A stretch of DNA of 64,000 nucleotides, from positions 29,961 to 93,960 of IMG/VR virus record IMGVR_UViG_3300010371_000002; one strand, given 5' to 3'. The translations under genes were made by a program, and so were the position numbers. A model generated the notes under the pieces. That model saw nothing but the letters and a program-made list of their open reading frames with translations, did no database searches and was not told where the DNA came from. Origin of the DNA: a virus. This document shows, piece after piece, positions 1 through 64,000 of the stretch. Positions within the stretch are counted from its first letter, which is position 1, and each line of letters starts with the position of its first letter.

Positions 1-1108
1 ATGCCCCTGCTGTCGCGGTCCCGGCAATCGAAACCGCCGTCACCGCTGAGTTCATCCGGTCGCCTCCCGTTGAAGGAGATAGGTTGATGATTGATCCTGC
101 CGTGGCGCTGCTGATGGTGGCTGTCCAGGTATGGGAAACGCCGTTTTGATTCAGCGCCGTCACGGTGACCACGCAGGTTCCATTGATGGTCGTGGTGATG
201 CTGCAGGCAGGGTTCAGGATCGGCGCGAATGCCTGGGGCATCGGCATGCCGCCAAGGTACCGATTGTTCCCGAACGTGTTCACCACCCAGTAAGATGGGT
301 TTGTTCCCGGCGTGACATTTGTCGAAGTCGCCACGGCGACGTAGTAGACACCATTGTAAAGAACGACAGGCGTAAGAACCCCGGATGAAACCGTGTATGT
401 GGTCAGGCTGCTCCAGGTTCCGGCATCGGTGGTTCCTTGTCCACCCGTATTGGTCGGAGCAGGAGCAGAATAGCCATTGGCGCTCGGCCAGTTCGTCGCG
501 GCGTTGTTACTGATCGTCCCGGCGTTGGTGCCCGTGATGGCGAAGTGACCTAAGATTATCCCGGCTGGGGCGAAAACAACACTTGGGTCGAGGTATTGGC
601 CCTGATTGTAGGCGTTCCAGTAGAGTGCCGCGAAGTTTGGGTTGTAGAGCACCTGAAAGGCCGAGCCGCCCGGGTTCGACGGGTTGTTGTAATACTGGGC
701 GTAGGTCGTCAGGTTCGTGATCGATGGGATGCCGTTCAGGGTCGCATAGGTCAGGATGGCCTTGCGTTCTCCCTCGAAGAAACTGAAGAGGCCGCTGAAG
801 ATTCCCACGCGGCTGTAGAGTCCGTTTCCGGCTCCGAAGCTGCCGCCGCCGACACCCGCGCCGCCGAAGGTCACATTGGCGGGTGCTCCGGCGGCCGTGA
901 TGGACCCGACGGACTTGGTAAGACCCTGCGCATACGGCAGATGAGCGCCGAACTGGCTCGGGTCCGTCAAGGCGAGCGCTGCTGAGAGATCCGAGAGCAC
1001 CATCTGGGAATGCAGGTTCGCGAGGTCCGTCGCAGTGAGGAGGTCTGTAAAGAGGCGCGACAGGTCGCCGTATGTCGTGATTATGCTCGCCGGGGTGATG
1101 AGTGTCAT
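1..1108 (-). CDS. Partial tail/virion protein, open at the left edge
   Basis: The minus-strand frame is open from an ATG at 1108 to the window edge, so only the first 369 codons are present. The visible part is rich in Thr, Asn, Gly, Ser and Ala, has no Cys-rich or enzymatic motif, and reads like a fibrous or beta-rich virion protein (it begins MTLITPASIITTYGDLSRLF). It follows two other large tail genes in the same direction, 41 bp after the previous stop, which suggests a distal tail or fibre component. No strong Shine-Dalgarno is visible before the ATG. The family is not recognised; the tail role is inferred from position only. Confidence 0.6.
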   Translation of the reverse strand, partial: MTLITPASIITTYGDLSRLFTDLLTATDLANLHSQMVLSDLSAALALTDPSQFGAHLPYAQGLTKSVGSITAAGAPANVTFGGAGVGGGSFGAGNGLYSRVGIFSGLFSFFEGERKAILTYATLNGIPSITNLTTYAQYYNNPSNPGGSAFQVLYNPNFAALYWNAYNQGQYLDPSVVFAPAGIILGHFAITGTNAGTISNNAATNWPSANGYSAPAPTNTGGQGTTDAGTWSSLTTYTVSSGVLTPVVLYNGVYYVAVATSTNVTPGTNPSYWVVNTFGNNRYLGGMPMPQAFAPILNPACSITTTINGTCVVTVTALNQNGVSHTWTATISSATAGSIINLSPSTGGDRMNSAVTAVSIAGTATAGA

Positions 1109-1149
1109 GGTGTTCGCCCGCTGGTTGCCCAGCCCCTATCTGGCCGCGC

Positions 1150-3465
1150 CTACAGGTTGTAGAGCCAGCGTCCCCGCGTGGTCGATCCGAAGACCGACGG
1201 GTCCTTGAACGACCACCGGTTCGTGATGTCTTCGGCGCTGAGGAAGACGGTCCCGTTGAGGTCGCTGCCGGTATCGTTGATGGCGTAGCGGTCGAGTGCG
1301 AACAGTCCAGGGAGGTATGCGCCCTGGCACCACTCCCAGACGGCCGGGAGCGTCACCTTCTGAAGCGCGTACCAGGCATAGTAGGCCGTGAATACCGGAT
1401 CGATGAACCAGCTCGACACCTTCACGAGCGGATTGGCGAACCCCTCGACGTTCCCGGTGAACCCGGGCCAGATGTCGTCGGCGTTAAGCCACGTCCCCTG
1501 GATGCGTCCCGCGTTCGGGTCGGGGCCGAAGAATCCCACGCCCGTTCGGCGGTCTGCCGTCGAGATCATGATGCGGCGCTGCCGCCACATGGAGGTCACG
1601 AAGTCGATGTTATTGATGTCGCCGGATTCCGAGTAGTTGAAGTAGCCCCGGAAGGGCGTCACGTAAACCCCGGGGTTGTACGGCATGATCTGCGCGACTC
1701 CCCAGGGGTCATTGAACAGGATCGAGTGATCCATGTCGTTGAGTTCGATCAACGCATCCAGGAACTTGCTTTCGGGGTGAGGCGCGACCTTGGGCGCGGT
1801 CGCCACGCCAAGCGGCAGCTTGAATCCGTTGCAGTCCGGCGGGTTTGGACCGAAATCGAAGAGCTTGAAGTCATCCGAGATGAACGCATCGCTGCGGCCC
1901 CGCATGTTGAAGAGGAACCGCCGCCAAGCATTGATCCACCAACCGTCGCCATAGGTGAGTTGCCCGCAGGCTTTCGTTTCCTCCGGGAAGAAGTTGTCCG
2001 AGACGACGATATCGAATTCCCGGCGCGGATCGGCCTTCCAGATGCTCGCCTCGTTCCCCGCCCATCCGGTCATAAACTGCACCGGAGCGCTGTAGGGCTG
2101 CATGAGGCCGCCGCCGCCCGTATAGGTCAGCCACCGGGAGAACGAGCAGGCTCGATGGCTCCCGTCAAAGGCCGAGAAATTCCCGTTCGTGTTGTCGAAC
2201 TTGACCCCGAGCTGGGAGCGCACGAGGCCCGTTCGGTAGTCGTACCACTGATGCTCCTCGATCTCTCCGATGAAGCTGGAAAGATCGACCGGGGCGCTGA
2301 TGGTCGCATTGACGTAGTAGGTAGGAGGGATGCGCATCTGGATCGCCGGGATGACGGGCGAAATGGATACATATCCATCCACGGGGTCGGGACCGGCGAC
2401 CTCGATATAGTACTTGACCCGTATCCCGGTATTATCCATCGGGTAGATGCTGCCGACGAATCCCGCCCCGTCAGGGATCTGAGCCCCCGGCAGGTACACG
2501 CCGCCATTTCCCTGCCAGACGAACGGAAGATCGATCTCCTCGCTATAGAGTTGCCCGGTGGCCGAGAACTGCATGGGCAGATATTGAAACTGCGCCCATC
2601 CGTTCTGTCCAGTCATCCGAAGCGGCCCGGAGACGACGTTCAGGTTCTGCGTGTAGGCATACGTGAGACCGGTCCCGACCGCAACCCCGGAATTGTCGGG
2701 ACGAAAGATCAGGACCTCCTGGCCGTTGTTGATCGTCACCACCAGGGTGTTGGAGCTTGGAACCGGCAGCCATTCGATCTCCACCACGCGCCCGTTGTTC
2801 TCGAACATCTTCGAGCAATCGCGAATGCTCGTTCCCGCGATGCCGTTGAACCCGAACGGCCCCCAGTACCACGTATCGGTTCCGTCCGGGTTCGGAATGC
2901 CCTGCTGGAGAAATGGCGGCATCCCGTCGAGTAAGAAGAGGCTGAAGGGGCGCGCATCGCCAGCCTGCGACGGCGGTGTCTGATCCCCAACACTTAACGT
3001 CGTGAAGTAGTTCGTGCCGTTGACGCTGGAGCCGCTCGTGGGGGTCGTGGCGGGGCCGCGTCCGATCCGCGCGTAAAAACAGCTACTTGCGTCCAGAGAG
3101 CCGTTGGTTGCGACGTCGAACGTGTTGTTCCATGTCGCGTTCGACATCACGAGGGCCGTGACGCCGGACGTGTTGTCGAACTGCTCGTGCCAGTCCGAAG
3201 AACTCCCGGACGGAAAGTTCACGATGGCAAGCGTCGTCGGAACCTTTTGCTGAGAAGACTCCAGGATCAGCACGCCCGCCTCGGGGACGATGCGCAGACC
3301 CGCCATCTGGACACCAGGCCGCGTGGCGACGATGTTGTCCGATCCCACGAAAGCCCCGAAGAGGCCCGCAAGGTCGTGTCGCAGGTACGGCGCGGTCTTC
3401 TGCAGTCCGAACACCGAGACGGGCGTGTCCACCAGGAACTGAAAGTCGAGTCCGATGTCAGCCAT
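1150..3465 (-). CDS. Large tail protein (distal tail or baseplate candidate)
   Basis: This is a 771-residue protein with no predicted membrane segment and many aromatic, Gly, Asn and Asp residues, typical of beta-rich virion proteins. It lies directly downstream of the tape-measure-like gene, where siphophages usually encode distal tail, tail-associated or receptor-binding proteins. It starts MADIGLDFQFLVDT at an ATG just after a strong hairpin. No peptidase, lysozyme or glycosidase motif was recognised. A structure prediction would be needed to tell distal tail protein from baseplate hub; the virion role rests on gene order. Confidence 0.65.
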   Translation of the reverse strand: MADIGLDFQFLVDTPVSVFGLQKTAPYLRHDLAGLFGAFVGSDNIVATRPGVQMAGLRIVPEAGVLILESSQQKVPTTLAIVNFPSGSSSDWHEQFDNTSGVTALVMSNATWNNTFDVATNGSLDASSCFYARIGRGPATTPTSGSSVNGTNYFTTLSVGDQTPPSQAGDARPFSLFLLDGMPPFLQQGIPNPDGTDTWYWGPFGFNGIAGTSIRDCSKMFENNGRVVEIEWLPVPSSNTLVVTINNGQEVLIFRPDNSGVAVGTGLTYAYTQNLNVVSGPLRMTGQNGWAQFQYLPMQFSATGQLYSEEIDLPFVWQGNGGVYLPGAQIPDGAGFVGSIYPMDNTGIRVKYYIEVAGPDPVDGYVSISPVIPAIQMRIPPTYYVNATISAPVDLSSFIGEIEEHQWYDYRTGLVRSQLGVKFDNTNGNFSAFDGSHRACSFSRWLTYTGGGGLMQPYSAPVQFMTGWAGNEASIWKADPRREFDIVVSDNFFPEETKACGQLTYGDGWWINAWRRFLFNMRGRSDAFISDDFKLFDFGPNPPDCNGFKLPLGVATAPKVAPHPESKFLDALIELNDMDHSILFNDPWGVAQIMPYNPGVYVTPFRGYFNYSESGDINNIDFVTSMWRQRRIMISTADRRTGVGFFGPDPNAGRIQGTWLNADDIWPGFTGNVEGFANPLVKVSSWFIDPVFTAYYAWYALQKVTLPAVWEWCQGAYLPGLFALDRYAINDTGSDLNGTVFLSAEDITNRWSFKDPSVFGSTTRGRWLYNL

Positions 3466-3472
3466 GGTGTGA

Positions 3473-3504
3473 CAAAGCCCAGGAAGATCGCTTCCTGGGC
3501 TTTG
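3473..3504. terminator. 14-bp perfect hairpin between tail genes
   Basis: CAAAGCCCAGGAAG and its exact complement flank an ATCG tetraloop. The hairpin sits between the tape-measure stop (3530) and the next tail gene start (3465). The plus-strand side is followed by a T-rich run. On the minus strand only a short T-run follows, so it could be a partial terminator or an mRNA processing or attenuation site that lowers expression of the distal tail gene. Confidence 0.65.
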
Positions 3505-3529
3505 CTTCCTTTCTCATTAGGGGGCCGTA

Positions 3530-6500
3530 CTACGGCGGCGCTCCGGGCATGAACCGCCCCATTCCGGCTGTCTGGTTCGTGACCGGGACCGTAACCGTCT
3601 TTTCCACGAAGCCGGACTTGAGCGCGCTCGCGTCGAGCTTGATCGTAATCGTCGCCGTCGATCCTGAGTCCTGGCTGGAAGATGCGCCTCCAGGGGCCAT
3701 CATGGGCGGCGGGGTGTGGCTGTGCGATGGCGCGGCGGGATGAACGGGCGCGTAGACGGGAACGCGCATTGGCGCCTGACCTGCAGCACTAGGTCCCAGC
3801 GGAGTTGCGTCGATCATAAACGCCGAATCGGGTACGTCCATCGAAGCGTGGTTGTGACCGCCAGTCGCGAGGAACGCCGAATCCGGGATATTGGCAGAGG
3901 CATGATTGCCGCCGCCATGGGCGAGGAAGTCGTCATCCGGCACATCCAGAGAGGCGTGATTGTGTCCCCCATGCGCAAGGAACGCGGAGTCCGGCACATG
4001 CGCGGAGGCATGGTTTCCGCCGCCATGGGCCACATAGGCCGTATCACGCCCCGGGACGATCGGATATGCCGACGGATGCAACCCGGCAACCGAAGAACTT
4101 GGACCAGGCATAATGCCCACAGGCGTGCCCGAACCGCCCCCCGGAACGGTGGCGAGCGCCTGTGCCGTCTTGTTGCCAGGCTGTGACCGTGCCGGGTCAC
4201 TGCCAGCAGTCCCGAGGCCGCCGAAGATGCTCTCGTAAGCGTCGAAGGTGCTGGACTTCGTGAATCCCAGGTTGCGCCCCCCTGCGATCTGAAGCATCTG
4301 CTGCACATTGGGGGCTGAATGCGCCGCCACGCCCTCCACTTCACCCGCAAGATCCGCGATGCTCGGCATGTAGGCTTCCTCGAAGCTTGTGCCGCCGACA
4401 GTAATGGCCGGAAGTTGGAACGCGAACCGGTTCGCCAAGTCATTCGCCGCATCGACCTGCTTGTTCATCAAGGCGTTGCGCTGGCTGTCGTATTGGTTCG
4501 TGAGGAACTCCGGGAGGGTACCTCCCATTGCCTTGCGTTGGGCATCTTCCTGAGAGTTCAGCCCGGAAAGCTCGCTGCCGATATCCTGGAAGTACGACCC
4601 GGCAACCGAATTCATATCCCCGGGCGTCATGAACGAGCGCCCCATCCGGTAGAGGGAGCCCTGGTCGTTGATAAGTCGGTTCGCGAGTTCGGGATCGGGG
4701 GTGTACTGAGCCTGGTTCTCCCAGCGCTGTATGTTCTGCAGGTCGATTCCCTCGGACTGCCTGCGGAAATCGGCGCGCTGCTGCTCGTTGTAATGCGCGG
4801 TATCCCCCGCCATCTCATCAAGGCGGCGCTTCTCCGCGACGGCATCCGCGACGGCCTGCTGCGTATCGAGGAGGGACGCGCCGGAACCGCCGGTGATTCG
4901 GGAGATCGTGCCGGTGATATCCGACTGGGCCGCGCCCGTCGCCGAGAGCGCCACCACGCCTTCGTCAAGGTTCGTCTGGCTCTCATGCCGAAGCCCCAGG
5001 ATCTGCCCCCGGACGGCATTGCGCTGGGCTTCGAGTTGTTGCTGCTGATCGACGTCCTTCGTGTCCCGGATGGCGCGCGTCAGATCATCGAACTCGCTCG
5101 TGAGCTTCCGCACCGCATCCTGAGCCGCGTCGAAGATCTCCGTCGGGCTCCCGGTGTATCCCGCCTTCTGGTAGTCGAGCGTTGCCCCTTGTACACCGAT
5201 CTGTTCCCCGCGGATGTTCTGCTCGACACCCGCGAACCGCCATGCGTTCTGTTCCTGCGCGATCTGCGCCAGTTCCGCATTCGCCCCCGCCTCCATCTGC
5301 TTCCGCTCAGGAGGCGTCAGGAGGGAATCGGGGGAACGGGCTGTGTTGATTTCGAACTGCGCGGACTCTCGCCGGGTGCCAAGAATCTCATTCTCCGCGC
5401 CTTGCAGGTCGCTGATGCGGCCACCGGACATGAGCCTGCGGGTCAGCTCTAATTGTCCCGCCGAACTCGATACTCCGTATTCACCGATGGTCGTTGCGGT
5501 CTCGGTGGCGAAGAGCGACTTCTCACTCCCCGCCACATTGAGATCGATCTGGCCGATCTGCTGCTGGACTTCGCCAAGCTTTTGGAGCGCGTAGTTCCGG
5601 TCCGTGTCGTTGCGCGCACTATCGACTTGCTTTTGCAAGATAGCGGCCCGGTCGTTCAGGTATCCACGCTCCTCACCGGCATCGCTCGCGTATTGTCCGG
5701 TGGCGGATTCGATGGCCCCAAGGCTGCTCCCATTCAATCCTGTGAGCGTCAGCGCATTGCGGGAAACATCGGCCTGCGTGCCGGATTGAAGGATCTCTCC
5801 ACGCAACTTCGCCATGGTGTTGGCGATATCGTTGGACTGCGCAGCCATCGGATCGGCGGGAAGATCTCCCTCCATGCCACGCGACTCAATCGCGCCCGGG
5901 ATGAAGTTCGCCAGAAAGTTCGCGCCCGGGGCAAACGCGCCCAGCCAATTACTGGACGGGTTTTCGCCAGCGCGCATCCGCTGATGTGCGGACTGATAGT
6001 CGGGGTTATCTTTGAGCTGGGACTGCTGGGCGGCGTGCTGGAGCGTGTGGAGTGTGCCGAAGTCGGCATCGTCGGCCGCCGCCATTTCCAGCGAACCGAT
6101 GTCCTGCGAATTGATATCACCACTGGCGAGTCGCTGCCCGTACTGATACAGCATCGGATTGCGCTGGATGACATCCGCGATCGCGCCATAGTTCTGCTGC
6201 GAGAATTCTCCAAAGGAATTCGTCAGAGCCGTAAGGCCGGGGACGGTGTTCGGGCCGAAGCTGCCGACACTGCCTGCAGTTCCGAGCGCTTCGGAGAACT
6301 CCTTGGTGGCGACTCCGCTTGCCTGGATCTGCTCGGAGAATTCCTTGGCTTTTGAGGCGGCTTCCCCGAGAGACGCCGCGAGTTCCTGCCCGGATTCGCG
6401 GGAGTATTGGGACCGCTCGAGAGCCGCGCCCCCCACCCCCTCGACAACCGATCCGACACCGGTGCCAGCCAAACCGCCCGCGACCGTGCCGATCCCAGGA

Positions 6501-7321
6501 ACAACCGATCCGAGAACCGCGCCTGCAATCCCAAAGGCACCAGGAAGAGCCCCTAAAGCACTTCGATCAGCCTCTTCCGGCGTCCGGTACTCGCCTCCGT
6601 TATTGTAGGCGATGGCCGAGCCCACCTCCTGCCCAAACTGCATTGCGGCAAAGCCTGCCGTGGTGCGAAACGCCTTGTTCCCCCACGCGCTCTTCAGCCG
6701 GTCTTGCCATGACTGCTCGACATCGACATTGAAGGTCGTATCGATAACATCGTCATCGTTGACAAGTTGCGCTTCCTGGATGTCGGGGACCGGCTGCCGC
6801 TCTTTCCAGTCGCGGTATTGCCGCTGCCAGTGCTCGCCGCGCATCCCGGGACGCCAACCAGATCGCTCTGGGTAGTTGCCGTCGTCCGGCCCCCAGTCAC
6901 TTCCGCCCGATCCTCCCCCGAACCCTCCGTTGCCGGAGCCGCCGCCTCCGAAAGCCCCTCCTCCCCCGAATCCCGCACCGGGCATTTCGTCCAGGTTGAC
7001 GGGAACGAGGTCTGTGACGCTTTCGGCCTGCCATGCCTGCTGGGAACGCGCCCAGGCCGCTTGCTCGGACGCGATGCGCTCTTGCAGCGCCCCCGTGAAG
7101 GCATCCGCGCCTTTGGCCGTGCGGAGTTCTCCCATGCGACCGGCCTTGACCCACTCTTGAAGCAGGCTTTGCTCGACGGCCGCACTGTCGAAGGCGGGGA
7201 ATTCCCCTGTCGCCGTGGCAGCGGATGTCGCCTCGGCCATCCGGGCTTCCAGAGCCGACCGGGCCGCCGTGGCATCGATCGTGACACTCGTGCCGAGCAG
7301 AGATTCGTCATTAATCGCCAT
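3530..7321 (-). CDS. Tape-measure-like tail protein with His-rich repeats
   Basis: The protein has 1263 residues. The N-terminal third is Gly-rich and acidic, followed by a hydrophobic glycine-zipper stretch (GAVLGSVVPGIGTVAGGLAG, about residues 260-290), then a long Gln/Ala/Glu-rich, probably helical middle. The C-terminal region carries four 18-residue repeats of the type AHGGxNHASxxVPDSAFL before a Pro-rich tail. Length, the hydrophobic patch and the position downstream of the frameshifted tail chaperones fit a tape measure protein, which sets tail length and is injected with DNA. The terminal repeats are unusual for the family. The ATG at 7321 follows a GAGAG-type ribosome site. Confidence 0.7.
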   Translation of the reverse strand: MAINDESLLGTSVTIDATAARSALEARMAEATSAATATGEFPAFDSAAVEQSLLQEWVKAGRMGELRTAKGADAFTGALQERIASEQAAWARSQQAWQAESVTDLVPVNLDEMPGAGFGGGGAFGGGGSGNGGFGGGSGGSDWGPDDGNYPERSGWRPGMRGEHWQRQYRDWKERQPVPDIQEAQLVNDDDVIDTTFNVDVEQSWQDRLKSAWGNKAFRTTAGFAAMQFGQEVGSAIAYNNGGEYRTPEEADRSALGALPGAFGIAGAVLGSVVPGIGTVAGGLAGTGVGSVVEGVGGAALERSQYSRESGQELAASLGEAASKAKEFSEQIQASGVATKEFSEALGTAGSVGSFGPNTVPGLTALTNSFGEFSQQNYGAIADVIQRNPMLYQYGQRLASGDINSQDIGSLEMAAADDADFGTLHTLQHAAQQSQLKDNPDYQSAHQRMRAGENPSSNWLGAFAPGANFLANFIPGAIESRGMEGDLPADPMAAQSNDIANTMAKLRGEILQSGTQADVSRNALTLTGLNGSSLGAIESATGQYASDAGEERGYLNDRAAILQKQVDSARNDTDRNYALQKLGEVQQQIGQIDLNVAGSEKSLFATETATTIGEYGVSSSAGQLELTRRLMSGGRISDLQGAENEILGTRRESAQFEINTARSPDSLLTPPERKQMEAGANAELAQIAQEQNAWRFAGVEQNIRGEQIGVQGATLDYQKAGYTGSPTEIFDAAQDAVRKLTSEFDDLTRAIRDTKDVDQQQQLEAQRNAVRGQILGLRHESQTNLDEGVVALSATGAAQSDITGTISRITGGSGASLLDTQQAVADAVAEKRRLDEMAGDTAHYNEQQRADFRRQSEGIDLQNIQRWENQAQYTPDPELANRLINDQGSLYRMGRSFMTPGDMNSVAGSYFQDIGSELSGLNSQEDAQRKAMGGTLPEFLTNQYDSQRNALMNKQVDAANDLANRFAFQLPAITVGGTSFEEAYMPSIADLAGEVEGVAAHSAPNVQQMLQIAGGRNLGFTKSSTFDAYESIFGGLGTAGSDPARSQPGNKTAQALATVPGGGSGTPVGIMPGPSSSVAGLHPSAYPIVPGRDTAYVAHGGGNHASAHVPDSAFLAHGGHNHASLDVPDDDFLAHGGGNHASANIPDSAFLATGGHNHASMDVPDSAFMIDATPLGPSAAGQAPMRVPVYAPVHPAAPSHSHTPPPMMAPGGASSSQDSGSTATITIKLDASALKSGFVEKTVTVPVTNQTAGMGRFMPGAPP
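3815..4045 (-). repeat. Four tandem 54-bp coding repeats, His/Gly-rich
   Basis: Four consecutive 18-residue units encode AHGGGNHASAHVPDSAFL-like segments. They alternate between two forms, GGGNHASA(H/N)(V/I)P and GGHNHAS(L/M)DVP, so the true period is a 36-residue pair. A partial fifth unit follows. Each unit carries two or three His residues, which could bind metal or form a beta-prism-like stalk. Confidence 0.85.
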
Positions 7322-7365
7322 GGGGTTCTCTCTGCGGAAACGCTAACCGGGAAGTGCGCAAGTTT

Positions 7366-7374
7366 TGGTACAAT
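7366..7374 (+). promoter_or_regulatory. Extended -10 promoter of zinc-ribbon moron
   Basis: TGG directly precedes TACAAT (7369-7374), matching an extended -10 element. The ATG at 7381 lies 6 nt after it, so transcription should begin at or next to the start codon, giving a leaderless mRNA. No good -35 box is visible, which is usual for extended -10 promoters. Confidence 0.6.
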
Positions 7375-7380
7375 AGCGGT

Positions 7381-7923
7381 ATGGAAGGCCACTCGGCGGG
7401 GATACATCCGTGCATGGGCTGCGGCGGCAATACGCCGGATCACGCCCGCTACTGCCAGCACTGCGGAAAACAGCAGTCATCAGGAGCCCCGTCGAACTGC
7501 CGTGCGTGCGGGAGTATTTTGATTGACGGGGGGCCATGCCTTCGATGCCAGGCCGCACAGGGAAAGGCACAAGTTGGCGATTGTCCACGATGCGGGGCTA
7601 ACATCACCCCTGGGATGCCGTTTTGCAGCCGGTGTGGCGCTCGCACGGCCAGCCAGCCAAATCCCCCGAAAGGCCATCGCGTCAAGCAGGTGAAGTACTT
7701 CACCTGCTCCCGGTGCGGAGTGAGGCCCGCTGAAGGGGCGCGTTATTGCCCTGGTTGCGGCGGTCGTTTCCGCGTCCCAATTGGCCCTGCCATCACGGAA
7801 TATGTGCCGAAGGGTTCAAAGAGCGACGAGCCGTTCCCGATCATGCTGGTAGTGTCCCTGCTGATCGTCATCCCCACATGCCTGGTGCTCGCCGTCACGT
7901 TCGTCATGGCAATGAGCCACTGA
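7381..7923 (+). CDS. Multi-zinc-ribbon membrane-anchored protein (moron)
   Basis: The product has 180 residues, counting from the ATG six bases after a TACAAT box. It contains repeated CxxC knuckles (CMGCGG, CQHCG, CRACG, CPRCGA, CSRCGA, CSRCG, CPGCGG) forming at least three double-zinc-ribbon units. A hydrophobic segment at the C-terminus (MLVVSLLIVIPTCLVLAVTF) makes it a tail-anchored membrane protein. It is on the strand opposite to all neighbouring tail genes and has its own promoter, the hallmark of a moron inserted between tail chaperone and tape measure genes. It may be expressed in lysogens. Its target is unknown. The last 108 bp overlap the 3' end of the convergent gene at 7816. Confidence 0.75.
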   Translation: MEGHSAGIHPCMGCGGNTPDHARYCQHCGKQQSSGAPSNCRACGSILIDGGPCLRCQAAQGKAQVGDCPRCGANITPGMPFCSRCGARTASQPNPPKGHRVKQVKYFTCSRCGVRPAEGARYCPGCGGRFRVPIGPAITEYVPKGSKSDEPFPIMLVVSLLIVIPTCLVLAVTFVMAMSH

Positions 7924-8292
7924 AATCACAGCACTGCTTTCCGAGACATCTTGCCCTGTCAGGCGATACGCTTCCTCAATGCTGCGGAACCCGTCGAGTC
8001 CGAGCGGATCGTAACGGCCCCCGACCGCCTCATCGTAGACAGCGCGCCGGATCTCCACCTTGCCGGTGCGGCGCACGACGTTATGGTCCCCGAACTCATT
8101 GGTCACAAAGGCGACCGGGACAAAGGCGCATTTCCCAGGGATCGGTTTCTCATGCGGGAGTGCTTTCAAATCGTGGCAATACGCGACTCCGAGTTCATCG
8201 TCCGCCAGAAAGCAATTCTCCAATGGTTCGCCGTCCAGAAAGATGGACACGAGAAATTGTCTATGGTTCGACCATTGCCAATGCCAGATCAT
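7816..8292 (-). CDS. Hypothetical protein in the tail operon
   Basis: The ORF encodes 158 residues beginning MIWHWQWSNHRQFLVSIFLD. The first ~125 residues look like a folded domain, with mixed hydrophobic and charged residues. The last ~35 residues are His/Asp-rich and lie antisense to the membrane segment of the plus-strand zinc-ribbon gene. It starts 10 nt after the stop of the frameshifted chaperone, in line with the late operon. The tail may be real or may reflect sequence acquired when the moron inserted and removed the original stop. No family was recognised. Confidence 0.55.
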   Translation of the reverse strand: MIWHWQWSNHRQFLVSIFLDGEPLENCFLADDELGVAYCHDLKALPHEKPIPGKCAFVPVAFVTNEFGDHNVVRRTGKVEIRRAVYDEAVGGRYDPLGLDGFRSIEEAYRLTGQDVSESSAVISVAHCHDERDGEHQACGDDDQQGHYQHDRERLVAL

Positions 8293-8301
8293 GACAGAGC
8301 C

Positions 8302-8637
8302 TCATATGCTGGGGGTTGCCGGACGCGATAGAATTGAAATCAACGTGGACATCTGCCGAATCAAGGCTTCGAGGTATTTGGTGCGGCTGGAACCTAGCGA
8401 CTGGCAGAGGGCGAGGAACTTGCCGCCCTCCACGGGGTCCATGTCCTGGAGATCGCCTGCCCAGACGCCCATCTGATCCGCGACCCAGTACAGCATTTCG
8501 CCGCGGGAGCTTGCGGCGGGAAGCGGCGCGAGGTAGGAATGGATGCCCTCCAGGTCCGCTTCCGTCTTGATAAACGCATCGACCCAGGAGCCCGCCGCTA
8601 GGGCGTCGGGTCGTCCGCCGCAGGCTTCACTTTTAAA
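8302..8637 (-). CDS. Tail assembly chaperone, -1 frameshift extension (GT-type)
   Basis: This reading frame has no start of its own at the overlap. It is entered by a -1 slip at TTTAAAA (8637-8631), after codon 135 of the upstream chaperone gene. The extension adds 109 residues, including ADQMGVWAGDLQDMDPVEGG, giving a 244-residue fusion. This matches the G/GT pattern of lambda and most long-tailed phages, in which the minor fusion product recruits the tape measure. The frame runs uninterrupted from the slip site to the stop at 8302. An ATG at 8496 exists but is unlikely to be the main start. Confidence 0.75.
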   Translation of the reverse strand, partial: FKSEACGGRPDALAAGSWVDAFIKTEADLEGIHSYLAPLPAASSRGEMLYWVADQMGVWAGDLQDMDPVEGGKFLALCQSLGSSRTKYLEALIRQMSTLISILSRPATPSI

Positions 8638-9035
8638 CTCTGGATGTCCCCCGCCGAAACGCGCGTGGTCGGGTCCGTCCGCGTCACGAACGCAGTCAGA
8701 ATCTCCATCGGTATTTCATAGACTTTCTCTTTGGTGATCTCGCCAGTGATGGACAATTCCGGCCCAGCGACCGAGATAAGATGCACCTTTGCGTAGGACG
8801 CCTCGTAGGCTATCGCGGCGGTAGCCGGATTGACATAGTTGCCCTGCGGGTTGCGCCTCGCGCCGAATTCCTCGACGCCGCTCTGTGCGTCAATGATCGT
8901 GCCTGTATTCGGGCGCTTGTACTCGATTACCCAGGCCGTGATGACTGCGGGGTCGTAGTCCTTGAGATCGGCGGAAGGCGTGAAGGTCACCCACCGGGAG
9001 GGGCTGACCTGAGCCGCCTGTATCGTGATTTGCAT
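8598..9035 (-). CDS. Tail assembly chaperone (G-type)
   Basis: The protein has 145 residues, MQITIQAAQVSPSRWVTFTP at the start, with GGAGG placed 4 nt before the ATG. It lies between the tail tube gene and the tape measure, the standard place for the tail assembly chaperone. Near its 3' end the zero-frame codons TTA AAA, preceded by T, form a classic X-XXY-YYZ slippery heptamer. The unshifted product ends 12 codons later. It should coat the tape measure during tail assembly and is absent from the virion. Confidence 0.75.
   Translation of the reverse strand: MQITIQAAQVSPSRWVTFTPSADLKDYDPAVITAWVIEYKRPNTGTIIDAQSGVEEFGARRNPQGNYVNPATAAIAYEASYAKVHLISVAGPELSITGEITKEKVYEIPMEILTAFVTRTDPTTRVSAGDIQSLKVKPAADDPTP
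8631..8637 (-). promoter_or_regulatory. Programmed -1 frameshift site TTTAAAA
   Basis: On the minus strand the heptamer is T TTA AAA in the zero frame of the chaperone gene (135 codons in). Slipping one base back lets translation continue in a frame that is open for 109 more codons to 8302. Frame arithmetic from the ATG at 9035 confirms the codon phase. Confidence 0.75.
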
Positions 9036-9044
9036 GGAACCTCC

Positions 9045-9066
9045 GGGGAGAAGTGACCATCTCCCC
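9045..9066. promoter_or_regulatory. 7-bp hairpin upstream of tail chaperone
   Basis: GGGGAGA and TCTCCCC flank an 8-nt loop between the tail tube stop (9087) and the chaperone start (9035). It abuts the chaperone ribosome-binding site and may reduce chaperone translation relative to the abundant tube protein. Confidence 0.4.
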
Positions 9067-9086
9067 TAGATAGATTTTCGGGAAGC

Positions 9087-10031
9087 TTAGGAATAGCTGG
9101 TGTTGATCGGCCAGCTTGACGCCGAGTTCACGCTGTTCGTGCCAAAGACCGTGTATGCCCCGACGTTCGGCGCATAGTCGTTCGGGGACACCGACGTCGA
9201 GTCCGCATCGTACGAGACCGTCAGGTCCACCAGGAGCGTGTGGGAACCATCCCCGGTCGGGATCTGGATCTCAATGGGGTAGACGCCGGCAGCCAGCGGG
9301 ATCGCCTGCGTCGCGCCGAGCAACTGTGTCATCACATAAGAGCCGATCAAAGGCCCTGGAACATAGCCGTTCGAAATCCTCGCGGTGCGGCTTTTCGCGG
9401 ATGGCTGCGCCGAGAGCCGGTTGTTCAGCGTGAGCCGGAAGGCCCGGATGCTGTCGTAGGTCGTCGGACTCGATGACGCCCCGTTTCCGAACCCGCACTG
9501 GATGAAATGTGGGACACCTGCCCCGATCGTGCCTGCCGCTGCCGGGATGCTGAGATCGGACGCCGCAAGGCTGTTCAGCGGGTCCGCGATGGCTCCGCTC
9601 AGCGTGTAGCCGATCTTGCCGGGAACGCCGCCCTGCGAGTATTGCCCATAGAGATCCAACGTATTCCACCAGAGTCCGGTGAACGTTCGCGCGGTGCCGC
9701 CTGAGTACGGGATCAGGGAGCCGACCCACGGGGTCAGGCCACCGTTCACGCGCGCTCCGAAGGCCGTGTTGATGAGGGCTCCGATGGAGCGGTCCGGCTG
9801 CAGGTTCCCCATCACCTGAATCGCGCCCGTGCGCACGCCGGGAATGGTGATGTGGGTCAGGCCGGAATTGTCCACCGCATCGGCATAGCCACGGTTGTCG
9901 GACAGGCTGAGCCGCACGATATCGTTTGCGAAGCAGTAGGAGACCGGGGAGCCGGACGCCGGATCGGTCGCGCACACGAACGCGCCATCGAATCCCTTGC
10001 GCGCGCCGCCTGGGACGAAGATTTGAGACAT
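9087..10031 (-). CDS. Major tail (tube) protein
   Basis: The product has 314 residues from the ATG at 10031, which is preceded by GGGAG at a good distance; an upstream in-frame ATG at 10079 lacks this signal. It begins MSQIFVPGGARKGFDGAFVC, is rich in Gly, Ser and Thr with few charged residues, and has a beta-rich, immunoglobulin-like look. It sits between the tail completion genes and the tail chaperone, the conserved place for the tail tube subunit of siphophages. The assignment is from gene order and composition; no sequence family was firmly recognised. Confidence 0.65.
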   Translation of the reverse strand: MSQIFVPGGARKGFDGAFVCATDPASGSPVSYCFANDIVRLSLSDNRGYADAVDNSGLTHITIPGVRTGAIQVMGNLQPDRSIGALINTAFGARVNGGLTPWVGSLIPYSGGTARTFTGLWWNTLDLYGQYSQGGVPGKIGYTLSGAIADPLNSLAASDLSIPAAAGTIGAGVPHFIQCGFGNGASSSPTTYDSIRAFRLTLNNRLSAQPSAKSRTARISNGYVPGPLIGSYVMTQLLGATQAIPLAAGVYPIEIQIPTGDGSHTLLVDLTVSYDADSTSVSPNDYAPNVGAYTVFGTNSVNSASSWPINTSYS

Positions 10032-10082
10032 GGTTTTCTCCCGCCGATCACGGCATTCAGGAAAAGGAGGCCCGAGCAATGG

Positions 10083-10676
10083 CTACGAGGGGCCGATGTA
10101 TGTGGTTCGGTTCTGGGCGTAGTGGATGATCGCGCGGTGGACGATCAGATATCCGTGGTAATAGGTCTTGCCTTCGGCGGAGATCTCCGGCCAGTTCATC
10201 GGGCCGCCGGAGATGCGCTCGCACTCCGTGAAGCCCCAGGGCTCTCCGTTGCCTTTCGGCGGCAGCGCATAGCCACCCGTCGCCGGGTTCTTCGGATACA
10301 GGGTGCGCGTGTGGCTGTTGTTGAACAGGTCGCGGAGCGTGTCGCTCACGACGCCTTCGAAGTAGGAGAATGCCTCCGGGCTGTTCCCCACCGCGATCGG
10401 CGTCTTGACCCGTATCTCCGTCATCTGCGTGAGTTCGTACAGCCCGGTTCCTTCCGGCAAGTCTTGATCCCGCCCATGGACGATGCAGACCAGAGGTTGT
10501 CCGACCGCCTTCAGATCTCCAATCGGCACCTGTGCCGCTGAGATCTGAAGAGAAGCAGGAACCCCGGCGGCCGCGAACGTCGCGTTGATGGACGGAATCC
10601 CGTAGGTCAGGATCAGGTCCTGGAGGGCGTAGTCGAGCGCCTGCCGGAGCGGCATCATCGTTTGCGGTGCAGGCAT
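10083..10676 (-). CDS. Tail terminator / tail completion candidate
   Basis: The protein has 197 residues, beginning MPAPQTMMPLRQALDYALQD. It lies immediately before the tail tube gene, in the slot usually occupied by the tail terminator or head-tail completion protein, and its mixed alpha/beta composition suits this. The stop is about 50 bp from the tube start. No diagnostic motif is visible, so the name rests on synteny. Confidence 0.55.
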   Translation of the reverse strand: MPAPQTMMPLRQALDYALQDLILTYGIPSINATFAAAGVPASLQISAAQVPIGDLKAVGQPLVCIVHGRDQDLPEGTGLYELTQMTEIRVKTPIAVGNSPEAFSYFEGVVSDTLRDLFNNSHTRTLYPKNPATGGYALPPKGNGEPWGFTECERISGGPMNWPEISAEGKTYYHGYLIVHRAIIHYAQNRTTYIGPS

Positions 10677-10685
10677 GGGAGTGAC

Positions 10686-11210
10686 CTACGAAGGCGTGAT
10701 TTCGCTGGCGCGAACCTCGATCCCCGAAGGGGCGATGCCGGTTCGCATCACGATATAATCAATGAGCCGCTTCTGAAGCTGGTCGATTTCCGCCGGGACG
10801 AGCGCCACGAGGATGCGCTGTGGAACCCAGGAATCGGATGAGGGATTGTCATGGACCGCTGCATAGGGCGCGAAATCCAGATTGATTCCCGTCGTTACGG
10901 AATTCGCGGTGAGCAGGATCGTCTCGCCCACCTCGGAGGCCAGTCGCCCGGTCCGCACGAGGGTTTCGTCCCCGAACCCGAGACGGTCTTTCTCCCGCTG
11001 CGTTTTGGGTGTCACGGCTGCCCAGGGCACGCCGAAGGTCTGCCCTTTGTCCTCGAAGTTGCGCTGCTGCCACTGGGCCATGTCAAGCCCCATGAGATCC
11101 AGGATCGGCGAGAAGTCCTCCCCCAGGAATTCACAGAGCGGCCCGAGATCGCCCTCCGGGATCAGGTCCGGCGTCGCATAGATCGAGAACACAACCGATT
11201 GAGCAGGCAT
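10686..11210 (-). CDS. Virion morphogenesis / head-tail adaptor (HK97 gp10 or gpG type)
   Basis: This 174-residue protein contains the pattern FGVPWAAVTPKTQREKDRLG followed by LVRTGRLASEV and later FAPYAAVHDNP. That arrangement is characteristic of phage virion morphogenesis proteins related to Mu gpG and HK97 gp10, which join head and tail. GGAG lies six nt before the ATG. It is cotranscribed with the connector genes upstream. Confidence 0.65.
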   Translation of the reverse strand: MPAQSVVFSIYATPDLIPEGDLGPLCEFLGEDFSPILDLMGLDMAQWQQRNFEDKGQTFGVPWAAVTPKTQREKDRLGFGDETLVRTGRLASEVGETILLTANSVTTGINLDFAPYAAVHDNPSSDSWVPQRILVALVPAEIDQLQKRLIDYIVMRTGIAPSGIEVRASEITPS

Positions 11211-11213
11211 ACA

Positions 11214-11597
11214 CTACTCCGGTAAGGGATTTGCCTCGATGGTGACCGGATTGTCTTCGGGGGTGTCCGGTGGCTTGGGTTGTGGCGCTTCCGGCAGTGG
11301 AATCTCGGATGCTTGCTGCACAGATGGTTTGGTCACAACAATTCCACTCTCTGCCTCAATTTGCTCAAGTGTTTTAAGCTCTGAGTGGTCGAGACGGTTG
11401 CCATTTGGATCGGTGAGGGGTTGGCGTGGGTAGCCGATCGGGAAGCGGCACCGGGGGCATTCGCCCGTGGACTTCACCTCGGGGGCATATTCGGGCGTGA
11501 CCTCCCGTCCGTCGGGGCCGACCACGTTTGTTCGCGAGGGCATTGCGGAGCCGTTGTGGTTGTATCCGCAGTTCGCGCACTGTTTTGTAAGGTCCAT
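11214..11597 (-). CDS. Small zinc-knuckle protein, Pro/Glu-rich tail
   Basis: The product has 127 residues with two CxxC pairs (C7, C10 and C48, C51) that can form one zinc site around a 37-residue insert. The C-terminal half is disordered and rich in Pro and Glu. It sits among head-tail connector genes, an odd place for a zinc protein. It could be a minor structural or assembly factor; no family recognised. Confidence 0.6.
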   Translation of the reverse strand: MDLTKQCANCGYNHNGSAMPSRTNVVGPDGREVTPEYAPEVKSTGECPRCRFPIGYPRQPLTDPNGNRLDHSELKTLEQIEAESGIVVTKPSVQQASEIPLPEAPQPKPPDTPEDNPVTIEANPLPE

Positions 11598-11607
11598 GCT
11601 CTCGCTC

Positions 11608-12030
11608 CTATGTCTGGGGAATATCGGGTGGCCGGAAACTGGGGCGCGTTCCGTCCGGGTTGGCCGTCGCGGTTGCGGACTGAGGCTCGCGATAGCAGCA
11701 CATCCGCTGCATGGCCCCCTGGTTCTGGATCATCTCCCGGTAAGTACGGGCGATTATATAGACTGTGCCCTGCCTCGTCAGCGTCTGGTTCTCCACCGGA
11801 ACCGCCTTGAGAAAACTGGGCGGCACATCCACGATAATCGGGTCTGCGTTCGCCGCATTGACAAGCCCTTCGGGAACCCATGGCGGCACGCTCGTGATCC
11901 CGACAGCCGTGACGTTCGCATACGCGACGGTCCCGTCCGGGAGGGTGACTTGTTCCCCATACTGCTTCACGGTGTTCGCAATAATGTCCGCGAATCCGAT
12001 CCCGCGCGTACTCGCCCCTCGCTGCCTCAT
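11608..12030 (-). CDS. Head-tail connector / stopper candidate
   Basis: The protein has 140 residues (MRQRGASTRGIGFADIIANT) with a basic N-terminus and a beta-rich middle containing GTVYIIARTYREMIQNQG. Its length and place between the adaptor-like gene (12049) and the gpG-like gene fit a head closure or stopper protein. Inferred from order and size. Confidence 0.5.
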   Translation of the reverse strand: MRQRGASTRGIGFADIIANTVKQYGEQVTLPDGTVAYANVTAVGITSVPPWVPEGLVNAANADPIIVDVPPSFLKAVPVENQTLTRQGTVYIIARTYREMIQNQGAMQRMCCYREPQSATATANPDGTRPSFRPPDIPQT

Positions 12031-12048
12031 GGATAGCCTCGCAAATCA

Positions 12049-12447
12049 CTACCACACGGTCATGTTGCCGGGGTTGTTGCCGTTGCCGGTCGCAGGGGTG
12101 AACATCTGATCCGGCGGGTTTATGACCGGCTGATAGGGGCACTTCGACCGCAAATCGGACGCCTGGGCGCGGTACTGGGCCGCGAGTTCGGAGGTCGTGA
12201 CGCCAAGGCTCTGGGTCTTCACGATGAGCGCCAGCCGCACGGCATCGGAAGCCAGTGCCTCCAGACCCATCGCCGCCGCCAGCATCGGCGTGTTGCCCGC
12301 GATCCCGAGGAAATACTGAATCTCGGCATCGGTGAACGTCGCGGTGTTTTGCCCGTCATCCGTCAGGTCGTCCACGTCGGTATCGGCGAGATGGAGACGG
12401 GTCTGTCCAGTGGTCGTGGTCAAATCGTAGGTGTAGATGGCAGTCAT
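12049..12447 (-). CDS. Head-tail adaptor (gp6/gp15-like candidate)
   Basis: The protein has 132 residues from the ATG at 12447, chosen because AGGAGG lies six nt upstream; an in-frame ATG at 12480 has no such site. It is mostly helical (TDAEIQYFLGIAGNTPMLAA and EALASDAVRLALIVKTQSLG), as expected for adaptor proteins that bind under the portal. It follows the major capsid region in order. Confidence 0.6.
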   Translation of the reverse strand: MTAIYTYDLTTTTGQTRLHLADTDVDDLTDDGQNTATFTDAEIQYFLGIAGNTPMLAAAMGLEALASDAVRLALIVKTQSLGVTTSELAAQYRAQASDLRSKCPYQPVINPPDQMFTPATGNGNNPGNMTVW

Positions 12448-12457
12448 CGCGCGCCTC

Positions 12458-12946
12458 CTATCCGGTCCGGGATTCGGCAACGCCAGGAATGACCGTTACC
12501 TTCGTGGTGTCCTGGATCGTCGGCGTCTGCCGGCCGGTCGCAAGGTTCTCGATGTTGCCGCCCCGGGTGCGGAACTGTCCGGCATCGAAGAATGCGTGCC
12601 AACTGGAGATGTGGTACCGCCAGAGCGTGTGCTTGGGATCGTGCTTCATCTCGGAATGGATGCCGGGGAAAAAGCCGACGGGTACGTTATAGGGATCGTA
12701 AGGCTGGTAGATCTCCGCGCGGCTGATCCGGTCCGGCATAATCGGCATGTAGAACGCCTTGTCGTCCCCCTGCGCGATCATCCAGCGGTCATCGCCGCAG
12801 AGCACAGAACAGATGTCCTGCGCGATCACCAGATGGTCGCAGACCACGAGTTTTCCGTCCACCATCAGCGGGATCGGGGTGTCATCGCCCGTTTTGTACC
12901 AGACGATGATGCAGTAACCCTTGACGGTCTCTTTTGTCTCGAACAT
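12458..12946 (-). CDS. Hypothetical head-region protein
   Basis: The product has 162 residues from the ATG at 12946 (MFETKETVKGYC). It is rich in aromatic residues and Asp, with no clear motif. It lies between major capsid and adaptor genes in the late operon, so a virion or assembly role is likely. Not recognised. Confidence 0.55.
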   Translation of the reverse strand: MFETKETVKGYCIIVWYKTGDDTPIPLMVDGKLVVCDHLVIAQDICSVLCGDDRWMIAQGDDKAFYMPIMPDRISRAEIYQPYDPYNVPVGFFPGIHSEMKHDPKHTLWRYHISSWHAFFDAGQFRTRGGNIENLATGRQTPTIQDTTKVTVIPGVAESRTG

Positions 12947-13056
12947 ACATGGCCTCGCGAGCAGAGATTTCAACTGGTCAAAGTATCAGGGAGGCTGACG
13001 CAGCAATCGCCACACAGCCTCCCTAGTGAAGCACGGAGTTCCTAGTCCAATGGAAC

Positions 13057-14085
13057 TTAGATGGAGGTTCCGCTGATCAGGTAAGCACCGACGATCTTGC
13101 CGGTGGACGGGGCATCGACCGCGACGGCCTTGGCAGTCCTCATGCAAGATGCCTCGATGAACTGGCCCTTGCGGTCCTCGTTGCGGTACCGGCGCACCTG
13201 GAAGCCGCGCACGCCCGTGGTGTCGTCCGGAGCCTCGAAGGTGCGGAAGCCGTGGACGGTGCGCGGGCCGACGCCGACGCTGCGGTAGAACACGACCGCG
13301 AGCGCCTGCCCCTGGTCGTCCACCCACATGTTGTTCGTCGTCACGGCCGCGCCTTCCGCCGCCGTGTTGTACTGCTGGTTCCCTTCCAGGACCGTACAGC
13401 CGCGAAGGTTGCGCACCAGACCGCTTTCGCTCAGTCCCTCCGGGTTGGTGAACTTATACAGGTCCTTGTAGTCCGGGTGGTCGGCGAGCGTGAGGGCGCT
13501 GTCCAGGGTGAGCAGAATGTAGTTCGCTTCCCGGTAGACACCCTTGCGGACCGCGATGCGCCCGTCCCGGATGTTCGAGAACGGATGGGAGTTCGCGGAG
13601 GCGTACGAGAGCCAGGAGGTTCCCGTGCTGCCGGTGGTGAGCTGGGCCGTGTAGCCGCTCGCATACCCGGAGCGCGTCCCGACGATGGTCGCCGTGAACT
13701 TCTCGTAGTCGAGTTTGATGCGCTCGGTCACGAGATAGGTGGCGTCGATGTCGGGCTGCAGCGGGCTGTCCGCGATGGCGATTTCCGCGTCCGTCACGAG
13801 ATCGCGCAGGGCGAACTCCTCCGTGTAGTAGGAGTCCGTGGAGAGCGTGAAGTCGATCTCGGCCGCTTCGGTTTTTGGCCGCCGGATGGACCGGGGCCGG
13901 TTATTGGCGTCCAGTCCGCTGGTCGAGAGGAACGTCGCCCGGTCGTACACGAAGTACTTGTTGGAGCGCACGTCCACCGGCAGCGGCGGGGCCACGACAT
14001 CCGCAATCAGGGAGTCGTTCATGTAGGCGATCGAGACCTCGGTGAGAGCGCGATCGATGTGGAGACTTGTCAGCGCAGGCATCAT
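13057..14085 (-). CDS. Major capsid protein (HK97-type candidate)
   Basis: The protein has 342 residues. The N-terminal part, with LTEVSIAYMNDSLIADVVAP then SNKYFVYDRATFLS, and the central TYLVTERIKLDYEKF helix resemble the HK97-fold major capsid proteins of many temperate phages. Two ATGs stand in tandem at 14085 and 14082 behind AGGAGG; the second has the better spacing. It directly follows the decoration gene and the protease-scaffold ORF, as expected for the shell subunit. Size is typical. Confidence 0.8.
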   Translation of the reverse strand: MMPALTSLHIDRALTEVSIAYMNDSLIADVVAPPLPVDVRSNKYFVYDRATFLSTSGLDANNRPRSIRRPKTEAAEIDFTLSTDSYYTEEFALRDLVTDAEIAIADSPLQPDIDATYLVTERIKLDYEKFTATIVGTRSGYASGYTAQLTTGSTGTSWLSYASANSHPFSNIRDGRIAVRKGVYREANYILLTLDSALTLADHPDYKDLYKFTNPEGLSESGLVRNLRGCTVLEGNQQYNTAAEGAAVTTNNMWVDDQGQALAVVFYRSVGVGPRTVHGFRTFEAPDDTTGVRGFQVRRYRNEDRKGQFIEASCMRTAKAVAVDAPSTGKIVGAYLISGTSI

Positions 14086-14094
14086 GCCCTCCTT

Positions 14095-14493
14095 TTACAG
14101 CCGGGTCAGTTCCGGGTTGATCAGTACGTCCACCAGATTGCCCGACGTGGCGTTCGTCACCGCCGTCCCGACCACCTGGGCCACGATCGCCCCCGTGGTA
14201 TTGGGCACGATCGGGACAGCCTGCCCGATGGCGTTCGAGGCGACTTGCTGGCCTGCCGTGATGGTTGCGCCCGCGATGATCTGGCAGATATCATCGATCT
14301 GGACCGCGACGTTGCCGTCCGAGTCCGAGGGTTCGCCGGTGACACCGGCGAACGGCTGGGCGTTCGCGGTCGAGAGCGCCACGGCTCCCTGGTTCACCGT
14401 CGAAACGATGACGATCAGGTTCGCGCCGACGGGCGTGGTGGGCGCTCCGTCAACCGTGAATGTCCGGCGTCGGCCGGTATGCTGATAGGCCAT
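14095..14493 (-). CDS. Capsid decoration / cement protein (DUF2190-like)
   Basis: The protein has 132 residues, is Ala, Val, Thr and Gly-rich with almost no charge, and carries repeated short beta motifs (VPNTTGAIVAQVVGTAVTNA). This is typical of small capsid cement proteins encoded between scaffold and major capsid genes. Its start overlaps the stop of the upstream 1179-codon ORF, indicating coupled translation. Confidence 0.65.
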   Translation of the reverse strand: MAYQHTGRRRTFTVDGAPTTPVGANLIVIVSTVNQGAVALSTANAQPFAGVTGEPSDSDGNVAVQIDDICQIIAGATITAGQQVASNAIGQAVPIVPNTTGAIVAQVVGTAVTNATSGNLVDVLINPELTRL

Positions 14494-15116
14494 TATTTTC
14501 CTCCTGCCACCGGCGCGCTGGCGCGGTACGCCGCCGCCTTATCGGGATGCTCGCGCGAAACGATTTCGAGCGCCTTACCGAACGTGATGTTGTCCTTCTT
14601 GGCGCGGTCCCGCGCGAAGGTGATGATCTCCGCGTCATCGGCACCGTTTTGGGTGCCGCGCGGAACTCGTGTGGACTGGAAGCCCACGAGCGCCGCGATG
14701 GGCTCCCGGTCCTGGTACAGAGGCCGGATGTGGGCGTCGAAGAACGCCGGTTCCACTTCCCCAAGCTTCTTCGTCAGCGATTCCGCCTCGTGCGAGGTGA
14801 TGCGGAACTCATCCGCCATGGACTTGATCCAGGCGCTGTTCTGCGCGAAATGCGCCGCTTTCGCCTGCTCGGCCTGCTTCGTCTGCTCGGCGGAAAAGTC
14901 GGTTTTGAGCGCGACATTCTCTTCCCGAAGTTTTGCGAGTTCGACTTTCAGTGAACTGAACTCGGCCTTGTCGGCCTCACTGAGACCACCACCGGTCGTG
15001 GTCGCCCCTGCATCGGCTTCCTTGGTCGCTTCCGCGAAGACGGCTACGACCTGCTCTTCCGTCGCGTCGTCCGGCAGCTTCTTGAACTTTGCGGCGATTG
15101 TCTGCCACACATTCAT
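14493..15116 (-). CDS. Nested scaffold protein (internal start)
   Basis: An in-frame ATG at codon 973 of the large ORF is preceded by AAGGAG with exactly six A residues between. It would yield a 207-residue protein starting MNVWQTIAAKFKKLPDDATE, followed by a Gly/Thr linker, a coiled coil (LKVELAKLREENVALKTDFS) and a basic helical C-terminus. This is what scaffolds look like. Mu (I/Z) and lambda (C/Nu3) make scaffold from the same kind of nested internal start. The full-length ORF would carry the same domain fused to the protease. Confidence 0.75.
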   Translation of the reverse strand: MNVWQTIAAKFKKLPDDATEEQVVAVFAEATKEADAGATTTGGGLSEADKAEFSSLKVELAKLREENVALKTDFSAEQTKQAEQAKAAHFAQNSAWIKSMADEFRITSHEAESLTKKLGEVEPAFFDAHIRPLYQDREPIAALVGFQSTRVPRGTQNGADDAEIITFARDRAKKDNITFGKALEIVSREHPDKAAAYRASAPVAGGK

Positions 15117-16355
15117 TTTTTTCTCCTTGCCGGACCTGTCGGCCGACATCATCGCGGGCAGGCTCGTCATCGAAGCTTGATGAGCGAGCGGGTGCCCAAT
15201 GGCGAGTTTGCTCATGTACGCATCGCAGTCCGCGCCCATTTTGGCCGCGTTATCGTGATGCTTCTGGATCTCCCGCAAGAGTTCGGGAGTGATGAAGTCG
15301 GCCCGCCCCTCGACTTCCCGGGGCGTACCGAACATCGATTTTCCGGGGCAGTGCGCCCCCTGGCTGCACGCGAAGTCGTGTACGACCTGGTGCGGATTGC
15401 TGTAGTAGCCGCTGGTGTCGCCCATAAGGACCTTCCCTTGAGTCGTGGGTGGACCGCCGGACTGCCCGGATTTGAACCCGGCCGCCTCGGCGGCGTTGAA
15501 GGCCGCCATGAGCGCGGCCCCGGTGATGCGCGGATGCTCAACGAGGGCGAGCCCCGTGAGCTTCTTCGAGGTCCGGTCCCATTCGCACGAGACGGGCTTG
15601 TCCTCGGGGAGCTGGCTGTCCAGCCACTTCGGGATCTTGACGGTGCCGAAGAGCTTCTTGCCATCGGTCCGGGCGTCGATGACGTCGCCCAGCTTCCCGT
15701 CGAGCATCGTGGGGACATGCTCCAGGTCGATCGGCACCGGCGCGAAGTCCTGAACGGCCTGGTTCATCTCGGCCGTGTTCAGCGAGAACTTCTTATCGGG
15801 ATAATCACCGACTTCGAACAGGAAGGAGTTCGGATAGTAGACGTAATCGCCGTCCTCGAACCGGCTTCCTTGATTTGCAGTGAGGCTGAATGCCGCCATC
15901 TTGGCCTTCCTCTTTCCGGTGTAGCCTTTCGGCATCACCGCCGAATCGTCGTCTCCGTCATCGTCCGGCAGCCACGGCGCGACGATCTCGGGATCATGGA
16001 ACTGATCCGCCATGCGCTTGTAGATCTTCTCAAGGTCCTCTTCGGCGGATTTCCGGGACGCCGCCGGGAGATCGGTCTGCTTCAGGCGGGCGGCGGCGTT
16101 GAAGGCCCCGTGCGGGATGATCGTGAGCTTCCCGCCCACGATATCGGCAATCGGCAGCTTGTAGCTGGTGAAGAGCTTGGGGTCGCCCGCGCAGGCAAGG
16201 AACGCCTTGCCGAAGTTGCCTGTCGGCTCCTTGTCGGAGCCCGTGTGGTCCCGGACGCGCTTTGCCGCCGCCCCGGCGTCCCAGGGATGATCGCGCGGCG
16301 CGATGGGAAGCGAAATATCGCCCACCTTGAAGTGAACATGGGCTGGCTGTGGCAT
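14493..16355 (-). CDS. Nested protease-scaffold protein (internal start)
   Basis: The in-frame ATG at codon 560 (MPQPAHVHFKVGDISLPIAP) has AAAGGAG five nt upstream, as strong as any ribosome site in the late region. Starting here gives a 620-residue protein without the MuF and phosphoesterase parts. It holds a small phage domain with SYKLPIADIVGGKL, the gpI-type prohead protease and the scaffold. This suggests the long ORF arose by fusion of separate genes that kept their own translation starts. A further ATG at 15899 lies just before the protease domain. Confidence 0.6.
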   Translation of the reverse strand: MPQPAHVHFKVGDISLPIAPRDHPWDAGAAAKRVRDHTGSDKEPTGNFGKAFLACAGDPKLFTSYKLPIADIVGGKLTIIPHGAFNAAARLKQTDLPAASRKSAEEDLEKIYKRMADQFHDPEIVAPWLPDDDGDDDSAVMPKGYTGKRKAKMAAFSLTANQGSRFEDGDYVYYPNSFLFEVGDYPDKKFSLNTAEMNQAVQDFAPVPIDLEHVPTMLDGKLGDVIDARTDGKKLFGTVKIPKWLDSQLPEDKPVSCEWDRTSKKLTGLALVEHPRITGAALMAAFNAAEAAGFKSGQSGGPPTTQGKVLMGDTSGYYSNPHQVVHDFACSQGAHCPGKSMFGTPREVEGRADFITPELLREIQKHHDNAAKMGADCDAYMSKLAIGHPLAHQASMTSLPAMMSADRSGKEKKMNVWQTIAAKFKKLPDDATEEQVVAVFAEATKEADAGATTTGGGLSEADKAEFSSLKVELAKLREENVALKTDFSAEQTKQAEQAKAAHFAQNSAWIKSMADEFRITSHEAESLTKKLGEVEPAFFDAHIRPLYQDREPIAALVGFQSTRVPRGTQNGADDAEIITFARDRAKKDNITFGKALEIVSREHPDKAAAYRASAPVAGGK

Positions 16356-18032
16356 GGCGTCTCCTTTCAAGGGGATCACGAAGCGCCGCCCGCGCGCGTC
16401 CGAGAAGGTGATCTCGTCCACGGAATGCTCCGTGCCGATCAGGGAATCGTTTCCGGCGAACTTCGCGCCCTGGCCAGCCTTCACGTAGGCCACCGTCACA
16501 TGCGGGCGGTAATCCGGGAACGTGACCGTGGTGTCGCAGCCGCTTCGGATCTTCTGGTGGAGCGCGTGCAGGTCCGGGCTGTGGACATCAAACTTCACGA
16601 CATCATCGCGCCCGTCCTTGCCCTCGAACACGCTCGTGGGACCGAACCGCAGCGTGACTGGCCCATGATCCTTCACAGCCGCCGCCACGGCATGCGGATC
16701 GAACGTATGGAGTCCGTAGCAGACCGTGCAGTGCGGCGTGTCCTCGCGGCCATCCTCGCCCATGTCAGCATCGGGGATGGATGCCGCAAACCCCGTCACG
16801 AGATCCGCGAGAGCGGGCGGAAGGTCGATCTGCGTGGACGCGAAGGTGTGCCGGAAGTCGCTCGCCCCGAGCCGTGCGGCCATCGCTCCACATTTCGGGC
16901 AGACATTGTAACGCCCTCGAACGTTGTCTTCTGTTTCAAATTCGTGTCGGCAGTTCGTGCAGGCGAACGAGTACCGATGGGGTTTCTCCTCGCCCGTCGG
17001 CTTGTCGATGTGAAGCGACCCCAGATCCGTGAAAGATGCTTTTTCAGAATCATCGGGGGCAACTTCCAGGAAGCACTGGCAGCGAAAGCCGTGGCACGCG
17101 AGATCGAAGCTCTGCGGGTAGAGTCCGGTGGCCGCGAAGTCCTCGGCCGGCATCGGGCCAAGAGACGCCATCTCCAGGCAGTCGCGGCAGGATTCCTTCG
17201 TCGCCCCGATCCGCCAGATGATGGACTGCCCACTCTCCACCGCGCCCGCGACCAATCCCGCCCAGTACTGCGACAGAATCGCGTTGCAATACAGCGTCAC
17301 ACGCCGCCGAACCGTATCATCCGAAAGTGGAGAGGGTTGCGACTGAGAAGTTTGATCTGATCCCTGCTCCGCAGCCGAATTAGCGTCCGCATTCTCGCGC
17401 GAGATATGAGCGGCATTGGCGAATAAGCGTAGTGCGTCAGCCTGAGTGTCTACAAATGGCTTTGTTGCGTCTTCTGGCGATGAAGCAGATCCCACGGGTG
17501 CTGCGGCGGTAAATCCTTCCTGGTAGGCTTCCTGGGCGTTCTTTTCGATACCGTCGATGGCTTCGGTGATCTCCGAACTCTCGGCGGATGTCACGGCCCC
17601 GTAGAGCAACAGCCAGAGCAGAATCAACCCATGGTGCAGGTTCGCGCTCATCCAGTGCGGCCGCCATGTCCACCCGTCAGGCGCGGAGGAATCGGCGCTG
17701 AACTGCCCCGGATGATCCGCTTCGAGCATCTGGCTCCAGAGTCTGGCGAACCAGGCGCGGCCAGCTTGCCCACCCCAGAGCAGGGCCGACACGTAGCCGG
17801 GGCTGTCATGGGGCAGATCGAGGAACCGGCGATTGCGGAGCCAGAACCGATGCGCCTTGCGTGCCTTGTCAGGGCTGACCGTTCCTCCTGTGGCGATTCG
17901 GTGCGCCCATGCGATGGTTCCGGCTTCCAGGCCGTCGCCGCCATGCCCCGCATCCACCATCCCGGCCCCCGTTCGGCATGCGTCCTGCACGGCTTTCGGT
18001 GGCTTGAAGTCGATGTGGACGTAATTGGACAT
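14493..18032 (-). CDS. MuF-zinc ribbon-2H phosphoesterase-protease-scaffold fusion
   Basis: The ORF encodes 1179 residues with several domains. About 241-325 resembles MuF/SPP1 gp7 minor head proteins (IIWRIGATKESCRDCLEM). C358, C361, C378 and C381 form a zinc ribbon. H434-C-T436 and H511-V-T513 are the two HxT motifs of a 2H (LigT-like) phosphoesterase, which acts on RNA 2',3' ends or cyclic phosphates. About 561-700 contains the conserved SYKLPIADIVGG. About 712-870 resembles the Mu gpI protease (FAPVPIDLEHVPTMLDGKLG). Residues 973-1179 are the scaffold. Normally these are separate neighbouring genes. Internal ribosome sites suggest several products. The start lies just after a terminator-like hairpin. 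Confidence 0.75.
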   Translation of the reverse strand: MSNYVHIDFKPPKAVQDACRTGAGMVDAGHGGDGLEAGTIAWAHRIATGGTVSPDKARKAHRFWLRNRRFLDLPHDSPGYVSALLWGGQAGRAWFARLWSQMLEADHPGQFSADSSAPDGWTWRPHWMSANLHHGLILLWLLLYGAVTSAESSEITEAIDGIEKNAQEAYQEGFTAAAPVGSASSPEDATKPFVDTQADALRLFANAAHISRENADANSAAEQGSDQTSQSQPSPLSDDTVRRRVTLYCNAILSQYWAGLVAGAVESGQSIIWRIGATKESCRDCLEMASLGPMPAEDFAATGLYPQSFDLACHGFRCQCFLEVAPDDSEKASFTDLGSLHIDKPTGEEKPHRYSFACTNCRHEFETEDNVRGRYNVCPKCGAMAARLGASDFRHTFASTQIDLPPALADLVTGFAASIPDADMGEDGREDTPHCTVCYGLHTFDPHAVAAAVKDHGPVTLRFGPTSVFEGKDGRDDVVKFDVHSPDLHALHQKIRSGCDTTVTFPDYRPHVTVAYVKAGQGAKFAGNDSLIGTEHSVDEITFSDARGRRFVIPLKGDAMPQPAHVHFKVGDISLPIAPRDHPWDAGAAAKRVRDHTGSDKEPTGNFGKAFLACAGDPKLFTSYKLPIADIVGGKLTIIPHGAFNAAARLKQTDLPAASRKSAEEDLEKIYKRMADQFHDPEIVAPWLPDDDGDDDSAVMPKGYTGKRKAKMAAFSLTANQGSRFEDGDYVYYPNSFLFEVGDYPDKKFSLNTAEMNQAVQDFAPVPIDLEHVPTMLDGKLGDVIDARTDGKKLFGTVKIPKWLDSQLPEDKPVSCEWDRTSKKLTGLALVEHPRITGAALMAAFNAAEAAGFKSGQSGGPPTTQGKVLMGDTSGYYSNPHQVVHDFACSQGAHCPGKSMFGTPREVEGRADFITPELLREIQKHHDNAAKMGADCDAYMSKLAIGHPLAHQASMTSLPAMMSADRSGKEKKMNVWQTIAAKFKKLPDDATEEQVVAVFAEATKEADAGATTTGGGLSEADKAEFSSLKVELAKLREENVALKTDFSAEQTKQAEQAKAAHFAQNSAWIKSMADEFRITSHEAESLTKKLGEVEPAFFDAHIRPLYQDREPIAALVGFQSTRVPRGTQNGADDAEIITFARDRAKKDNITFGKALEIVSREHPDKAAAYRASAPVAGGK

Positions 18033-18035
18033 GGC

Positions 18036-18061
18036 AACAAAAAAGCGCCCTCGGAGGCGCT
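18036..18061 (-). terminator. Rho-independent terminator before the MuF fusion gene
   Basis: On the minus strand AGCGCC, a six-base loop and GGCGCT are followed by six T. It sits only a few bases upstream of the ATG at 18032. It would stop transcripts coming from the sugar-cassette operon, so the head genes may rely on read-through, antitermination or a local promoter that I could not identify. Confidence 0.6.
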
Positions 18062-18070
18062 ATCGGGTAG

Positions 18071-18076
18071 TACAAT
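18071..18076 (+). promoter_or_regulatory. -10 box (TACAAT) of plus-strand moron
   Basis: TACAAT ends two nt before the first in-frame ATG (18079). Because transcription normally begins about seven bases after the -10, the real start codon is more likely 18094 or 18109. Confidence 0.45.
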
Positions 18077-18078
18077 AG

Positions 18079-18393
18079 ATGCAGTATTGCGAAATGGGGC
18101 GAAATTATATGAATGATCGCAACGAAATCACCGGCTTGAACACATTGTCACAGCCGTGGAATCAAGTCGGCAGCCGCGCACTCTCCACTGAAGACCTCAC
18201 TGCCGTACGGGCCAAGATGATCCGTGAGTGGGGAACACCGAAGCCCGAACCTCATCTCTACGTCCCGGCAAACTGGCAAGAAAGCGAGTACTGGCGGGCC
18301 GCTGTTGGGTTCTGGACAAACGACCGTAGCCTTATCAGTGATCGATACCTGGAAGCCATTAATCACGTGGTCCACGAGATGCTCATGGGGTGA
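18079..18393 (+). CDS. Hypothetical moron protein
   Basis: The frame gives up to 104 residues; the likely protein starts at 18094 or 18109 (MNDRNEITGLNTLSQPWNQV) given the position of the TACAAT box. It is soluble and rich in Trp, Glu and Arg, with a helical C-terminus (DRYLEAINHVVHEMLMG). It and the next gene are a two-gene plus-strand island inside a minus-strand late operon, each with its own promoter. Function unknown. Confidence 0.65.
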   Translation: MQYCEMGRNYMNDRNEITGLNTLSQPWNQVGSRALSTEDLTAVRAKMIREWGTPKPEPHLYVPANWQESEYWRAAVGFWTNDRSLISDRYLEAINHVVHEMLMG

Positions 18394-18399
18394 TACAAT
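18391..18399 (+). promoter_or_regulatory. Extended -10 promoter, leaderless start
   Basis: TGATACAAT is an extended -10 (TGn plus TACAAT at 18394-18399). It overlaps the stop of the previous gene and ends five nt before the ATG at 18405, predicting a leaderless message. Confidence 0.55.
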
Positions 18400-18404
18400 C
18401 AAGC

Positions 18405-18707
18405 ATGGAAAAGCAAATCACATGGTCCGATTTCGCGGGGGCAAAATGCGATCCCGTCGGTGACATGCTCTCAATGGCGGAATCGCGCGAGGACGTCGAA
18501 TATCTACAGCGCATGCTTCTGCGTGAAGACGCGCCCGAGGAAACCGTCAATCGGTTTGAACAGGCAAAGTCTCAGCTTCCGCAGTTTGGTCCAAGTCCAA
18601 TCCGTCCGATGATTCATCCGGCGCTGAATGCTCTTGAACTTGAAGAGGCTGTGCGGGAGTGGATTCGGTCGGGATTGCCGGATCGTCCACGCTCTCAGGC
18701 AGACTGA
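18405..18707 (+). CDS. Hypothetical acidic moron protein
   Basis: The product has 100 residues (MEKQITWSDFAGAKCDPVGD), acidic and helical (ESREDVEYLQRMLLREDAPE). The ATG is five nt downstream of an extended -10 box. Its 3' half overlaps the convergent zinc protein gene at 18547-18963 by 161 bp. Both frames look coding: this one from its promoter and helices, the other from its Cys pairs. Role unknown. Confidence 0.6.
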   Translation: MEKQITWSDFAGAKCDPVGDMLSMAESREDVEYLQRMLLREDAPEETVNRFEQAKSQLPQFGPSPIRPMIHPALNALELEEAVREWIRSGLPDRPRSQAD

Positions 18708-18963
18708 CGGGTTCCTCATCGAGATCGACGGGTGGCAATTCGGGGTGTCCTTCGTCGCCCAGGTTCGGGCAGTGGATGCCGTCCGGGACATAGACCCCGC
18801 AGTAGGTACACACTCCGTAAATACTGAAGCAATGCGAGCAGTAGTAGGTGTTGACGATGGGGCTGTCGAACTCGCCGCCTTCGAGTCGTGACTGGTCGTG
18901 CTGATACCGGCAACCGCCGCAGTAGACACGATGTCCGTTCAATTCAAGGAATGGATAGCTCAC
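18547..18963 (-). CDS. Zinc-knuckle protein with acidic tail
   Basis: The protein has 138 residues. The N-terminal ~70 hold paired cysteines (CGGC, CSHC, CTYC and a following HC) with conserved-looking spacing, suggesting one or two zinc sites. The rest is a disordered Pro/Glu/Asp-rich tail. The start overlaps the stop of the upstream gene by 4 bp, so the two are translationally coupled. The tail region is antisense to the plus-strand gene at 18405. No family recognised. Confidence 0.6.
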   Translation of the reverse strand: MSYPFLELNGHRVYCGGCRYQHDQSRLEGGEFDSPIVNTYYCSHCFSIYGVCTYCGVYVPDGIHCPNLGDEGHPELPPVDLDEEPVSLPESVDDPAIPTESTPAQPLQVQEHSAPDESSDGLDLDQTAEAETLPVQTD

Positions 18964-19367
18964 TGCGTCTCTCCTTCCTCAAAGACCTTGAGACCACGGA
19001 TCGCGTGTATCAAGCCGGAGGGAGTGCGGCCGTCGGGTGAGCAGAACCGCGAAACCTCTTGGTACTCCGCGTGCGTGGCCAGCGCCCTGGCATTCTCCGT
19101 GCTCAGATGCATCTCCGAAGCTTCACGGCCATAGCGGGCCATGTAGCCGCGCTTAGCCGCCTTCAGGCTGTCGAACGGTTGAGACTCCTCCCAGTGCCAT
19201 GTATCGGTATCCGGTATGGCGAAGAAACCTTCCGCACCGGACACATACGACCCGATCACACTGGGCTTGAAATACTGGTACTGGTGCGTACTTGTCTCAC
19301 TCTCGGGTGATGTCGCTTTTTGCTCAATTACGCCGACACAGCACCGCAATGGACCTGACTTTGGCAT
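18960..19367 (-). CDS. Hypothetical protein
   Basis: The product has 135 residues from the ATG at 19367, chosen because AGGA lies six nt upstream; an ATG two codons earlier is possible. The middle (DSLKAAKRGYMARYGREASE and LSTENARALATHAEYQEVSR) is helical and basic. It is coupled to the zinc protein downstream and follows the glycosyltransferase genes. No recognisable motif. Confidence 0.55.
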   Translation of the reverse strand: MPKSGPLRCCVGVIEQKATSPESETSTHQYQYFKPSVIGSYVSGAEGFFAIPDTDTWHWEESQPFDSLKAAKRGYMARYGREASEMHLSTENARALATHAEYQEVSRFCSPDGRTPSGLIHAIRGLKVFEEGETQ

Positions 19368-19376
19368 GATCATTCC

Positions 19377-20264
19377 TCAATAGGGATACTGGGCGGCGAC
19401 GTCTTGCATTCGGAGACGGCGGAGCGCGGGCGGCAGGTAGCCATGGAATCCGCAGACGATGGGCTTTCGGTCATGCGGATCGCAATGCCCGCAGTAGTTC
19501 CAGGGATACCGGAGCGTCACAAGCCCCGCTTGATAATCAGGCTCATCCAGTAATAGCCGCATCATGGCGTCCTGGTCATCGGGAGACCCTTCGTGTTCCA
19601 TGGCCCGCACGTGCTCGAAATAGCGCAGGCTGTCCGGTGTGACGCGCACATAGAAGCAGCCAGTCTGCCAGTGGAAGACATCGCCTGCCCAAGGGCAGAA
19701 CCCGATAATCCGCATCCCGAGCCACGCATGCGTCGGAAGTGCCGTTCTCAGATCCACCGAGAGATCCGCCACGAATGAGTCGGCGTCGATCCAGAAGATA
19801 TGCGTGTACCGACCGCTTCGCATGGCCTCCAGAATCAAGTCGATTCGGAACCATTTCGGGGAATGGTTCTCGCCGGGATCAGCCGCGAGGTATTCGTACC
19901 CCTGCCGGTCACAGTACTCGCGGTGCCGCGCTTCATGGTCCCGCACCATCCCCGCGAACTCACCGGACAGACCGCATGTCAAAAAGAGCGGTTTGGCATC
20001 CTGCGCGAAGCTTTCTCTCAGGGTGCCGCGCTCTGCCTGCTCATCCGGCAAACGATTTTGAGGCTTGGAATCGCCAATTCTTGCAACGGTAAAAGACGTG
20101 ATTCTCGTGTGCGGGTTATATACTTCGTCCAGAATGCGAGTTGGGCATCCGGCTCGCTCGTCAAGAATACGTGCGATCAAAGATGGTTCCTTAACGCCCA
20201 GCACCAAGATCTCTGCATCGCTCACTTCAATAAGTGTGATGGTGGAGTCATATTTATCGGTCAT
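19377..20264 (-). CDS. GT-A glycosyltransferase (galactosyltransferase-like)
   Basis: The protein has 295 residues from the ATG at 20264, which shares ATGA with the stop of the upstream gene. It has a DxD-type metal and nucleotide-sugar motif in THIFWIDADSFVADL, preceded by KWFRIDLILEAM, and the later DDQDAMMRLLLDEPDYQAGL that resembles acceptor loops of the GMA12/MNN10 family. It should transfer a sugar from a nucleotide-sugar donor in the cytosol. With the two genes before it, it forms a sugar-modification operon, probably decorating virion proteins or the host surface. Confidence 0.7.
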   Translation of the reverse strand: MTDKYDSTITLIEVSDAEILVLGVKEPSLIARILDERAGCPTRILDEVYNPHTRITSFTVARIGDSKPQNRLPDEQAERGTLRESFAQDAKPLFLTCGLSGEFAGMVRDHEARHREYCDRQGYEYLAADPGENHSPKWFRIDLILEAMRSGRYTHIFWIDADSFVADLSVDLRTALPTHAWLGMRIIGFCPWAGDVFHWQTGCFYVRVTPDSLRYFEHVRAMEHEGSPDDQDAMMRLLLDEPDYQAGLVTLRYPWNYCGHCDPHDRKPIVCGFHGYLPPALRRLRMQDVAAQYPY

Positions 20265-21181
20265 GCCACGATCCTTGTCACGGACTGAATGAAGGCGCTC
20301 AAATCCTGCTCGTACATGACGAGTTCGATATTGGGAACCTCCAACCAGCGCCGGAAGTAGCTCACCGGCGAGGAAAGCGGCTTGTTGCCGAGCACGCACG
20401 CCGGGAGGCTCTGGACCGCGCAGTAATGCGACAGGCCGCTCGCCGTCGTGATGACGCCAGAACTTTGTTCCGAGAGAGCCATCACCGCCGTCATGCTAGG
20501 GGCGCTGTTCACCAGATCAATAATTCTCGGATGTCTGCCTTTTGGTTCCCAGCCCTGCCCGACAAGCACATACGTCCACGGCGTGTAATTTACGAGGAAC
20601 GACAGCGCTTGCTCCCAGTGCGGCCAGTGATCCTCGATGGGCGAGCTGTTGAGCGAAAGCGGATTGACCACAAAGAAGCGATTATCAATTTGCGATGAAA
20701 CCGATGTGGCCCAGTTCCACGCCGATTGAGGAAGGCGCGCTCCATTCCACCGGTGGACCGCACGCTGACGCATCCAGGGCTGCGAGGCTCCCATGGTGGT
20801 ATTCAGGACATGCCCCGTGACCCCTGCTCTTGCCCGCAGTTCCCTCGTGGGTTCCATGTCCTGATCGAGCGGCGTGTCGGCGATATACCGGCACACGCGC
20901 CAGTAATCCGCCCCGTCGCGAGGCTGCACATGAACGACTTCCCGAACCCCCGATTGAAGTCTCAGGAAACAAGGGATCATGGGATCTCGCGCCCAGCAGA
21001 GGATGCCGCCTTCGCCGATCATGGACCGGAACGCGCCGAAATCGATCAGGCAATCGCCCCAAGCCCCTACGCACGTACCCCAGCGCAAAGGAGGGGCCGC
21101 CGGTCGCCATCGGTGCGGCTTGTCACAGGGCAGCGCGATATTCCCGCCACGCCACGGGTCCGAAAAAGTGGTGTCCTCCAT
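20261..21181 (-). CDS. GT-B glycosyltransferase, GT9/heptosyltransferase-like
   Basis: The product has 306 residues from the ATG at 21181, which overlaps the upstream stop (TGATG) and has GAGAGG eight nt before; a GTG three codons earlier is possible. The C-terminal half has SSGVITTASGLSHYCAVQSL followed by PACVLGNK, the donor-binding pattern of GT9-type enzymes such as ADP-heptose transferases. A Trp-rich N-terminus includes GTCVGAWGDCLIDF. It is the middle gene of the sugar cassette. Confidence 0.6.
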   Translation of the reverse strand: MEDTTFSDPWRGGNIALPCDKPHRWRPAAPPLRWGTCVGAWGDCLIDFGAFRSMIGEGGILCWARDPMIPCFLRLQSGVREVVHVQPRDGADYWRVCRYIADTPLDQDMEPTRELRARAGVTGHVLNTTMGASQPWMRQRAVHRWNGARLPQSAWNWATSVSSQIDNRFFVVNPLSLNSSPIEDHWPHWEQALSFLVNYTPWTYVLVGQGWEPKGRHPRIIDLVNSAPSMTAVMALSEQSSGVITTASGLSHYCAVQSLPACVLGNKPLSSPVSYFRRWLEVPNIELVMYEQDLSAFIQSVTRIVA

Positions 21182-22308
21182 CAAAGACACCTCTCAATCG
21201 GGACCGCGTACAGAACCGTCTCCCACCCCATATCCTCATAGCACCGGGCATAGAATCGGTAGTTCTCGCAGACACTTGCCAGAAAGGCTGGAATGGTCCA
21301 CAGGTCGGATGGGCGGTGATAGAGGCAGCAGGCGATGACGGGGCGGTCACGGCGGATTGTTTCGACTCCACCCCGAAGCGCTTCGAGCTCGGCACCTTCG
21401 ATGTCAAGCTTCCAGAGCGATGTGAGGTGGTATCGGCAAAGCTCATCAATCATCGCCGCCGGAACCTCAATACCCTGGTCGTCAATTCGTGCCGATACTC
21501 CCGATCCATTGATCCGCACGGACTTGACTGCCGGGTCACCGACGAGAGCGCACAAACGCCGTCGGCATTCCGGCAACAATTTCGACTGGATGGCGTTCAG
21601 CTTCTCGAAGTTTCCGGGGTTGGCCTCGATGGTGAAGACGCTAGCCTGGTACATGTCGTACCGCTTGCGGAACTCCAGCATGGTATCGCCGTCATAGGCT
21701 CCGCAGTCCAGAAAGCTCTCATCCTCGCGCGGTCGGTACAGCGTGAAGTCGAAGTAGATATCCTCTGGCAGCGAATACGATGGGCGCGGCTTGTACGTCG
21801 CCGTCCGGTCGCTGTAGGTTTTGAAGAAACCGTAGGCGTCCCGCACGACCTGCCGCGAAGCTTCATCGCTCCACGCATCAAGCCAGGTCTCGGGATGCGG
21901 CGGGACGTCGGCCCATGCGGGCAGCTTCAGCGCGTTGAAGTGCTGCCAGAGCGTCCACCAATGCACGATGCGGTCAGGAGAGACGCCAAGGTCGATAAGT
22001 TGCCGCCGCACATCTTCCGCGCCGAGGTGAACGAGGATGACGTAGGTGGTACAAGCGGGAACCCAGCCATCATGATGAGGCGCATGGATGACGTGCCCAT
22101 TGTAACCAACGGCTAAGTCGTGTTTCGCACCATCGTTATCCATGAAGGCGACGATAGGATATCCTGGGATACCGTCCGGGAAATGTTCCAATAGCTGGCG
22201 ACAGAGATTGCCGCAGCCTACGATTGCAAGGAAGCCGGACGGCGGGATAAGGCACTCCCATTCGGTTTGAGGTGTGGTGGCTTCACAAGGCGCTGTTACT
22301 GCTTGCAT
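21181..22308 (-). CDS. FkbM-family methyltransferase with sugar-sensing N-domain
   Basis: The protein has 375 residues. The first ~110 form a Rossmann-like domain (FLAIVGCGNLCRQLLEHFPD, then VAFMDND) often fused to such enzymes. The second half has the FkbM methyltransferase pattern: FLDCGAYDGDTMLEF for SAM binding, FTIEANPGNFEKL, LWKLDIEGAELEALRGG, and a final PVIACCLYHRPSDLW. FkbM enzymes O-methylate sugars and polyketides, so it likely caps the glycan built by the next two gene products. GAGG lies seven nt before the start. Confidence 0.8.
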   Translation of the reverse strand: MQAVTAPCEATTPQTEWECLIPPSGFLAIVGCGNLCRQLLEHFPDGIPGYPIVAFMDNDGAKHDLAVGYNGHVIHAPHHDGWVPACTTYVILVHLGAEDVRRQLIDLGVSPDRIVHWWTLWQHFNALKLPAWADVPPHPETWLDAWSDEASRQVVRDAYGFFKTYSDRTATYKPRPSYSLPEDIYFDFTLYRPREDESFLDCGAYDGDTMLEFRKRYDMYQASVFTIEANPGNFEKLNAIQSKLLPECRRRLCALVGDPAVKSVRINGSGVSARIDDQGIEVPAAMIDELCRYHLTSLWKLDIEGAELEALRGGVETIRRDRPVIACCLYHRPSDLWTIPAFLASVCENYRFYARCYEDMGWETVLYAVPIERCL

Positions 22309-22952
22309 GTTGCGGCCTCGCTTTTCTGATGGCGTTTCAGTTCCGCGAAGTCCGCAATAAGCCGTTCAGCGCAAAGGATCGCGGCGTCCCACACCGGCAT
22401 ATCACCGGTATCCGATTGATCCCTGAAACGATACGAGAAAACTTGCCTGCTACCATCCGGGTTGCAGAAGGAGGGCGACTGAAACTCCACCTGGACAAAG
22501 CCGCGCCCACACGTCTTCGTGCCGGAAAACTGTGCGATGACCGGATAAATACATTCGGCCAGATTCTTCTGGGTCCACTCCATCCCCTCCATATCGGCCT
22601 TCATGAACCGGTATGGCTTGGTTTCCCATCCGACTTCATTGGGACCGACGATAAGGACGGAAACGTAAATCGAATCGGGCGATTGATCCACGGGGCAACC
22701 GGCTGGGTCCACCTCACGTACGGTCGCTCGAAGCTCCTCCATATTGGCATAGACTGACAGGAGCGGGAATGTGGAATGCGACACCGTGACACAGAACGCC
22801 TGGCGCTGGAAATTGAACTCCATGCCGACGAATTCGGCACCGTCGGGAAGGAACTCTACCGTAACCGCCGCCTTGCCCTGAAGCGCGGTCAGTATCGTCC
22901 CCTGTGTCACGTAAAAGCACTTAATACGTCTTTCTTCGATTGCTGATGGCAT
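22296..22952 (-). CDS. Hypothetical protein upstream of the sugar cassette
   Basis: The product has 218 residues, a mixed alpha/beta protein with several Cys and a long beta-rich centre. Its 3' end overlaps the FkbM gene start by 13 bp, so it is cotranslated with the cassette. It might be the acceptor or a structural protein; nothing in the sequence decides. Not recognised. Confidence 0.6.
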   Translation of the reverse strand: MPSAIEERRIKCFYVTQGTILTALQGKAAVTVEFLPDGAEFVGMEFNFQRQAFCVTVSHSTFPLLSVYANMEELRATVREVDPAGCPVDQSPDSIYVSVLIVGPNEVGWETKPYRFMKADMEGMEWTQKNLAECIYPVIAQFSGTKTCGRGFVQVEFQSPSFCNPDGSRQVFSYRFRDQSDTGDMPVWDAAILCAERLIADFAELKRHQKSEAATCKQ

Positions 22953-23025
22953 CGTTCGCGCCCTCCCCAGAGCGCTCCCACTGGTGTTGCCCCTTTACGT
23001 CCAGACAACACAAAGACCCTGAGCA

Positions 23026-23047
23026 TGAGACGGTGGGTATCGTCTCA
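23026..23047. other. 7-bp hairpin in the 22953-23096 intergenic gap
   Basis: TGAGACG and CGTCTCA flank an 8-nt loop between the virion-like gene (stop 23097) and the gene starting at 22952. There is no T-tract, so it is not an obvious terminator. The remaining gap shows nothing else. Confidence 0.35.
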
Positions 23048-23096
23048 CGGCCGTCGCCGCTGCCCAGGGCCAACTGATTCAAAACCGCCCGAGGAA

Positions 23097-23444
23097 TTAC
23101 CCTACGGAGATCCAGGCATCCACGGTGCCGTTCGTGCCACCTGAAAGCGATGTGCAATTTGCACGCACCTGCGAGACTGGCTTATCGACCACAAAGACGA
23201 TGTCGCCGCTGGCTTGAGGGGTCAGCGTCCATGTCCCGAGCGTAAACCATTTCGTACCGCCGTCACAGGAGCCTTCCAGTGTCACAACAGCTGTGGTGGG
23301 CGGCGTTCCAACCGGCCCAAGCTCCACCTGAAGCCCGAAGGACACGCAGGTTGTGGAAACGCTCGCCGCCAGTCCCGCCCCGGTCGCAGCCCCGGCAATG
23401 ATGGAATGGAAGCTCTGGCGAAACGGGAATGTGACGCTACTCAT
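23097..23444 (-). CDS. Small virion-like beta-rich protein
   Basis: The protein has 115 residues, is Thr, Ser, Gly and Val-rich with few charges, and contains TTAVVTLEGSCDGGTKWFTL, similar in style to single-domain decoration or Ig-like virion proteins. It follows the coiled-coil protein and a tRNA-like RNA. Position suggests a capsid accessory protein, but the family is not recognised. Confidence 0.6.
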   Translation of the reverse strand: MSSVTFPFRQSFHSIIAGAATGAGLAASVSTTCVSFGLQVELGPVGTPPTTAVVTLEGSCDGGTKWFTLGTWTLTPQASGDIVFVVDKPVSQVRANCTSLSGGTNGTVDAWISVG

Positions 23445-23477
23445 GGGATAGCCTCAGATCGCAAAGAGGAGGAGGTT

Positions 23478-23618
23478 GGTCAGGATGGGATTCGAACCCA
23501 TGGCGGTCTGCGTATCGAGTCTTCGGCCTCACACAGCCCGTCTAGCCGATCAAGCGCGGCTATTCACCGCATATCAACGATAGACCTGAGCAGCGCATAG
23601 CGCCTCCGTCACCTGACC
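23478..23618 (-). tRNA. tRNA-like RNA with atypical 141-nt core
   Basis: On the minus strand GGTCAGG (23618-23612) pairs exactly with CCTGACC (23484-23478), and the latter directly follows a textbook T arm, ATGGG-TTCGAAT-CCCAT. U8 follows the 5' strand. The interior is about 103 nt instead of about 43 and does not give a normal D arm or a 5-bp/7-nt anticodon arm. It folds as an elongated first arm (closing GAC/GTC, inner GCGC-TAT-GCGC), a hairpin TAGCCG-8 nt-CGGCTA, and a CTGTGT/ACGCAG arm. It may be a degenerate tRNA, a tRNA with an insertion, or a tRNA mimic. No anticodon can be assigned. Confidence 0.45.
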
Positions 23619-23641
23619 ACTCTCATTGTACCTGCGGACTG

Positions 23642-24136
23642 TTATGCCGCCATGGGGGCGAGAGCACCCCAGGAGGGCTGCCAGCCTTCGGGGCAGACAA
23701 AGGTCTGGTTCGTGTTCGGATCGAGCCAGTGGTTGCGCCGCTTGTGCGGATCGCGGACAAGGCGGCTAGGGCTGACGCCCGCCGGAAGCGAGAACCCGGG
23801 GTTCTCCTTTGTGCCCTGGTACGCTTGAGCCTGCGTGCCGCCCTCGCGGATCACGTTCACGAGGCGCAGGTTCGCGACCGGAACGCCCTCCGAGAGCGCA
23901 TATTCGACGGCGAAGCGATCCACCCCGTCATTCACGGCAGTGGAGGATGAAGCAACGGCACCCCCGCCAGCCAGCGCCTTCTCAACGAGCGCTTCGAGGC
24001 GCGTGAGTTTGGCGGCCATCGCGTCGTTCTGCTCGGTGAGCCTCTCGTTTTCGGCCAAGAGGGCGTCATAGTCACGGTCTTCGGCTTGCGTGGTATCGAG
24101 TTCCGACTGTGCGGAAGTTGCAGATTTCGGTGGCAT
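23642..24136 (-). CDS. Coiled-coil head-region protein
   Basis: The product has 164 residues. Residues ~20-55 (YDALLAENERLTEQNDAMAA) form a heptad coiled coil. A Gly/Ala/Ser linker and a conserved-looking C-terminal domain follow, with KRRNHWLDPNTNQTFVCPEG. It lies next to the portal gene, where a minor head or internal protein is common. Role not known. Confidence 0.6.
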   Translation of the reverse strand: MPPKSATSAQSELDTTQAEDRDYDALLAENERLTEQNDAMAAKLTRLEALVEKALAGGGAVASSSTAVNDGVDRFAVEYALSEGVPVANLRLVNVIREGGTQAQAYQGTKENPGFSLPAGVSPSRLVRDPHKRRNHWLDPNTNQTFVCPEGWQPSWGALAPMAA

Positions 24137-24222
24137 GGAGAATTCCCCTTCAGGATGGTTTGAGGCTGGAAAAATGCGCCAGCCACGCGAATGATCGTGA
24201 ATAGCATCGCGTCAAATTAATG

Positions 24223-25725
24223 CTATTTGGAATCGTTGTTACCGGGTGCGCCGTCGGTCGTTTGGGTTGGGTTGTCGCCGGTGGCGTCGCCGTCACCGGA
24301 TGCAGGCTTGCTCGTGACGTTCTGCGGCTTCTGACCGGCGATCTGCTGGGTCTTCTTCACGAGGTCCGCATACTGCTGCGCCTGGTCGAGCATCTCCTGC
24401 TCTTCCGGGCTGATGGGCGGCAGGTCCATCTCATCGCGGATCAGCTTCGCCGTCGGGGCGACGTTCCCGATCTGGACCAGTTCCCCGAACGCTTGGGCGA
24501 GCGCGAGCAGGTTCTTGCGGGCCTTCCCGAGCGACACCATGGGGCAGAGATCAAGGGCGTCGTCACCATAGTTGTAGCGGATGAGTCGCCGCACGAGCTG
24601 ATTGCTCAGCACACCCTCGACCATCTTGCGTGTGAAGTCGAAGCCGAACTGCTGCGTATTCTCGTGGACCTTCCCGAGGGCGTTGGTGTTCGTCCCGCCG
24701 GTCGTGCCCGTTGTGAGAGTGTTGCCAAGCACGGCGGTTGCGATCTGCTGCACGTGCCAGTCAGCCGCCATCTTGAACCCCTCCAGCGCCTTTGCATCGA
24801 GTGAGACGACCTCGTATTCACAGTTTTCCGGGAGAAGTAATGAAGATCCGCTGCGCACCGAGTCGATGGCGGCTGACGCGGCAGCTAGCGCGACGGTATC
24901 GCCGAGAGGGTATTTGACCACCAGGAATGGGCTTCCAAAGCGTTCACAGCCGATGGTCCAGAACTTCAGGATGCCGTCGAGTATCCACCAGTGCTTGTAG
25001 CACGAGCGGCCGTCCCCATCCCCGTAGGGCAATCCGCGCTTCGGGTTGTGGGTGTAGATCAGCACCTTCTCGACGGGCAGCGGCTTCTGGTAGCCTTCGA
25101 GGGGCGAATAGGCATCCACGTTGATCGGGGCCATGGTCCGCAGATCCAGATCCCAGCCGATCTCCTGCGCGGGCTTGGAGGCGATGTACTCCAGCCCCGT
25201 CTTGCCGCTGTACTTGCCGCCCTTGAAGCGCTTCCAGGTCATCTCAGAGACGTGGCAGCCGTCCCAGCATCCCCGCAGCAGCTCGAACAGCACCGCGAGG
25301 AAGTCCTGCGGGAAGTCCGTCTGGTCGTTGCGGATATTCTTCAGCACATATTTCGTGAACTGCGCGAGTTCGTCCGCTTTACCGAAATCGGGGTCTTCAG
25401 GTTCCCGGATGGCGCTCACGATGTCCCAGCCGTCGGAGAGGATCGCGTAGCGCTTGATGTCGAACGGGGCGCGGCACGCCGCCATCGTCAACATCTCATC
25501 GAACTTATCGAAACCAACCTGGTTGATGAGCTGGTCCAGGTTGAACTGCGCGAACCGGAACGAGGCGGCGTAGATGCTGTCATAGCCCGCCATCAGCGAT
25601 TTGAAGCGGTCCCGCGTCTCCAGGACGACGGGCATCTGGTCCCGCACGTAAGCGGATGCCGTCAAGGCGTCGATCGGCTTACTGACTGGCTGGAGTGACC
25701 TAGCGACGGGTTTTGACTTGATCAT
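24223..25725 (-). CDS. Portal protein, DUF935 / Mu gp29 type
   Basis: The protein has 500 residues. The region LPYGDGDGRSCYKHWWILDG followed by ILKFWTIGCERFGSPFLVVK is characteristic of the DUF935 portal family, whose best-known member is Mu gp29. The usual polar C-terminal tail is present (Gln, Thr and Asp-rich). The start follows the terminase stop by 3 bp. It forms the dodecameric ring at the capsid vertex and, as in Mu-like phages, is followed by a MuF-type gene, here delayed by an inserted cassette. Confidence 0.85.
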   Translation of the reverse strand: MIKSKPVARSLQPVSKPIDALTASAYVRDQMPVVLETRDRFKSLMAGYDSIYAASFRFAQFNLDQLINQVGFDKFDEMLTMAACRAPFDIKRYAILSDGWDIVSAIREPEDPDFGKADELAQFTKYVLKNIRNDQTDFPQDFLAVLFELLRGCWDGCHVSEMTWKRFKGGKYSGKTGLEYIASKPAQEIGWDLDLRTMAPINVDAYSPLEGYQKPLPVEKVLIYTHNPKRGLPYGDGDGRSCYKHWWILDGILKFWTIGCERFGSPFLVVKYPLGDTVALAAASAAIDSVRSGSSLLLPENCEYEVVSLDAKALEGFKMAADWHVQQIATAVLGNTLTTGTTGGTNTNALGKVHENTQQFGFDFTRKMVEGVLSNQLVRRLIRYNYGDDALDLCPMVSLGKARKNLLALAQAFGELVQIGNVAPTAKLIRDEMDLPPISPEEQEMLDQAQQYADLVKKTQQIAGQKPQNVTSKPASGDGDATGDNPTQTTDGAPGNNDSK

Positions 25726-25728
25726 ACG

Positions 25729-27465
25729 TCACCAGACCTTCGAGGTTCCGTAAGGAGAGCGGGGAAGCTGCGCGGTAACACGCTGAGCCTCTTGCAATGC
25801 TTCGCGGGTGTTGCCGCCCTCCTTGACAAGCAGCCGGCGCAGAGCCTGTGTGGCCGTGTCCACCTGATCGTCATACGCGCCAGCCGGGAATGCGGACGAT
25901 TCACCGATGAAGCCATGCACCCATGGGAAGATGTCAGGGTGCGGCAGGTACGTATTGCCTGACTCAATGACGGGCGTCACGGCATGAGCCCTGGCAATCT
26001 TGTCCCCGTCGGGTTCAACGGGCGTCAGCCCTGGGATGCGGCTTTTCAGCGACGCGATAATGGCCGGACCATTCGCCTTGTCCTCAACGAGCTTGGATGT
26101 TGCCTGCGGCCATTTTGCGGACAGTGCAAGGAGTGCGGCTTCAGTTGCCGTAAAATCCAGCTTGTCATGGACCTGATCAAGCAGAAAGGCGTCAGCCGCG
26201 AGCCGCGCCCAGACCTGCCCACACACATAGTCGCTTGTGACAGCGCCCTTGAACGCCATATCCCATGACTGAATGGTCTCATCAAACCAGGGCGGCAGTT
26301 CGATGACCGGGCAATAGACGATATCGCCGTTGTCGAGGCGCAGGGGGTACGGTTCCGTGCGGAAACCCTTGGGCACCCAGAAACGCCACCAGCGCGCCTT
26401 GAGGATCGTTCCTTCGGCCGGCGCCGGACGCTGCTGCATCTGCCCCGCATACCCCGCCGTCCCAAGCCGCAGCCGCTCCGATTCCAACACCGACTTCGGA
26501 AACCGATCCGGCATAAGCAATTCGCCCGGAGTGGTACGTGGATCTCGGAACCCTAACGGGGATCTTCCTTCTTGGCAACTGGGGCATTTACAGCTCGTGG
26601 AGATCTCGTACTCCATGGGAAGAACCATGTGGTAGAGGTCGGGGAGCTTGGGCAGAACGTGGCCGGTCCAGTCGCGCTCATGCAAGCGCTGCATGATGCC
26701 GATGCGCAGGGACGACATCATATCGTTGACGCGGTTGCCAGCCTTCAGATCCCACCAGTCGTTCACGGACTGCCGCAGGGCGTCCGAGAGCACTTCCTTA
26801 GCGTCGTTGGGGTCATCGACAAAGAAGGCATCAGCCCGATCTCCGGTGAGTTTTCCCCCACACGTCGCCGCGAGCCGGAAACCCCCTGCGGTGTTCTTGT
26901 AGAAACCCTTCGCATTCTGGTCGGCAGCCATCGACCACTTGGGTTCGAACCAGGATTGATACCAACTCGACTCGATCAACTCCCGACAATACATCGAGTC
27001 CCGAAGAACGAGGTTTTCCGAACCGGACGTGAAGATGGCTCGCCAGGAAGGCCAATGCAACCACATCCACGCCGTTGTGTAGACGCTGACGATGCGTGAC
27101 TTCGCCGTACCGGGCGGGATATTGACCACGAAACTCTTGAACCGCTGCTCGGGTTCGGGCAAGCCCTTCATGCGGGCACGCTGCACGGCCATCCAGTCTT
27201 CGAGCATCGCCTGCACGTGGTCGCAGATCGCGTCCATGTGCCAGTTCCACACCAGCGGCGTGGTCGGCTCCAGGACATGCCACCCTTCACGGAAGAACGT
27301 AGCGAGGGAGGCACGGGCAGCAATGGCAAGCTTTCGCTCTTCTGCCGTCAGGGAAGCGCGTTGCAGTTTTGCGGCGAGCTTCTTTTTGTCTTCCTCGCTG
27401 ACTTTGGCGAAACGAAATGAGGGGGTATCAATCCGTGGAAGCCGGATCGGCGTCGATAGAATCAT
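25729..27465 (-). CDS. terL: Terminase large subunit
   Basis: The product has 578 residues from ATG 27465; an upstream in-frame start at 27486 would add seven residues. The ATPase half has Walker A VVNIPPGTAKSRIVS and Walker B ADAFFVDDPND with the adjacent catalytic acidic residue. The nuclease half has the RNase H-like acidic cluster SWDMAFKG, LVEDKANG and GAYDDQVDTA. It packages DNA into the prohead through the portal encoded next. The start overlaps the small terminase gene by 38 bp. Confidence 0.92.
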   Translation of the reverse strand: MILSTPIRLPRIDTPSFRFAKVSEEDKKKLAAKLQRASLTAEERKLAIAARASLATFFREGWHVLEPTTPLVWNWHMDAICDHVQAMLEDWMAVQRARMKGLPEPEQRFKSFVVNIPPGTAKSRIVSVYTTAWMWLHWPSWRAIFTSGSENLVLRDSMYCRELIESSWYQSWFEPKWSMAADQNAKGFYKNTAGGFRLAATCGGKLTGDRADAFFVDDPNDAKEVLSDALRQSVNDWWDLKAGNRVNDMMSSLRIGIMQRLHERDWTGHVLPKLPDLYHMVLPMEYEISTSCKCPSCQEGRSPLGFRDPRTTPGELLMPDRFPKSVLESERLRLGTAGYAGQMQQRPAPAEGTILKARWWRFWVPKGFRTEPYPLRLDNGDIVYCPVIELPPWFDETIQSWDMAFKGAVTSDYVCGQVWARLAADAFLLDQVHDKLDFTATEAALLALSAKWPQATSKLVEDKANGPAIIASLKSRIPGLTPVEPDGDKIARAHAVTPVIESGNTYLPHPDIFPWVHGFIGESSAFPAGAYDDQVDTATQALRRLLVKEGGNTREALQEAQRVTAQLPRSPYGTSKVW

Positions 27466-27850
27466 GGCTCTTGCCTGCCGCCGCATCCGCCGAGGAAAGC
27501 GCCTCGATCAGCCGGATGCTCTTATCCGACATCACGCCGTAGAGCACCGCAAGCTGCTGGGGCGGGAACCCCTTGAGGTACTCGGGATCGCTCGCGACTT
27601 CGGCCTGAACCGCGAGCGCGTCAAGGCTGGCATGGAGGTACCGGACGATTTTGCCCTCCGTGATCCCCCCATCCTTTTTATCGCGAACTTCCGCGAACTT
27701 ACCTTCGCGCTTGGCCCGGTCCCGGATGCTGCGCACCGTGGACTCGCTCAGGTTGTACGCCTTGGCGGTTTCCGAGACGCCCTGCCCGGCGAGGAGTGCC
27801 CCCAGGACTGCCCCCTCGTCTTCTCCATTCGTCGCTTTCCCCCGCGCCAT
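27428..27850 (-). CDS. terS: Terminase small subunit candidate
   Basis: The protein has 140 residues with an N-terminal helix-turn-helix (ETAKAYNLSESTVRSIRDRA) followed by helical oligomerisation-type sequence. It lies directly upstream of, and overlaps, the large terminase gene, which is the usual place for the DNA-recognition subunit. It should bind pac or cos sites. Confidence 0.75.
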   Translation of the reverse strand: MARGKATNGEDEGAVLGALLAGQGVSETAKAYNLSESTVRSIRDRAKREGKFAEVRDKKDGGITEGKIVRYLHASLDALAVQAEVASDPEYLKGFPPQQLAVLYGVMSDKSIRLIEALSSADAAAGKSHDSIDADPASTD

Positions 27851-27873
27851 ACCGTTACACTCTCATGACCGTT

Positions 27874-28527
27874 TTATGCTCTCAAACAGGTGCCGCACGC
27901 CCGGGCGATATTGGCCTGTGCGATCGTCGGCTCCGTGTTCGCGAACTTCGCGAGCTCCGCGCTCTTGCCAGCGGATTTCCCCGCGCCATACCGCTCCCAC
28001 TCGAACACGAACACTTCGACGTCATGCCCGCGCATGGCGAACTGGGGAAGCCCCGTGGTCTTGCTGAACTTCGGCACATTGTCCTCATCGACCGCCTGTC
28101 CGGCGTGCGCCATTTCATGCTCGGCCGCACAGCAGAACGTGCCGTCGTCAGCCCTGGCGAAATATGGCGCGTAGAGCGTGATAAGGAAGTCCAGGTTCTT
28201 GGGACCGAAGAACTGCGTGAGCTGATAGTCCACCCGGGCCTTGAGCCATTTGTTGCCGTTGCAGCGCGGTTGCTCGCACATGCCGACAATCGTGATCCCG
28301 CTCTTTGTGTGCGGGACAGAACTCCATAGCCATCCGACCTGGGCAAACCGAAGGTGCTTGTGAATTGGGTTATGGATCGCGCCGTCCTGAGCGATGATAT
28401 GCTCAAGCGCCCACTCACCGATTTCCATGGCAGGAACGAACAGATCGCCACCATTCGGGCGGGATAGTGCCTTGGGCGGGAAGGGACGACTTCGCACAGC
28501 CTCGCGCTTTTGCTTCTCAGTTGGCAT
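27874..28527 (-). CDS. Putative phage metallopeptidase (HExxH)
   Basis: The product has 217 residues. It carries EHEMAHAGQAVDED, a zincin HExxH signature, after a Cys pair, in the arrangement of the putative phage metallopeptidase family found next to terminase genes. The N-terminus includes GEWALEHIIAQDGAIHNPIH. The C-terminus is basic and Ala-rich. Its substrate is not known. It heads the late operon, starting ATG 28527 after a gap that holds a widely spaced 9-bp inverted repeat. Confidence 0.8.
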   Translation of the reverse strand: MPTEKQKREAVRSRPFPPKALSRPNGGDLFVPAMEIGEWALEHIIAQDGAIHNPIHKHLRFAQVGWLWSSVPHTKSGITIVGMCEQPRCNGNKWLKARVDYQLTQFFGPKNLDFLITLYAPYFARADDGTFCCAAEHEMAHAGQAVDEDNVPKFSKTTGLPQFAMRGHDVEVFVFEWERYGAGKSAGKSAELAKFANTEPTIAQANIARACGTCLRA

Positions 28528-28532
28528 CGCGG

Positions 28533-28607
28533 TGTCTACTACTTATCCAGCATACGCGGGGTGTTTTGCCGTGTTTTCGAGCATTTTCCGTTCAAGAATA
28601 GTAGACA
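28533..28607. promoter_or_regulatory. Spaced 9-bp inverted repeat upstream of late genes
   Basis: TGTCTACTA at 28533 and its exact complement TAGTAGACA at 28599 flank a T-rich spacer of 57 bp just upstream of the metallopeptidase start. The arms could bind a regulator of the late operon. No clear -35/-10 pair was identified between them. Confidence 0.35.
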
Positions 28608-28614
28608 ACCACCT

Positions 28615-28815
28615 CTACCAGACTTCGAACAGTGGCTCTCCGGGAAGCACGTATCCCCGTTCAATCCGCGCTTTGGTAAGTCTCTGCTGCCTGTTCGCAA
28701 AACCCTGGATACGCTTGATGACGGATTGCTCCATCAAACATCGCCGGGTAACCTGGGAATCACGGGAATCAGGGGTTTCGTCCGGCTCATCCGCGATTAT
28801 CACTTCATCGTCCAT
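28615..28815 (-). CDS. Small acidic/basic hypothetical protein
   Basis: The product has 66 residues, with an acidic N-terminus (MDDEVIIADEPDETPD) and a basic helical centre. It sits immediately after the gene at 28822. The bipolar charge suggests a small regulator or nucleic-acid-associated protein, but no family is recognised. Confidence 0.55.
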   Translation of the reverse strand: MDDEVIIADEPDETPDSRDSQVTRRCLMEQSVIKRIQGFANRQQRLTKARIERGYVLPGEPLFEVW

Positions 28816-28821
28816 CGGAGA

Positions 28822-29070
28822 CTATCTCTCGCGTTGTTGGGATGCTGTAGCGAACGCTCTGGCGTGCTTGCAATAGCGGCAAGGACAATCCTGAAGCAGT
28901 GTGCAGGCTCGGGGTTCTTCCCGTCGCTCCTGCATCTCCGCCTCAAGGTCTTCGCGATTGTCGTACTGGCGCGATATCTGGCGCTGACGGTCGCGGAGGT
29001 TCTTGATGTGTCTCGGATACCCGTTGCCCATGGTCTGCCTCTGCAATTCCGGCTTACCCGCCTCATCCAA
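28822..29070 (-). CDS. Small charged helical protein with Cys cluster
   Basis: The product has 82 residues, rich in Arg, Gln and Glu (RDRQRQISRQYDNREDLEAE) with a C-terminal CTLLQDCPCRYCKHA cluster that could bind zinc. It overlaps the upstream RyR-domain gene by 8 bp. An overlapping Ser/Arg-rich frame at 28800-29066 was judged to be its shadow. Confidence 0.6.
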   Translation of the reverse strand: MDEAGKPELQRQTMGNGYPRHIKNLRDRQRQISRQYDNREDLEAEMQERREEPRACTLLQDCPCRYCKHARAFATASQQRER

Positions 29071-29413
29071 TCAGCGGGACTAGGGACTTGACGACGGCGC
29101 GGAACAGGTAGTCCTTGGTTCGCTGGAACTCGGGGAGCGCATCGTAAGACACAAGGCAGGGATGCCTCTTTGCGTCCGCATCCTTCACGGTTCCGTACCG
29201 CCAGCCGTTCGCAATCTTGTCGGCTGTCCAGGCATCATGCTGGTCGGCGGGCGTGAGGTCCGGGTTGTCGATGGCGAACTGAACACCCTTGATGGCGGAA
29301 TCGCGTTGCCACTGGTCGGCTTCCTCCCAGGATTTCTGGGTATCGTCGCCCGTGGCGCTGCAATAGGCCCGGTTCACTTCATGCGCGGTCTTCGCGATGT
29401 CTTCGATGGTCAT
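29063..29413 (-). CDS. RyR-domain protein
   Basis: The protein has 116 residues matching the RyR repeat fold pattern: AKTAHEVNRAYCSATGDD, then HDAWTADKIANGWRYGTVKD, then HPCLVSYDALPEFQRTKDYLF. Ryanodine-receptor-type repeats occur as stand-alone small proteins in many phages. There they have been proposed to bind nucleotide-derived ligands, though their role is unsettled. GGATACCGACCGTCA precedes the ATG, with a weak ribosome site. Confidence 0.8.
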   Translation of the reverse strand: MTIEDIAKTAHEVNRAYCSATGDDTQKSWEEADQWQRDSAIKGVQFAIDNPDLTPADQHDAWTADKIANGWRYGTVKDADAKRHPCLVSYDALPEFQRTKDYLFRAVVKSLVPLIG

Positions 29414-29443
29414 TGACGGTCGGTATCCTTTGAGGATGGATTT

Positions 29444-29608
29444 TCATTGCTGACCGTGGCGTTTGATGTACTCTTTGGTTTGCCTGTTAGCGTCGGTGAC
29501 GATCAGCAGCCACAACAGAAACGCGCATATGAGGGTGATGGCGACGATAATGCCCCAGACCACGAGCGCACCCTGCATAAAGCCAGTCGTGGGGTGTACA
29601 GCATGCAT
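29444..29608 (-). CDS. Small single-pass membrane protein (54 aa)
   Basis: The frame from ATG 29608 to TGA 29444 gives 54 residues with one hydrophobic segment (ALVVWGIIVAITLICAFLLW) and a basic tail (KEYIKRHGQQ). It is too short for usual ORF cut-offs but fits the packed operon. Holins, spanins and superinfection-exclusion proteins can look like this. Confidence 0.55.
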   Translation of the reverse strand: MHAVHPTTGFMQGALVVWGIIVAITLICAFLLWLLIVTDANRQTKEYIKRHGQQ

Positions 29609-29680
29609 CTCGGTACCTCAAGGAACTCTCATCTCCAACCGAGGCGCGGGAATAATTGCCGCCAACGCCGCCGTATCCGC

Positions 29681-29833
29681 TCAATCATCGGATTTACTCC
29701 TATGACGCTCCAAGAAAATTCCGTCGATCTTGTACTGCGCCCACAAGCCGAGCATAATCCCGGCGCAGAAAACATCGAACAGGAGAAATGTGACGTTTGG
29801 ATCGTGCAGCGCGATTATCCAGTGGGGTGTCAT
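29681..29833 (-). CDS. Small membrane protein (50 aa)
   Basis: ATG 29833 is preceded by AGGAG at a suitable distance and overlaps the gene before it by 4 bp. The product MTPHWIIALHDPNVTFLLFD, then a segment ending LGLWAQYKID and a charged tail, has one probable membrane segment (about residues 14-32). Confidence 0.6.
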   Translation of the reverse strand: MTPHWIIALHDPNVTFLLFDVFCAGIMLGLWAQYKIDGIFLERHRSKSDD

Positions 29834-30123
29834 ATCGCTCTCCTGGCGTGTCGTTTTTCACGTCGTCGCTGCCGATACCGTCCCGCCCACTGTCCGCGAT
29901 CCCTGGCACTCGCCGTCATGACACAAACTCTCGTGCGGAACAATCCAGCAGACCGCTTCCAATCCTGCGATCGGTCACAAATACGCGGCTTTCGAGGCTT
30001 GGAGGCATCTTCTTTAGTCGTCTCTCGCACGTCCACAGGAAACGCAATAGTACAGTTGCCCAGCCGGTAGACAATGGACGGCGTGACGATCTCGCAGCGG
30101 TGAGCATAGAAGATTGGGGCCAT
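29830..30123 (-). CDS. Basic hypothetical protein
   Basis: The product has 97 residues from ATG 30123, which shares TGATG with the stop of the preceding gene. It begins MAPIFYAHRCEIVTPSIVYR and ends in an Arg-rich run, RGQWAGRYRQRRREKRHARR, suggesting nucleic-acid binding. Function unknown. Confidence 0.55.
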   Translation of the reverse strand: MAPIFYAHRCEIVTPSIVYRLGNCTIAFPVDVRETTKEDASKPRKPRICDRSQDWKRSAGLFRTRVCVMTASARDRGQWAGRYRQRRREKRHARRAI

Positions 30124-30314
30124 CAAGCAGCAGCCTCCTCGCAAGCTTCGAGGTATTCATCAATGGTTTCGTCGTCACAATCCTTCGGCTTCACTGGAAA
30201 CACATAATCCAGCAGAAACCGCACTTCCCGAACAGGCTTGTGACACTCGGCCACCGGGGAGTTCTCCGCGATCCATGAATCCGGCAGGTTGCTGCAGACG
30301 ACTTCAGAGCTCAT
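30123..30314 (-). CDS. Small acidic hypothetical protein
   Basis: The product has 63 residues from ATG 30314, selected because GGAGG lies six nt upstream; the longer frame from 30395 has no ribosome site. The C-terminus is acidic (DCDDETIDEYLEACEEAAA). Cotranslated with its neighbours. Confidence 0.6.
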   Translation of the reverse strand: MSSEVVCSNLPDSWIAENSPVAECHKPVREVRFLLDYVFPVKPKDCDDETIDEYLEACEEAAA

Positions 30315-30483
30315 CACATTCCTCCACACCCTGGCAACAGAGAGCCATCGCACCACCAGCCGCACACGACACCACAGTAAATAGAACAACCCCAAGCATC
30401 ACAGGACTCAGGGCATCATCACCCAACACAGAAACCATCCAGACTGCACCACCAATAAAGATCGCATAAAGGAGTGCGTACAT
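30304..30483 (-). CDS. Two-pass small membrane protein (59 aa), holin candidate
   Basis: The frame from ATG 30483 to TGA 30304 encodes two hydrophobic segments (MYALLYAIFIGGAVWMVSVL and VMLGVVLFTVVSCAAGG) with a short acidic loop and tail. It overlaps the next gene by 11 bp. Size and topology suit a class II holin or an exclusion protein. With the two other small membrane genes nearby it may belong to a lysis or exclusion group. Confidence 0.5.
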   Translation of the reverse strand: MYALLYAIFIGGAVWMVSVLGDDALSPVMLGVVLFTVVSCAAGGAMALCCQGVEECDEL

Positions 30484-30676
30484 GGAGATGACCAGAACTT
30501 ATCTTTTGATCGTCTCCGGCGCGGGGGTGGTGTGCTGAGTGGCGGTCTCGCGGAACATCACGCGGGAACTCAGCAGGGCCTGTACCGGGCCAAGGGTCAC
30601 ACGCCGGAGACGAAGTGTTAAAGGTGAGGGCGAGCGCCATTCCGAACGGCGGCTGAAAAGGCGGCGCGAGAAGCTT

Positions 30677-30943
30677 TCATGCGGTCCAGTACGCTTCGGA
30701 CAGCCCTTCGGTTTCGGCGGCCAGATCGAAGAGCGAGCCTTGCCGCGTCATCCTCCCAGTGCGCTCCTGGGGCGGCGCATAGCGTCTTGAGGTGCCGGTG
30801 TCCACAACCGAGACGCGGCCACAAAACCCCATGATGACAACGCGGGAACGGTCCTGCCAACCATGCACCACGGTTGCCGCGGCGAACTGATCCATCGCTG
30901 TTACAGGAGCGCCAGGGCTAAAAGTGTAGGTGATGGTCTTCAT
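30677..30943 (-). CDS. Hypothetical protein with clamp-binding-like tail motif
   Basis: The product has 88 residues from ATG 30943, sharing ATGA with the stop of the gene before. The C-terminal region contains RQGSLFDLAAE, close to the bacterial sliding-clamp motif QL(S/D)LF. The rest is a compact beta-rich domain. The 193 bp before the next gene hold no gene I can support. Confidence 0.6.
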   Translation of the reverse strand: MKTITYTFSPGAPVTAMDQFAAATVVHGWQDRSRVVIMGFCGRVSVVDTGTSRRYAPPQERTGRMTRQGSLFDLAAETEGLSEAYWTA

Positions 30944-31404
30944 GGGGTGCCCGCCGCAGCCTCGCGAGCATCGATACGGCTCCATGCCTCGCGGTACCGT
31001 TCAGTAGCATCAAACTCACTCTGGGCACGTGAAAGGGAATCCTTGGGGTGACGCTCATTCCCATAATTGGGGGTGATTTCAGCAAAAGGAATCCCTTGGG
31101 CGGCTTTGTTGCGCATGGTGTCGGTGAGCGGTCCCACGGGAGAGCGGGTGACGCCCAGGTTAAGGTCCGAGATTTCCAGGAGAGGAACAGGGTAGGAAGA
31201 TCGTTCCGATTTGGGCCGGGTTTCGGCATGGGCGATGCGGTGAAGGTCACGTGCGTTCCGAGCCGCATTCATCGCGGCGTACTCGCGAACTCTCTCGCCC
31301 GCCATCTTGAGCGCACGGCTGGCGGTCTTGGCGTCGCAGTTCATCTCAAAGGCGGCTTCCCGCTTGCTCAATCCTTGCCGGTAGCATTCATCCCACGTCA
31401 GCAT
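30940..31404 (-). CDS. HTH protein paralogous to HNH gene N-terminus
   Basis: The product has 154 residues from ATG 31404, which has GGAG six nt upstream. The first ~35 residues (MLTWDECYRQGLSKREAAFE, then MNCDAKTASRALK) form a helix-turn-helix very like the N-terminus of the HNH gene at 31554. The remainder is basic and unstructured. It may be a DNA-binding regulator sharing target sites with the HNH protein. Confidence 0.65.
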   Translation of the reverse strand: MLTWDECYRQGLSKREAAFEMNCDAKTASRALKMAGERVREYAAMNAARNARDLHRIAHAETRPKSERSSYPVPLLEISDLNLGVTRSPVGPLTDTMRNKAAQGIPFAEITPNYGNERHPKDSLSRAQSEFDATERYREAWSRIDAREAAAGTP

Positions 31405-31437
31405 AAACATCTCCAAGGCAGCACGCTTACACATAAG

Positions 31438-31490
31438 AAAAACCACGGACACGCAGGGCATTGGAGCGCCTTTTGGTGTTCGTGGTTTTT
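31438..31490. terminator. Bidirectional terminator (15-bp stem)
   Basis: AAAAACCACGGACAC at 31438 and GTGTTCGTGGTTTTT at 31476 are complementary over 15 bp with one mismatch. The stem ends in A-run and T-run on both strands, the mark of a bidirectional intrinsic terminator. It separates the HNH gene (stop 31554) from the HTH gene (start 31404). Confidence 0.75.
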
Positions 31491-31553
31491 ACGGGAGTTG
31501 GCGCATTGAGCGCGAGGCTTGGTCCCCCGGAGCCTCCAATCTAGATTCGAATT

Positions 31554-32060
31554 TTACTTACGATAGTCTGTGTCATCTACACCTTTGGACGAATTGCACG
31601 ACCGGCATAACGGCTGAATGTTTTCAATGTTGTTCAAGCCGCCCTTGGACACCGGAATGATATGATCAACTGTCAAGGGTTCATCAGATCCGCACCGCGC
31701 ACAGCGGTTATCGTGCCTATCACAGAGCGCCTGCCATTCTTCTGGCGTATATGGACGGGGCGTGAAACCCAAATGCGTGCGTCTCTCATGATGCCGGATG
31801 CGCGCTTCCTCACGAGAAACTACATCAACTCGGGTTTCGTCAATCTTGCGGGTTCTCGTGAGATTCCTGGCTTGCAGAGACAGAAACCTTGCTGACTTGG
31901 CTTCGGCCGCCGCCATTCTCTCTTTGGATGCTGCTATTCGCGCCTCATCAATTTCTTTGAGTTCTTTTAGGCGCTTCGCAGCGGTACCCTTTGAACAATT
32001 CATCTCAATGGCGGCTTCAGCGAAACCCAATCCTTCATCATAACAACCTTGCCATGTCAT
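31554..32060 (-). CDS. HNH endonuclease with N-terminal HTH
   Basis: The product has 168 residues counted from the ATG at 32060, which aligns with the start of its neighbour; ATGs at 32063 and 32078 are alternatives. Residues 1-35 (MTWQGCYDEGLGFAEAAIEM) are a helix-turn-helix. A coiled basic linker follows, then an HNH core: CARCGSDEPLTVDHIIPVSK, GGLNN, LCRSCNSSKG, with two CxxC zinc pairs. It probably acts as a free-standing homing nuclease or a packaging-associated nuclease. Confidence 0.8.
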   Translation of the reverse strand: MTWQGCYDEGLGFAEAAIEMNCSKGTAAKRLKELKEIDEARIAASKERMAAAEAKSARFLSLQARNLTRTRKIDETRVDVVSREEARIRHHERRTHLGFTPRPYTPEEWQALCDRHDNRCARCGSDEPLTVDHIIPVSKGGLNNIENIQPLCRSCNSSKGVDDTDYRK

Positions 32061-32079
32061 CATTTCAAGCCACCACACA

Positions 32080-32106
32080 ACACACGTATCGGGTCGATAC
32101 GTGTGT
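32080..32106. promoter_or_regulatory. Perfect 11-bp inverted repeat upstream of HNH gene
   Basis: ACACACGTATC and GATACGTGTGT flank GGGTC, 20 bp upstream of the HNH start. The length and perfection suggest an operator dyad for an HTH protein, possibly the HTH domain encoded by this gene or its paralog. Confidence 0.55.
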
Positions 32107-32363
32107 ACAAACTGAAGATCTAGAGGGCCGGGCTGATCCTATTTACAGGACTATTCGAAATCGCCCCGGTTCGGAAATTGCCGACCCCTTCGTGTTAGAC
32201 CACCTGCACACCATCAAATCTTGTCATACAAGCCCGCGCTCCAATTTCCAGGTGAAGCGCGGGTATTGCCTGGTTGAATAAATTTTACTGCATCCCTGGT
32301 TGGATGTAAATCATTATGGTCATCACGCTATACGCAATTTACGGATAAGGCCGGTTGCTCGGT
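32107..32363. other. Intergenic gap with hairpins, no gene seen
   Basis: No frame with coding character was found. An 8-bp hairpin, CCCGCGCT (32233-32240) with AGCGCGGG (32256-32263), lies in the middle, and a weaker CATCC/GGATG hairpin follows near 32291. They may end transcription of the gene at 32364, but there are no clear T-tracts. Confidence 0.45.
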
Positions 32364-32600
32364 TTATCGCTGCCGTTTTCGGTGCCTGCGCCTTACACCG
32401 CCCAGGTTCTCTCTGTCGGTGGAGCGGAACACCTGGACAATATCGTCTGACAGGCCCGTTAAGCGCGCAACCTCGGCATCGCTGATATGCGGCCATCGTG
32501 CGTCGGTTGATCGCAGATAATCCAGCCATTCCCGGATCACGGTCGGAGGATCGCGATACTGACCCGGCATACCCTCCCCATGCTGCTGATTTGCTTCCAT
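32364..32600 (-). CDS. Small HTH-like protein
   Basis: The product has 78 residues. The central HISDAEVARLTGLSDDIVQV looks like a helix-turn-helix, followed by a strongly basic tail (RRRHRKRQR). It stops just before the HNH promoter region, so it may regulate neighbouring genes. Family uncertain. Confidence 0.6.
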   Translation of the reverse strand: MEANQQHGEGMPGQYRDPPTVIREWLDYLRSTDARWPHISDAEVARLTGLSDDIVQVFRSTDRENLGGVRRRHRKRQR

Positions 32601-32602
32601 CC

Positions 32603-33244
32603 CTACTCTCCCTTAAGCCTATCGGTGTCGATCACGGCCCATCCGCAGGCAACGTTATAGACCCACGTGCCCCCAACAAGCGCCTTCCCCGCCGCCTCAT
32701 GCACATGCCCGCATATCACCAATTTCGGCTTGATCTCATGGATCTTATCAAGTAACGCCTGACTGCCAATATGTGATCCATCGGCCGCCATATCCAGCAC
32801 CCCAAAGGGAGGACAATGAGAAACAATCACATCCGTACCCAATGGTATTCTTTCGAAGGCAGCTTGTTCGACTTCGGGGCGCGTGGTCATGTCCCGCCAC
32901 ATCGATGCGATCTGAGGCATGTTATAACAAGGCGACATATTGACCCCATAGAATGACGGCCAGCCCTCGCGCGGACGGGATGCCATCTGGTCAATACTCT
33001 TTGCTCCCGTCCAAGGGAATGAAAGCGGGTGCAGGCCGAAATCATGGTTGCCAGGTATCCAGAGAACAGGGGTGGATAGCCCCAACTGCTGCATCCACCA
33101 CGTAGCCCGTTCTATTTCCCATGGACGCCTGCACCCCAATTCGGTGATGTCTCCTGCGATTACGATCACATCAGCGGCGGGAAGTTTTGCTGGGTCGAAC
33201 TTTTCGAACCGGCTATGAATATCACTCATGGCGAGTATTCTCAT
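32603..33244 (-). CDS. Calcineurin-like metallophosphoesterase
   Basis: The product has 213 residues with all family motifs in order: MSDIHSRFE, AGDITELG, PGNHDFG, SHCPPFG and CGHVHEA. These bind two metal ions and hydrolyse phosphomono- or diesters. Phage members may cleave nucleotides, cyclic nucleotides or DNA ends; the substrate here is unknown. The ATG overlaps the stop of the truncated gene before it. Confidence 0.88.
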   Translation of the reverse strand: MRILAMSDIHSRFEKFDPAKLPAADVIVIAGDITELGCRRPWEIERATWWMQQLGLSTPVLWIPGNHDFGLHPLSFPWTGAKSIDQMASRPREGWPSFYGVNMSPCYNMPQIASMWRDMTTRPEVEQAAFERIPLGTDVIVSHCPPFGVLDMAADGSHIGSQALLDKIHEIKPKLVICGHVHEAAGKALVGGTWVYNVACGWAVIDTDRLKGE

Positions 33245-33375
33245 AATTTCACAGTAAACTCTTCGGCATGGAAGCCCGTTCGCTTCAGCGCCCGGAGGAA
33301 TGCCGTCCTTTCCTTCTTGTATTGAGTATTTCTTGTTTTAATTCTACTCTGAATAGGGTATAATTCAGTGTACAT
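33241..33375 (-). pseudogene. Gene remnant cut at its 5' end by the TnpB element
   Basis: The frame ends with KKERTAFLRALKRTGFHAEE and overlaps the next gene's start by 4 bp, as normal genes here do. Upstream, the frame runs into the left end of the TnpB element and its promoter. An ATG at 33375 gives 44 residues. The sequence looks like the C-terminus of a protein that lost its N-terminus when the element landed. Confidence 0.45.
33349..33368. promoter_or_regulatory. Promoter and hairpin at the TnpB left end
   Basis: TATAAT (33359-33364) lies nine nt before the tnpB ATG. CTGAAT (33349-33354) and ATTCAG (33363-33368) form a small hairpin overlapping it, which may be part of the element's left-end structure and may also limit expression. 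Confidence 0.45.
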
Positions 33376-34453
33376 GAAGCAAGTAATCGTCCTGAAATTG
33401 GAACCATCGCCCGAGCAGTATAAATCGCTCCTGGAAACGATGGAGGCTTTCAATATTGGCTGCCAGTATGTTGCCGATGTTGCCTATGAGAAGCGTCTTG
33501 CGAACAAGATCGCGCTCCAAAAGATCGTGTACGGCGAGCTTCGCGGCACCTATGGCCTTTCGTCTCAAATGGCGATCCGAGCGATTGCGAAAGCCTGTGA
33601 AGCCTACAAGCGTGACCGGCGCATTCACGTTCAGTTCGACCTCTACGGCGCGATGGTCTACGATCAGCGCATTATGAGCTTTAAGGGGCTGACACACGTT
33701 TCGCTGCTGTGCTTGGCCGGACGAGAGATTGTCCCGATACGGTATGGCGCTTATCAGTCCGCAAGGATCGATAGAGCCAAAGGACAGGCCGACCTCATTT
33801 ATCGCGACGGCGTTTTCTGGCTTTGTGTGACTATCGATCTGCCCACGTCGCCGCCAATAGACCCGACTGGCGTTATTGGTGTTGACCTTGGAGTTATCAA
33901 TCTCGCGGTCGATAGTGACGGGGAAATGCACTCGGGCGATTCCGTCAAACAATGTCGCCGACGGTTTCAGAAACTTCGTGCTGGGCTTCAGTCGTGCGGT
34001 ACGAAGTCGGCCAAGCGACACCTGAAGCGTATCCGGCAAAAGGAGTCTCGTTATCAGCGATGGGTCAACCATAATATTTCGAAGCATCTTGTGAGCAAGG
34101 CATTCGTTGAGCAAAAGGCACTCGCGATCGAAGACCTGAAAGGCATTCGCGACCGAGTAACGGTACGGAAGACTCACCGCTACGAGCGGATCTCCTGGGC
34201 ATTCAATCAGATGCGCCAGTTTCTCACCTACAAGTGCGAGGCTGCCGGTATTCCACTGATTGTTGTCGATCCGCGCAACACCAGCAGGATTTGTCCTGCG
34301 TGCGGTCATTGCGCCAAAGAGAACCGCCGCAGCCAAAGCGAATTCCTTTGCGTAGAATGTGGCCTGGAAATGAACGCCGACCTTGTGGGGGCGATCAATA
34401 TCCAGGCACGGGGCATTGTAACTTGCCCTATGGTCTCGATTACAGCAATGTAA
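33374..34453 (+). mobile_element. tnpB: TnpB RNA-guided nuclease of an IS605-type element without tnpA
   Basis: The product has 359 residues from the ATG at 33374. It holds the three RuvC acidic motifs, GVDLGVINLAVD, ALAIEDLKGI and NADLVGAINI, and between the last two a zinc finger CPACGHC with CVECGLE. TnpB proteins are programmable DNA nucleases ancestral to Cas12 and act with an omega RNA from the element's right end. No tnpA is adjacent, so this is a TnpB-only unit mobilised in trans, if at all. The catalytic residues look intact. It is the only plus-strand gene in this early region. Confidence 0.88.
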
Positions 34454-34486
34454 TTAGGGACAAACCTCCCTGGCTTTAGCCGGGAG
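34454..34486 (+). ncRNA. IS605-type right end / omega RNA 3' hairpin
   Basis: Just after the tnpB stop, CTCCC-t-GGCT-TT-AGCC-GGGAG (34466-34486) forms the long hairpin typical of IS605/IS1341 right ends, where the guide RNA scaffold finishes. The guide would be the bases directly to its right, from about 34487, inside the 3' end of the next gene. Confidence 0.65.
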
Positions 34487-34487
34487 A

Positions 34488-34883
34488 TCAGTTACTACGA
34501 ATATCTTCAATGGCCTTTTGCTGCGTGCTGACCACTCCCTGAAGGCGCTCCACTTCCGCAAGCAAGTCCGTCACATCCTGCCGGGAATGAGCGATGAATG
34601 AAGCGTCCGGCAGCAAAGCGTGATTCATGTCCCGCTTCCACCACTCACTGAAAGACCGCATGATACCGCCACGGTCATTCTTGGTTCGTTCAGCGAATCG
34701 GGGTTCGGCACCGTGCATACCCCGACGCACGAAGTCCATGATACAGAGCAGTCCAGAGTGAGGCGCGGTCAACTGAGGATCTTCTTTGCCGCCATAATAT
34801 CGCCATTGCCATGGACCGGGTGTTGCGGCCGCATCACGTGCCTTGATTTCGTCAATTCTCTCTTGGGTCAACATTTCAGACAC
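34488..34883 (-). CDS. Phage protein with ATPGPW motif (Ea22-like)
   Basis: The product has 131 residues: a short helix, AAATPGPWQWRYYGG, a variable centre, then DASFIAHSRQDVTDLLAEVE and a coiled coil. This pattern recurs in many phage early proteins of unknown role. Its stop codon lies within a few bases of the TnpB element's right end, so insertion happened right at its 3' border without damaging it. ATG overlaps the upstream gene. Confidence 0.7.
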   Translation of the reverse strand: MSEMLTQERIDEIKARDAAATPGPWQWRYYGGKEDPQLTAPHSGLLCIMDFVRRGMHGAEPRFAERTKNDRGGIMRSFSEWWKRDMNHALLPDASFIAHSRQDVTDLLAEVERLQGVVSTQQKAIEDIRSN

Positions 34884-35313
34884 ACTCCTGAATCAGGGGA
34901 CCACTGGAAACCCACGAGGAAGCGATTTTCAGCGCTTCGGGCCATGTTTCGGCAAACTGGACCATCGGCAGGCAGTGGAAGACATTCTCACGATGGCCCA
35001 CGACTATGCAGGTCATGTTCCAAGCCATTGCCGCACCGAACTCGACATGCCGGCCGCCGCGACTATTGCCGCTCCGTGGCGGCTCCGTGAACGAGATGCA
35101 GTAATCGGCCTCGAAAAGGTCGTCCCAGTCCTCAACGGCGAACCGCTCCCGTTCCTCGGCCAAACCCTCTTCGCTCAGTCCCTTGTCATCGACCTGATGG
35201 TTGCCATTGAGCCATCGGCTTGTCACGGTGAACCCGAGTGCCTCCAGTTCCTTGCGGTATCCGCATAATTCCTCACGGCGGCTATATCGAGCCGCTAGAT
35301 AAACTTTTGCCAA
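34876..35313 (-). CDS. Nucleoside 2-deoxyribosyltransferase-like protein
   Basis: The product has 145 residues starting MAKVYLAARYSRREEL, then EALGFTVTSRWLNG, the acidic EDWDDLFEADYCISFTEPPR and GGRHVEFGAAMAWNMTCIVV plus GHRENVFH. This is the fold pattern of nucleoside 2-deoxyribosyltransferase-like phage proteins, which may scavenge or edit nucleotides. It is part of a nucleotide-metabolism group with ThyX and the DUF3310 protein. Confidence 0.75.
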   Translation of the reverse strand: MAKVYLAARYSRREELCGYRKELEALGFTVTSRWLNGNHQVDDKGLSEEGLAEERERFAVEDWDDLFEADYCISFTEPPRSGNSRGGRHVEFGAAMAWNMTCIVVGHRENVFHCLPMVQFAETWPEALKIASSWVSSGPLIQECV

Positions 35314-35334
35314 TGTGATTTCTCCTATCGCGAT

Positions 35335-35535
35335 CTATTTCCAGTCGTTTAAATCGAAAGTCGTTTGTCGTGGCGTCTCGGCCATAACCGGCATCACCCC
35401 TGTGATGGCCTCGAACCCCAGCGCCCTATCCTGTGTGACCACGCCCTGTCCGTCACACAACAGGCATGGGAGTTGTCCACATGGTGCGAGGCTGTTGCTG
35501 ATGGTTTTGCGGCCACCACAGGCAGGACAGATCAT
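35335..35535 (-). CDS. Small zinc-finger protein (DnaJ-type knuckles)
   Basis: The product has 66 residues with CPACGGRK and CLLCDGQG separated by 17 residues, a single CxxCxG zinc module like half of a DnaJ zinc domain. The last codons overlap the next gene's start region by 4 bp. Function unknown. Confidence 0.7.
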   Translation of the reverse strand: MICPACGGRKTISNSLAPCGQLPCLLCDGQGVVTQDRALGFEAITGVMPVMAETPRQTTFDLNDWK

Positions 35536-35969
35536 TGCTTTTCGAGTTCCGTAACCTCATCCTCAATGGCCGTAATGGCGGCATTTAGGGATTGCCGCAC
35601 ACCGTTGCCGATAGCCATGTAGACGATCTGCTGAATCGCCACATATCGCTTCTCCGTAAGCGTCCACGCCTCTGCAATCTCATTCAGCTCAATGATCGGG
35701 CATTCCAGAACGCGCGCTCCACGGTCATTGTTGGCCCGGTTCAGGTACCAGAGTGCCTTTTTGAGATCTTCGATGGTCGCCTCGGTTTTCGTCTTGCCCT
35801 GCGGCACCTTCTCACCGGCGCGGGCGATGTATTTGATCGCGTTACCGATACAGAACCCCCATCCGAGTCCCATATCCTCGATCACATCAATGACTTCGAT
35901 CCCGCTTTCGGCCCGGTAATGAGAAGGGTGGTCAATGGCCTCCGGTTTAACTTTGGTTTCAGGCTGCAT
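35532..35969 (-). CDS. DUF3310 family protein
   Basis: The product has 145 residues containing IDHPSHYRAESGIEVIDVIE and FCIGNAIKYIARAGEK, the family signature of DUF3310 (SaV-like) phage proteins often found with nucleotide metabolism genes. A second helical region follows. It overlaps the thyX 3' end by 11 bp. Precise activity unknown. Confidence 0.82.
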   Translation of the reverse strand: MQPETKVKPEAIDHPSHYRAESGIEVIDVIEDMGLGWGFCIGNAIKYIARAGEKVPQGKTKTEATIEDLKKALWYLNRANNDRGARVLECPIIELNEIAEAWTLTEKRYVAIQQIVYMAIGNGVRQSLNAAITAIEDEVTELEKQ

Positions 35970-36822
35970 GGTTGGCCTCCTGCGCAGGCTTGTAACTGCG
36001 CATCTCCTCTTTGAAATCCTTGCGGAACTGGGCGAACCCGACGAAGTTGCCCGATTGAATCGGCATCGAGAGTGCTTTTGCCGCGTGCTCGAATGGACTC
36101 CAATGCCCGCCGGTCGTCAGCCGCCGGAACAAACTCAAATCCCCGGATGGGTCGCGCTTGCCATCGTGCGTCAAATAGCTCACCCGAGCACACCGGGCCA
36201 CCGATATCTCTCTGATACGCTCGGCTGGCGCACGGCCTTCGAACTCGCGATATGCCCACTCGATGTCCAACGCCTCAATGTAGGGCAAATGCCATTGTCC
36301 GGCCTCAAGACGCCTCGGAGTGGCAGAGAAATACAGATCGCGCATCATCTCGGCGATCACGCGGATTTCCGGCTGGGCGAGCGGGTCGCATCGCTGGGCG
36401 AAGAAATTGCCGTAGTCCGTCGCGGAAACGATGGCCGTGTGCCACAGGAACGGCTCCAGGAGGCGGTTCGCGATCTGCTTGTGGACATGGTGATTCAGCA
36501 TGCATTCTGCGCACTCCACCGCACGGTCCCGAGCCGTGAGCCAATCTTCCTTCGCCAGCGCCATGTCTGCTTCGTCAAGCTCTTCTGCTGCTTGCATACC
36601 GCCCTGGTTCTTGCCCCACCAGACGGGCAGGAATGGATCGATCTTAACGCGCTCCAGCATCTTCGCCACCGGGATGGCCCGCGACGACGCGCTGTTGCGG
36701 CTGAAGAGGCGGTGCGTATTGAACTCTGCGAGCACGATTCGCGGGAATGTTATCTCGAACGTCGTCAGCCGATTTTCGGCCGGGTTGATGCTATCAGCGA
36801 TGATTTTTGCGGCGTATGCCAT
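35959..36822 (-). CDS. thyX: Flavin-dependent thymidylate synthase
   Basis: The product has 287 residues with the ThyX nucleotide-binding segment in its common phage form, FNTHRLFSRNSASSRAIPVA, and the later GGHWSPFEHAA and FVGFAQFRKDF motifs. ThyX makes dTMP from dUMP using FAD, NADPH and methylene-tetrahydrofolate, which supports phage DNA synthesis. Two imperfect 17-bp direct repeats (about 36835-36871) lie in its leader before AAGGAA. Confidence 0.92.
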   Translation of the reverse strand: MAYAAKIIADSINPAENRLTTFEITFPRIVLAEFNTHRLFSRNSASSRAIPVAKMLERVKIDPFLPVWWGKNQGGMQAAEELDEADMALAKEDWLTARDRAVECAECMLNHHVHKQIANRLLEPFLWHTAIVSATDYGNFFAQRCDPLAQPEIRVIAEMMRDLYFSATPRRLEAGQWHLPYIEALDIEWAYREFEGRAPAERIREISVARCARVSYLTHDGKRDPSGDLSLFRRLTTGGHWSPFEHAAKALSMPIQSGNFVGFAQFRKDFKEEMRSYKPAQEANHAA

Positions 36823-36887
36823 GGTTTAATTGGTTCCTTATCGGTATTTATTGGTCTTATTTCGGTTTCCCGGTGTCAGAAAAGTGT

Positions 36888-37118
36888 CTATGGGTTTTCC
36901 ATGTCTGTCTTGCGTTTCACCGCAGTCCACGGATATCCCAAGGTCGTGGTCTCAACCTCTGGATCACGACAAAGCCGGGTATAGAAATCCGCTGACCGGT
37001 CATTCGCGGTCGCCTCAAAACATGAGAACCGACCAACCTGCAACACGGTGCTACGGAAATTCTCGTAGGTCATCGAAGGTGTCACTGTAGGGCATTCGCC
37101 AAAACTATCCAGTCTCAT
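36888..37118 (-). CDS. Hypothetical protein
   Basis: The product has 76 residues (MRLDSFGECPTVTPSMTYEN), coupled by a 4-bp overlap to the gene before it. Compact, mixed charge, one possible catalytic Cys but no motif. Not recognised. Confidence 0.6.
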   Translation of the reverse strand: MRLDSFGECPTVTPSMTYENFRSTVLQVGRFSCFEATANDRSADFYTRLCRDPEVETTTLGYPWTAVKRKTDMENP

Positions 37119-37384
37119 AATGCAAGCTCCATTTCACTTTCCGTTCGCTGCTCTGCGCTGTATTTCCCCAGTGCGTCCAATGCTTCAAGTGGTTCACTCA
37201 GTACTTCGGGGATGTCTCGGAGAGATGCACCGATCACGAGGTCAGGATCGTAGTCTTCGCGGGCTGGAATGCTCATAACCCAGTCGCGGCGGCCGTGGCA
37301 CAGATCGGACACCATTTTATGAGCCGCATCGTTGCGGCGGAGAACATCTTCGAGTTGCAGTTCTTCGGCAGAAGTGGTGGTCAA
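37115..37384 (-). CDS. Hypothetical helical protein (TTG start)
   Basis: The product has 89 residues starting at TTG 37384, chosen because AGAGG lies seven nt upstream and the TTG overlaps the preceding stop (TTGA). It contains EELQLEDVLRRNDAAHKMVS and a helical C-terminus. Not recognised. Confidence 0.6.
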   Translation of the reverse strand: MTTTSAEELQLEDVLRRNDAAHKMVSDLCHGRRDWVMSIPAREDYDPDLVIGASLRDIPEVLSEPLEALDALGKYSAEQRTESEMELAL

Positions 37385-37650
37385 TTGGTGGCCTCTTTCG
37401 CGCACTCCTTTGCGATTGGGTAATGCCCCCATGAGCTGCCTTTTTGCCCAGGCTCATTGCTCCGCGTGCATTCGAGCGTGTGGTCGGTATGATGCGGACA
37501 ACGCTTGTTGCCGCAAAGCTCGCAGGCATAGCGGAATCCATGTCCAAGAAATCGGTCCTGCCATGGTGCATCTTTGGGCAAAGTATTCTGGCGGTGGGCA
37601 AAGCACCGCTCACAGCCGCATGTCTCGATAATTTGATACTCTGTCGTCAC
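37381..37650 (-). CDS. Zinc-binding Cys/His-rich protein
   Basis: The product has 89 residues with ETCGCERCFAHR, YACELCGNKRCPHHTDH and a further Cys, enough for two zinc sites. Similar small Cys-rich proteins are frequent in this genome. Function unknown. Confidence 0.65.
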   Translation of the reverse strand: MTTEYQIIETCGCERCFAHRQNTLPKDAPWQDRFLGHGFRYACELCGNKRCPHHTDHTLECTRSNEPGQKGSSWGHYPIAKECAKEATN

Positions 37651-37664
37651 TTCGTGCCGCCCTC

Positions 37665-37946
37665 CTACGCGGCGAGGTAGGCCGAGACGGCTTTATCCAG
37701 GCGAGACTCCGACGTGTAGCGACCCTTGTTCTTGTGGCGAGCTATCGCCGCTTCAGCAACCGGCTTCATTCGCCTTAGTTCGGTGTTCTCAGCCATGAGC
37801 CGATGCACTACCGTCAGGAGATAGCTCATATCGGCAAAGGCGGGATGGCGCGTACCGGATGCTTCCGCCATCTTCGCCGTAATCTCCGCGATCCGCTTTT
37901 CATCCGAGACAACCGCCATGAGAGCGCGGTGAATAAGGTCCGTCAT
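37665..37946 (-). CDS. Helical hypothetical protein
   Basis: The product has 93 residues, almost entirely helical (EITAKMAEASGTRH, LLTVVHRLMAENTELRRMKP), with a basic C-terminus. It overlaps the zinc protein gene upstream by 4 bp. Unknown role. Confidence 0.6.
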   Translation of the reverse strand: MTDLIHRALMAVVSDEKRIAEITAKMAEASGTRHPAFADMSYLLTVVHRLMAENTELRRMKPVAEAAIARHKNKGRYTSESRLDKAVSAYLAA

Positions 37947-38455
37947 GATGTCGCCCTTTCCGAAACAGATGATTCCTCCGCTTCATCAGACTCCTCGATC
38001 TCTTCCGCGCAATCCCCGACTTTGCGGATCGGTGTTGCGCGCCCACTCCCCTCACATCTCCTACACTTCTCATAAGGGTGATATGTCCGGCACGGGCTAC
38101 CCCTAAAGGAACAAGCCCTGCCTGTCCCATCACACTCCGGGCATGATTTTGCGAGCGGAGAGTTGTACGGCCAGGTTTTCTCTCGCACTCCCTGGCCGTA
38201 GCAGATACAGCACCGCGAACCATCGGCCATCTTCCCATCCGTGCAGCGATCACACTTCACGGTTTCAACAGGACGAAGGATATAGCTGCAGACGGTTTCT
38301 TTTGAGAATGCGCGGCCGCACGAGCTGCATTCGAGGTCATCGCCGCGTTCCCAGAGGTCTTCCTGGCGTGCGCCGCACCAGGGGCAGCGTTCGTCGTTGT
38401 CCTCTCGTTTGAGCGGCAATTCCGCGTCAGAAATAACTTTCTCTTCAGTGCTCAA
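37943..38455 (-). CDS. Multi-zinc protein with DnaJ-type CxxCxG repeats
   Basis: The product has 170 residues with at least six paired-cysteine knuckles: CPWCGA, CSSCGRA, CDRCTDG, CCICYGQG, CPECDGTG and CRRCEGSG. The last four resemble the DnaJ central zinc domain that holds unfolded protein. An acidic C-terminal tail follows. There is no J domain. It could be a co-chaperone-like or nucleic-acid-binding protein. Confidence 0.7.
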   Translation of the reverse strand: MSTEEKVISDAELPLKREDNDERCPWCGARQEDLWERGDDLECSSCGRAFSKETVCSYILRPVETVKCDRCTDGKMADGSRCCICYGQGVREKTWPYNSPLAKSCPECDGTGRACSFRGSPCRTYHPYEKCRRCEGSGRATPIRKVGDCAEEIEESDEAEESSVSERATS

Positions 38456-38469
38456 TTATCTCTCCTTGT

Positions 38470-38736
38470 CTATCCGAGGTCAGGCCATGCCGTGACGGTC
38501 ACGATGCTGGCATGGCGGTCGATTTGTCCGTGCCGGGTTCCCACCCAAATCTTCACCGTGACGCGCTGTGCATCTATCCAGGCGATGTCATCAAGCACAT
38601 CCGCGACGAAGCAGCGTTCATCGCTTGCCCGGTGCCAATAGTGGAGTTGATCCCATCGCTTCATAAGGCGGTCAAGCTGTTCAATGGTCTTACGTGGCGA
38701 GCCCGTCATATGAAACCGGAACGTCTCAGGAATCAC
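38470..38736 (-). CDS. Hypothetical protein
   Basis: The product has 88 residues (MIPETFRFHMTGSPRKTIEQ), His and Trp-rich, possibly an alpha/beta domain. Coupled to the HNH gene before it by a 4-bp overlap. Not recognised. Confidence 0.6.
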   Translation of the reverse strand: MIPETFRFHMTGSPRKTIEQLDRLMKRWDQLHYWHRASDERCFVADVLDDIAWIDAQRVTVKIWVGTRHGQIDRHASIVTVTAWPDLG

Positions 38737-39230
38737 GCAGACTCCTTTTTGGCCCGGCGAGCCGCGAGCGCCGCCGTAACGTCCTTGTGGCAGGGAATGC
38801 AGACGGTCCGGTAATTCTCCAGGCTACACTCCCCGCCGCCCTCGCAAACCGGGACGATATGGTCGGCATCCCAAGCATTCCGGGAATTGCTCCTAATAAA
38901 GCCCATTTGCTTCCCGGCGTCGTGCCACTCCTGGTAAGGCATCTCGCCCTTCTGTTTCGACCATGCTTTATGCGCCTTCACGGTGTCGAGTCTACAGAGC
39001 GCACAGACGCCCTTGTCCCGTTTGAATAACAAGGCCCTCACATAGCCGGGATCGGTGAGTATGCTGAACCGGTCCACGCACTCCTGACTGCACCAGCAAC
39101 GGCGTGGCGGCGTGACCTCCTTGCCGCACATCCGGCAGCATCGCCGCCCATTGGGTCCGACAGGAAGTTGATCCATGGGGCGAAGGATTTCACGGCGACG
39201 CATAGGGTCCATGGTTCTGCGCGTACTCAT
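38733..39230 (-). CDS. HNH endonuclease
   Basis: The product has 165 residues from ATG 39230 (shared with the stop before, TGATG; a TTG two codons earlier is possible). It has a Cys4 N-terminal knuckle (CRMCGKE with CWCSQEC), then CALCRLD, DADHIVPVCEGGGECSLENY and CIPCHKDVT, the HNH beta-beta-alpha-metal site. Long insert between the zinc pairs. Probably a mobile nuclease or recombination nuclease. Confidence 0.82.
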   Translation of the reverse strand: MSTRRTMDPMRRREILRPMDQLPVGPNGRRCCRMCGKEVTPPRRCWCSQECVDRFSILTDPGYVRALLFKRDKGVCALCRLDTVKAHKAWSKQKGEMPYQEWHDAGKQMGFIRSNSRNAWDADHIVPVCEGGGECSLENYRTVCIPCHKDVTAALAARRAKKESA

Positions 39231-39481
39231 CAGCAAATGTCCTCTTGCATCAAAGCCGCTTGAAGTTTCAGGTTCTCCCGAGCCTCATCCATTCGAATCC
39301 AAAGCCGTCGGATCGCATCGTGATACATCTCGGCTTCAGCAGGAAAAGCCGCTGCCGCGTCCAGAAGCTGTCGTTCGGCCTCACGGCACTGCGCGACCAT
39401 CTCTTCTTCGGTGAGCCGGTATCGTTCCGGGATCGGATTCTTGACCGCTTTAGGGATTGCGGTTATCGATTCGGTTGCCAT
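39230..39481 (-). CDS. Helical coiled-coil protein
   Basis: The product has 83 residues, predicted mostly coiled coil (EEEMVAQCREAERQLLDAAA, LWIRMDEARENLKLQAALMQ). Overlaps the HNH gene start. Unknown role. Confidence 0.6.
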   Translation of the reverse strand: MATESITAIPKAVKNPIPERYRLTEEEMVAQCREAERQLLDAAAAFPAEAEMYHDAIRRLWIRMDEARENLKLQAALMQEDIC

Positions 39482-39498
39482 AATTGCGAAAACTCCCG

Positions 39499-39993
39499 TT
39501 AAAACAGCGCAGATTGCTGAACGGCCGCAGGTGTCTCGGGTTCCCCCTGTGCGGATATGGCACCACCAGCAGGCGGGTCGTTCTTGTCAATCGGCGTGGC
39601 GTTGTGGCCGCGCTCCAGCATGTCGATCTCGTTGGCCCATATATCCAGGCAATAGGGCGAAAACGGGCATTCACCGTCCCGCAGGTCGGTATGACCGTGC
39701 TTGTTCCCAGGCGTGATCTGTGCGGAGACGGCCGCGAGATCATCCAGCAGCTTTCGGGTGGCCTGGATCAATTCCCGGCGCGAGAGGCGGGCGTGCTGCT
39801 TGCCCGAGCGGATGAAGTCCGTTTGCTTCGAGAGCTTCCGCTGAATGGCATCGGACTGAGCGTAGAGTTCCTCCGGGGCTTTGTTTTGGCCGATTAATGT
39901 AGTTTTTGTAGTCTCGTTTCCGGTGTTTTTCTCCTGAGTGGACGCGGTGTAACCGGCTGCTTTTGCCTTCGCTATTAATTCTTCAGCATTCAT
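39499..39993 (-). CDS. Helical protein with C-terminal QQSALF motif
   Basis: The product has 164 residues. It starts MNAEELIAKAKAAGYTASTQ and has a helical centre, a CPFSPYCLDIW segment and a disordered tail ending exactly QQSALF, a possible sliding-clamp motif. It is the first gene after the AT-rich iteron region, so it is probably expressed with the replication block. Confidence 0.6.
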   Translation of the reverse strand: MNAEELIAKAKAAGYTASTQEKNTGNETTKTTLIGQNKAPEELYAQSDAIQRKLSKQTDFIRSGKQHARLSRRELIQATRKLLDDLAAVSAQITPGNKHGHTDLRDGECPFSPYCLDIWANEIDMLERGHNATPIDKNDPPAGGAISAQGEPETPAAVQQSALF

Positions 39994-40202
39994 GATATAA
40001 AACCAAGCCTCTATATTTAGTAATATAGATTACAATATTGTTCAAAGTGTCTAGACTACGCGACTACAAAAACTACATAATTCGACAAATGAATTAATCG
40101 GGCAATTCCCCATCTTATTTTTCGGTCGATTTATGTAGTCTCGGTTTTTTGCAGTAATTTGCACTAAACTACATAATTCGGACGGACGGCGATTAGGGCA
40201 TC
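39994..40202. other. AT-rich region with three 13-bp iterons (origin or operator)
   Basis: Three copies of ACTACATAATTCG lie within 110 bp: 40072-40084 direct, 40127-40139 inverted with one change (as CGATTTATGTAGT), and 40168-40180 direct. The region is far more AT-rich than its surroundings, and lies beside the 3' end of the primase gene. Iterons plus AT-rich DNA next to replication genes suggest an origin; an operator for the genes to its left is the other reading. Confidence 0.55.
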
Positions 40203-42866
40203 TTACGGGGCCAATACCGCTGGATTGACGGCAAATCGCGGCTTTGGCGGCGCGCCCCGCACGCCCGGATCGCGCGGCGTCATCTCCAGTCGCAGATAGC
40301 CATGGTCGATGAGCTTAAGCAACGCCGCGTCTACAGCCTCTTTGCTTCCGATGGACCGGTTGCCGTTCCAGCAGTCGCGCATTGTGAAGTGCGGCTGCTT
40401 TCGCCTCTGCGCCCATCCAAGCAGCCGCTTGGCGAGCGATGCGTTATCATCGGAGCGCATTTCCCCGAAAGCTTCCTTGGCATGGGGAATCAGGTAGTCG
40501 CCGATGATGCAGGCATTCGCCATTGTCAGGGCGCTAATGGGCGTATCCCACGGGCGGCCGGTGTCGAGGCACGTGACCATGTGCAGATTCCCAGCAATCC
40601 GCGCCACGTTCCCGGCCAGCTTAGAAACCCAGCTCGGCATCCCTGCTAGATCTTGATCCGGTCGAAGCCGACCCTCCACGTCGTTGTTAAAATAGGCGAA
40701 TACCGCGACGGCTTCCGGGGAGAACGTTATCGTAAAGCGCCTCTCGGGATTACCAGGCGTCACCGACTTCGGCAGGTCAAACAGAGATCGGATGAGCTTG
40801 TCGTATCCGTAGTTCGCGGTCAGGTGAACGCCAGTGTCCCGGTACATCCTCGTCCCGACAAGGCTTTTCGGGATGCAGTACAGGAACCGGTCAATAAAAC
40901 CGTTGTCGCTCATCGTTTTTGTTTCGAGAAGCGACCGGAGAATGCCCGGCTGGACCATCAGACCCATGGTGAGCAATGGGAACGGCAGGTCAGTCTCGCC
41001 GCTGCCCACCCGGTCAACCGCATGACTTTCGCCCGACCATGCTTTCAGGTAGATGTCCATCGAAGGAGCGCTGCCGCCCTTGCTGGAGTACTGGCCTTTG
41101 ATGATCGAGAAGATGCCGCCTTCGGCGCTGATCAGTGCGAGGCAGTTGTCCTCCTGCTCGGCAAGGAGGCTCGATAACTTCTCCGTGGAGATGTCCTGGA
41201 CAATGAGCCGGGGACAAGAGGGCGGCCGGTTCATCCCGATATCCTCAAGAATCGTGTCAGCGGCCTGGTAATAGCGCAACGATTCGCCGGGGTCAGCGGC
41301 TTTCGATGCCGACGCCATCATATGTTCACGGCGTTTGTTTTCTGCATCCCAGCGATCGCGCTTCGATTTGTATTCCGCGCCAAGTTCCTGTGCGATCTCG
41401 CGCTCCAAGGCCCGCAGCGGGAACATCACTGTCTTGAGCGCCGTGCTTTTGCGCGTTCCTGGATCGGCGGCAACCGCGATATAGAGGTTCAGCGTCTCTT
41501 CATGCAGGCGACTCGCGCCTCCCACCTGAACTTTCGCCCGTCGCGAATTGACTGCGGACAAACAGGCCAGAGACATCATGGCCTGCATGTCCACGGGCGT
41601 CTGAACGGACGATGCCGCTTCCTCAACATGGTCGCGCACAATATCTGGAAGAGCCTGAATCGGGAAATCAGGGAGTGAACCTTCCGTCAGCGAAAGAGGT
41701 TCGTCCCAATCGTCGCTTATTGCGACAGGCTCGACCTGATTGAGTTGACGTACCACCTGAATCCGCGATGGTGGCATCATCCCGGCGACGTGAGCAGGGA
41801 TTGCTGCGAGAGGTTGACCGTCGGACGGGCGGAACGTTCCTTGAAACTCGGGCTTATCGTAGGCGTCGGGTTCATACATCAGCCGTAGGTCGCGCCACGT
41901 ATGGCCCTGGCAGCTCGCGTGATGGCACCCCGCCGCAATCATCCCCGTGGATGTCTGGGCGATAAAGGCTCCATTGTCGGCGTGCGTCTCGCTCCATGGG
42001 CACGGGTTCAAGATCCACTTCCGGCCACCCTTCCAGTCACACACCCGCTTGACCGGCAGCCCATGCCGCGAGATCCATTCTTCTAAATCGAATTCCGGTC
42101 GTGGAGCGCCACCATAATAGCGGTTGGGCCGCGTAATCGGTTCAGGTTCAGGCACAATGTCTGCGAGTGCCTGTAGCAGGTCACGGGGAACTGCCGTGAT
42201 GGCTTTCGGGACGTGCGCGATTCGCGAACGGCGGTGTGGACGGTCTGGCGTGCTATCTCCCTTGCAGGCCATCGTCCCGTAAAGCTTCGTGCCGCGCGCG
42301 GCGGTCGCGGCGGCGAGATCCACCGTTACGGCGTCGTCGCTGAACATCAGTCCCAGGGCTTCAAGGCATCTCGCAATCAGCGTTTTCGACACATCGTCGT
42401 TTGGCAGGTTGACGGAATAGAGCAGGTGCCATCCGTTGCCGCTATCGCATACGATCGGTTCGGGCCAGCCTAAACCCCGCAGGTACCGGCCGATCTGCGA
42501 GGACCGCTCCTTCGCGGCCGCGTGCTCGGCATCAGTGGATGAGATGTTGGAAGGGCGTTCCGGGTCCAGGTCGATGAACAGCCATCGCCGCCGCCGTATG
42601 TCTGTATCGCCCGTTGAGGTATCCGCGAATAGCTCTAAGCGGTTCGCGGCACGTGCTAGGAGATCTGGATTGACCTCGTTGAGCGAGAGATAGACATTGT
42701 GCCGGCCGTCCCAGGACCGAATGGCTGCTGCCGCCTTCTGGAAATCGTTGAAGTAACCCCGAACGGTCTTTTTCTCGGTCTTCGGAAGCCGGATTTCGAC
42801 CACAGAACCGGGTTCAAAGAGCGTTTCCAGAGTATTGATGATCTGCGTTGCGTCGAACTCTGACAT
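40203..42866 (-). CDS. Primase-polymerase / DUF3987 replication protein
   Basis: The product has 887 residues from ATG 42866 (TAATG overlap). The N-terminal ~230 residues have archaeo-eukaryotic primase motifs: WLFIDLDPERP for metal binding and CDSGNGWHLLYSV. A Cys/His segment (CPWSETHADNG with CHHASCQGH, near residues 290-330) resembles a zinc finger. The C-terminal ~450 residues match DUF3987, with an altered P-loop ADPGTRKSTALK and AEGGIFSIIKGQYS. It probably primes and unwinds DNA at the phage origin. No separate helicase or polymerase is seen in the window. Confidence 0.8.
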   Translation of the reverse strand: MSEFDATQIINTLETLFEPGSVVEIRLPKTEKKTVRGYFNDFQKAAAAIRSWDGRHNVYLSLNEVNPDLLARAANRLELFADTSTGDTDIRRRRWLFIDLDPERPSNISSTDAEHAAAKERSSQIGRYLRGLGWPEPIVCDSGNGWHLLYSVNLPNDDVSKTLIARCLEALGLMFSDDAVTVDLAAATAARGTKLYGTMACKGDSTPDRPHRRSRIAHVPKAITAVPRDLLQALADIVPEPEPITRPNRYYGGAPRPEFDLEEWISRHGLPVKRVCDWKGGRKWILNPCPWSETHADNGAFIAQTSTGMIAAGCHHASCQGHTWRDLRLMYEPDAYDKPEFQGTFRPSDGQPLAAIPAHVAGMMPPSRIQVVRQLNQVEPVAISDDWDEPLSLTEGSLPDFPIQALPDIVRDHVEEAASSVQTPVDMQAMMSLACLSAVNSRRAKVQVGGASRLHEETLNLYIAVAADPGTRKSTALKTVMFPLRALEREIAQELGAEYKSKRDRWDAENKRREHMMASASKAADPGESLRYYQAADTILEDIGMNRPPSCPRLIVQDISTEKLSSLLAEQEDNCLALISAEGGIFSIIKGQYSSKGGSAPSMDIYLKAWSGESHAVDRVGSGETDLPFPLLTMGLMVQPGILRSLLETKTMSDNGFIDRFLYCIPKSLVGTRMYRDTGVHLTANYGYDKLIRSLFDLPKSVTPGNPERRFTITFSPEAVAVFAYFNNDVEGRLRPDQDLAGMPSWVSKLAGNVARIAGNLHMVTCLDTGRPWDTPISALTMANACIIGDYLIPHAKEAFGEMRSDDNASLAKRLLGWAQRRKQPHFTMRDCWNGNRSIGSKEAVDAALLKLIDHGYLRLEMTPRDPGVRGAPPKPRFAVNPAVLAP

Positions 42867-43438
42867 TAACGCTTCCATTCTTCGACGGTCTTATCACCCT
42901 TGGAGCTATTACACGCCCCACAGCAAGCCACCAAATTCCCCATCTCATGAGACCCACCCCGCGCAATAGGCACCACATGATCCACCGTGATATCCCGCTC
43001 GCTCCCGCAATAGACACACTTCCTCCCGTCCCTCCTGAACACGGCTGGAGCGACATAAGGTCTCACGCGATCCCATTGCGCCCGAGTAACAATCTCCTCT
43101 GGAAACCACCGCCCGTAAGCATCCCAAATCCGTTGTGTGGTAAGAGAATTGTCAGTTTGATGTTCCAAAACTCGGACCATCTCAATACACGCATAATGGA
43201 GTGTTCGGTCCGGTGTAGTGAGTCGTTTCCCCTGAAGTAATTCGCCTGTGATTCGGGACATGAGCTTTGTGCAGACGGTGAGAATCCATACTCTTGCTTC
43301 CAGGTTTTTGCGCGAGGGTGATGGTTCGGGCGTGGTAGTGGGATGGTCCAGGTCGTCGGCGGCTTCTTGAGCGCGGGACATCCGGGACACGGCAAGGCTG
43401 TTCTTCAGTTGGGTTGCTGTAGATGGATTCAGTGACAT
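42866..43438 (-). CDS. HNH endonuclease
   Basis: The product has 190 residues. A helical N-terminal region precedes CVYCGSERDITVDHVVPIAR, then ACCGACNSSKGDKTVEEWKR. The core is close to that of the HNH gene at 31554. It overlaps the primase gene by one base and the PadR-like gene upstream by 10 bp, so it has settled without disrupting expression. Confidence 0.82.
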   Translation of the reverse strand: MSLNPSTATQLKNSLAVSRMSRAQEAADDLDHPTTTPEPSPSRKNLEARVWILTVCTKLMSRITGELLQGKRLTTPDRTLHYACIEMVRVLEHQTDNSLTTQRIWDAYGRWFPEEIVTRAQWDRVRPYVAPAVFRRDGRKCVYCGSERDITVDHVVPIARGGSHEMGNLVACCGACNSSKGDKTVEEWKR

Positions 43439-43749
43439 CTTTTCAACGTTTCGTTCAAATCGGAAAGCATCGCGGCCTTTGCCCGTACCGCCTCTATTCC
43501 AGTCTCTTCAACTTTGTAGTACCGGCGACGCCTGCCGCCCCGCATGGCCGCAGGCTGGCTCTCCCGGGACGTCACATAGCCCTTCTGCTCGATACGCGCC
43601 AGTGCCGTGTATATCGCGCCTGGAGCCGGTTTGCGTCCCGTGCGCTGTTCGATGGCGGCCGCGATTTTCGGGCCGTAGGCTTCATCCCGGAGGCTGATTA
43701 CCGCCAACAGGAGAGATGTCTCAAAGTCGCCAAGAAGCCTATTGGACAT
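43429..43749 (-). CDS. PadR-like transcriptional regulator
   Basis: The product has 106 residues from ATG 43749. It has the winged-helix pattern of PadR: GDFETSLLLAVISLRDEAYG, then KPAPGAIYTALARIEQKGYV and GRRRRYYKVEETG, with a short C-terminal helix for dimers. Such proteins repress neighbouring genes, and here may control the replication operon. Confidence 0.78.
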   Translation of the reverse strand: MSNRLLGDFETSLLLAVISLRDEAYGPKIAAAIEQRTGRKPAPGAIYTALARIEQKGYVTSRESQPAAMRGGRRRRYYKVEETGIEAVRAKAAMLSDLNETLKRCH

Positions 43750-43751
43750 CC

Positions 43752-44372
43752 TCACGCCGGTCGCCATTCCGTTCCCTCGAACAGCAAATCATCCACTTCA
43801 ACGCCTGGCGTGATCCAATACGGCTTCTTTGGACCGCCTGGACGATTGCCGTTGAAAACACGAATGCCATTCCCCTTTACAATGCAGGTTTGGCGATTAT
43901 AGGGCATCGGATCATTGCCGTCGAAATATTCGCGGCCCGTCTCTTCCAGGCAGCTTAACTGTTGCTCTACTTGCAGGCGTTCACAGCAGCAGGTGGAGAA
44001 TCCGCATTTCGGGCATTCGCCGCCGTCGTCAGAATACGGCGGCGTTTCGTAAATCGGTGGGGCACCCTGCGACTGCGGGCCTTCCCCAGCGGTACACTCA
44101 TCAATATCCTTAGGGCATCTGCATTCATGCTTCAGGCAATCACAGACTGAGCACAGATCGCCGCAGAAACCACACCAAACGCGGCTGCCGCCTTGATGCC
44201 CAGGGCAACTACTAAATCGCGCTGCCCATCCGTCACGCTCGATTTCCGTGATTGCGCCAGCGGCAAGCAAGCCGGTCAGGAGCCCGGTGCTAAAGCGCAC
44301 TCCCCCAGTTCCTGCGTCATCCCGCATTTCGAGCCAGCGTGCATTGAGAACATCGACGATATCCTGGTCCAT
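43752..44372 (-). CDS. Cys-rich zinc protein
   Basis: The product has 206 residues. After a helical start comes CGFCGDLCSVCDCLKHECRC, then CPKCGFSTCCCERLQ, two dense Cys clusters likely to bind two or more zinc ions. The C-terminal half has a separate beta-rich piece (ETGREYFDGNDPMPYNRQTC). No family recognised. Confidence 0.65.
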   Translation of the reverse strand: MDQDIVDVLNARWLEMRDDAGTGGVRFSTGLLTGLLAAGAITEIERDGWAARFSSCPGHQGGSRVWCGFCGDLCSVCDCLKHECRCPKDIDECTAGEGPQSQGAPPIYETPPYSDDGGECPKCGFSTCCCERLQVEQQLSCLEETGREYFDGNDPMPYNRQTCIVKGNGIRVFNGNRPGGPKKPYWITPGVEVDDLLFEGTEWRPA

Positions 44373-44385
44373 GCTATTTCGGCTC

Positions 44386-45264
44386 CTAACGTTTCACGGC
44401 ATCTTTCAGAAGTTGGTCGAGATCGGCGTCGGAAATCTTCCCCAGCCGCCAATCCAGCACACCAAAGAAAAACTTCTGCGCCGGCCCCGCCGAATACTGA
44501 TCGGCCTTTTCCTTAAGCCATTCCTTGAACTGAGCGTCCGTCCTCTTCAATGACCCTGCCGTCGTTGCTCCCATCTCGGTAGCCGCCCTGGTGATGGCCG
44601 GTGATGTCGCACGCCCGTTGTTCTGCTCTTTCGCCCGCTCGATCACTTCCGCACGCTGCGAAGGCTCAATCGCCGCCACCACAGTAACCGCCGCATCCAG
44701 GGAGAGGGTGTCACTGGCTACCATGGCCTGTGTCCCGGCATCCAACTCCAATACCTTTTTATGTTTGGCGACCCAGGAAGGATCTTTGCCGAGCCGAGCC
44801 GCGATCTCAGAATCCTTCAACCCATGCGATTCCGACAGAACCCGAATCAGCAATGCGTGATCAACACTGTTCAGAGGTGTGCGCGTGGGGTCGTCGTTCT
44901 CCACGAAGGTATGGATGACTGCTTCGACCTCGTTCATCTGCCGGTATGTGCCGAAAATGATGAAGGGAGATTCCGGGGAGTAGGTGACTCCCGTCGGGCC
45001 GGTCATGCATCGTTCGGTAATCCGGGCGGCGGCGAGGATGCGGGTATGGCCCGAGACAGGGATGGGCTTCCCGTCATAGCCCTTCCGATAGAGGAAGGCT
45101 TGCTGCTGACCGTGTTTGAGCAGGCTTTCGGCCATGGCTTGGATGGCTTCTTCGGAGCGTTCTTTGCGACCGGTGAACGGCGAGAAGTTCGGTATCAAGT
45201 CAAAAGGGTCGAAGCCGTACTCGTCGCGCTTACCATGCGTTTCGACTGACAGTTTGAGGGCCAT
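44386..45264 (-). CDS. ParB-like DNA-binding protein
   Basis: The product has 292 residues. The N-terminal ParB/Srx-type domain includes MAESLLKHGQQQAFLYRKGY with PIPVSGHTRILAAARI, and a KorB-type helix-turn-helix follows (LKDSEIAARLGKDPSWVAKH). Phage ParB-like proteins act in DNA partition, transcription regulation or nicking; no ParA is present, so plasmid-style partition is unlikely. AGGAG lies ten nt before the ATG. Confidence 0.82.
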   Translation of the reverse strand: MALKLSVETHGKRDEYGFDPFDLIPNFSPFTGRKERSEEAIQAMAESLLKHGQQQAFLYRKGYDGKPIPVSGHTRILAAARITERCMTGPTGVTYSPESPFIIFGTYRQMNEVEAVIHTFVENDDPTRTPLNSVDHALLIRVLSESHGLKDSEIAARLGKDPSWVAKHKKVLELDAGTQAMVASDTLSLDAAVTVVAAIEPSQRAEVIERAKEQNNGRATSPAITRAATEMGATTAGSLKRTDAQFKEWLKEKADQYSAGPAQKFFFGVLDWRLGKISDADLDQLLKDAVKR

Positions 45265-45450
45265 GTAATTTCAACTCCTAAAATCGAACCGGTGTTTGCA
45301 TAAATCTCATCATAATTATACCGCAACTTTACCATAGTTTCTGTGTCTTCTCTAATTACCATAGTTACCGAAAGAGACACAAGAATGAATGTTGTGTATA
45401 ATAGAAGCAGAATAGACGTTTCGGCGCGCTCGATCCGCGCATTTCTCGCT
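45265..45450. promoter_or_regulatory. Divergent promoter region with two 11-bp direct repeats
   Basis: TTACCATAGTT occurs at 45329-45339 and 45356-45366. To its left a TATAAT (minus, 45320-45315) drives the ParB-like gene; to its right TATAAT (45397-45402) drives the plus-strand gene at 45451. The repeats lie between the two -10 boxes, so one regulator could control both directions. Confidence 0.6.
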
Positions 45451-45657
45451 ATGAATGAAACCGAAAAACTCACTGTCCCGGAGGCCTGCAAGCTCCTTGG
45501 CATCAGCCGCCCCACTCTCTATAAGCGGATGGCTGAATGGGGGCTCGCGTTTGTCCCCGGCAATCCTCTTCTGGAAAAAGAGCAGCGTTTCTTCTACAGG
45601 GCCGATGTTGAGCGCGTCAAGGCGTCTGCCGGCCTGAAGCGCAATTCCTCGTCCTGA
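45451..45657 (+). CDS. Excisionase-like MerR/HTH_17 DNA-binding protein
   Basis: The product has 68 residues from ATG 45451 (MNETEKLTVPEACKLLGISR). It has the small winged helix-turn-helix of excisionases and HTH_17 proteins: LGISRPTLYKRMAEWGLAFV, then RFFYRADVERVKAS. The frame is open further upstream, but the TATAAT at 45397 excludes earlier starts. It faces the ParB-like gene across shared operators. Confidence 0.7.
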   Translation: MNETEKLTVPEACKLLGISRPTLYKRMAEWGLAFVPGNPLLEKEQRFFYRADVERVKASAGLKRNSSS

Positions 45658-45662
45658 CCCGT

Positions 45663-46268
45663 TCATACATCCTCTGCGAATAGATCAAGCGTCAGGGGGC
45701 ATGGCTTCTCGGGCATCACCGTCTCTATGACGGCCTCGCGCTCTCCTCTCAGCACACTCTCCGGGACGTTGAACCATCCTTGCCGCCCGGTGAATGGGAC
45801 AGGCTCCGCGAGCGCCTCCACATCCTCAAGCCGCCACGCGAACCGCTCCATACTGTAGTCACCGAACTTGAGTTCGTGCCGCGCCCCATACTGCCAGACC
45901 ACATCTCGAATCTGCGATTCCCGTTCTGTCGGGATGCAGTTTGTGATTCGCGCCGTAGCAGCGATGGCCCCGAACGCCATGCGCTCCCGAACCCGTTCCA
46001 GGAACCAGTAATCCGGCACATCCTGCGCGATGTTGAGGTGTGCGCAGATCACTTTGCGGTGAGGCTGTTCCAAGCACCAACCCTTGATCTCGCGGTCCCA
46101 CTTCCTGGCGGCCAGGATCGCGATGCGGCCCCGATAGTCCGTGCGCCACCCCCGGGTTTCAAATCGCTTCTCGTCCCAGGCGATGAACGATGCCCAGGGT
46201 TGCCATAATCCGATACAAGGCATCTGCCCCGGCACGACTGTGGGGTTAGTGGTTCGGAACGCGCTCAT
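45663..46268 (-). CDS. ASCH-domain protein with clamp-binding-like tail
   Basis: The product has 201 residues. CIGLWQPWASFIAWDEKRFE and TRGWRTDYRGRIAILAARK match the ASCH fold, which binds RNA or modified bases. The C-terminus is CPLTLDLFAEDV, close to the sliding-clamp motif QLDLF. The adjacent gene ends the same way. Confidence 0.72.
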   Translation of the reverse strand: MSAFRTTNPTVVPGQMPCIGLWQPWASFIAWDEKRFETRGWRTDYRGRIAILAARKWDREIKGWCLEQPHRKVICAHLNIAQDVPDYWFLERVRERMAFGAIAATARITNCIPTERESQIRDVVWQYGARHELKFGDYSMERFAWRLEDVEALAEPVPFTGRQGWFNVPESVLRGEREAVIETVMPEKPCPLTLDLFAEDV

Positions 46269-46678
46269 ACTGCCTCCGTGGTTGCGGCAAACAAGTCGAG
46301 CGTCTCAGGACACGGGCGGCCAGCCATCCAACCGTGCAGCGCCTCCATGGCCTCATCGGTCGCCGCCCAATCACCCTCCGGGAACACCTTCGCCCCCGGC
46401 GCGAACAGAACCGCCTCCATGTCTCGGAATTCACACGGCTCCCCGGTCGTGGGCTCCCCGTAGAACCAGCCGCCCACATCGGGATCTTCATCCTTCCGGG
46501 CTTGCTCCATGGCATCGCCGCGCCACTGGGCGATGCAATAAAAATTGACGGTGCGATCCTCGCGCACTTTATGGGATTTCTCGGTTTCCCGGAATGGATG
46601 CACGGGGCGAGAGTGGCTTGTTCGGCGGCATTTCGGCACCTGATGCTCACCGTGAATGATTTGCTCGGTTTCAGTCAT
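46265..46678 (-). CDS. Hypothetical protein sharing CPxTLDLFA tail
   Basis: The product has 137 residues. It has a basic N-terminus, WRGDAMEQARKDEDPDVGGW in the middle, and ends CPETLDLFAATTEAV, nearly the same tail as the neighbouring ASCH protein. The shared ending suggests both are brought to the replication clamp. No other motif. Confidence 0.6.
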   Translation of the reverse strand: MTETEQIIHGEHQVPKCRRTSHSRPVHPFRETEKSHKVREDRTVNFYCIAQWRGDAMEQARKDEDPDVGGWFYGEPTTGEPCEFRDMEAVLFAPGAKVFPEGDWAATDEAMEALHGWMAGRPCPETLDLFAATTEAV

Positions 46679-47178
46679 TTGTTTTTTTCATCGCCTCTGA
46701 TAATTTCCAGTTCGACTCGGGGCATCATGCGATCCGCGCCCAATTCATCCTTCTCCCATCGGATCACACGGTCATTCGTCACCACCCCCGCCAGTGCAAT
46801 CCCATCGATATAGCTCTTGAACCAGGCCCTGATGTCATCCTCATCGGCCACATTACTGCGGGTCAGGTAGATGCGGCAAAGACCATGGGCTGCAGTCCAC
46901 CCGGGCATCGCACCTTTGAGCGTCTCCTTGGCCGTGCCATACGCCAGTGCCTTGGTTTCCTCGACCAGCTTACGAACGATGGTCCAATGTGGACGCCCTC
47001 CGTTCGGATGCAAACGACGGTCAGGCAACGGCAAAATCACGACGATGCGATTTCCGTCATAGAAGCTTGGCGGCAGGACAGGGGCGGCTTTCATAACGCG
47101 AGGTTGCTTTTTCTTCTGCCCTGGGTTCTTAGCATCCATCAAGGCATCGAATTCCGCCTGCGACATCCGTAGACTCAC
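46675..47178 (-). CDS. RusA-type Holliday junction resolvase candidate
   Basis: The product has 167 residues from GTG 47178, overlapping the upstream stop (GTGA) with GGAGG nine nt before; ATG 47166 is an alternative. It has PLPDRRLHPNGGRPHW, then the acidic cluster VADEDDIRAWFKSYIDGIAL and AGVVTNDRVIRW, in the spacing of RusA nucleases that cut four-way junctions. It fits the recombination and replication region. Confidence 0.72.
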   Translation of the reverse strand: MSLRMSQAEFDALMDAKNPGQKKKQPRVMKAAPVLPPSFYDGNRIVVILPLPDRRLHPNGGRPHWTIVRKLVEETKALAYGTAKETLKGAMPGWTAAHGLCRIYLTRSNVADEDDIRAWFKSYIDGIALAGVVTNDRVIRWEKDELGADRMMPRVELEIIRGDEKNK

Positions 47179-47828
47179 TGCACGGCCCCTCCATTGAATG
47201 CACGCCTGAGTTGCGCCACTCTCTGAACACCGGCCCTCATCTCGGAGCAGACCCGACGGTTCGTCCATCCATCGCGGAACTTCTCGAAGATTTCCTCATC
47301 AGTCACATGCATCGTCTTGCCCTGCGGTCGAACGGGGATTCCTGCCGCCTTGAGTGCCTCCCGGATCGCATGACCATCCACATGCAGTTCGGCATAAATC
47401 TGCGAGTAGGAATAGCCTTCTTGGTACACCCGGCAAATCGCTTCCTGTTTTGCAGCTTTTGCGGCGGCTCGTGCTGACGGTTTGGCTGTTACGGGCCGCG
47501 ATTCTCTCCGTGCTTTTTGCTCCCGGCGCTTCTGTTGAGCCACTACATCCACGACGATTTCTTGATGAGGTGGACGCATGACCGCAACGGGAATGACCGG
47601 TTTCTCTATCGCACGAGACGGTGTAACGGGGACCCTGGTATTCCGGGTTGTTTTCGGTTCGATCCCAAGAGCCTTCTGCCGATCCTCAATGTACTGGTGC
47701 AGGAATGTGCGCATATCAATCGCTTCGGGGAGTGTGTAATGGCCCTCGAACTCGGAAAGTCTCTGGCTCCAAAAACGGTGAGGACACTCTCCTGCGGGCG
47801 TATTGTCGATATAGTGCTGATAGTTCAA
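47175..47828 (-). CDS. Twin-HTH DNA-binding protein, copy A
   Basis: The product has 217 residues: a helical N-terminus, a long basic linker (KRREQKARRESRPV), then two helix-turn-helix units (EAICRVYQEGYSYSQIYAEL and DEEIFEKFRDGWTNRRVCSE) separated by IPVRPQGKT. The neighbour at 47825 has the same layout, so the pair arose by duplication and diverged. Likely regulators or replication accessory factors. Confidence 0.65.
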   Translation of the reverse strand: MNYQHYIDNTPAGECPHRFWSQRLSEFEGHYTLPEAIDMRTFLHQYIEDRQKALGIEPKTTRNTRVPVTPSRAIEKPVIPVAVMRPPHQEIVVDVVAQQKRREQKARRESRPVTAKPSARAAAKAAKQEAICRVYQEGYSYSQIYAELHVDGHAIREALKAAGIPVRPQGKTMHVTDEEIFEKFRDGWTNRRVCSEMRAGVQRVAQLRRAFNGGAVQ

Positions 47829-48493
47829 AGCCTCTCCCCCACATTCTCAGCCGCATAATCACTCACCCCAAGAAGTCGCTTGATAGTCGGAGCGCTTGGT
47901 ACGGTGTCAGGAAATGCTGCCCTCACCTTGGCTACCAGCGTATCGTAATCAAGCCCCTTGGCGGGTGGCCGGATCTGTTCACCGGCATCGGTCAGGATAC
48001 GCAGGATTCTCCGGTTGCTCAGTCCATAGTCGATCCCGATTCGATACGGTGTCGCCCCTGCCCGGTATGCCGCAACAATCTCCTCGGTGTGTTCATGGAG
48101 AGGAGTATTGGATATAGGTTTTGGCAGCGTCGTGCTTCGTTTCCCCTTGCGAGTTTTCGGCTTTGGTTCGGATTCGGGCGTCACTTCATCGGCGTCCATT
48201 TCTCGGTTCAAAGTCCGGGTGATACCCATGCGTGCGCGGTGTTTTGGCATGGGGATTCGACCGGCGAGAATGTCTAGCTCGATGGCTGCTTCATCGTTCA
48301 ATTGACGCCGAATCTCGCGCATTTCGGTTTGCAGGGCGCGGGCTGGCGCATAGTCGAGTCCGTGCGCTGAAACCAGGACATCCCACTCCTGAGCCAAGGA
48401 TAAATGCCTGTCCTGTAGGGTCTGAGATGGCTGGGACGCAACGGGGATCTCCGTGACTGTCTGCTGTAAATCTGTGGTCATTGCCTGTGTCAT
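47825..48493 (-). CDS. Twin-HTH DNA-binding protein, copy B
   Basis: The product has 222 residues. As in copy A, a helical first half and a basic linker (KPKTRKGKRSTTLPKP) lead to two HTH units (EEIVAAYRAGATPYRIGIDY and a second near VPSAPTIKRLLGVS) with IRPPAKG between them. It overlaps copy A by 4 bp. Same inferred role. Confidence 0.65.
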   Translation of the reverse strand: MTQAMTTDLQQTVTEIPVASQPSQTLQDRHLSLAQEWDVLVSAHGLDYAPARALQTEMREIRRQLNDEAAIELDILAGRIPMPKHRARMGITRTLNREMDADEVTPESEPKPKTRKGKRSTTLPKPISNTPLHEHTEEIVAAYRAGATPYRIGIDYGLSNRRILRILTDAGEQIRPPAKGLDYDTLVAKVRAAFPDTVPSAPTIKRLLGVSDYAAENVGERL

Positions 48494-48723
48494 GGCTTCT
48501 CGTTCAATGGACCGATCTTCATCCAGTACTCGCCGCCGAGGGGCGAAATCGGAATCACGTTCAAATTGGCGCGGACGGCTCGGTAAATCACGCCATCGAA
48601 AAGGGCGGATGTTCCGCTGTCGAACATCAAGCCCGCTTCCCAGATCTGCAGTACGCTCATTAGGAGGCCGCGCAGGCGCAGAATTTCAGATCTCGCGGAC
48701 AAACCCAGGGTATCGGTATTCAC
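48490..48723 (-). CDS. Hypothetical protein (GTG start)
   Basis: The product has 77 residues starting at GTG 48723, overlapping the dam stop (GTGA). Helical first half (SEILRLRGLLMSVLQIWEAG), then a small beta part. Not recognised. Confidence 0.55.
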   Translation of the reverse strand: MNTDTLGLSARSEILRLRGLLMSVLQIWEAGLMFDSGTSALFDGVIYRAVRANLNVIPISPLGGEYWMKIGPLNEKP

Positions 48724-49577
48724 GTGATGCCCTTATCATCAAATAGGCTCGTCTGTCCTGTCGCTTCATCGGACTGTGGCGGCGCATAATTCATAATCAC
48801 GAGGATCGGCGCGGCTTTGCGGCCCTCCGAGGCGCGGGCCTTGGCACGCGCCTCATCCATCTCAATCAAGCGCATATCGCTATACAGATCGAGTATCGCC
48901 GGATGGTCGTTGACCGTCAGTAGGAAGCGCCCTTGTATGCCGTGCAGCGTCTCTGCGAGCCTCTGATGGTCCTGGAACCCAAAGGCTTCGGCATAGCCGC
49001 ATGTGTCCAAATAAGGCGGGTCGCAAAAGAAAATCGTGTTCGACTGGTCGTAGCGGCTGATCAATTTCTCGAAGTCGGAATGCTCCACGAACACACCGCG
49101 CAGCCGTTCGAATGCGGGCTGGAATTGCTCAAGGCTCTTATTCAGGAATAAATCGCCACGCGATTTATTCCTGAAGCCAAACGACGCGCTTTGGCTTCTG
49201 GAAACGTCCGCGCCGAAGCTCATTTGGATGAGCAAATAGAGCCACACAGCCCGCTCCATTTCGTCGCTGCCGTCCGGCTTTTGCTGCCTCAATTCCATGA
49301 ACATTTCACGGCTATAGAGGTGCTGGTGAACGCGCTCCAAAAGCTCGGCAGGTCGCCATTTCAGCACGCGCCACAGGTTCACGAGGTCGCCATTCGCGTC
49401 GTTGATGACTTCGACGGGATGAGAGGGTTTGCCGAATAGAACCCACGCCGCGCCCGCAAATACTTCGCAATAGCACTCGGCATCGGCAGGCAAGAGCGCG
49501 ATGATTTCAGAGCGCAATTTGCTTTTTCCGCCTACCCACTTAATGGGACTGTCGAGCATCGGTTCAGCGGTATTCAT
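48720..49577 (-). CDS. DNA adenine methyltransferase (D12 class)
   Basis: The product has 285 residues. It has the D12-class FxGxG-region equivalent SPIKWVGGKSKLRSEIIALL and catalytic FFCDPPYLDTCGYAEAF. DPPY is the adenine-N6 active site. It ends with GQTSLFDDKGIT, a plausible sliding-clamp motif. It likely protects phage DNA from restriction or marks its replication, together with the C5 enzyme next to it. The start overlaps the next gene by 4 bp. Confidence 0.88.
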   Translation of the reverse strand: MNTAEPMLDSPIKWVGGKSKLRSEIIALLPADAECYCEVFAGAAWVLFGKPSHPVEVINDANGDLVNLWRVLKWRPAELLERVHQHLYSREMFMELRQQKPDGSDEMERAVWLYLLIQMSFGADVSRSQSASFGFRNKSRGDLFLNKSLEQFQPAFERLRGVFVEHSDFEKLISRYDQSNTIFFCDPPYLDTCGYAEAFGFQDHQRLAETLHGIQGRFLLTVNDHPAILDLYSDMRLIEMDEARAKARASEGRKAAPILVIMNYAPPQSDEATGQTSLFDDKGIT

Positions 49578-50932
49578 GCGGACTCCGATCCGTACAAACC
49601 CTCAGCAATCCGCTGCGCCATCAGGGAGGGAAACCCACCGCCAATAATCGTGCAAGCCAGGTTCGCCCTATCAGGGAATTTGTACCAACCCGGGACCGAC
49701 TGAAATCGCGCCAAGGCACGGACGTTCATTTTCACGACACGCCCGCATTCCAGCCATGCCCGCGCAGGACGCTTCGCGGAGGATGCCGCCAGGGTGAAGA
49801 ACCATTCTTCACCCTGGCGGCATGTCAGCGTTTCCCCATTCCCATTCGCCTGCCCATCAACGATAAAGGCGCGAGGGACATTGGAATTGCCGTTCCCGTT
49901 CGCCAGGACGGTGAGCCGATGTTCACCGTCCTGGCGAACGGGCATTGTGCGCTGATCCTGACCGTGAACGATAAAAGCGCGGTGCGCGATGGTTCCCTTC
50001 CCCTGCGCGGCTGTGATAGTCCCTGCGTGACTATCACAGCCGCGCACATTCGCATCCGTGCCACTCACAAGAAAGGCGGAAGGTGTTGAGGAGGGTCGGC
50101 GCATTACGCCGGTGTCGATCGTGATGGACGGTTGATCATCGAAACGCACCGTCGTTCCACGAGATGCGTTTCGATGATCAACCAGGAAAGCCCGATTGTT
50201 CCGCAAAGCGTTCGTAGCCGCGACGGTAAATGCCGGGTCGATAGCGCGGCTCGCCGCGCTATCGATCATCGTTTTATTCGTATTTCCTCCACCTATGAGG
50301 AAATCACCGAGATCCTGGGGAAGTCGGGCAAGCTGCCACGGGGCGAACTCGCTTTCCGGCAGCGTATCCAGCAGATCTTCGATGGCCTCATACCAGCCAA
50401 CCCATCGAACCGGCGCCGGAAGTGAAGGCACCAGGTCATCCAGACAGGCGCGGAGGATGAGCCTCTCCCGAGTTTGCGGGACTCCAAAATCTGCGCTATT
50501 TAAATGTTGGTAGTGCACGAAATAGCCGCGATCCTCCAGGCACTCCAGGATCATGCGGAACGATTGGAACGTCCGATATCCCCACACGTTCTCCAGGCTG
50601 AATGTCGCGGGACGGATGATATCGATGAAACTGCACACGGCGCGTGCGGCGCTCAGGTCACCTTCGCACTCGCGCCCGTTCGTATTGGCCCGTGATGCGT
50701 TCTTGCAGCTCGGCGAGGCGTGACCGTGATCAATGGGTTCCATGCGCCGCCAGTCGATATCCTCGACTCGGGACGTGAAGCACGGATGGTTAGCGAAGTT
50801 GGCGCGGTAGACGTCCGCAATCGCCGGTTCCATCTCCACCGCCCAGCGCGGTTCCATGCCAGCCGCGATGAAGCCGCAGTCAGCAATCCCGCCGCCCGAG
50901 AAAAGCGTTCCGAATGTCGGTTTGTTGGTCAT
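49574..50932 (-). CDS. C5-cytosine DNA methyltransferase with repeat-filled target domain
   Basis: The product has 452 residues. Motifs in order: SAM-binding LFSGGGIADCGFIAAG, catalytic HASPSCKNAS (PSC instead of the common PPC; the nucleophilic Cys is kept), SLENVWGYR, GVPQTRERL, and C-terminal RALARFQSVPGWYKFP with IIGGGFPS. Between them, where target recognition occurs, are five units of about 35 residues of the form RAF(I/L)V-DGx-(variable)-TxTA. Each unit contains a long perfect inverted repeat in DNA. The enzyme probably methylates cytosine in phage DNA, and the repeat domain may give several specificities. Confidence 0.85.
   Translation of the reverse strand: MTNKPTFGTLFSGGGIADCGFIAAGMEPRWAVEMEPAIADVYRANFANHPCFTSRVEDIDWRRMEPIDHGHASPSCKNASRANTNGRECEGDLSAARAVCSFIDIIRPATFSLENVWGYRTFQSFRMILECLEDRGYFVHYQHLNSADFGVPQTRERLILRACLDDLVPSLPAPVRWVGWYEAIEDLLDTLPESEFAPWQLARLPQDLGDFLIGGGNTNKTMIDSAASRAIDPAFTVAATNALRNNRAFLVDHRNASRGTTVRFDDQPSITIDTGVMRRPSSTPSAFLVSGTDANVRGCDSHAGTITAAQGKGTIAHRAFIVHGQDQRTMPVRQDGEHRLTVLANGNGNSNVPRAFIVDGQANGNGETLTCRQGEEWFFTLAASSAKRPARAWLECGRVVKMNVRALARFQSVPGWYKFPDRANLACTIIGGGFPSLMAQRIAEGLYGSESA
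49783..50265. repeat. Array of five long perfect inverted repeats within the C5 methyltransferase gene
   Basis: IR1: arms 49783-49801 and 49805-49823 (19 bp, 3-nt loop). IR2: 49895-49914 and 49923-49942 (20 bp, 8-nt loop). IR3: 50004-50021 and 50029-50046 (18 bp, 7-nt loop). IR4: 50130-50148 and 50165-50183 (19 bp, 16-nt loop). IR5: 50238-50250 and 50253-50265 (13 bp, 2-nt loop). All arms are exact complements. Centres are 95-132 bp apart, one per protein repeat unit. Confidence 0.93.
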
Positions 50933-50937
50933 TGTCG

Positions 50938-51438
50938 TTAATGGTGGAGATAGGGCCAGAGAGTGAACATCACCCCGATGCCAACTGCTGCCGAAAACAA
51001 GATCGCCGGAAGAGGGTTTCGCCGTTTCACAGTATTTGGGACATGGAATTCCCGGTCGCTCACAATCACGGTCATACGATCTGCCGCCAAATCCACAAAC
51101 GCCGTGCTACGCCCCGGAGGCGGCGGAACAGCCTGCTGCACAGATGAGGTATTGAGACGAGCGGCAACAGGCACGACGCCAAGCGGTGCTGTCAGGGAAT
51201 CGGCCTCGACCTGCCCCTGGTTCACTTTTAATACAGCCTCATCCAATCGCTGTTTGTATGCCAAGGTTTCGGGCCTCACGAGCGCTCCCGCGCCTGGCAT
51301 GTTCCGGTTGGCCTCACGCTCCAACTCGACCGCCGCACGCCATTTCAGGTAGTGAGGACGGACGGCCGGGTGATCGAGCAATCCTGGGTCCACGAGAAAT
51401 CCTCTGACCTGCACACACTCTCTCGTTGTGCCGTTCAA
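50938..51438 (-). CDS. Tail-anchored membrane protein
   Basis: The product has 166 residues: a helical N-terminal half, a Pro-rich linker (QQAVPPPPGRSTAF), a small domain, then one C-terminal hydrophobic segment (LPAILFSAAVGIGVMFTLWP). It should sit in the inner membrane facing the cytosol. It overlaps the next gene by 4 bp. Not recognised. Confidence 0.62.
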   Translation of the reverse strand: MNGTTRECVQVRGFLVDPGLLDHPAVRPHYLKWRAAVELEREANRNMPGAGALVRPETLAYKQRLDEAVLKVNQGQVEADSLTAPLGVVPVAARLNTSSVQQAVPPPPGRSTAFVDLAADRMTVIVSDREFHVPNTVKRRNPLPAILFSAAVGIGVMFTLWPYLHH

Positions 51439-51659
51439 TTCGTGCCTCCCAGTGTGTTCAAAGCAACTACTATGGCGATAAAGCCCAGCAAAAGAAGGAG
51501 CATGTCACGACGCGCGGATGGGCGGCGCGTATTACCTATGGCGCGCTGGATGAACCGCCATGTGGTGATGCGGTCCTCATTGACGGACTGGCGGCAGATT
51601 TCGTCATGGGCTGCCGCGCCTGCTCCGTCACGGATAATCGGATATCGGTTTGCAATCAT
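51435..51659 (-). CDS. Small tail-anchored membrane protein
   Basis: The product has 74 residues from ATG 51659 (ATGA overlap with the stop before). It has a soluble N-terminal part and a C-terminal hydrophobic segment (MLLLLLGFIAIVVALNTLGG), like the neighbour at 50938. The two may form a membrane complex. Confidence 0.6.
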   Translation of the reverse strand: MIANRYPIIRDGAGAAAHDEICRQSVNEDRITTWRFIQRAIGNTRRPSARRDMLLLLLGFIAIVVALNTLGGTN

Positions 51660-51958
51660 TGGCTTGCTCCCTGCCGCGCCCTGACCACTTCTGCCGCGCT
51701 TGCAATATCGTTGCTGTTGATCAGCTTCATGGCCATGGCGTAACCATCCGAAAATGCCTGCGCCCATTGGGTCTGATCATCGTTCAGCGGCATTTTATCC
51801 ACGGTCGAGACATAGCCGCCACCGAGGAAGCTATAGAACGTCTCGCACTCGATGCCGAATGCCTGCTTGAAAGCCGCTGTGAACGCGTCTGAGTAGGCGT
51901 CATTCACGCGCTTTGCGATGCTCTCAGCAGTACGCGCCTCTGCTGCTGTGGTTTTCAT
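51656..51958 (-). CDS. Helical hypothetical protein
   Basis: The product has 100 residues (MKTTAAEARTAESIAKRVND), strongly helical, with a small beta part in the middle (GYVSTVDKMPLNDDQ). It overlaps the annealing-like gene upstream by 4 bp. Not recognised. Confidence 0.6.
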   Translation of the reverse strand: MKTTAAEARTAESIAKRVNDAYSDAFTAAFKQAFGIECETFYSFLGGGYVSTVDKMPLNDDQTQWAQAFSDGYAMAMKLINSNDIASAAEVVRARQGASQ

Positions 51959-52686
51959 TGACCTACTCCATCCGTAAACTGCTTGAGATGCGCGAGATAG
52001 GAGCGCAAATCGGTTTCGTCCATGGTGTCGAGATTAGGTGGCGCGTTCTTCGTCTTCACCCAATCGGATTTCGCCCGGTTGCGGGCCTGAACAGGCATAG
52101 CCGCCTCAAACGCCTTCACGGAATCGAATAGCCCCGTCGCGTCATCGTCACCGCTGGCCTGAACATTGGCCTTATCGCGCACTGCCGCCCCGAATGGCGT
52201 TTGATCCTGTCGCGTGGGCTGCTGAGACTGCGGGGATGTCTGCGGCCTTCCCTGCTGTGCTTGTTGCCGAGGAGCTTGTCCGCGCTGTTGTTGCTGGCGC
52301 GGCGTGTCGGCAAACCGCGCTCCTTCCTCAATCTCAGGGGCGAATTGCGTGCCGTAGCCGCACATCGCGAGGGCGCGCCCCACACTGCCCGTCTCGGCCT
52401 TCTCAATCCAATCCGGGAACCCCCGTACATCCTCGTATTTCGTGCCGGTAGAGATCAGCTTGCCGTCGGCGTCGTAGATCTTCGCTCGGAAGCAAGCTGC
52501 CTGCTTATCGGGGTCAATGAAAAGCGATTCCGTCTCAATCCCCCAATCGGGATGGTCCTGCCGAAACCAGATCAGCCGAGCCGATACAGGCAGGTATTGG
52601 CGGCCGCCTTGGACCTTGATAAGGTACGGCTTCGGGTCGAAAGGCCTTTTGTTCGTCTCTTCACACATAGTCAAATCTCTCGTCAC
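51955..52686 (-). CDS. Single-strand annealing (Sak/Rad52-like) protein candidate
   Basis: The product has up to 243 residues; GTG 52686 and ATG 52668 are both possible. The first ~110 (YLPVSARLIWFRQDHPDWGI, then FRAKIYDADGKLISTGTKYE and EKAETGSVGRALAMCGYGTQ) match phage recombination proteins related to Rad52/Sak. A Gln/Pro-rich linker (RQQQQRGQAPRQQAQQGR) leads to a small C-terminal domain, as in single-strand-binding partners. It lies beside the Gam-like gene, forming a recombination set. Confidence 0.6.
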   Translation of the reverse strand: MTRDLTMCEETNKRPFDPKPYLIKVQGGRQYLPVSARLIWFRQDHPDWGIETESLFIDPDKQAACFRAKIYDADGKLISTGTKYEDVRGFPDWIEKAETGSVGRALAMCGYGTQFAPEIEEGARFADTPRQQQQRGQAPRQQAQQGRPQTSPQSQQPTRQDQTPFGAAVRDKANVQASGDDDATGLFDSVKAFEAAMPVQARNRAKSDWVKTKNAPPNLDTMDETDLRSYLAHLKQFTDGVGQ

Positions 52687-52689
52687 CGG

Positions 52690-52917
52690 CTATCCTGCCG
52701 GGATCAAAACATAATGAGTGACGGGCATTCCAGTCAGATCATTAAGCGCATCACGCAGTGTCACACCCTCTGAGAACTTCTCTGGTTCATCCTGGAAACA
52801 AACCCTCACCGTGCCGCGCGGCGTCTGTTCCATGGCGACTTCCAGCCACGGAATCGCATCGCTCACCAGATAATGCCGCGAACAGCAATGACCGCTGAAA
52901 TGGGATGTCTCGGTCAT
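52690..52917 (-). CDS. Hypothetical protein
   Basis: The product has 75 residues from ATG 52917 (ATGA overlap). Contains SGHCCSRHYLVSDA and a small beta-rich half. Unknown. Confidence 0.55.
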   Translation of the reverse strand: MTETSHFSGHCCSRHYLVSDAIPWLEVAMEQTPRGTVRVCFQDEPEKFSEGVTLRDALNDLTGMPVTHYVLIPAG

Positions 52918-53099
52918 TTCTTCACCGTGAGTAGTGAACACCAGATCGGGGATTTCAGCGGGATATACCGCATGGACCCGTCCGGCCCCTGGATGTAGAC
53001 ATAAGCATCGTCTTTCACCGCCTTGAAGCCGGGAAGGGCCGGGACATCGGTGATGTTGGGCAACGCGGCCAACACGTCAATCTGTGTTTTCTTTTTCAC
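52914..53099 (-). CDS. Small hypothetical protein (GTG start)
   Basis: The product has 61 residues starting at GTG 53099, which overlaps the Gam-like stop (GTGA). It begins with a basic patch (MKKKTQIDVLAALPNI) and ends in TVKK. The longer frame to 53258 is only antisense-like filler over the Gam-like gene. Confidence 0.6.
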   Translation of the reverse strand: MKKKTQIDVLAALPNITDVPALPGFKAVKDDAYVYIQGPDGSMRYIPLKSPIWCSLLTVKK

Positions 53100-53806
53100 G
53101 ATTTGGCCCTCTTGATGCCGGTTTTGATGGTGAACGTGCGGCTCGGTTCCGATACCTCGAAGATATCGCGCGGCAACTGGTCGATCATCTCCTTGAGCGG
53201 CGTCACCACAAGCCGAGGCGTCTTTATAACGGCCTCGGGACAATGCCCCTCGGCCCATTCGATGCCTGCCGTCTGGTCCTTCGCGCTCACCGCACCACCG
53301 GGATTGTTTCGGAAGCTCAGTTCCCCATAGGTGAGGGTCAGGGTTTTGGCCTTTCCACCAGCAAGCTCACTATCCGCGAATGCTTCCAGTTCAGCGGAGA
53401 AACGCGTGGTCGCCCAGGTTCGGCGGCTCTCAATCCGCTTACGCCGCCGCTCGAAGTTCTCACGGATTGCCGCTTCTTCCATGTCCAGGGCGGCGAGGTC
53501 CGCCTCGGCGGAAAGAATCTTCGCGAGAACCCAGTCGGCACTGGCGCGGTCCGTGACGCGGAATGGGTTGGCAGACCGGATGCTGTCCACATGGTCCAGG
53601 CATTCGCCGGTTTCGGCATCCACCACGTAGCCCGAATCCGTGACCGTGAGACTGCCGCCGCCCGCGATGAACTCTTCATATTCTTCGAGCGTCCAGGCGG
53701 TCGGGACGTTGTGCTCCCGGCGGAACGGGCCTTCGTCCGTGATCGTCTGGCGCATTGTCTGCGCGTCCGGGTTGACTTCGTTCGGATTGGCTGATAGAAT
53801 GGTCAT
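53096..53806 (-). CDS. gam: Mu Gam-like host-nuclease inhibitor candidate
   Basis: The product has 236 residues. The second half has a long coiled helix (EADLAALDMEEAAIRENFER) followed by TLTLTYGELSFRNNPGGAVS and GIEWAEGHCPEAVIKTP, the pattern of Mu Gam-type proteins that bind DNA ends and block host exonucleases. The N-terminal ~90 residues are an extra domain. Grouped with the annealing-protein gene. Confidence 0.65.
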   Translation of the reverse strand: MTILSANPNEVNPDAQTMRQTITDEGPFRREHNVPTAWTLEEYEEFIAGGGSLTVTDSGYVVDAETGECLDHVDSIRSANPFRVTDRASADWVLAKILSAEADLAALDMEEAAIRENFERRRKRIESRRTWATTRFSAELEAFADSELAGGKAKTLTLTYGELSFRNNPGGAVSAKDQTAGIEWAEGHCPEAVIKTPRLVVTPLKEMIDQLPRDIFEVSEPSRTFTIKTGIKRAKS

Positions 53807-53855
53807 GACTTTGTAATTCCGGCTCAGGTTGTTTGCAGCAATCCTGAGCCTATTT

Positions 53856-54149
53856 TTATGCGTTCACGGTCTGTTTGCGGAGTGGCTCGATAGCCGCTGC
53901 GGCCGCACCATCCCCGTTGTCCCGGTCATAGAGGCGAGGGTCAAAGGTATCACCATCAAGGCTGACCTTCATCACTCGTCCTTTCAAGTAGTCGAAATAA
54001 TCCCCGTCCTTCAAAATCTCTTCGGCTTGTTCGGCCGTCATCGGTTCAGGGGTGAAGTGCAGGAACCCAAGCCCGAGCGGGCGCGAGTTGTTATAAAGAG
54101 CGGCGAGTACTTCAGATTTTTTAAGTCCGCTGATGTCGATATCCGTCAC
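53856..54149 (-). CDS. Hypothetical protein
   Basis: The product has 97 residues (MTDIDISGLKKSEVLAALYN) with FLHFTPEPMTAEQAEEILKD and a small beta end. A domain of this type is common in phage early regions without known role. Ala-rich tail. Confidence 0.62.
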   Translation of the reverse strand: MTDIDISGLKKSEVLAALYNNSRPLGLGFLHFTPEPMTAEQAEEILKDGDYFDYLKGRVMKVSLDGDTFDPRLYDRDNGDGAAAAAIEPLRKQTVNA

Positions 54150-54464
54150 GACGAATTCCTCTTGTTTGGTAAAGACCCGCTCCCGAAGGTCCGATCAGAG
54201 CGGGCCGAAGGTTTCCTCGTTTACAGCGCGTCCGCGTCGTGTATAGCGGCCATCATCCAAAGGCCGCGCATATAAGCCTCCCTGCTCTTGGCACAATCGT
54301 AAGCCGAAGATACGGCCTTTTTAATCCACATTCTCTTAAGCGACACGAGCCGCGTTAATCATCGTTTACAGCGCTTCCGCGATTTCCTTACTTCATGCCT
54401 GCCTCCTCTCTGCCGCCCGTATCGGGTCTATGGCGTGTGATGCAACCAGGATTAGCGGGCTTAA
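54150..54464. other. Gap with 20-bp near-repeat, hairpins and a possible 36-aa ORF
   Basis: TCGTTTACAGCGC occurs at 54217-54229 and 54362-54374; over 20 bp the copies differ at one base. GCGGCC/GGCCGC (54246-54267) forms a hairpin. A minus-strand frame, ATG 54331 to TAA 54221, could encode 36 residues (MWIKKAVSSAYDCAKSREAY and more), with weak support. The direct repeat covers its stop codon. Confidence 0.45.
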
Positions 54465-54764
54465 TTAGTAGGAGCTGTCAGTCCCCAAATCTTCCTGCCT
54501 GCGCAGATAATCGCGATACCGCTCACAGTAAGGGCAGTCCTCGATCAGCGTCATCGGACAATCGCAGTTCAGTCCGAATTCATGTTCGACCGGCTTCTGG
54601 CACGAGTCGCGTCCCATGATTTTGCCGGTATTGCCGCAAGCGTCACAGAATCGGTTCGGATTCTTGAAGCATCGCTGCTCGTGGAGGGTGATAGTCCATT
54701 TCGTCCCGGTCCGCTTGCAGAAATCGCACCGGAATCGCGGCTTGGTTTTGACCTCTCGCATCAA
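54465..54764 (-). CDS. Zinc-finger protein
   Basis: The product has 99 residues with RCDFCKRTGTKW, RFCDACGNTG, NCDCPMTLIEDCPYCERY: three paired-Cys units, at least two zinc sites. Basic overall. Probably nucleic-acid binding. Confidence 0.65.
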   Translation of the reverse strand: MMREVKTKPRFRCDFCKRTGTKWTITLHEQRCFKNPNRFCDACGNTGKIMGRDSCQKPVEHEFGLNCDCPMTLIEDCPYCERYRDYLRRQEDLGTDSSY

Positions 54765-54771
54765 ACTCTCC

Positions 54772-55035
54772 CTACGGCATCAAATCCGCGAACTCAGGCG
54801 TTCCAACCGGGATGAACCCATATTCACAAGCCGCCTTGGGATCACTGACCCGGCCGCTCTTGCTGCCCCCAATGAACTCCACATCGTCCTCGCGGTAGTC
54901 CCGCCTCTGACGAACCATATCGGCATCGCATTCCAGATCGGCGGGGCCGTACAGCCCATGAAGCCACAACACCCACACCGCCTCGTTCTCGGACTGCGAG
55001 AGTTCGGGAAACTGCCGGATTTGAGGAACACTCAT
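54772..55035 (-). CDS. Hypothetical protein
   Basis: The product has 87 residues (MSVPQIRQFPELSQSENEAV), Trp-rich in the first half, acidic. Its start overlaps the stop at 55035 by one base. Unknown. Confidence 0.58.
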   Translation of the reverse strand: MSVPQIRQFPELSQSENEAVWVLWLHGLYGPADLECDADMVRQRRDYREDDVEFIGGSKSGRVSDPKAACEYGFIPVGTPEFADLMP

Positions 55036-55247
55036 CAGCGTCCCTCCACGGAACGCAGGTAAGCCTCCCAGGGCTCCTCCCCGCGCCGAAAATTCACCAA
55101 ATCCCGCGCCATCTCAAGCAAGCAATCCCCAAACTGCTTTTGAGCAGACTTATTGAGCGCAGCGGCTTCCGTGACCGTATGGGGGTGCGAACTGCACACG
55201 TGATGTCCCGTCAAAGGCAGGTCAATATTGGCGAATTGTGTTTTCAT
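55035..55247 (-). CDS. Hypothetical protein
   Basis: The product has 70 residues (MKTQFANIDLPLTGHHVCSS), with a helical C-terminal half. Coupled to both neighbours by overlaps. Unknown. Confidence 0.58.
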   Translation of the reverse strand: MKTQFANIDLPLTGHHVCSSHPHTVTEAAALNKSAQKQFGDCLLEMARDLVNFRRGEEPWEAYLRSVEGR

Positions 55248-55681
55248 CGGACGCCGGACCTTTCGAGGAGGCGCAGAACGATGCGTTGCCGCTCAAGTTC
55301 CGCAGGTAACAGAACATCCACCCGCCAGTTGAAGACATCCCGGTTATAGAGCCTGATGGCCTCCTCGGCCTTATCACGAGATTCAGTGGTGAAAATGTCG
55401 TGCTCGCCGCTGGGTTGCAGGATCGCCCGCCATGACCCCGTATCAACCCGCCGTATCCCGTAATAGGCCGCTACCTCACGGACATGAGGAGGGGTAAAGA
55501 CTTTCACACCTGTGGTCCGTGTCTCTGACGGAATGATCGTGTCAAAGATGCGTGCCGGGTCAGGTTGCGAGAAAACAGACACCCCTGTATCCTCTATGCG
55601 TGCGGTATCACGGTCAACGGGAGGGTTTGTGGGACGCCGGAACAGCCATCCACGCCAGGATGTCAGACCATGCCAGTTCAT
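55244..55681 (-). CDS. Hypothetical protein
   Basis: The product has 145 residues. Basic, Trp-rich start (MNWHGLTSWRGWLFRRPTNP), then a compact alpha/beta part (HVREVAAYYGIRRVDTGSWR). No known motif. Confidence 0.58.
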   Translation of the reverse strand: MNWHGLTSWRGWLFRRPTNPPVDRDTARIEDTGVSVFSQPDPARIFDTIIPSETRTTGVKVFTPPHVREVAAYYGIRRVDTGSWRAILQPSGEHDIFTTESRDKAEEAIRLYNRDVFNWRVDVLLPAELERQRIVLRLLERSGVR

Positions 55682-56070
55682 GACGCCACCCCGTATTCCG
55701 GCCGCTGGGCCAGATGCTGTTCAATGGCGCTCGTCCTGATTTCGCGCCCATCCAGGTACACCGTGTGGCAGCCTCGCGCAATCAGATCCGCAACACTCGT
55801 TTGTGTAAGGGTCGTATCACGCAGGGCGCGGCCATGTTTACGCCTGAATCCCTCGGCCTTGAGGGTGGATGAGGACACCAGGGCGAACCCATAGCCGCCC
55901 ACGGTCACGCTTCCTTTTGATGCATCGCCGTATTCGGCTCGGGTGCGCCAGTTGGCGATCTTGTTGCCCTGAGTGAAGATGAACAGGACCGGGCCGGTCG
56001 CGGTCGCCGGGTCGAACGGCGGGATGACGCGCGGCGCGGGTTTCCGGTAAATGTCTGCGGTGAGGACCAT
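55678..56070 (-). CDS. Hypothetical protein
   Basis: The product has 130 residues from ATG 56070 (GGAGG eight nt upstream; TAATG overlap with the tiny gene before it). Beta-rich with a basic helix (EGFRRKHGRALRDTTLTQTS). Unknown. Confidence 0.6.
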   Translation of the reverse strand: MVLTADIYRKPAPRVIPPFDPATATGPVLFIFTQGNKIANWRTRAEYGDASKGSVTVGGYGFALVSSSTLKAEGFRRKHGRALRDTTLTQTSVADLIARGCHTVYLDGREIRTSAIEQHLAQRPEYGVAS

Positions 56071-56174
56071 TAGAAAGTCCTCCGGGTGCGAAGAACACGG
56101 CGAATACCGAGTTCCTTCGCGATCTGGATCGTCACCAGACATCCGGTGAGCGCGGTAACGACATGTTCAAGCAC
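56070..56174 (-). CDS. Very short coupled ORF (34 aa)
   Basis: GTG 56174 follows GGAG at a good distance, and its TAA overlaps the next ATG. The peptide (VLEHVVTALTGCLVTIQIAK, then a basic end) is amphipathic. It may be a translational leader for the gene at 55678 or a small membrane-active peptide. The 10-mer GGAGATTACC occurs twice (56185-56176 and 56215-56206) in its leader. Confidence 0.5.
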   Translation of the reverse strand: MLEHVVTALTGCLVTIQIAKELGIRRVLRTRRTF

Positions 56175-56255
56175 GGTAATCTCCTTTAGAGGGTATAATG
56201 GAGAGGTAATCTCCACGGCCCGTCCTGTTCACAGCAGGCGGGCCAAAATTGTTTG

Positions 56256-56495
56256 TCAGTCGGCTTGTCGCTCGGCGAACTCATCGCCCTCCTGGCGCAG
56301 CTTCCGCAAAAAGTCCCGCAGCTCGGGACTGCCCTTGGCGCGAGTATCGACAAAAACGATCTCGGCCTGAGCGGCCCGCTCCGTTCGCACTGATTCCACA
56401 GCCACTCCGTCGATCTCCACCGGGACCCGGCATATCGCGGCGCCGCCGTGGTCGAAGACCGCATATTTCACTGTTTGGTAACGTGTCGGTTCCAT
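56256..56495 (-). CDS. First early minus-strand gene, hypothetical
   Basis: The product has 79 residues (MEPTRYQTVKYAVFDHGGAA), alpha/beta with a charged C-terminus. It is the first gene of the minus-strand early operon after the promoter at 56541-56569, so it should be switched on when the repressor is removed. Unknown role. Confidence 0.62.
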   Translation of the reverse strand: MEPTRYQTVKYAVFDHGGAAICRVPVEIDGVAVESVRTERAAQAEIVFVDTRAKGSPELRDFLRKLRQEGDEFAERQAD

Positions 56496-56540
56496 GGTTG
56501 CTCACTTTCGAGAATCATCTATCAACGAACTGACATCGTT

Positions 56541-56569
56541 ATGTTACCACAAGTTGCGCGTTAGCGCAA
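56541..56569 (-). promoter_or_regulatory. Early promoter with dyad operator O1 over its -35
   Basis: On the minus strand, -35 TTGCGC (56569-56564) and -10 TAACAT (56546-56541) are 17 bp apart. The -35 is one arm of the perfect dyad TTGCGC-GTTA-GCGCAA (56554-56569). A repressor bound there would block the early operon. Confidence 0.65.
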
Positions 56570-56573
56570 TGCG

Positions 56574-56807
56574 TTACACAGATTGCGGAGAAATATTTTT
56601 TTGCGTGGATTCAAGCGATGGGATCAAGTCAGCCGCATCGCACCCGACAGCGTTCGCCAGCGAGGGGAGCATCTTTACAGTGGGGCATTTGAGATCGCGT
56701 TCCATCTCATACCAGTAGCCCCACGATGTCCCGGCATCGCGCGCAGCCTGCTTGACATTCTTTCCTGCCCGAACCCGGGCCTCACGCAGCAGTTTCCCGA
56801 ACGTCAT
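56574..56807 (-). CDS. XRE-family repressor (short)
   Basis: The product has 77 residues with an HTH_3 domain: FGKLLREARVRAGKNVKQAA, then RDAGTSWGYWYEMERDLKCP. A TATAAT ends six nt before the ATG, so its mRNA is leaderless. It lies on the minus strand, divergent from the larger regulator at 56912. It may act as the Cro-like partner or the repressor of the switch. Confidence 0.78.
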   Translation of the reverse strand: MTFGKLLREARVRAGKNVKQAARDAGTSWGYWYEMERDLKCPTVKMLPSLANAVGCDAADLIPSLESTQKNISPQSV

Positions 56808-56813
56808 GAATAC

Positions 56814-56893
56814 ATTATATCACTTATGACGCTAACGCGCAACGGGCGTTACCGCTTGAGTGCATTGAGTTATAGCGCAACTCCGCGCATAAT
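56814..56893. promoter_or_regulatory. Divergent switch promoters with operators O2 and O3
   Basis: Minus: -35 TTGCGC (56842-56837), 17 bp, -10 TATAAT (56819-56814). Plus: -35 TTGAGT (56865-56870), 17 bp, -10 CATAAT (56888-56893). O2 is 56827-56842 (TGACGC-TAAC-GCGCAA), O3 is 56865-56880 (TTGAGT-TATA-GCGCAA). Each operator covers the -35 of one promoter. Confidence 0.65.
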
Positions 56894-56911
56894 CGTGTGT
56901 CAGATTACGAT

Positions 56912-57457
56912 ATGCAAATGCTATTGGAGAGACTACACGAAGGAATGACCGCCGACCAATACTCCGAACCGAACTTTGGCGCTTGGGTCAAAGAGAAGAT
57001 GGATGCGCACGGGATCAAACTCAAGACACTGGCCGCCGCTTCGGACCTGGTGTACTCGTATCTCTCACGTCTCATCAATTCCGGAAGTCATGGGAAGCCG
57101 ATAACGCCTGAGCGCGAAAATATCAGGGCGATCGCAGATGCCTTGATTAAGCTTGGGGCCATCGAATCTCAGGATGAAGCGTTCTTAGCGGCTGGGTACC
57201 ACGTAAGCGGGTATGTGACAATACGCGCTGACAAGCTCCACCATACAACGCCCGAAGATTGGCAAAAGTATCCTCAAATCCTTGCAGACCTAGACCGAAT
57301 TGTCCAGCAATATCCAGATAAGGCCGAGGAGCTTCTAAAGGTCGCAATCAAGGGCCTAGAACCTCATCTCCTGCTACTCGACATGCTCAAGGCTCAACAA
57401 TCCACGCAAGCGAGTCCTTCCTCGGAAGGCGAATCGGAACCCAAATCCACGGAATAG
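56912..57457 (+). CDS. XRE-family regulator (CI-like)
   Basis: The product has 181 residues counted from ATG 56912; a GTG at 56897 is too close to the -10 box to be used, and ATG 56945 is also possible. Residues ~25-75 form an HTH (AHGIKLKTLAAASDLVYSYL, SRLINSGSH). A helical middle and a Ser/Glu-rich tail follow. No peptidase active site is visible, so it is unlikely to be a LexA/CI autoprotease. Opposes the short XRE gene. Confidence 0.72.
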   Translation: MQMLLERLHEGMTADQYSEPNFGAWVKEKMDAHGIKLKTLAAASDLVYSYLSRLINSGSHGKPITPERENIRAIADALIKLGAIESQDEAFLAAGYHVSGYVTIRADKLHHTTPEDWQKYPQILADLDRIVQQYPDKAEELLKVAIKGLEPHLLLLDMLKAQQSTQASPSSEGESEPKSTE

Positions 57458-57483
57458 AACGCGCGTTTGACTAATTCGTATTA

Positions 57484-57530
57484 CGGTGCTACAATTGGTA
57501 GACACCAGACGATGTAATCACATCGAACGA
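57484..57530 (+). other. Possible tRNA 5'-half remnant
   Basis: GGTGCTACAATTGGTAGACACC (as two parts: stem GGTG/CACC, loop with TTGGTAGA) looks like a tRNA D arm, and CGATG-TAATCA-CATCG follows where an anticodon arm would be, with a 6-nt loop. No T arm or acceptor follows. It may be a remnant or chance. Confidence 0.25.
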
Positions 57531-57548
57531 TTCAGTCACATGCTTGAT

Positions 57549-57590
57549 ATAGTATGAATTCTAACATTATATAGATATGTTGCATACTAT
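57549..57590. other. 42-bp imperfect palindrome, attP candidate
   Basis: ATAGTATG (57549-57556) and CATACTAT (57583-57590) flank an inner AACAT/ATGTT pair (57563-57567, 57577-57581). Large serine integrases use ~40-50 bp sites of this form close to their gene, and the integrase starts 456 bp away. The AT-rich block 57458-57611 holds no gene. Confidence 0.4.
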
Positions 57591-57653
57591 TAAGTTATGT
57601 GATATTATCGGATGGTAGGCTGGTGGGAATTCGAATATTGGGAGATGACGCAA

Positions 57654-57941
57654 ATGAGCGAATTGGACGACCCCGTAGCCCCAGAAATGAGCCCTCGCGA
57701 CCTTACCGCCCTTTTCCGGAGTCGGTGTGAATGGTGGGATGCCGTGGAGAACGCCCTCCTGAGTGGCGTGACGATTGTGCTGGAGCCCGCGATGCCGCGT
57801 TGTGTTCAGGCGATTCTGGTGGGAGATGCCATACTCGTTGACGCCCTGAGCTTCGGCGACAGAGGCCGGGTTACTGCGCTAGTGGCTGAGTTGGATCGCT
57901 GGAAGTTCCTCCGTTCCGCCGGTGCCGCCACGCCGTCGTAG
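57654..57941 (+). CDS. Hypothetical protein before the integrase
   Basis: The product has 95 residues from ATG 57654 (GGGAG nine nt upstream); starts at 57612 and 57645 are also in frame. It contains DLTALFRSRCEWWDAVENAL and GDAILVDALSFGDRG. Same direction as, and ~100 bp before, the integrase. It might be a recombination directionality factor, but no family is recognised. Confidence 0.55.
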   Translation: MSELDDPVAPEMSPRDLTALFRSRCEWWDAVENALLSGVTIVLEPAMPRCVQAILVGDAILVDALSFGDRGRVTALVAELDRWKFLRSAGAATPS

Positions 57942-58045
57942 CAGCATTCATCGCAATGCCTCACATGTTGTAGAACAGCCTCCGCCCAGGCTCCGTTCAC
58001 AACCCGCGTATTATTCGCAATCATTATCACTTAGGTTTCAAAAGC

Positions 58046-59845
58046 ATGACCAAGAAACGGTGTGTAATTGACAACTCTCAGGGGGCCATCGTCGGATATC
58101 TCCGCAAGTCGGACGTGAAGTTCCCGGCGAAATCGACCGTGGAAGAGAGGCGGAAAATCGTTGAAGACTTGAAGAGGTTCCGCACCTCGGAACTGATCCA
58201 GGATGCCGCGAATGCCGGTGTTGGCCCGATCACGGAATGGTACTGCGACATGGACATCTCCGGGACGGGCAAGTACCTCGACAAGCGGACAGACTTCTTG
58301 CGGATGACGCAGCGTGCGAAAGAGGGGAAGATACGGGTCGTTGTGACCCGCGACCTCTCCCGCGCCAACCGCTCACTCGTGAACAACGAAATCTGGATCG
58401 AAGAGCTCAAGCGATGCAATGTACAACTCATTGCGGAGGATCTGCCGCAGACAGGAAGCGAGTCCGTCAACAAACTCTCCCGGCGAAACCTGGGGGCGTT
58501 TTATGAATTCATGGCCGAACGTACCGGTGAGCTCATCCGCTCCCACCATTTCACGGAGGTCAGCGAGGGGCGTTGGGTCGGCCGCACGATCGACATGTGG
58601 GGGCTGCGATACAACCCGGAAACCAAAGGGTACGACTATGACCCGTTTACCGCCGACCGCGCCATCTTCGTCTACGAGACGTTCAACACATGCCTGGGCG
58701 TTGCGGGCGCGACGGCACGTGAGATGAACCGGCTCTATCAGGAGAACGCACCGCGGGCCACCCTGTCGCCGCGTGGCAGCGAATGGGCTACCGACATGGT
58801 GCTGGATTTCGTCCGGCTCTCCGTGTACCGCCGCAAAGCCTACTACACGCTCTGGGCAGACATCGGCGGCCGGCGCGAGCGGGAATCCTCGATCTCCGTG
58901 GACATGCCGCACTTGATCCCGGAAGTTATTCCGCCCGACATCGTTGCTGAGACGGACCGGTTTCTCGAAGAACGCGCTCCATGGCGCGAGGAGTTGCAGC
59001 AACGACAGAAAGCGGGGCGGCTGGAGCATACCTATACCGGGCTTCTCAAATGTGGCGACTGCGGGGCGAACATGGTCACGCTCAAGAACCCGGACGGGCG
59101 CGGCGGCAAAGGTGAGATCCGGTGGGTGTCGTGGCTCTGCCAGAATGCCGCCATGGGCGAATGCGTTCACCCCCGGAAGATCTCGACCCAGCAATACCGC
59201 CTCGACGCTCTCATTAAGCGCGCCATCCTGCTTGCCTTCGATCTGTCCAAAGAGGAACAGCAGGCGAAAAAGCGTCCGGCGAGATCAAGGGTTGCCCGTG
59301 GTACCGAGAACATGGATCGGCAACTCGCGGAGATTGACCGGCGGATTGCGGCGGCGGAGCAGATGTATGAGGGCGGCTCCATTGGATACACATGGGAGAA
59401 ATTACAATCTCGCTTAGGACAATTGACGGAAGAGCGTAACCGGCTATTAGCGCTAAAAACTGTCGATGAACCGGAGAAAATCAGCACCGCGACTCTGACG
59501 CCGAAACAATGGCGGGAAATGCGAGAGCGGATCGATTTGATTTGGGATAGTGATGAGATCTGCTTCGACAAGAGCAAGAGCGCATACCTGCGGACACTGG
59601 GGCTCAGGGCCGACGTTGTTGTGAGCGTGAGGGCACCCAAACGGCGACGTGCCGGGAACGAGCGCCAGTACCCGGGGCCGGTCACCGTAAGAGTGCATGT
59701 GGAGGCACTGGGGCGCACCGATGAAAGGGCTATCGAGATCTCGGAGACCGAGGAGGAGTTCAAGGCATATGCGCACTGGAGGGCTTCTTTTGGCAACATG
59801 GGCGGGCGTCCACGCAAAAAACCCGTAGGGATTAGTGATGGTTAG
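58046..59845 (+). CDS. int: Large serine recombinase (integrase)
   Basis: The product has 599 residues. The resolvase domain has the catalytic Ser in IVGYLRKSD and the arginine loop VVVTRDLSRANRS. Next comes the recombinase domain around MWGLRYNPETKGYDYDPFTA. The zinc ribbon has CGDCGANM and later Cys residues, followed by a coiled coil (MDRQLAEIDRRIAAAEQMYE). The C-terminus has an AT-hook-like GGRPRKKP. It catalyses integration between attP and attB by double-strand exchange. Confidence 0.92.
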   Translation: MTKKRCVIDNSQGAIVGYLRKSDVKFPAKSTVEERRKIVEDLKRFRTSELIQDAANAGVGPITEWYCDMDISGTGKYLDKRTDFLRMTQRAKEGKIRVVVTRDLSRANRSLVNNEIWIEELKRCNVQLIAEDLPQTGSESVNKLSRRNLGAFYEFMAERTGELIRSHHFTEVSEGRWVGRTIDMWGLRYNPETKGYDYDPFTADRAIFVYETFNTCLGVAGATAREMNRLYQENAPRATLSPRGSEWATDMVLDFVRLSVYRRKAYYTLWADIGGRRERESSISVDMPHLIPEVIPPDIVAETDRFLEERAPWREELQQRQKAGRLEHTYTGLLKCGDCGANMVTLKNPDGRGGKGEIRWVSWLCQNAAMGECVHPRKISTQQYRLDALIKRAILLAFDLSKEEQQAKKRPARSRVARGTENMDRQLAEIDRRIAAAEQMYEGGSIGYTWEKLQSRLGQLTEERNRLLALKTVDEPEKISTATLTPKQWREMRERIDLIWDSDEICFDKSKSAYLRTLGLRADVVVSVRAPKRRRAGNERQYPGPVTVRVHVEALGRTDERAIEISETEEEFKAYAHWRASFGNMGGRPRKKPVGISDG

Positions 59846-59853
59846 GGAAACTT

Positions 59854-59884
59854 CCCATGACATGTGTAATCCTCATGGGTTTTT
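59854..59884 (+). terminator. Terminator after the integrase
   Basis: CCCATGA (59854-59860) and TCATGGG (59873-59879) flank a 12-nt loop and are followed by TTTTT. It ends the integrase transcript before the convergent HNH gene. Confidence 0.7.
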
Positions 59885-59893
59885 GCGATCTGA

Positions 59894-60469
59894 TCAAGTA
59901 TAAAGCTCAACTATTGAGTGCGGCAGCATGAACTCTTCAATATCGGGCAGCGGCTCTCCATAGAAGCGCCGTCTGGCTCGCGACACCTTGGCATGATATG
60001 CCCGGAGATCAGGTATAAATCCGATTTCGTCAGCGAGGTGCGGCTGCATGGCGCAACCAAATATGCTGTCTCGGACGTCACGCAGACACTTGAAAGCGGT
60101 TTTCGGGTTCATGTATTCACCACATGATTCCGTCGCCAGAAACTTCACGGCCTGATTCCACGCGAACTCCCACATGGGGCCACCGTCGCGCTGATAAGCT
60201 AAAAAGTCGTGCTCATTCATTGGGGCTTTTTCGTGACATTGGTGGCAGAGTGTAATTATATTGTTGAGTTCGTCTCGTCCACCAAGAAACAGCGGGTGGA
60301 CGTGATGACCCTCTGTATCGGGGCTGAACACGCCACACACCTGACAGATCCCGCAATCCCTGGCCCTGGCAATCTGGATGAGAATGGTATCGCGCTTTAA
60401 CTTTGCCGGTCGTTTTGCTGCCCTGTCCGCAAGGTAATTCGCCAAGTTAAACGGCTTCGAGCTTTTCAT
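59894..60469 (-). CDS. HNH endonuclease
   Basis: The product has 191 residues. It has CGICQVCGVFSPDTEGHHVH, PLFLGGRDELNN, and TLCHQCHEKAPM, a complete HNH zinc-bound nuclease core. A long C-terminal helical domain follows. It is convergent with the integrase. Confidence 0.83.
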   Translation of the reverse strand: MKSSKPFNLANYLADRAAKRPAKLKRDTILIQIARARDCGICQVCGVFSPDTEGHHVHPLFLGGRDELNNIITLCHQCHEKAPMNEHDFLAYQRDGGPMWEFAWNQAVKFLATESCGEYMNPKTAFKCLRDVRDSIFGCAMQPHLADEIGFIPDLRAYHAKVSRARRRFYGEPLPDIEEFMLPHSIVELYT

Positions 60470-60510
60470 ATGGCCCCCTGAACCATGACAAACAATTGTT
60501 TGCTTTTGGG

Positions 60511-60516
60511 TATTCT
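60511..60516 (+). promoter_or_regulatory. -10 box (TATTCT) with leaderless start
   Basis: TATTCT ends six nt before the ATG at 60523, matching the leaderless pattern seen elsewhere in the window. No strong -35. Confidence 0.45.
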
Positions 60517-60522
60517 ACCCTC

Positions 60523-60939
60523 ATGTCTATCTCCGATGCACCAGAAGACCCTATCCTCCGAGCTGCCTACGAATCCGGCCGCGCCAGCCGCCAGGGCCAA
60601 ATCGACGCCCAGGCCCAACAACTCCACGACCTCTACGCCATGCAGAAATCTCTCACCGACGAAATCCGTACGCTCCGGGAAGTCTGTACCGCGCAAATGC
60701 GCTGGGAACGATTCTGCGAAAAGATCGCCGATTGTTTCGAAGATGTTGAGGGAGAGACGAGGTTGAGGGATTCTGATAAGAGTCGGTATCGGGGGCTTGT
60801 GCGGCAGGTTGTGCTGGAGGTACGGCGTGTCAGGCGTGAAATGGGCAACGAGACGGACGAAGAACTCCGGGCCAGAGGTGTAGACCCGGAGATATACCGC
60901 AGAAAGTTCCTGGAAGAACGTGGTGAGACATTGCCCTGA
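60523..60939 (+). CDS. Coiled-coil hypothetical protein
   Basis: The product has 138 residues from ATG 60523. The central part is a long amphipathic helix (QAQQLHDLYAMQKSLTDEIR) and the rest is basic helices (RGLVRQVVLEVRRVRREMGN). Unknown role; convergent with the AT-hook-like gene at 60944. Confidence 0.62.
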   Translation: MSISDAPEDPILRAAYESGRASRQGQIDAQAQQLHDLYAMQKSLTDEIRTLREVCTAQMRWERFCEKIADCFEDVEGETRLRDSDKSRYRGLVRQVVLEVRRVRREMGNETDEELRARGVDPEIYRRKFLEERGETLP

Positions 60940-60943
60940 CACG

Positions 60944-61168
60944 TCAATCCACCGAATTCTTTTGGCCCCCCTTGGCACTCCTTCTCGTTCGCGGCTTACT
61001 ATCCTTCACCCCTGGTGGTCTGCCACCCTTCTTGCCGTTCTCCCGTGACGCCGGATTTCGTATCCCTTTGGGCTTCCTTGCGCTGACCGCCGCGCCCACG
61101 ATGCTCCACGCATCCGCATCCCCGCTTTCCAACAGAGTCCGCAGCCATTCCTTCTCATCTTCGCTCAT
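60944..61168 (-). CDS. Small AT-hook-like basic protein
   Basis: The product has 74 residues: an acidic helical start (MSEDEKEWLRTLLESGDADA) and a basic half with KGGRPPGVKDSKPRTRRSAK, containing a GRP core as in AT-hooks. It is leaderless (TATAAT six nt before ATG 61168). Because its own promoter contains one of the two operators, it may repress itself and the opposite gene set. Confidence 0.65.
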   Translation of the reverse strand: MSEDEKEWLRTLLESGDADAWSIVGAAVSARKPKGIRNPASRENGKKGGRPPGVKDSKPRTRRSAKGGQKNSVD

Positions 61169-61174
61169 GTCCGT

Positions 61175-61237
61175 ATTATAATCCGGTTAGGTTTTTACGT
61201 CAACCCTATTGACATCCTAATCCGGTTAGGTTATAAT
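61175..61237. promoter_or_regulatory. Divergent consensus promoters with two 15-bp operators
   Basis: Plus: TTGACA (61209-61214), 17 bp, TATAAT (61232-61237). Minus: TTGACG (61203-61198), 17 bp, TATAAT (61180-61175). TAATCCGGTTAGGTT occurs at 61179-61193 and 61218-61232, so each spacer carries one copy. This is a textbook dual-operator switch. Confidence 0.82.
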
Positions 61238-61278
61238 AGAGTCAGGTAAGCGAAATTACTCCGATGGAGAACAACGAG

Positions 61279-61647
61279 ATGGCGACCGCAACAATTACCA
61301 ACCGCAAAAGCAAGAAGTTGCTCCACCAGCTTCAGAAACAGTACCTCACGGCGAAGGCTGCCTACGATACCAATCTCACCCTCGCGAATGAGTACAGCGC
61401 CACGCTCGACTTTGATGCCGATTTCGACGCGGCATACGACAAGAGCGAAGAGTATTTGGCCTCCCTGAACCACGACGCGGTCTATGCGGCTTTCCGGCAG
61501 GCTGGCGACGATCTGCTGGCCGAAGCGCGCAACTTTTCCGAGGGATTTCCGCGCTGCTTCCAGAAGGATATCGCCACGGCGTTTGACGCGGCCAAAGAGC
61601 GGCACGACATCCGGGAAAGCCTGCTCGATCTTTGCGTGAGACTATGA
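61279..61647 (+). CDS. Helical hypothetical early protein
   Basis: The product has 122 residues from ATG 61279, where GGAG is nine nt upstream; ATG 61264 is possible. Highly helical, basic start (NRKSKKLLHQLQKQYLTAKA), then acidic. Driven by the consensus promoter. Unknown. Confidence 0.62.
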   Translation: MATATITNRKSKKLLHQLQKQYLTAKAAYDTNLTLANEYSATLDFDADFDAAYDKSEEYLASLNHDAVYAAFRQAGDDLLAEARNFSEGFPRCFQKDIATAFDAAKERHDIRESLLDLCVRL

Positions 61648-61661
61648 AAGGGGTTACTCTA

Positions 61662-61949
61662 ATGGCGAAAACAACAACTGAACCGCGTGTGCGCTTCAAC
61701 TGGGGATTCCATGATGCCACGCACGCCGTGATGCAGGGATGGCATAAGAAACCGGGCATGGGCTTTCTGGCTGGCGGCGCGTTGGAAGCGGTCACAAAGC
61801 CGAGCGAGGTGCTTGAACTGCACCCTGACAGCGAATATGCGCAGGGATGGCTGTACGGCTACGATGTAGCGATCACGACCGGCGAACGGCCCGAATCGAG
61901 TGAGCCCGCATGGCAGGAATACCAGACCGGCTCAAAGTGGCATTCTTAG
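61662..61949 (+). CDS. Hypothetical protein
   Basis: The product has 95 residues from ATG 61662, preceded by AAGGGG and TTACTCTA. It contains RFNWGFHDATHAVMQGWHKK and EYAQGWLYGYDVAI. The first bases nearly repeat at the start of the next gene. Unknown. Confidence 0.62.
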   Translation: MAKTTTEPRVRFNWGFHDATHAVMQGWHKKPGMGFLAGGALEAVTKPSEVLELHPDSEYAQGWLYGYDVAITTGERPESSEPAWQEYQTGSKWHS

Positions 61950-61962
61950 AGGAGATACTCTA

Positions 61963-62172
61963 ATGGCGAAACCAACAATTAATATTCCGCGAGATGTGGT
62001 GTTCAGTGGGGCTGCCTTCGGGGTGGCCCAGGGTTACATACTGGCGTGGGGAGGCGGTGTGGCCCAACCGGAGCCGACTGTGCATGAATTGTGGCTGTTG
62101 CCCGCGATGATGGTCTGGTTTGTGGCATTGTGCTATATGCTCTGCCGCATGACGACAAAGGATATCCGATGA
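61963..62172 (+). CDS. Small two-pass membrane protein
   Basis: The product has 69 residues from ATG 61963 (GGAG upstream). Two hydrophobic segments (VFSGAAFGVAQGYILAWGGG and LLPAMMVWFVALCYMLCR). Its start shares TACTCTAATGGCGAAA with the gene before it. May be an exclusion or other membrane factor. Confidence 0.6.
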   Translation: MAKPTINIPRDVVFSGAAFGVAQGYILAWGGGVAQPEPTVHELWLLPAMMVWFVALCYMLCRMTTKDIR

Positions 62173-62188
62173 AAGGAAATCTGGTTCA

Positions 62189-62551
62189 ATGAGTGAAGAC
62201 GTTTTTGCAATGATGGATAAAGACAAACTCTATCGTTACGGCTGCCCAAAACATATCGTCGTTGGGAACATGCGGAATTGCCCCGACTGCCAGGCCATGC
62301 CGCTTTTGACATTATCCGAGCACGCGGCAATCGCTGAAGCAGGATGCGCAGATCGCATGGCCCATCTTGAGCGCGTAAGGGCGCGAATGAAGGCGATGAA
62401 GCTATCAGGGAGCCACTTGGCGTCGTGCCTGTATCGCAGTCCGTCGTTCATCAATAGCTGTCTTCGTGGCAACTATCCAGGCTACGGCATGGCGTATGTC
62501 CCGGTCTATTTGGAAAGAGAATTGCGTGGGAGAGGCATTTGGGAAGATTGA
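62189..62551 (+). CDS. Zinc/HTH-like hypothetical protein
   Basis: The product has 120 residues. CPKHIVVGNMRNCPDCQAMP gives one zinc site. The second half (MKAMKLSGSHLASCLYRSPS, then FINSCLRGN) looks like a helix-turn-helix. Its stop is two bases from the stop of the convergent gene. Confidence 0.6.
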   Translation: MSEDVFAMMDKDKLYRYGCPKHIVVGNMRNCPDCQAMPLLTLSEHAAIAEAGCADRMAHLERVRARMKAMKLSGSHLASCLYRSPSFINSCLRGNYPGYGMAYVPVYLERELRGRGIWED

Positions 62552-62552
62552 A

Positions 62553-62945
62553 TTACCTGAGCCTGGGATATTTACGCTGAAGTCGCGCCATCACAAACCG
62601 CGCCGATTCCCCCGGATTCTCGCTATCTCTCTTACCATGTTCCGCAGCCGCTGCCCCCGATTCAAACAAAGGCACCGCCGCAACCGGAACTTCTGGTGAA
62701 CCCAACAGCCTCAATGCCAATAGATCATTCTCATGACCGCGATTTGAATGGACGACGGCCCATCCATGGCAAAGGCGCTCCGGTGTCGCATGGCATGAGA
62801 ATGAGGCCATTGGTTGCAGTGGCGTTGGGGCATCGTAGGCCGTGAGCTTGTCATACTCCCCACTGGCCCATATGCCGGATGGAACATCTTTTCGGTAGGG
62901 ACATACCGCGCAGGGATGCTCCCGAATCTCACACCGATTACCCAT
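62553..62945 (-). CDS. DUF6283-like protein
   Basis: The product has 130 residues from ATG 62945, overlapping the regulator stop. The N-terminal CAVCPYRKDVPSGIWASGEY, then FSCHATPERLCHGWAVVHSN, matches the small phage and actinobacterial DUF6283 family, with Cys/His positions that may bind metal. A basic tail follows. Confidence 0.72.
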   Translation of the reverse strand: MGNRCEIREHPCAVCPYRKDVPSGIWASGEYDKLTAYDAPTPLQPMASFSCHATPERLCHGWAVVHSNRGHENDLLALRLLGSPEVPVAAVPLFESGAAAAEHGKRDSENPGESARFVMARLQRKYPRLR

Positions 62946-63321
62946 TGGTATCAACGACCTCCACAAACCTTAATCCGGTCTCCAGGTTCGTAACCTCGAA
63001 ACAACATCCCCGCTCGAAGTGACCACCCCGATGAACCATCCCAAACGGCCTTTGGATCGGCACATAATTGACGGCATTCGTGTCCGGCTGCCAGGATGTT
63101 TTAACTCTCTCAATAGCCCGTCCGAGTTTCTTACCATCCGTCAGCATCCCAATCCGCTGCAGGGTCCGCAAATGGGTCTGTACGGTGGAGGAGGATCTCA
63201 GGCCGACATGTTGGGCGATTTCTCGGACTGTAGGAGGATAGCCATGTTGATCCCGGAACGCCTGAATGGTGGTCAGGATCTGCCGCTGACGAGTGCTGAG
63301 AGGTGGGATCGTTTTAGGCAT
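62938..63321 (-). CDS. LexA-type winged-HTH regulator without peptidase domain
   Basis: The product has 127 residues from ATG 63321 (63342 also in frame). The first ~70 residues match the LexA DNA-binding domain: STRQRQILTTIQAFRDQHGY, PPTVREIAQHVGLRSSSTVQ, THLRTLQRIGML. The rest is a short beta-rich part without the Ser/Lys autocleavage residues. It may respond to the host SOS sites or compete with host LexA. Confidence 0.75.
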   Translation of the reverse strand: MPKTIPPLSTRQRQILTTIQAFRDQHGYPPTVREIAQHVGLRSSSTVQTHLRTLQRIGMLTDGKKLGRAIERVKTSWQPDTNAVNYVPIQRPFGMVHRGGHFERGCCFEVTNLETGLRFVEVVDTNG

Positions 63322-63325
63322 CAAT

Positions 63326-63601
63326 TTATGCACCTTTTCCAATACCGGATTTCGATACCCTTGATGTAAAAGTGCGCTTCACCATTTTCTGCATATATCG
63401 CTTTATCCTCTCCCGCCATGGCCTTGGGATCGCAAGCATATCCTGCCTGTGAATTCCGTCAACCAGAAGGCTCGACAGTCCAACTAAACGATACCTTTCC
63501 AGAAATTGCGCATTCTCGGCGGTTGGGGCAAAGAGGGTGCCATCGACTTGTCGTAGCAACTTTCCATCTTGATTGCTCCAGATAAACATCACAGATTTCA
63601 T
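63326..63601 (-). CDS. Hypothetical protein
   Basis: The product has 91 residues (MKSVMFIWSNQDGKLLRQVD), alpha/beta with a basic C-terminus (WRERIKRYMQKMVKRTFTSR). It precedes the LexA-type gene in the same direction. Not recognised. Confidence 0.6.
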   Translation of the reverse strand: MKSVMFIWSNQDGKLLRQVDGTLFAPTAENAQFLERYRLVGLSSLLVDGIHRQDMLAIPRPWRERIKRYMQKMVKRTFTSRVSKSGIGKGA

Positions 63602-63613
63602 GGATTCCCTCGC

Positions 63614-63982
63614 TCACGATGGCGGTGCTTTCCGCTTGCGTTCCTTCTGGATGGCTTCGATCCTGTCAAGCTGATCATCCGTCATCGCGCCCATTTTATA
63701 GGCCATCCATCGAATCCGCGCCTGACGCAGAACGAGAACACTTTCAGCGGCAATGACTTCCTCATCGTCAGGTAGCAAATACTCACCCGCCGAGCGGCTT
63801 GTATTTGCTCGATTTACGCGCCAGACGCTATTGGTAATGCGAATATATTTCTCGTCGGAATCGGCTTTGACCTTGTTATGCTCAATCCTAGCGCGGTTGC
63901 CGGATTTGGCCGTGATGGTTACGACGGTGTCCCCCGGTTTTAGCGATTGGAGCCACGCGGCCCGCTCCGTGTCAACGGTCAT
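63614..63982 (-). CDS. Hypothetical protein with KOW-like start
   Basis: The product has 122 residues. The first part, LQSLKPGDTVVTITAKSGNR, resembles a small SH3/KOW barrel, and the end is helical and basic (DRIEAIQKERKRKAPPS). Possibly nucleic-acid binding. It is the last gene in the window; the remaining 18 bp hold part of its upstream region. Confidence 0.6.
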   Translation of the reverse strand: MTVDTERAAWLQSLKPGDTVVTITAKSGNRARIEHNKVKADSDEKYIRITNSVWRVNRANTSRSAGEYLLPDDEEVIAAESVLVLRQARIRWMAYKMGAMTDDQLDRIEAIQKERKRKAPPS

Positions 63983-64000
63983 TGGTGGCCTCCAGCTGTC

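Follow-up and report, generated by a model that had tools for sequence, protein, structure and literature searches.

Introduction

The C5 cytosine DNA methyltransferases of the Bacillus phages SPR, phi3T, rho11 and H2 carry tandem target-recognition domains (TRDs) with several specificities, and their recognition modules can be added, lost or exchanged (PMC8936443 and work cited there). Palindromes in coding sequence are found in the mitochondrial genes of Nematomorpha, where they are perfect or absent. This pattern was read as conversion of one arm by the other and not as selection for pairing, and template switching was proposed as the origin of the palindromes (PMC6649704). In genes of Saccharomyces cerevisiae, template switching homogenises the arms of inverted repeats and inverts spacers of 2-5 bp, and a single event can replace up to five residues (PMC8604942). 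The same process can both create and maintain hairpins (PMC8794818).

Here, we analysed a phage C5 methyltransferase gene in which each of the tandem TRD units contains a perfect inverted repeat, together with its homologues. The original prediction for this DNA had reported the repeats and named three possible roles for them: regulatory hairpins or cruciforms, binding sites of the enzyme, and template switching. The results suggest that a fold-back copying error helps rewrite the recognition modules of the enzyme.

Results

A C5 methyltransferase with five tandem recognition units

The window, the whole 64 kb stretch of DNA that was analysed, belongs to a 94 kb phage record encoding a portal protein, a large terminase, a helicase, a serine-type integrase and a Gam-like gene. 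The C5 gene and its TRD array are organized as follows.

49574..50932, minus strand: C5 cytosine DNA methyltransferase, 452 aa (PF00145, E=5e-30; phrog_116 DNA methyltransferase, E=6e-47)
49763..50305, minus strand: TRD array of five consecutive units (33-38 aa each), flanked by catalytic motif VIII and motif IX
50305, minus strand: start of TRD unit 1, DFLIGGG
50194, minus strand: start of TRD unit 2, RAFLVDHR
50080, minus strand: start of TRD unit 3, SAFLVSG
49981, minus strand: start of TRD unit 4, RAFIVHGQ
49873, minus strand: start of TRD unit 5, RAFIVDGQ; the array ends at RAWLECG, 49762

The motifs SPSC, ENV, QTRER, WVGWYEAI and ALARFQS are found where expected for a C5 methyltransferase; the window enzyme reads SPSC, the usual form being PPC. 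The catalytic half ends at WVGWYEAI and motif IX is ALARFQS, which sets the borders of the array. Five units between motifs VIII and IX correspond to the several modules of the SPR/phi3T type. The nearest distinct homologues of the gene are about 45% identical, and the number and content of TRD units vary between homologues. The array is made of exchangeable units of about 33-38 aa that probably confer several DNA specificities. For L047, a homologue with a single unit, a deep-alignment structure model was confident (pLDDT 93.8) and matched M.HhaI and M.HaeIII (HhaI structures, E about 1e-20), which is consistent with the unit sitting at the TRD position. The 12-row AlphaFold model of the five-unit array in the window had low confidence, with pLDDT <50 over residues 175-401.

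A search of a phage collection with the window TRD gave no match, and no further copy was found in 386 genomes of the host phylum of one bacterial carrier. A plasmid search with a homologue returned partial matches of low identity only. Two unusual architectures were seen in other contigs: an open frame of 1887 aa encoding a circularly permuted C5 methyltransferase, in which the TRD and motif IX-X half precedes motifs I-VIII (L094, 206-5866), and two tandem C5 methyltransferase copies that apparently share one open frame (L101, 3884-5872).

Each unit of the window gene contains one perfect inverted repeat

The following inverted repeats (no strand assigned) were found in the array.

50238..50265: perfect inverted repeat in unit 1, arms 13 bp, loop 2 nt
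50130..50183: perfect inverted repeat in unit 2, arms 19 bp, loop 16 nt
50004..50046: perfect inverted repeat in unit 3, arms 18 bp, loop 7 nt
49895..49942: perfect inverted repeat in unit 4, arms 20 bp, loop 8 nt
49783..49823: perfect inverted repeat in unit 5, arms 19 bp, loop 3 nt

All arms are 100% complementary, the centres lie 95-132 bp apart and each TRD unit has one repeat. The number, the arm lengths (19, 20, 18, 19 and 13 bp) and the spacing given in the original prediction were all confirmed. It had also described a regular array; the rhythm of one repeat per unit is real, but a single fixed place within the unit is not. In units 3-5 the centre of the repeat coincides with the turn that joins the VR.. 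strand to the T(I/V/L)xA strand, whereas in units 1-2 it lies upstream of this turn. When the gene was shuffled 3000 times between synonymous codons, with protein and codon usage fixed, repeats with arms of at least 10 bp occurred on average 0.097 times and at most twice, against the five observed.

Only two other perfect repeats with arms of at least 13 bp are present in the 64 kb window. One lies in the gene of a D12-class adenine methyltransferase, described below, and the other is intergenic.

3473-3504, no strand assigned: terminator-like intergenic perfect repeat, arms at least 13 bp

Outside the two methyltransferase genes, no coding perfect repeat with arms of at least 13 bp was found in the window. 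The remaining 30 kb of the record contain four further long repeats, at gene boundaries or overlapping a gene end; the other long repeats of the record are thus placed as terminators are. In a low-GC phage (L015, 2646-2833), a C5 methyltransferase was seen to have two long inverted repeats, of 17 and 19 bp, just upstream of it.

Repeats are enriched in the modular TRDs of the family

Homologues were collected from viral contigs and genomes, and their repeat counts were compared with those of synonymous-codon shuffles. The TRDs of 62 distinct homologues (27 kb) contain 30 perfect repeats with arms of at least 11 bp where 0.35 would be expected; for arms of at least 12 bp the count is 25, against 0.09 expected. 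The same 62 genes have none outside the TRD (40 kb; 0.29 and 0.10 expected at the two thresholds). A first set of 51 genes had given a similar picture (27 repeats, 0.3 expected), and members found later added repeats, including arms of 22 bp (L219) and 18 bp (L231). Both the window gene and its family therefore have an excess of coding palindromes beyond codon-level chance, of the kind described in Nematomorpha. This bears out the earlier proposition that selection on the protein alone would not account for the repeats.

The enrichment is limited to modular TRDs. The TRDs of 128 ordinary C5 methyltransferases contain no repeat (0.15 expected), which rules out a general trait of C5 TRDs. At the loci of the family, the density is about one repeat per kb of TRD and roughly one per 33 kb of other coding DNA (25 repeats with arms of at least 12 bp in about 820 kb). 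The longest arrays (600-800 nt) have the highest density, 3.65 per kb, and those of 300-400 nt have 0.33 per kb. Elsewhere in phage genomes, PAPS-reductase-like genes (phrog_424) in L008 (1245-1277) and L235 (1655-2770) were each seen to carry a coding palindrome of 13-14 bp.

Within the family, 17 of the 62 homologues have at least one repeat, L024 and L027 having four each, and 45 have none. The repeats are therefore not a required element, and the idea that every unit keeps self-complementary arms does not hold: relatives gain and lose them. Nor are the 30 repeats all independent, since those of L007, L022 and L008 are shared by descent.

All the repeat-bearing records used derive from metagenomes, and an artefact of amplification or assembly, or an effect of protein or codon composition, has to be considered. 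We regard it as scarcely credible. The palindromes lie in frame and cluster in a single domain, and composition is excluded by the codon shuffles and the same-gene controls. A separate contig (L017/L177) is 100% identical to the window across the region, and homologous hairpins occur in independent contigs and samples, which makes an assembly artefact unlikely.

Stems are perfect or absent and share no sequence

Every codon phase is represented among the 30 repeats of the family (15, 8 and 7). Their place within the unit varies, loops measure 1-16 nt, and they have no common sequence, in agreement with the earlier statement that the arms are not copies of one element. Stems are either perfect or absent. 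Beside the 30 perfect stems of at least 11 bp, imperfect stems of any score of at least 8 numbered 4 against 4.45 expected, with G-U pairs scored as mismatches; the TRD family, like the Nematomorpha genes, shows no surplus of imperfect repeats. This character of the repeats points to template-switch (fold-back) mutagenesis.

Insertion of mobile palindromic elements in frame, in the manner of Rickettsia palindromic elements, would also place palindromes in frame in coding DNA, and the unit of L219 looks longer than its homologues. The hallmark of such elements, a shared sequence inserted at many sites, is not what we see, because no consensus unites the arms of the family. Repeat-bearing units are mostly as long as their repeat-free homologues, indicating that nothing was inserted. 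We consider this origin very improbable.

The stems might instead be kept by selection on nucleic-acid structure, as regulatory mRNA hairpins, cruciforms or binding sites of the enzyme. They are very strong and far from random, and in two homologous units arms and loops of similar size occupy one place with different sequence. However, position, phase and sequence are all variable, most homologues (45/62) are stemless, and imperfect or G-U stems, which structural selection would tolerate, are not in surplus. One homologue, L180, has also lost two outer base pairs of the stem seen in L007. These sequence patterns appear to disfavour both the regulatory hairpin and the enzyme-binding site of the original prediction. 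RNA-hairpin regulation was dropped as the main explanation, and structural selection in general seems unlikely.

We also asked whether repeat-bearing units had lost their conserved EP-type proline, which by eye looked like a systematic scar. Anchored on the T(V/I/L)xA motif, the loss was not significant (p=0.47), and this candidate was abandoned.

Relatives differ in spacers, arms and whole units

Comparison of related genes showed how the repeats change. In one group of close relatives, L007, L022, L180 and L200 read GGCGCGAGC-GCCATT-GCTCGCGC, whereas L008 reads GGCGCGAGC-AATGGC-GCTCGCGC. The 6-nt spacer of L008 is thus exactly inverted, changing the residues AI to NG; such an inversion is a recognised mark of template switching. 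L007 and L008 agree at 25/26 positions of the arms, 0/6 of the spacer and 64/72 of the flanks, making this the one clean case of exact spacer inversion between conserved arms.

In several pairs divergence is concentrated in the palindrome. Between L024 and L035, identity is 81% both in the catalytic part and around the last unit (58/72 positions of its flanks), but in that unit the arms of the 16-bp L024 palindrome match at only 18/32 positions. The corresponding values are 15/24 for the arms, 0/3 for the spacer and 53/72 for the flanks in L027 versus L010, and 12/22, 0/2 and 50/72 in L024 versus L005. L021 versus L010 lacks this concentration (arms 17/24, flanks 41/72), and the three positive pairs are few cases, some between distant relatives.

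Palindromes have also formed repeatedly at one site. In a set of four homologous E(S/T)SxME units, the palindromes of L021 (12 bp), L027 (12 bp) and L219 (22 bp) coincide in position but not in arm sequence, and the unit of L010 has none. Among close relatives, TRD units are exchanged, gained or deleted as blocks with nearly unchanged flanks. Of the three roles first proposed, template switching is the best supported, by the spacer inversion, the perfect-or-absent stems and the differing palindromes of homologous units.

Proposed mechanism

Recurrent short-range template switching in the modular TRD units, with the products retained through redundancy or because new specificities are favoured, is in our judgement the probable origin of the palindromes, though far from an assured one. 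During DNA synthesis, a short quasi-palindrome within a unit would be the place where the nascent strand folds back or moves over to the complementary strand. One arm, as donor, would be copied into the other before the polymerase switches back, leaving a perfect inverted repeat in frame. The repeat so formed would act as a hot spot for more switching, which could restore the match between the arms or flip the spacer and would each time replace several adjacent residues of a recognition unit. In the catalytic half of the gene, changes of this size would be purged. They could survive in the TRD array, where single units may be redundant (neutral retention) or where new or lost specificities may be favoured against host restriction (adaptive retention). 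We infer that TRD arrays collect switch events because diversifying selection acts on their units or because the units are redundant. Since ordinary C5 TRDs diversify without enrichment, tolerance of change may be too little to account for the concentration; redundancy among units, or a unit sequence that is itself a special hot spot, may also be required. Among the homologues collected, no relative of the window gene was close enough to show how its five repeats arose.

Alternatively, the phage could promote fold-back copying, or inversion of arms and spacers, in its TRD units to obtain new methylation specificities, a programmed diversification likened in function to a diversity-generating element that works without reverse transcription. 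Such a programme would fit the near restriction of repeats to recognition modules, the alteration of two TRD residues by the L008 inversion, and the richness of the longest arrays. Yet no dedicated enzyme or element was found, and known replication errors combined with selection would suffice; we judge it distinctly unlikely. A diversity-generating retroelement proper is poorly supported, as no reverse transcriptase (PF00078) was matched in this record and seven other repeat-bearing records, eight possibly fragmentary records altogether.

A perfect repeat in the neighbouring D12 adenine methyltransferase gene

The original prediction placed the repeats inside the C5 gene, which is correct, but they are not confined to it: besides those of the homologues, one lies in a second methyltransferase gene, which shares 4 nt with the C5 gene at the 3' end of the latter.

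48720..49577, minus strand: D12-class N6-adenine DNA methyltransferase, 285 aa (PF02086, E=6e-30; phrog_56, E=9e-72)
49141..49175, no strand assigned: perfect inverted repeat, arms 16 bp, loop 3 nt, encoding FRNKSRGDLFLN in a variable region

The D12 gene of another phage (L178, 4404-4436) has the same hairpin at 72% DNA identity; no C5 methyltransferase homologue was detected in the 8.8 kb of L178 examined. The two stems differ by one covarying T-A/C-G pair and few other changes. This covariation is the best evidence for selection on structure, but synonymous conservation of the stem was not significant (8/11 versus 74/169 codons, p=0.11) and about 89 other D12 homologues lack the stem, the TRD stem being restricted to the window and L178. 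Conversion of one arm by the other and structural selection account for the covariation equally. A general trait of D12 enzymes was ruled out, since 91 D12 genes showed no general enrichment (4 repeats with arms of at least 11 bp, 1.7 expected). A second repeat of 14 nt, 93% complementary, overlaps the hairpin (49168-49203), and the overlap suggests nested fold-backs.

Palindromes were also noticed in methyltransferases of the PF01555 type. In L013 (4513-6180), a gene of this N4/N6 type downstream of a C5 homologue has repeated SPPY / GQIxAMPxGDV units and two 14-bp perfect coding palindromes; the phenomenon may thus extend to another array-type class of methyltransferase. In L035 (5348-5375; the same gene occurs in L216), a PF01555 methyltransferase beside a C5 homologue has a spacerless 14-bp perfect palindrome between conserved motifs.

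Discussion

Our analysis ties a known but seldom visible mutation mechanism, template switching at inverted repeats, to the fast-evolving DNA-recognition modules of phages. If this is true, modular methyltransferases would be a natural record of how new specificities arise by jumps of several residues and not by single substitutions. They would also offer a system for testing whether template switching is adaptive or neutral, with a phenotype, the methylated sequence, that can be read by sequencing. Perfect coding palindromes could then serve as a sequence signature for finding recently rewritten modules.

In a stronger version, fold-back template switching would have evolved as a diversifier targeted at the recognition modules of methyltransferases, enabling changes of methylation specificity. 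The self-complementary architecture of the units would make each module a hot spot, where several residues could be rewritten at once, or loop residues flipped, in frame and without a reverse transcriptase or recombinase. We hold this version to be fairly unlikely.

The original prediction could name no known counterpart for this layout. Each component is known, from Nematomorpha, from yeast and from tandem-TRD phage enzymes; their combination was not reported in the open-access literature searched. In outcome, variation targeted to a recognition domain, the locus is like diversity-generating retroelements, the shufflon and hsdS inversion. It differs from them in that no reverse transcriptase was found and in that its repeats are mutually different and flank a few nucleotides, not whole domains.

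As in the SPR/phi3T type, the window gene encodes a phage C5 methyltransferase with several short recognition modules between conserved blocks. Its units belong to another sequence family (RAFLV...VRxxDxP..T(V/I)xA) and number up to about five per enzyme, and its multispecificity is putative. To our knowledge, coding palindromes have not been described for the Bacillus phage enzymes.

The likeness to Nematomorpha lies in perfect repeats within functional coding sequence, with both arms translated, dynamic gain and loss, and no imperfect surplus. The mitochondrial palindromes reach 284 bp and are scattered over the mitochondrial genes (PMC6649704), whereas those of the phages measure 11-22 bp and are confined to recognition modules. 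With the yeast events, the phage repeats have in common exact inversion of a spacer and recurrence at one site, and probably also the homogenisation of arms and replacement of several residues. In yeast, the events are spread over 39 unrelated genes, while the putative events of the phages are concentrated in one domain of one gene family.
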